10,415 nucleotides of DNA from Deltaproteobacteria bacterium (GTDB lineage Bacteria; Desulfobacterota_B; Binatia; UBA9968): the NCBI GenBank assembly GCA_027297485.1, contig JAPUHZ010000051.1, forward strand, positions 1 to 10,415, given 5' to 3'. The translations under genes and the position numbers were made by a program. Below the pieces are notes generated by a model. That model searched no databases. It saw nothing but the letters and a program-made list of their open reading frames with translations, and was not told the origin of the DNA. Shown here in pieces: positions 1 through 10,415 of the stretch (positions are counted from its first letter, which is position 1; the number at the start of each line of letters is the position of its first letter).

Positions 1-27
1 GGGCGAAATGATTTCATCCTTATAGAA

Positions 28-513
28 CTACTCGACGATGAGGGGGTAGTTCGGTGTAGGATTCAACGGACAGCTATACCAGTAAGATCCCTTTTTCAGG
101 GTGATGGTATAGTCCTTCGTTTGGCCAAGCAGCAGTCCACCACCGGATACCGACGGCAAGACTGCCCGTCCGAGTCCCTGACCCCGGACCCAGAAACCTA
201 ATTCATAAGGGACACTCTTATTTATCACTCGGAAAATCACCTTGCCCGGAGATAGGTGAAGAGGCTTGAACTGCCGTTGAGCAATGCTTTGTTTGTTGAT
301 GGCAACGCAGTCCGCAGCCCTCTTGGAGCGGTAGTCTTTGGGATTGACCTCGCTCTCGACAAATAAGCAGGGGATCTGGGTCAGGGGTATCACTACTACT
401 CCGTTTTCCCTCGTGATGTGGGAGTCGGCCCAGACCGGGCCTGCGGCCAAAAGGAACAGCACCAACGTCCACATTCCCTTTCTTCGAAGCACGCTGGTTC
501 TTCTTTCTGACAT
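28..513 (-). CDS. Secreted cupredoxin-like protein, copper ligands incomplete
   Basis: The 161-residue protein has a basic N-terminus, a hydrophobic segment (about residues 14-25) and a likely signal peptidase site after Ala29, so it should be exported. The rest looks like a small beta-barrel of the cupredoxin kind: a segment around 84-108 resembling 'LSPGKVIFRVINKS', a Gly-rich turn, then a C-terminal strand 'GSYWYSCPLNPTPNYP'. Classical blue-copper proteins end Cys-x-His-x-Met; here Cys148 is present but no His or Met follows it, so a type 1 copper site is doubtful. Cys49 and Cys69 are the only other cysteines. An AGGAG lies 8 nt before the ATG (plus 522-526). It is the last gene of the minus-strand sigma/anti-sigma group, 85 nt after the anti-sigma gene. 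The fold is inferred; the function is unknown. Confidence 0.72.
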   Translation of the reverse strand: MSERRTSVLRRKGMWTLVLFLLAAGPVWADSHITRENGVVVIPLTQIPCLFVESEVNPKDYRSKRAADCVAINKQSIAQRQFKPLHLSPGKVIFRVINKSVPYELGFWVRGQGLGRAVLPSVSGGGLLLGQTKDYTITLKKGSYWYSCPLNPTPNYPLIVE

Positions 514-598
514 TTGTAAATCTCCTATTATATATTAGCTTTAAGGTCTGTTTGGTGCAAAGGGACTCGTACTTCCTTCCCGCCTGGTCAGTTTCTTT

Positions 599-1360
599 TT
601 AACTGCCCATGGCAACCTGCTGTGCAAGGACGAGAAGCTTCTCCTTGGAAAGTGTAGAAGCAAGGATGCAGAGGAGATTCTTCTGTTTCCAAGCGATCAG
701 ATTGACACCTTCCTGGCTATAACTGACAAAATCTCGACTTGAGGCCCGAATAGTTTTGGCACCAGGAGGAGGCGAAATATCTGTCCCCTCAAATTCCTGC
801 GCCAGCAGATACTCTTTCCCTTGCCCTTGATAGACAAAGACCCGCCCTTCTTGCCCTTTAACCCGGTGGGTTTGCCTTGCTAATACACGATAACCCCAGG
901 GGCTCAAATCTAACAGCCGAGCAGCAGGAGTTAACGAAGAACCCGCTTGTGGAGTATTCGCGATTCCCTGTGTTACCTTCTGGTACTGGGCTATCGTATC
1001 GGTGAGGATATCTTCCTGAACCGTGCCCGGCCAAAACAGATAGGGAACAGCCACCATCAGCAAGAGGGCAAAGGCAGCCGCCAACCCATGAGACATATAG
1101 GACCAGCCAAAAATGCCTTCCCTATTGGCCCCTCCTAATTGGTCTAAGAGCCTTTCTTTTAAGCCTGGTCTGGCCGGAATGGGAGAGAGCTTGCGCTTAA
1201 GAGTTTTCTTCACCGCACTCTCCCACAGAAACATTTGCATGCATTTGGGGCATTGGTCGAGGTGAAATTGGGCCGCCAGCCTCTCCCCTGACAAAAGAGC
1301 CCCATCAACATGAGCCGCTATAATTTCTTTATACTCTTGGCAATCTATGATTGTTCTCAC
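599..1360 (-). CDS. Membrane anti-sigma factor with ZAS zinc finger
   Basis: This is the probable cognate inhibitor of the ECF sigma factor encoded 77 nt upstream. The N-terminus has the exact ZAS/zf-HC2 ligand pattern: Cys7, then His33-x3-Cys37-x2-Cys40. Members of this family bind zinc and clamp the sigma factor, and some (RsrA, ChrR types) release it on thiol oxidation. One transmembrane helix spans about 92-110, followed by a periplasmic domain of about 140 residues with no recognised motif, so the signal may be sensed outside the membrane. The start is GTG at 1358-1360, because an in-frame TAG lies a few codons upstream and no ATG precedes the zinc-finger cysteine; an A/G-rich stretch abuts it with poor spacing. 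The stop is TAA. The inducer is not evident. Confidence 0.88.
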   Translation of the reverse strand: MRTIIDCQEYKEIIAAHVDGALLSGERLAAQFHLDQCPKCMQMFLWESAVKKTLKRKLSPIPARPGLKERLLDQLGGANREGIFGWSYMSHGLAAAFALLLMVAVPYLFWPGTVQEDILTDTIAQYQKVTQGIANTPQAGSSLTPAARLLDLSPWGYRVLARQTHRVKGQEGRVFVYQGQGKEYLLAQEFEGTDISPPPGAKTIRASSRDFVSYSQEGVNLIAWKQKNLLCILASTLSKEKLLVLAQQVAMGS

Positions 1361-1437
1361 CCCCTTTCCGGTCTATATTCGGCCTTTGCCTCTTTTCAAA
1401 CAAGGACCAGCTGGTAAAAGGTTCCCCCGCACAATAA

Positions 1438-2058
1438 CTATTCCTTTAGCACCCCTCTTTTTAAGGCATAGTCCTTTAATGCCACCTGAAGCATTCGACG
1501 TCCCCGCGACAGTCTTGAACGAATAGTACCAACAGCACATTCCATGACCTTTGCCGCCTCTTCGTAACTTAGCTCCTCAACATCTACAAGCATGATGGCG
1601 CTCCGGTACTCCTCCGGCAGTTCCTTCAGTGCCTCTTTTACCTCGTGATCCATGAGTCGGGAGAAAAAAATGTTCTCCGGATCACCCTTCTTTGCCTTCT
1701 CACCCTGCTCCACGATGGACTCATAAATTTGGTCGATCTTTTCCCAATCCACCATCTCTGGCTCCCGCCTTTTTTTCCAATACCGGTTGATAAAGAGGTT
1801 CCGCTGGATGGATAGAAGCCAGGCCTTACAGTTCGTTCCAGGTTCGAATTTGTCAAAGAAACGAAGGGCTCGTAGGTAGGTCTCCTGAACCAGATCTTCA
1901 GCCTCGGCCTCGTTCTTTGTGAGGTAAAAAGCCGCAGTGTAAAGATGAGAGAGCTGGGGAAGGGCCACTTGCTCAAACTCCGCCTTTAAGGCCTTCTCCT
2001 TGTTCAAGGAAAATGGCAATAGCCGTCCTCCAGCGAGCGCTTCGGTTGTCCCGTTCAT
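1438..2058 (-). CDS. ECF-family RNA polymerase sigma factor
   Basis: The 206-residue protein has the two-domain ECF layout. Region 2 lies at about 24-100, with the DLVQETYLRAL helix and the 'CKAWLLSIQRNLFINRYWKK' core. Region 4 lies at about 135-192, with 'LPEEYRSAIMLVDVEELSYE' followed by a helix-turn-helix ending in GTIRSRLSRGRRML. Length and motif order are normal for the family. The start is ATG 2056-2058, with AAGGAGAG about 12 nt upstream; the stop is TAG. It lies between the 149-aa hypothetical gene (30 nt upstream) and the anti-sigma gene, consistent with co-transcription from the ECF-type promoter at 2583-2611, which would make it autoregulatory. Similar promoter sites elsewhere in the window suggest it also drives neighbouring redox genes; that is inference. 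Confidence 0.93.
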   Translation of the reverse strand: MNGTTEALAGGRLLPFSLNKEKALKAEFEQVALPQLSHLYTAAFYLTKNEAEAEDLVQETYLRALRFFDKFEPGTNCKAWLLSIQRNLFINRYWKKRREPEMVDWEKIDQIYESIVEQGEKAKKGDPENIFFSRLMDHEVKEALKELPEEYRSAIMLVDVEELSYEEAAKVMECAVGTIRSRLSRGRRMLQVALKDYALKRGVLKE

Positions 2059-2088
2059 TATTTTAGGATCTCTCCTTTTTAGACGGAT

Positions 2089-2538
2089 TTAGCGAGCTGC
2101 CGCTTTCAAAGAGTTCTGTCCTGTTCTTCCGAATGCCACCACACTTGGCTCCTCTCTCGGAGTTAAGTGATAGATCTTGGCTTTGTGATGCTCCGCGACC
2201 TTCCTTTCCTTCCAGCGCAGCAGCCCCTGACGAACGTACTCAGGGTTAAAACCCAAGACCTCACAGATGCTTTCAAATGAGAAGAGCCAATCGCTGTTCT
2301 CCTCATGTATCCACTCCTCCGCCTCACGGAATAGGCTCTTTCCTCTGCTATCTAAAGAGAAGATATATCTCTGGAAACATGCAATGCCGTCCTCCAAGAC
2401 CGCAAGCATAAGACTCTTCTCGGGCTCTAAGTGTGCCCTGCTGCGTAAGTTTTCAAAATACTCAGCGGGAAGAAGAATGTCCGGCTGGAACAGAGAAGCC
2501 ATCCTCCCTTCGACGCTATGGCTTGTTTCATCTTGCAT
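2089..2538 (-). CDS. Conserved hypothetical protein, first gene of the sigma operon
   Basis: The 149-residue soluble protein has no signal peptide. It is mostly helical, with a middle block 'LMLAVLEDGIACFQRYIF', an acidic-aromatic segment EAEEWI near 73, and an HTH-like segment 'FSFESICEVLGFNPEYVRQG' at about 86-106. The last of these resembles the second half of a DNA-binding helix-turn-helix followed by a basic patch (LLRWKERK). I know similar proteins as conserved hypotheticals in genomes of this type but cannot name a function. ATG 2536-2538 is preceded by AGGTGG at suitable spacing, and by an ECF-type promoter whose -10 ends 44 nt upstream. Its position in front of the sigma gene suggests an accessory regulator, but nothing in the sequence proves it. 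Confidence 0.8.
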   Translation of the reverse strand: MQDETSHSVEGRMASLFQPDILLPAEYFENLRSRAHLEPEKSLMLAVLEDGIACFQRYIFSLDSRGKSLFREAEEWIHEENSDWLFSFESICEVLGFNPEYVRQGLLRWKERKVAEHHKAKIYHLTPREEPSVVAFGRTGQNSLKAAAR

Positions 2539-2582
2539 AAAAAACCACCTATCGAGTGCCCGCCTGGGCTAAGCTCTAAATA

Positions 2583-2611
2583 TTTAACCGTTTCCCTCCG
2601 GGGAAAGTTCC
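2583..2611 (-). promoter_or_regulatory. ECF-type promoter of the sigma/anti-sigma operon
   Basis: Reading the minus strand, GGAACTT (2611-2605) is followed by 16 nt and GTTAAA (2588-2583). This is a typical ECF -35/-10 pair, 44 nt before the ATG at 2538. The same GGAAC-18 nt-GTT geometry recurs at five other intergenic sites in the window. Autoregulation by the downstream sigma factor is the natural inference. Confidence 0.68.
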
Positions 2612-2653
2612 TAAAGAACAATTTTTAGCGAAAAAACTCTTTTTATCGCGCCG

Positions 2654-2682
2654 GGAACCTTCTCCATCCGTCTCTTGTTTAG
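2654..2682 (+). promoter_or_regulatory. ECF-type promoter, divergent, for the NPC-repeat protein
   Basis: GGAACCT (2654-2660), 16 nt, then GTTTAG (2677-2682). Spacing is identical to the minus-strand promoter 42 nt away, giving a divergent pair. The ribosome binding site AAGGAGGT (2689-2696) and GTG start (2705) follow closely, so the leader would be very short. The -10 is less perfect than in the opposite promoter. Confidence 0.5.
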
Positions 2683-2704
2683 CTGAGCAAGGAGGTAAAT
2701 AGTT

Positions 2705-3322
2705 GTGATTACAACATTCAGGTTTGGAAGAGCTCTCTTGGCCGGAGTTTTAGGAACAATAGCCATGACCATACTTATGTATGGTTGGCCGATGGTAGGA
2801 CTCCCCCGCATGGACATCATGGCTGTGTTAGGAGGGGTATTCCCTTTCGGTATATCACCCTACGTGATGGGATTGTTCATGCATGTCGGCATAGGGATCT
2901 CACTTGCGCTGATCTATGGCCTGGTTTTTGACCCGTGGCTACCCGGTCCGGGGTGGTTACGAGGCGCTCTGTTTTCCTTTATCCCTTGGGTTTTTGCTAT
3001 AACCCTCCTAGGGCCGAGCCTTCTCGTGGCTAGTGAATTCTTAAAGGGGAAAGAAGCTGTTGCAGCTAATCCGTGTTCTATATCCAACCCATGTGCGGTT
3101 AGAGCCACAAATCCGTGTTCCGCGGATCAACTCAAATCCAACCCCTGTTCCCCTAAAGTAAGCAACCCATGTGGAGTGAAGGCCAATCCCTGTGCTAGTG
3201 CGAACCCCTGTGGAGGCGACAGCGCATCCTCTAATGGACCTTCGCCTGAAGCCATGAGCTTATTGGTCCATTTGCTTTACGGGGTTGTTTTAGGAGTTGC
3301 CTATAGGCCATCAGGTGCCTGA
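2705..3322 (+). CDS. Four-helix membrane protein with seven Asn-Pro-Cys repeats
   Basis: The 205-residue protein has hydrophobic helices at about 9-32, 50-75, 84-109 and 183-200. Between helices 3 and 4 is a hydrophilic loop (residues 122-169) with NPC repeated seven times, separated by 2-7 small or polar residues. Positively charged N- and C-terminal ends suggest both ends are cytoplasmic, which would place the Cys-rich loop in the periplasm; this is a weak topology inference. The helical part resembles small DUF1440-like bacterial membrane proteins. Regularly spaced cysteines next to redox genes suggest metal binding or disulfide chemistry, but the function is unknown. The start is GTG, supported by a strong AAGGAGGT 8 nt upstream; the stop is TGA. 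It appears driven by the ECF-type site at 2654-2682. Confidence 0.87.
   Translation: MITTFRFGRALLAGVLGTIAMTILMYGWPMVGLPRMDIMAVLGGVFPFGISPYVMGLFMHVGIGISLALIYGLVFDPWLPGPGWLRGALFSFIPWVFAITLLGPSLLVASEFLKGKEAVAANPCSISNPCAVRATNPCSADQLKSNPCSPKVSNPCGVKANPCASANPCGGDSASSNGPSPEAMSLLVHLLYGVVLGVAYRPSGA
3068..3211 (+). repeat. In-gene NPC tripeptide repeat tract
   Basis: Seven Asn-Pro-Cys units (first Asn codon 3068, last Cys codon 3209-3211) with variable spacers. Codons vary (AAT/AAC, CCG/CCA/CCC) although Cys is always TGT. The tract therefore looks selected at the protein level and is not a recent DNA slippage product. Confidence 0.9.
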
Positions 3323-3362
3323 GGGCAAGAGATACTCGCTGCGAGACTCGTGGAGTCCCAGA

Positions 3363-3391
3363 GGAACTAAAAGATAAATGGGATTGTTTAA
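3363..3391 (+). promoter_or_regulatory. ECF-type promoter before the 59-aa secreted peptide
   Basis: GGAACTA (3363-3369), 16 nt, then GTTTAA (3386-3391), about 50 nt before the ATG at 3441. It has the same element and spacing as the other ECF-type sites and lies just after the stop of the NPC-repeat gene. Confidence 0.58.
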
Positions 3392-3440
3392 GGATCAGAA
3401 GACACGTCATTAGATCTATTGGATTGGAAGAGGTGAAGTC

Positions 3441-3620
3441 ATGGAAGAGAAGAAGAACATCTGTTTCGTAATATTGAGCCTCGTGATTCTATTGCTCTTC
3501 AGCAATAATCTCCATGCTGAGCCGATGCGAGCCATAGAGAATCTTCGTAGTGAGACAGTCTTTGTTCCCCTGTCCGCACCAGATAAGGGTCGGCTCTTAG
3601 CTCGCTTGGGAGTGAAGTAA
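3441..3620 (+). CDS. Small secreted peptide, 59 aa, unknown function
   Basis: ATG GAA GAG AAG AAG starts a 59-codon frame ending in TAA. Residues 1-5 are charged, about 7-22 form a hydrophobic core (CFVILSLVILLLF), and a signal peptidase site is likely after NNLHA (residue 26), leaving a mature peptide of about 33 residues rich in Arg, Leu and Glu and without cysteine. AGAGGTG (3429-3435) is a well-placed ribosome binding site, and an ECF-type promoter lies upstream at 3363-3391. A promoter, ribosome site and clean signal sequence make it likely to be a real gene despite its length. It could be the stump of a longer secreted protein. I do not recognise a family. Confidence 0.6.
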   Translation: MEEKKNICFVILSLVILLLFSNNLHAEPMRAIENLRSETVFVPLSAPDKGRLLARLGVK

Positions 3621-3623
3621 ATT

Positions 3624-3652
3624 GGAACTTTTACCCACGCGATCGAGTTTTA
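3624..3652 (+). promoter_or_regulatory. ECF-type promoter before the broken short ORF and CxxC/TlpA genes
   Basis: GGAACTT (3624-3630), 16 nt, then GTTTTA (3647-3652), starting 4 nt after the stop of the 59-aa ORF. A ribosome binding site (AAAAGGAG, 3671-3678) and an ATG follow, so a transcript from here is plausible. It may extend into the genes at 3873 and 4086. Confidence 0.52.
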
Positions 3653-3684
3653 ACTATGTGTTGGCGGTAAAAAAGGAGTTTTTC

Positions 3685-3770
3685 ATGAAGATCTAAGCAA
3701 CCCGTGTGTGTTGTGGAGCAGGCTGAGACGGAGTTTCTTTTATCCGAGGCCCTCTTGGGGTAGCTCATGA
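3685..3770 (+). pseudogene. Interrupted short ORF with an NPC motif
   Basis: A good ribosome binding site precedes ATG AAG ATC TAA at 3685-3696, a frame of only three codons. Shifted by one base, the frame from 3696 to 3770 is open and encodes 24 residues beginning SNPCVLWSRLRRSFF, sharing the Asn-Pro-Cys motif with the gene at 2705. A single-base deletion near 3694 would join the two parts into a peptide of about 27 residues. This could be a frameshifted remnant, an assembly error, or coincidence. Confidence 0.3.
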
Positions 3771-3809
3771 GTCCATGTTGCTGTGCTATTTAACAGGCAG
3801 AAGGGGAGA

Positions 3810-3869
3810 ATGGCAAAATCGGGATCGCATTTGCGGGGAAAACGATACGGCTCCAAGGGACGGAGGTAG
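3810..3869 (+). CDS. Possible 19-aa basic leader peptide
   Basis: The ATG at 3810 opens a 19-codon frame with many Lys, Arg and Gly residues, ending in TAG at 3867-3869. Its last codons form the CGGAGG ribosome binding site of the next gene, whose ATG is 4 nt after the stop, an arrangement that could couple translation. AAGGGGAG lies directly before the start, but the spacing is tight. There is no homology argument; it may be chance. Confidence 0.2.
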   Translation: MAKSGSHLRGKRYGSKGRR

Positions 3870-3872
3870 AGA

Positions 3873-4082
3873 ATGAAGTGTCAACGGTGCCTGAGGGGTG
3901 AAGAGGCTCGATACCGGGCGTATACGGATGCCATGGAAATTAAGGCATGTACCTCATGCGCCGAAGAAGCTCGCAGATTGGGCATTGTCGTTATAGCGCT
4001 CGATCTTTGGGACGGAAGAAATGTGGAGGTGAGCGGAGTGAAGGAAATGCATCACAGTCCCATAAATCCTGAATCCATTTAA
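3873..4082 (+). CDS. Small zinc-ribbon-like protein with two CxxC knuckles
   Basis: The 69-residue soluble protein has two CxxC pairs, Cys3-x2-Cys6 and Cys26-x2-Cys29, separated by a short strand-like segment (ARYRAYTDAMEIKAC). This is the layout of a treble-clef or ribbon zinc site, or alternatively a thiol redox pair. After residue 35 the sequence (RLGIVVIALDLWDGRN) has no recognisable motif. CGGAGG (3861-3866) sits 6 nt before the ATG. The stop is only 3 nt before the TlpA-like gene, so the two are almost certainly co-transcribed. The function is unknown; the neighbourhood suggests a redox or metal role. Confidence 0.75.
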   Translation: MKCQRCLRGEEARYRAYTDAMEIKACTSCAEEARRLGIVVIALDLWDGRNVEVSGVKEMHHSPINPESI

Positions 4083-4085
4083 TCT

Positions 4086-4664
4086 ATGGCACTTAAGGTC
4101 ACAGCTTTCATTATTGTCCTGCTTCTAACGCTTGCTGGACTAATACTTTCCAACCAGGATTTTCCCCAAAGACAAAAAACTCCTGTGACCACGGAAGACG
4201 ACCTTTTAACGAAGCTGAGCATTGAACAAATGGACAAGAAGACCTCCGCTCCTGACTTTACCTTAAAGGATCTATCCGGGGAAACAGTCAGGCTCCGAGA
4301 CCTTAGAGGGAAGGTCGTTTTCCTTAATTTCTGGGCTACCTGGTGTCCACCCTGCCGGCTGGAAATGCCTATGATGGAGGAGCTGCACAAGGAGTTCGGC
4401 AATCAGGGGTTAGTCATTTTGGCGATTAACAACCTCGAGGGATCTAAAGAGATCAAGGCATTTATCAAGCAACACAACCTCACTTTCACAACACTTCTAG
4501 ATGAAAAGGGGAAAGTCTTTGAACTCTACCGGACATGGTCCCTCCCTACAACGTATCTCATAGGCAAGAACGGAGAAGTCGTCGGTAAAGTCATTGGTTA
4601 CCGCGACTGGCATAGTGACTTGGCCCAGTCTCTCTTGCGACAACTCCTTGAAGATAGAGCATAA
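4086..4664 (+). CDS. Membrane-anchored TlpA/ResA-type thiol-disulfide oxidoreductase
   Basis: The 192-residue protein has one uncleaved N-terminal helix (about 5-22) that would anchor it facing the periplasm, then a thioredoxin-fold domain from about 53. The entry motif 'APDFTLKDLSGETVRLRDLR' is typical of the AhpC/TSA-TlpA group. The active site is FWATWCPPC with Cys87 and Cys90, followed by the family's LEMPMMEEL helix, and the cis-proline loop SLPTTYLIG is present. Such proteins reduce disulfides in the envelope, for example in cytochrome c maturation. Both catalytic residues are ordinary cysteines, in contrast to the selenocysteine genes downstream. The start follows the CxxC-protein stop by 3 nt without a strong ribosome site of its own, suggesting translational coupling. 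The exact substrate cannot be told. Confidence 0.9.
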   Translation: MALKVTAFIIVLLLTLAGLILSNQDFPQRQKTPVTTEDDLLTKLSIEQMDKKTSAPDFTLKDLSGETVRLRDLRGKVVFLNFWATWCPPCRLEMPMMEELHKEFGNQGLVILAINNLEGSKEIKAFIKQHNLTFTTLLDEKGKVFELYRTWSLPTTYLIGKNGEVVGKVIGYRDWHSDLAQSLLRQLLEDRA

Positions 4665-4701
4665 GAAACTTCAGAGATGTATGATTTGAATATTAGCATA
4701 C

Positions 4702-4802
4702 CCCGCGGCTAGCCGCGGGCACATAACCGATGGGGTTTCCAAAGGGGAGAAGTGGCAGCTCTTCCCTTTGGTCGACCTCGGGGTTTCAAACCCCGTGGTC
4801 GA
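4702..4802. repeat. Cluster of three inverted repeats (REP/MITE-like)
   Basis: Three dyads lie in 101 nt. First, CCCGCGGCT/AGCCGCGGG (4702-4719) is a perfect 18-nt palindrome. Second, CCAAAGGG (4739-4746) pairs with CCCTTTGG (4764-4771). Third, TCGACC-T-CGGGGTTT (4772-4786) pairs with AAACCCCG-T-GGTCGA (4788-4802), imperfect only at one T-T. A second GGGGTTT at 4732-4738 could pair alternatively with AAACCCC at 4788-4794. No U-run follows directly, so a simple terminator is unlikely. Dispersed intergenic repeats often look like this. Confidence 0.6.
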
Positions 4803-4843
4803 TATTGATTGCTGCGGCGAAATCATTTTTTTTCAGGTTATTG

Positions 4844-4872
4844 GGAACTCTTAATTTACCAATTCCGTACTG
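4844..4872 (+). promoter_or_regulatory. Weak ECF-like site before the CMD selenoprotein
   Basis: GGAACTC (4844-4850) is followed, at the same 16-nt distance as the other sites, by GTACTG (4867-4872). The -35 and spacing match but the -10 is poor. It would leave a leader of about 120 nt before the ATG at 4998. Offered only because of the identical geometry. Confidence 0.25.
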
Positions 4873-4997
4873 AGCAGTATCTCAACCGCACTCCACCCTT
4901 ATCCCCGACACAGAGATGGCTTGTCTGGATACCCTTATTGGGCTAAAGGGGTAAGTAGGCTTAGTCCAAAGGCGATTTAACAGGGAGGATTCTGAAA

Positions 4998-5597
4998 ATG
5001 CCTTACATCAAAACCATCGATGAGTCCGAGGCCACCGGGCAGATTAAGGAGATCTACGAGAAGAGAAGGGACCACCACACGGGAAAGGTCTCCAACATCG
5101 CGAAGCTCTTTAGCCTTCGTCCAGATCTATTGGAGGCTCAGCACAGGTTCTCGCGGGCCATTCAGTTTGGCGGTTCCAGCCTTGGGGTCAAGAGAGAGGA
5201 GATGATCTCCGTTTTGGTTGGCTCTCTCCTCCATTGCAGTTATTGAACGCTCTCTCACGGAGAGTTTCTCCGTAAAGAAGTGGGGGGGGATTACGACCTC
5301 GTCATGGCCATTGCGCACGATTACCGCCATGCGGGTTTGGATGAGAAAGATCTGGCCATGCTGGAGTACTCTGAAAAGATTACGCTTAGACCCAGTGAAA
5401 TTGTTGGGAAAGATATGCAGAGACTTCGGGAGGTCGGTTGGACAGATAAGGAGATTCTCAATATCGCTGCAGTGAGCTGCTATAGAAATTTCATTACCCG
5501 CATGGCTGATGCCCTTGGAGTAGAACTCACCGAGGACTATAGAAATCTACGTAAGGATTACGTAGACTCCCTGATGGTAGGGAAGAGGTTATTGTAA
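4998..5597 (+). CDS. AhpD/carboxymuconolactone-decarboxylase-like selenoprotein (CxxU)
   Basis: The frame is open for 199 residues if the UGA at 5244-5246 is read as selenocysteine (residue 83). The segment LLHCSY-U-TLSHG gives Cys80-x2-Sec83-x3-His87, the AhpD peroxidase motif C-x2-C-x3-H with the second Cys replaced. Glu68 lies 12 residues before Cys80, the same spacing as Glu118 to Cys130 in M. tuberculosis AhpD, so the whole catalytic set is present. Both flanking parts match the peroxidase-related CMD family, and total length is normal for it. No signal peptide is seen, so it should be cytoplasmic. A SECIS-like hairpin follows at 5257-5273. GGGAGG lies 9 nt before the ATG. The deiodinase-like selenoprotein begins 27 nt downstream, probably in one operon. 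The likely role is disulfide or peroxide reduction; the substrate is unknown. The alternative is two pseudogene halves. Confidence 0.87.
5257..5273 (+). promoter_or_regulatory. SECIS-like hairpin of the CMD selenoprotein
   Basis: ACGGAG (5257-5262) pairs perfectly with CTCCGT (5268-5273) around the loop AGTTT. The loop begins 16 nt after the UGA and has G at its second position, meeting the usual bacterial SECIS rules (loop 16-37 nt from UGA, G in the first two loop bases). An A-T pair can shorten the loop to GTT. Confidence 0.75.
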
Positions 5598-5624
5598 AAA
5601 ACTCTATAAATAGGGAGTTGGCCT

Positions 5625-6353
5625 ATGGATTCTTATAACTACGATTCTTATGGGCAATGCGATGTAGGGGCGCCCGATTTTCGCTCAGTGGCGCAAGTAG
5701 GGACAAAGGCGCCGGATTTTGCCATAACCGACCTTGACGGCAAGAGAATTGCTCTCGCGGATTTCAGAGGCAAAAAGCACGTGCTGTTAGAGTTCGGGAG
5801 CGTCACTTGACCTCCCTTTGTGGGGGAGGTTCCTCCACTAAGCAGCCTCCATGAAAAGTACCAACCAAAGGGATTTGAATTTTTTATTATCTATGTCCGT
5901 GAAGCCCACCCGGGAGAGAACTTTCCGCACCATGCCTCCTTTGAAGACAAGCTTGCCCACGCGAGGAAGCTGCGGGATTTAGAGGGGGTGAAGATCCCGA
6001 TCCTTGTGGATGACCTGCAAGGAAGCACGCACGAGGCCTACGGTCTTCGTTCCAATATGGTCTATCTGATCGACCGTGAGGGGACCGTAGTTTACAAGTC
6101 GGACTGGACGGATGCCGTCGAGCTGGACGGCATGTGTAAGAGTCTCATCCGTCTGGATGAGAAAAGGGCACGCCATGTGCCCATTATCCGCAAAGGCTCT
6201 TCTGAAAGGCTTCATTGGATACCCATGGATCGAGCGCTGCGCGAACGAGTCTATCAACGCTCCGGAGAGAAGGCGATTAAAGACTACCTGAATGCGACGG
6301 GTCACCTTCCCAACGCCACAGATGCGGAAAAGTCCAAGGTGAGGTTGTCTTGA
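5625..6353 (+). CDS. Iodothyronine-deiodinase-like selenoprotein, thioredoxin fold
   Basis: The frame covers 242 residues if the UGA at 5808-5810 is selenocysteine (residue 62). The context LLEFGSVT-U-PPF followed by IIYVREAHP (Glu93-Ala-His-Pro96) is the signature of the T4 deiodinase family, whose animal members have GS-x-T-U-PPF and an EAHP segment and use Sec to remove iodine. Bacterial relatives share the redoxin fold; their substrate is generally unknown, and iodide chemistry should not be assumed. Residues 27-55 (GTKAPDFAITDLDGKRIALA) are the usual redoxin entry strand. There is no signal peptide, so it is probably cytoplasmic. A C-terminal extension of about 50 residues after 190 has no recognised motif. 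AGGGAG precedes ATG 5625. It ends with TGA at 6351-6353, read here as a true stop since no Sec-type motif or hairpin follows. It probably shares an operon with the CMD gene. Confidence 0.88.
5820..5838 (+). promoter_or_regulatory. SECIS-like hairpin of the deiodinase-like selenoprotein
   Basis: GTGGGGG (5820-5826) pairs with CCTCCAC (5832-5838), seven pairs including one G-U, around the loop AGGTT. The loop starts 16 nt after the UGA and has G at position 2, the same distance as in the CMD gene. The loop resembles the AGGUCU of the E. coli fdhF SECIS. Confidence 0.75.
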
Positions 6354-6357
6354 AGAG

Positions 6358-7428
6358 CTATTTCTTCCTTAGGTACAGCTCTGTGTTTGGATAGTGGTCC
6401 ACCCACCCGAACCAAAATGAGGGAGTAGTCGGTAGGGGCTTAAGTTTTTTGCCCTTTAATTTTCCTTGGACCGCGATACCGGTCAGGCCATTCCAAACTG
6501 AGCCTGTAGTGTCCTCAACAAGGAGAAACCCCTTTTTATCCGACCGTTGGACTTTCTTGAAGGAAAGGTTTTTTCCTTCCACCTTCCTTTTGAAAATCAC
6601 ACCTGTCGCAGTCTCAGCGTCAAAGACAACCAGGAGAGGTACCCCGTGGAAGGTATCGTTCATGACAGACTCACGACTCAGGGCCGAGAAGGGATAGGCC
6701 TTGGCCTTGTCATTGAGAACTAACCCCAGGACATATTCTTTGGGGTAAATTCTTTTATCCGACAGACGGGTGGGGATGATGCCGGTGTCACGAGAGCGGT
6801 AATAGGACTCATAGGGATCGCGGAGGGAGCCAAAGAGAGGCTTTCGCCCGCTGTTTAGGACCTTGGAGCTAGGATAAAGCCTTCTCCAAGTCTCCCAACG
6901 GGTGAACATGGACTGGAGAGGCTTGAGTTGTTCTCCCTTAAGTGGACCCCTTATTGCCGCCCCGACCAAATGACTCCATAGGCTCTCTGTTTGATGATCA
7001 TACATGATGAGAGAATTGGCATGCAGTTTTCCGGAGACCCCAAACGTCAGCTCTTTTCCTGCGATTCGACGGTCATACACGATGGCCGTATAGCAGAGCG
7101 GTCACCAGGTGACCGCAATAGGTATACCTCCAACCTTATCGTTGACGATTTCACGGCGGCTTAGGGTGGGAACAGGATAGGCACGACTATCGCCCGCTAT
7201 CTCCACACCGACTACAGCATCCTTACCGCTAAGCCAGGAGGCTTTGTTTCCCTCTTCAAACGAAGGAGAAAGTATAGCCGGAATAGCATCCTTGGGCAGA
7301 ACAGTGACAATCTCGTCAGGACGTAGATCTGCTCCCCCTGCAACGGATACATTAAGCAGCACCCAAAGAGAGAGGGTAAAATAAGATATTTTACGCAGGC
7401 AAAACACTCGGTTCTTACAACAACCCAT
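6358..7428 (-). CDS. Secreted DUF3179-family selenoprotein (UPLC)
   Basis: A 356-residue frame results if the UGA at 7104-7102 is selenocysteine (residue 109). DUF3179 proteins carry CPLC-x-x-A followed by a Y/F-DRR segment and 'ELTFGVSG'. Here the text reads IAVTW-U-PLCYTAIVYDRR and then the same GKELTFGVSGKL, so Sec replaces the first Cys of the CxxC pair (Sec109-Pro-Leu-Cys112). Other family landmarks follow: MYDHQTESLWS, SVWNGLTG, and a C-terminal WVDHYPNTELY. The N-terminus has a basic region and hydrophobic core, cleaved near residue 30-33, so the protein is exported. The family's biochemical activity is not established; UxxC suggests thiol redox chemistry. A SECIS-like hairpin lies at 7069-7089 and an ECF-type promoter at 7438-7466. 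The ribosome site is poor. The stop is TAG, 4 nt from the convergent gene's stop. Confidence 0.87.
7069..7089 (-). promoter_or_regulatory. SECIS-like hairpin of the DUF3179 selenoprotein
   Basis: On the minus strand ACGGCCAT (7089-7082) pairs with ATGACCGT (7076-7069), eight positions with one C-A mismatch, around the loop CGTGT. The loop begins 20 nt after the UGA and has G second. Confidence 0.68.
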
Positions 7429-7437
7429 CCTTTTTAA

Positions 7438-7466
7438 AATAACACTTACGTCGGCAAGAAAGTTCC
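7438..7466 (-). promoter_or_regulatory. ECF-type promoter before the DUF3179 selenoprotein
   Basis: Minus strand: GGAACTT (7466-7460), 16 nt, GTTATT (7443-7438), inside the 46-nt gap after the peroxiredoxin-like gene. The -10 ends 9 nt before the ATG at 7428, so a transcript from it would be nearly leaderless. That is unusual and lowers confidence, although read-through from the upstream promoter would also supply this gene. Confidence 0.45.
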
Positions 7467-7474
7467 CAAAAAGG

Positions 7475-8065
7475 CTAAGGGATTTTTCTCAGGGCCCGCA
7501 AAATCTGCTTATTGCTCGGCCTCACAATATAATCCACCTCAACAAACCGCCAGCGGATCACTCCCTGTCTGTCAATGATGTAGGTGGCGGGATGCGGCCA
7601 GCCAGGGCCATTAGGATTAAAAATGCCATAGCGGTCGATGACTTTGTGGTTTTTGTCCTCGAGCATGGGAAGATTGAATCCTCCAGGAGATCCCCCACCT
7701 AGATGCTGAGCAAACCTTTTTGAAGTCTGATGGTCGTCGACACTCACTGCCAGGATTTGGACCTCGTCCTTCTCTTTCTTGGTCAAAAGGGTGTTCAGCT
7801 TCACGAGCTGTTCTGTACAATAAGGTCACCAATGGCCACGATAAAAAACCAGGACTACATTCTTCTTACCCCGAAAGTCAGAAAGTGAAATTCTCTTCCC
7901 GTCCGTATTCTCAAGGGTGAAATCGGGCGCCTTATCTCCAAGCTTAACCCTTTCCAGGTCGGTCGGTTTTAAATTCGCCCCGTCAGTAGGACCCAATTGG
8001 GCATAGATTGGTGAGACGGAGAAGAAGACAACAAAAACTATGCCTATGAGACGATTTTGCAGCAT
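7475..8065 (-). CDS. Secreted peroxiredoxin-like selenoprotein (UPYC)
   Basis: The 196-residue frame includes the UGA at 7828-7826 as selenocysteine (residue 80). VFYRGHW-U-PYCTEQL matches the RGxWCPYC active site of the AhpC/TSA-type peroxiredoxin-like group, with Sec in place of the first Cys (Sec80-Pro-Tyr-Cys83). Residues 1-22 form a signal peptide ending PIYA, so it acts in the envelope. The redoxin entry segment KAPDFTLENTDGKRISLSD lies upstream of the active site, and the family's HPATYIIDRQGVIRWRFVEV lies near the C-terminus. It probably reduces peroxides or disulfides. A SECIS-like hairpin lies at 7796-7810, and a strong ECF-type promoter (8082-8110) precedes the gene, with CGGAGGG as ribosome site before ATG 8063-8065. 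The DUF3179 selenoprotein follows after 46 nt. The stop is TAG. Confidence 0.89.
7796..7810 (-). promoter_or_regulatory. SECIS-like hairpin of the peroxiredoxin-like selenoprotein
   Basis: On the minus strand CAGCT (7810-7806) pairs with AGCTG (7800-7796) around the loop CGTGA. The loop begins 20 nt after the UGA, with G second. Loop and distance nearly match those of the neighbouring DUF3179 gene (CGTGT, 20 nt). Confidence 0.7.
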
Positions 8066-8081
8066 AAACCCTCCGATTATA

Positions 8082-8110
8082 TTTAACGCCCCTCACCTTA
8101 TTTTGGTTCC
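8082..8110 (-). promoter_or_regulatory. ECF-type promoter before the peroxiredoxin-like selenoprotein
   Basis: Minus strand: GGAACCA (8110-8104), 16 nt, GTTAAA (8087-8082), continuing to TATAA as in the sigma operon's own promoter, which also reads GTTAAATAT. The -10 ends 16 nt before the ATG at 8065 and leaves room for the CGGAGGG ribosome site. It is the best evidence that the local sigma factor controls a selenoprotein gene. Confidence 0.65.
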
Positions 8111-8123
8111 TTCCTTTCAACCT

Positions 8124-8930
8124 CTAGAGACCTCTTTTTATCTGCTGGACGGAACGCTTTCGCAAAGCCTGGTGGGAAGCCCATCGGAAAAGGTTCGGCA
8201 TGAGCCTTTTGAAAAAACATGCCAAGGCTAACCAGAGTGGGATAACCACCTCAAACTTCTTCCTCACGATCGCTTGGATTATCACCCGTGAGACCACATC
8301 CGTATTCAGCACCAAAAAAGCGGGGGCATTAGGGGCTATATCGTCAAAATGCAAGTGGAATTTTGTCCGAACCGGGCCCGGGCAAACCACGGAGACATGA
8401 ATACCCAGAGGTCTGAGTTCATGGTAGAGGCTCTCGCTCAGGCCAATCAAAGCAAATTTAGTGGCAGAGTAGGTTGCCACATTCGGAAAGCCGATCTTTC
8501 CCGAGACCGAGGAGATGTTGACGATATGGCCGGACCGTCTCTCTATCATCGGCGGAAGGACTTCCTTGATACAATAAACTGCGCCCAATAAGTTCGTCCG
8601 TACCATTCCTTCGATGGAGTCCAAGGGAAGGTCAGAAAAACTCTTATGAATGCCGAAGCCGGCATTGTTGATTAGGATATCGATCTTACCGTACTCCTCG
8701 AGGACCCTCTTGACCATCGCCTTGACCTGCTGAGGGTCACCCACATCGCAAACATGAACAGCAGAGGATGGACTAGCATTCCTCATCTCAGACAGTGTTG
8801 CTTGCATTCGTTCCTGAGAACGACCACAACCAACCACCGTTGCCCCTCTCTTGGTCAAGTCGACCGCGAGCTGTCGACCGATGCCACTGGAAACTCCCGT
8901 AATAAGGATCACCTGCTTTTTGAATTCCAT
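8124..8930 (-). CDS. Short-chain dehydrogenase/reductase (classical SDR)
   Basis: The 268-residue protein has every classical SDR landmark: the cofactor motif TGVSSGIG at 11-18, NNAG at 88-91, catalytic Ser141 in ISSVSG, and Tyr154-x3-Lys158 in YSATK, followed by CPGPVRT at 183-189. Cofactor preference leans to NADP(H), judging by Arg37 in the CGRSQER segment after the second strand. A C-terminal hydrophobic stretch (about 228-242, VVIPLWLALACFF) and a basic tail resemble membrane-associated SDRs of the DltE/YqjQ kind. The substrate is unknown. The ATG at 8930 has only a weak AAGG ribosome site. The epimerase-type gene lies 50 nt upstream, so the two are probably co-transcribed; no link to the selenoproteins is evident beyond position. 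The stop is TAG. Confidence 0.93.
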   Translation of the reverse strand: MEFKKQVILITGVSSGIGRQLAVDLTKRGATVVGCGRSQERMQATLSEMRNASPSSAVHVCDVGDPQQVKAMVKRVLEEYGKIDILINNAGFGIHKSFSDLPLDSIEGMVRTNLLGAVYCIKEVLPPMIERRSGHIVNISSVSGKIGFPNVATYSATKFALIGLSESLYHELRPLGIHVSVVCPGPVRTKFHLHFDDIAPNAPAFLVLNTDVVSRVIIQAIVRKKFEVVIPLWLALACFFKRLMPNLFRWASHQALRKRSVQQIKRGL

Positions 8931-8980
8931 AAGGACCTTAACTTTTTTTTAGACAGCTCACTTGAGACACTGCTGTAACT

Positions 8981-9889
8981 TTACGATGAGAGGCAGTCCT
9001 GAAGGGCTTCCTGGACATTTGGATATTTGAAGTTATACCCCAACCTTTGGGCTTCTGCCGGCAGCACGCGTTGGCCGGTAAGAAGCATCTCGGCCATTTC
9101 TCCTAAAAGCAGGCGCAGTACGAAAGAAGGCACCGGGGCCCAAGAGGGTCGGTGTAGGACCTTGCCCAAGGTCTTACAAAACTCCTTCATCGTAACCGGG
9201 TTAGGGGCGGTGGCATTGACAACCCCATGGGCGTTGGGATGCTCCAGCAAGAATAGAATCAACCCGACCTCGTCCTCCAATTGAATCCACGACATCCACT
9301 GGCTCCCTGTTCCAAGAGGCCCGCCAGCGAAGAGCTTAAATGGAGGGACCATCTTGGCCAGGGCCCCACCCCCTTTTCCAAGGACAATGCCGGTACGTAG
9401 CCTTATGACTCGAAGACCGTACTCTTCCGCTTTAAGTGCCTCTTTCTCCCACTCGAAGCAGACCCGGGATAAAAAGTCCGTGCCCTGTTCAGTCGTCTCT
9501 GTAAGCATCTCATCTCCATGGGGACCGTAATAACCGATAGCTGAGGCATTGAGCAAAACTTTCGGTTTCTCTTTGGCTTTGGCAATGGCTGCCACCAGGG
9601 CACGTGTCGTGTCGATTCGACTTGAGCGCAATTTTCCTTTTTGCGTTTCGGTCCACCTCTTCCCGGCTATAGGCTCACCTGCCAAGTGGATCACGCCATC
9701 CGCCCCATCGACGACTCTCTCCCAGGGGCCGTCAGACCCCAACTCCCAGATTACGCCTTTTATGCCGTGTGAGATTGTGTCGGGCAGTGGTGAGCGGGTT
9801 AGCAGAGTGAGGGAATGGCCCTGTTCCAATAGCAGAGTACAGAGGGCCGATCCTATAAACCCTGTTCCTCCTGTAATGACTAGTTTCAT
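8981..9889 (-). CDS. TIGR01777-family (YfcH/SDR39U1-like) NAD(P)-binding epimerase-type protein
   Basis: The 302-residue protein is an extended SDR. GGTGFIG (7-13) is the Rossmann cofactor loop, 'GVIHLAGEPIAGKRWTE' and 'LLNASAIGYYGPHGDEML' are signatures of the YfcH/SDR39U1 group, and the C-terminal DUF1731 segment (LLLGEMAEMLLTGQRVLPAE, to about 298) is complete. Length is normal for the family. Its physiological substrate is not established. The start is ATG 9887-9889, with CAGGAGA about 9 nt upstream; the stop is TAA. It heads a minus-strand pair with the SDR gene and diverges from the FabF-type gene with roughly 55 nt between starts. Confidence 0.93.
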   Translation of the reverse strand: MKLVITGGTGFIGSALCTLLLEQGHSLTLLTRSPLPDTISHGIKGVIWELGSDGPWERVVDGADGVIHLAGEPIAGKRWTETQKGKLRSSRIDTTRALVAAIAKAKEKPKVLLNASAIGYYGPHGDEMLTETTEQGTDFLSRVCFEWEKEALKAEEYGLRVIRLRTGIVLGKGGGALAKMVPPFKLFAGGPLGTGSQWMSWIQLEDEVGLILFLLEHPNAHGVVNATAPNPVTMKEFCKTLGKVLHRPSWAPVPSFVLRLLLGEMAEMLLTGQRVLPAEAQRLGYNFKYPNVQEALQDCLSS

Positions 9890-9943
9890 GACGCTGTCTC
9901 CTGATATGGTTTCAAATGCTTAACTTAAGTGGCATTGAGTGCT

Positions 9944-10415
9944 ATGAGTCCTATGTCGGATGAGATCAAACTATTTCCCGACCGAAGTGTCAAGATGCTG
10001 AAGGACAATGGAAAGGCCTCGCGAAGGAGAGTTGTCGTTAGTGGGTTAGGGGTCATGAGCCCCAACGGCATAGGAACTGAGGCCTTTTGGCAGGCTACCC
10101 GCAGCGGAACGAGTGGCGTAGACACAATTAGCTCTTTCGATCCTTCCTCTCTTCCTTGCCAGATTGCGGGTGAAATTAGAGATTTCCGGCCAGAGAACTA
10201 TTTTTCTCCCAAGGAGCTAAAGCGCGTGGCTCGGTCGGTCCCTCTGGCCATTGGAGCTACAAAAGAAGCGCTACAATCCGCCCGGGTTGATTTCGAGACC
10301 ATGACCTTGGAAGAGAAGCGCTCATGGGGAGTGATTCTAGGAAGCGGGGGGGGAACACCTGATTTTACGGAGGAACAATACCGACTCTATTTCAGTGATC
10401 AGCTAAGAAAGGCAA
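9944..10415 (+). CDS. fabF: FabF-type 3-oxoacyl-ACP synthase, partial at right edge
   Basis: The open frame runs off the window end. From about codon 25 it matches the N-terminus of condensing enzymes of the FabF/KAS II group: RRRVVVSGLGVMSPNGIGTE, then SGVDTISSFDPSSLPCQIAG and 'LKRVARSVPLAIGATKEAL', with 'WGVILGSGGG' near the edge. The enzyme would extend acyl-ACP chains by condensation with malonyl-ACP. The catalytic Cys and two His lie beyond the window, so FabF and related polyketide or secondary ketosynthases cannot be separated. The start is uncertain: in-frame candidates are GTG 9929, ATG 9944, ATG 9953 and ATG 9995, none with a clear ribosome site; an in-frame TAA at 9926-9928 sets the upstream limit. 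Confidence 0.87.
   Translation, partial: MSPMSDEIKLFPDRSVKMLKDNGKASRRRVVVSGLGVMSPNGIGTEAFWQATRSGTSGVDTISSFDPSSLPCQIAGEIRDFRPENYFSPKELKRVARSVPLAIGATKEALQSARVDFETMTLEEKRSWGVILGSGGGTPDFTEEQYRLYFSDQLRKA

Follow-up and report, generated by a model that had tools for sequence, protein, structure and literature searches.

Four adjacent predicted selenoprotein genes and a candidate ECF sigma regulator in an uncultured bacterium

Do four neighbouring genes, each interrupted by one in-frame UGA, encode genuine selenoproteins, and do their products belong to one redox system? The window analysed here (the whole stretch of 10,415 nucleotides) comes from an uncultured bacterium and holds adjacent genes for a CMD (AhpD-like), a deiodinase-like, a DUF3179 and a peroxiredoxin-like (PRX) protein. 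The original prediction had claimed one UGA in each, at the redox cysteine of the family, and its coordinates, strands and UGA positions were all reproduced:

4998..5597, + strand: predicted CMD/AhpD-like selenoprotein gene (TIGR01926; CxxU, as CSYU; UGA codon 83, 5244-5246)
5625..6353, + strand: predicted deiodinase-like selenoprotein gene (PF00837; FGSVTUPPF and REAHP; UGA codon 62, 5808-5810; stop UGA)
6358..7428, - strand: predicted DUF3179 selenoprotein gene (PF11376; WUPLC; UGA codon 109, 7104-7102)
7475..8065, - strand: predicted PRX selenoprotein gene (PF00578; HWUPYC; UGA codon 80, 7828-7826)

In-frame UGA codons and SECIS-like hairpins

Each of the four genes contains a single in-frame UGA and no further internal stop, and the remaining 10 of the 14 tabulated window genes have no in-frame UGA. 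The terminal stop is UGA in two of the 14 (g5 and the deiodinase-like gene), so UGA also works as a stop in the window, and 4 nt lie between the stops of the convergent deiodinase-like and DUF3179 genes. Homology on both sides of the UGA was borne out, and all four read-through proteins pass the Pfam gathering score: barely for CMD (23.6 vs 23 bits), clearly for the deiodinase-like protein (68.9 vs 27 bits against PF00837, TUPPF site present), DUF3179 (287.9 vs 27 bits against PF11376; translated perhaps only from the GTG at 7407) and PRX (130 vs 26 bits against PF00578, AhpC/TSA). The narrower NCBIfam models were missed by the deiodinase-like protein (deiodinase_rel NF038285, 89.7 vs 250 bits) and by PRX (PrxU NF040737, 55.8 vs 270 bits).

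The UGA is found at the aligned codon in relatives. Among 35 genomes of the relatives' order, TGA-bearing match rows amounted to 21/26 for DUF3179, 26/28 for CMD, 19/29 for the deiodinase-like gene and 59/60 for PRX, the PRX-type rows stemming from 32 of the 35 genomes. Cysteine homologues also exist: cysteine occupies the PRX Sec site (HWUPYC) in 94 of the 120 homologues listed, and P0001 is another Cys homologue (VTWCPLC). An all-against-all scan of UGA frames over 404 kb gave 31 groups of at least two, most of them antisense or chance frames; those retained were PRX/deiodinase/Prx-like, DUF3179, CMD, OsmC and one PrxQ-like pair. Shortened annotation had also been predicted, and indeed the active-site stretch is missing from 119 of the 120 DUF3179 database proteins listed (of 1188) and from 118 of the 120 deiodinase-like ones listed (of 275), with at least 105 and at least 113 of these, respectively, starting a few residues past the UGA, although the length limit of the searches favoured C-terminal fragments.

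The suggested check for SECIS elements downstream of the UGAs gave a hairpin after all four, with covariation in CMD, deiodinase-like group A and DUF3179:

5257..5273, + strand: SECIS-like hairpin of CMD (7 bp, loop GUU)
5820..5838, + strand: SECIS-like hairpin of the deiodinase-like gene (8 bp, loop GGU)
7070..7088, - strand: SECIS-like hairpin of DUF3179, family-wide (6 of 7 pairs in the window, loop CGUGU)
7796..7810, - strand: SECIS-like hairpin of PRX (5 bp, loop CGUGA)

This step rests on comparison, each UGA being followed by a hairpin at the bacterial-SECIS position. Paired cells reached 98.9% for CMD (double changes at 2 pairs), 100% for deiodinase-like group A (4 pairs) and 91.3% for DUF3179 (4 pairs), as against at most 66.7% in slid controls, while the PRX and deiodinase group B stems are nearly invariant and hence uninformative on covariation. 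At least 6 of the 7 DUF3179 pairs form in 18/18 distinct UGA rows vs 0/49 Cys homologues; within the window sequence itself, an overlapping 6-bp hairpin (7092-7076) scores highest. Note that similar-scoring hairpins occur at 55–72% of control positions, that no dip in folding energy marks the DUF3179 UGA, that the PRX paralogues L197 and L226 have no hairpin by the criteria used, and that an Rfam search of the window returned one match only, by chance.

Selenocysteine machinery is present in the same order: out of 35 genomes, 32 scored above the cut-off for selA and 25 for tRNA-Sec. In a set of twelve (G001–G012), tRNA-Sec, selB or both were found in 11; G001 fell below the cut-off for tRNA-Sec, selB and selA alike, and the chromosome record G009 has tRNA-Sec and no selB over the cut-off. 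The UGAs are thus more than chance, given the aligned codon in relatives, the Cys homologues and hairpins covarying in three of the four families; together, UGA conservation, hairpin covariation and the Sec machinery of relatives strongly support the selenoprotein reading, and from sequence comparison we consider it almost certain that all four are genuine selenoprotein genes.

Sequencing errors or pseudogene decay would be a very improbable explanation. A single premature stop per gene is their classical sign, and one deiodinase-like paralogue of G035 has TGG at the UGA site, but the same UGA codon recurs in many genomes with conserved hairpins, the read-through proteins reach full-length family scores, and two C-terminal database fragments close to the window yet non-identical (P0002, 99%; P0122, 95%) argue against an error private to it; this reading was rejected. 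Still less credible is a reassignment of UGA to tryptophan or cysteine in the lineage, also rejected, for which 18 of the 120 PRX database proteins listed show tryptophan at the site (probably a gene caller reading UGA as Trp), but against which stand the position of these UGAs at redox Cys sites, the absence of in-frame UGA from the 10 other tabulated genes, the use of UGA as stop in two genes and the selA, selB and tRNA-Sec of relatives.

Promoter-like sites, gene neighbourhood and the sigma operon

Near the four genes lies an operon for an ECF sigma factor and an anti-sigma factor, and promoter-like sites are spread over the window:

28..513, - strand: g1, without Pfam match, presumed last gene of the sigma operon
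599..1360, - strand: zinc-finger anti-sigma factor (C-x25-H-x3-C-x2-C)
1438..2058, - strand: ECF sigma factor, SigR/SigH-like (best NCBIfam match SigH_actino)
2089..2538, - strand: g4, without family match, presumed first gene of the sigma operon
2586..2611, - strand: SigR-like promoter site before g4 (sigma operon)
2654..2679, + strand: SigR-like promoter site before g5
2705..3322, + strand: g5, DUF6789-type, with a Cys-rich NPC-repeat stretch (stop UGA)
3363..3388, + strand: GGAAC-N18-GTT site before g6
3441-3620: g6, small protein behind that site
3624..3649, + strand: GGAAC-N18-GTT site 223 nt before g7
3873-4082: g7, small four-Cys protein, followed by trx
4086..4664, + strand: trx, ResA-like thioredoxin (WCPPC, no UGA; below the ResA model cut-off)
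4844..4869, + strand: weak near-match GGAAC-N18-GTA upstream of CMD
7441..7466, - strand: SigR-like promoter site GGAAC-N18-GTT before DUF3179
8085..8110, - strand: SigR-like promoter site GGAAC-N18-GTT before PRX

The GGAAC-N18-GTT pattern (SigR/SigH layout), which was first noticed on the window and counted there afterwards, occurs six times vs 0.31 expected, and no more than four times in any of 2000 simulations. Relatives hold 45 sites at spacing 18 (39 without duplicated loci) vs 4–13 at every other spacing. Once rows running off the contig were removed, a looser site preceded PRX in 9/16 rows, DUF3179 in 5/9 and sigma in 4/4, as against 0/8 for SDR and 0/9 for NAD, and the promoter site was found at 1/13 evaluable CMD and 1/18 evaluable deiodinase-like orthologues. 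A longer pattern was not clearly over background genome-wide, with 48 matches in four genomes and 25 (shifted spacing), 24 (reversed) and 55 (reversed and shifted) for the controls. Its share on the cluster contig was 5/16 in G006 and 3/9 in G010, both contigs having already been seen to hold sites before this count, and it gives no strong mark to the DUF3179 contig in G011 (0/12) and G002 (1/11). ECF control of PRX and DUF3179 is, on this sequence evidence, likely, and we put it no higher since one genome-wide control (55) exceeds the count itself (48).

The neighbourhood is partly kept in relatives. The nearest one, L012, retains the order CMD, deiodinase, DUF3179, g5, PRX with an OsmC(UGA) gene inserted, so that the expectation of the same four families side by side was answered in gene order but not in full, as its deiodinase has shrunk to a remnant of ~30 residues and no further genome among those searched proved to carry the four in intact form. 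In both L007 and L012, relatives of g5 separate PRX from DUF3179. Within 12 kb on one contig, PRX and DUF3179 occur together in 6 genomes (including G035, with a Cys-form DUF3179), CMD and the deiodinase-like gene in 2, and the deiodinase-like gene and PRX in 2; a contig carrying CMD or the deiodinase-like gene seldom also carries PRX or DUF3179.

It is quite possible that the four are real but functionally unrelated selenoproteins that lie side by side only because the genome uses selenocysteine in many thiol enzymes. The order is indeed rich in UGA redox genes, as the PRX-type rows illustrate, and the rare contig sharing of CMD and the deiodinase-like gene, like their near lack of promoter sites, fits such an explanation, whereas the pairs found within 12 kb, the gene order of L012 and the promoter type common to PRX, DUF3179 and the nearby sigma operon speak against it.

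It is unlikely, though to be weighed, that a different ECF sigma factor of the same genome recognises the sites, or that the anti-sigma factor responds to envelope or metal stress instead of thiol oxidation. Many zinc-finger anti-sigma factors are not redox sensors; the window pair lies below the subfamily cut-offs (sigma against TIGR02947, SigH_actino: 161.5 bits, cut-off 251.55; anti-sigma against TIGR03988, RsrA: 34.7 bits, cut-off 62.5), and metal binding is conceivable for the Cys-rich NPC-repeat proteins that follow such sites. On the other side, a site precedes the sigma operon in the window, L007, L012, L217, L224 and L247 (with spacing 19 in L005/L103), the best sigma model is SigH_actino, and C-x25-H-x3-C-x2-C, the residue spacing of RsrA itself, was present in 6/6 anti-sigmas examined.

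Proposed role and comparison with known systems

The best reading, which we regard as quite probable, is a selenol-based, ECF-controlled redox defence island of the envelope, to which CMD and the deiodinase-like gene are tied by position more than by promoter. For at least part of the cluster, nearby signals point to a selenium-based defence against stress under its own regulator. That the locus serves peroxide or redox defence is a view we favour on balance, and that all four proteins act as one pathway is put forward only tentatively. The original claim, a dedicated selenol redox module that spans both cytoplasm and envelope, is retained in part: for PRX and DUF3179, whose N-termini read by eye as putative signal peptides, which share SigR-like sites with the sigma operon and which in 6 genomes are found within 12 kb of each other, and less so for CMD and the deiodinase-like gene, whose positional link recurs in few genomes and which seldom have the site in front of them.

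In this defence island, SelB and Sec-tRNA would read each UGA as selenocysteine via the hairpin. The selenol PRX could then reduce peroxides in the envelope and be re-reduced by thioredoxin-like proteins such as the upstream ResA-like one, DUF3179 (with Sec in its first barrel) would serve as partner selenol reductase or as PRX substrate, and the AhpD-like CMD and the deiodinase-like protein would work in the cytoplasm. The SigR/RsrA-like pair might sense thiol oxidation, upon which sigma would turn on PRX, DUF3179, g5 and its own operon from the GGAAC-N18-GTT promoters. More speculatively, a redox-sensing ECF/anti-sigma regulon of exported selenoproteins (PRX, DUF3179, PrxQ-like) with thioredoxin, cytochrome and Cys-rich NPC partners may constitute a selenol stress response at the level of transcription; DUF3179 would then be a selenol redox enzyme of Rieske-like fold and not an iron-sulphur carrier.

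Altogether, four predicted selenoprotein families are joined to one locus with a testable candidate regulator. The order, which is uncultured, has UGA in many of its redox genes, and most of its DUF3179 and deiodinase-like entries in the database searched are truncated. Direct tests of what DUF3179 does, and of how bacteria control the transcription of selenoprotein genes, would come within reach. The four families are all already listed as selenoproteins, and clusters of two to six such genes are known, so this kind of locus is not new; what is new is the locus itself. The claim that no described locus has this combination held for the literature searched, which did not cover Haft and Tolstoy 2025 on selenoprotein neighbourhoods, but not as regards the families or clustering as such. 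Two-gene selenoprotein neighbours appear in Global Ocean Sampling reads (PMC2398784), with two genes per read and, in the passages available, no deiodinase-like gene, DUF3179 or regulator. The operons frhA-frhD-hdrA-glpC (four genes), Sao (six) and Tso (three) (PMC13188914) likewise comprise several neighbouring selenoprotein genes, but of families different from those of the window, and no Tso/Sao NCBIfam model was among the matches of the four window proteins at E up to 0.001.

Taken singly, CMD is the same in kind as the AhpD-like selenoprotein of TIGR01926, as it exceeds that cut-off (107.3 vs 81.8 bits) with its CxxU. The deiodinase-like protein aligns with mouse DIO3 (4tr3), a solved PF00837 relative, at FGSxT(U)PPF and EAHP; it is bacterial, however, and has no Cys three residues past Sec, whereas a review gives UxxC for the deiodinase-like selenoprotein. 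The DUF3179 protein shares family and motif with the known DUF3179 selenoprotein (PF11376, UxxC/T) and is modelled as a pair of Rieske-like barrels, the first of which holds Sec, a likeness of fold only: the Rieske ligand pair C-x-H + C-x-x-H is absent from the window protein and from the (nearly) invariant columns of the family alignment, and neither a PDB sequence search (E up to 1) nor Foldseek (E up to 0.001) returned a relative. Finally, SigR/RsrA of Streptomyces and SigH/RshA of other actinobacteria match the window pair in promoter layout, best sigma model and zinc-thiol motif; in contrast to this likeness, the window pair stays under the SigR/RsrA-type subfamily cut-offs, and the sites precede selenoprotein genes.

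A run of single in-frame UGA codons

Four adjacent genes were predicted to carry one in-frame UGA each, an observation that holds, since exactly one was found in every gene, with no other internal stop:

4998-5597, forward strand: CMD (AhpD-like), one in-frame UGA
5625-6353, forward strand: deiodinase-like gene, one in-frame UGA, and UGA as stop codon
7428-6358, reverse strand: DUF3179 gene, one in-frame UGA
8065-7475, reverse strand: peroxiredoxin-like gene (PRX), one in-frame UGA

When read through the UGA, the last three genes passed the Pfam gathering scores of T4_deiodinase, DUF3179 and AhpC-TSA, respectively, while CMD scored 23.6 bits against a gathering score of 23 and also passed the TIGR01926 cut-off. 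The 10 remaining tabulated genes of the window contain no in-frame UGA, and UGA is the terminal stop of g5 (a DUF6789-type gene) and of the deiodinase-like gene. The gene pairs converge as predicted, the deiodinase-like and DUF3179 stops lying 4 nt apart.

The genome scan with DUF3179 yielded 62 loci. In MAGs titled Deltaproteobacteria, UGA occupies the same codon in all four families; the DUF3179 UGA also occurs in Tectomicrobia (L008) and Anaerolineales (L010) MAGs, the remaining phyla of the scan showing Cys or no stop at this site. Both of these MAGs have tRNA-Sec, and only that of L008 has selB over the cut-off. In 35 genomes of the order to which the nearest genome (G010) belongs, TGA was found, paralogues included, in 26 of 28 CMD match rows, 59/60 PRX rows (one with two TGA), 21/26 DUF3179 rows and 19/29 deiodinase-like rows (in each of the latter two, one row also with TAA). 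Three of the five DUF3179 rows without TGA are second halves of UGA genes, and where a deiodinase-like paralogue lacks UGA, the site codes for Ser or Cys. Note that genome G035 holds several tandem deiodinase-like copies (L215, contig C307), and one of its paralogues there has a genuine TGG instead of TGA.

DUF3179 position 109 is Cys or Sec in all 29 aligned sequences, and P0001 is a natural Cys orthologue (73-74% identity). Among the 120 database proteins listed per family, the active-site stretch is absent from 119 for DUF3179 (of 1188) and 118 for the deiodinase-like family (of 275), the other two having Trp at the UGA site. For PRX (120 listed of 296), it is present in 113, with 94 Cys, 18 Trp and 1 Ser; all 18 Trp rows (P0241-P0256, P0258, P0262) come from the source 'jgi', and we infer that they are probably gene calls reading UGA as Trp.

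Hairpins downstream of UGA and selenocysteine machinery in relatives

The best hairpin with a loop beginning with G was sought downstream of each UGA. In 26/27 CMD and 20/20 deiodinase-like contexts the loop begins at index 20 counted from the UGA; for the 18 closest PRX contexts this index is 23 or 24, and for DUF3179 it is 18, 19 or 23. Mean hairpin scores were 15.7-18.9 after UGA versus 8.1-10.8 elsewhere in the same genes. However, 55-72% of control places in these genes also gave hairpins scoring at least 10, two of 32 PRX-type contexts lacked one (L197, L226), and folding energy showed no dip at the DUF3179 UGA; the SECIS evidence therefore consists of position and covariation.

In fixed columns, counted as sequences and not as events, paired cells reached 98.9% for CMD (10 double-change cells at 2 pairs), 100% for deiodinase-like group A (12 at 4 pairs), 91.3% for DUF3179 (13 at 4 pairs) and 98.9% for PRX (no double-change cells), and slid versions of the pairing gave at most 66.7%; the group B deiodinase-like hairpin never varies. 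At least 6/7 pairs were kept in 18/18 distinct DUF3179 UGA rows versus 0/49 Cys homologues, and Cys homologues of PRX (n = 5), the deiodinase-like family (n = 10) and CMD (n = 1) paired in 52.0%, 21.2% and 28.6% of cells, a comparison favouring the UGA set, from which the structure was drawn, the Cys homologues also being more distant. The DUF3179 hairpin of the window keeps 6/7 pairs with one C-A mismatch; since an overlapping 6-bp hairpin scores above this family-shared one, either could be the acting one.

Among genomes reached through the loci, tRNA-Sec exceeded the cut-off in 9/14 versus 5/14 controls and selB in 9/14 versus 2/14. One or both were found in 11 of the 12 genomes G001-G012, all with UGA in loci of DUF3179, PRX or the deiodinase-like family, G001 having neither over the cut-off; the chromosome record G009 has tRNA-Sec and no selB over the cut-off. 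Within the order, tRNA-Sec exceeded its cut-off in 25/35 genomes (3/14 controls) and selA in 32/35 (1/14, E. coli); G010 has selA and selB and no tRNA-Sec over the cut-off. Such absences are weak evidence, because most of these relatives' genomes are in many contigs.

Partial conservation of the neighbourhood

Loci L007 and L012 (the latter in G010, the nearest) share the run NAD-epimerase-like gene, SDR, PRX(UGA), g5 and DUF3179(UGA), with sigma and anti-sigma genes a few kb beyond. In L012, DUF3179 is followed by OsmC(UGA) and then, on the opposite strand, by CMD(UGA) with 84% identity. The deiodinase-like gene was probably lost from the same place in L012, since a frame directly after the CMD stop matches the last ~30 residues of its protein. 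L012 keeps CMD, DUF3179 and PRX, and no further genome was found with all four genes intact. A short fragment resembling part of PRX, perhaps a duplication remnant, lies between PRX and g5 (L012:6631-6729).

Gene pairs sharing a contig at a distance of at most 12 kb were counted: DUF3179 with PRX in 6 genomes (including G035, whose DUF3179 is a Cys form 9.4 kb from PRX), CMD with deiodinase-like and deiodinase-like with PRX in 2 each, and DUF3179 with CMD, CMD with PRX and DUF3179 with deiodinase-like in 1 each. Further cases are G004 (L059) and G012 (L060), where DUF3179 genes, incomplete in both, lie close to a deiodinase-like and a PRX gene. L003 has four consecutive UGA-bearing genes, OsmC, Prx-like, PRX and DUF3179. 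OsmC-like genes with UGA (GFUMFSQL/AFULLTQI) form a fifth family in or near the cluster of relatives (L012:8623-9120 and L003:2432-2980, both by Pfam; also L059, L215, L216, L218).

Promoter-like sites and probable ECF control

The pattern GGAAC-N18-GTT, first spotted by eye in the window, occurs there 6 times versus a mean of 0.31 (maximum 4) in 2000 simulations of second-order composition, a count that is therefore descriptive. Relatives (413 kb, some overlapping) hold 45 sites at spacing 18 (39 in the non-overlapping set) versus 4-13 at any one of the other spacings between 8 and 30, and 210 kb of unrelated loci hold none at spacing 18. A looser pattern (GGAA[C/T], spacing 17-19, GT[T/C/A]) was sought upstream of genes:

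Looser sites upstream, all rows, then without off-contig rows
PRX: 10/17; 9/16, three at spacing 17 (L099 dropped)
DUF3179: 6/11; 5/9 (L104, L009 dropped)
Sigma: 5/5; 4/4, one at spacing 19 (L097 dropped)
CMD: 1/15; 1/13 (L139 and one L149 row dropped)

Further counts were 3/4 for g5, 1/1 for trx (ResA-like thioredoxin), 1/18 for deiodinase-like, 0/1 each for g4 and g1, 0/8 for SDR and 0/9 for NAD.

Genome-wide, GGAACTT-N16-GTT showed no clear excess in four genomes (48 matches; controls 25, 24 and 55). The cluster contig, ~0.5% of each genome, holds 5/16 matches in G006 and 3/9 in G010, and the DUF3179 contig 1/11 in G002 and 0/12 in G011 (four on C216). Further genes downstream of such sites include a PrxQ-like one with UGA and others for NPC-repeat proteins, thioredoxin-like proteins, a multihaem cytochrome and a methyltransferase; several sites have no evident gene behind.

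Small NPC-repeat proteins and a DUF6789-type protein, perhaps metal-binding, recur by the selenoprotein genes and behind such SigR-like sites (window 2705-3322; L007, L012, L219, L243). A multihaem cytochrome gene diverges from an NPC-repeat gene with promoter-like sites in between (L007:6573-7904; L012:10404-11708). The PrxQ-like gene of L233 (G010:C45) has UGA (TPTU), a signal-peptide-like N-terminus and a GGAACTT-N16-GTT site ahead. Among three genomes, the L223 gene behind a SigR-like site is a methyltransferase (Pfam), and those of L211 and L255 resemble each other by eye.

As regards known systems, all four families are already tabulated as selenoprotein families in PMC13188914 and PMC9312934, and adjoining selenoprotein genes were already known. 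The original prediction that no such locus was known stands for the combination, as far as the literature was searched, but not for the families or selenoprotein neighbours as such; within that literature, what is new is that these four families stand together, that an uncultured order keeps part of the arrangement, and that it is probably under ECF control. All six linked anti-sigmas examined have C-x25-H-x3-C-x2-C. The best NCBIfam matches of sigma and anti-sigma, both below cut-off, are SigH_actino and RsrA, and the site layout equals that of the promoters of S. coelicolor SigR, GGGAAT(G/C)-16-(C/G)GTTG, and M. tuberculosis SigH, (G/T)GGAA(C/T)A-16-(C/G)GTT, as given in PMC3489674.
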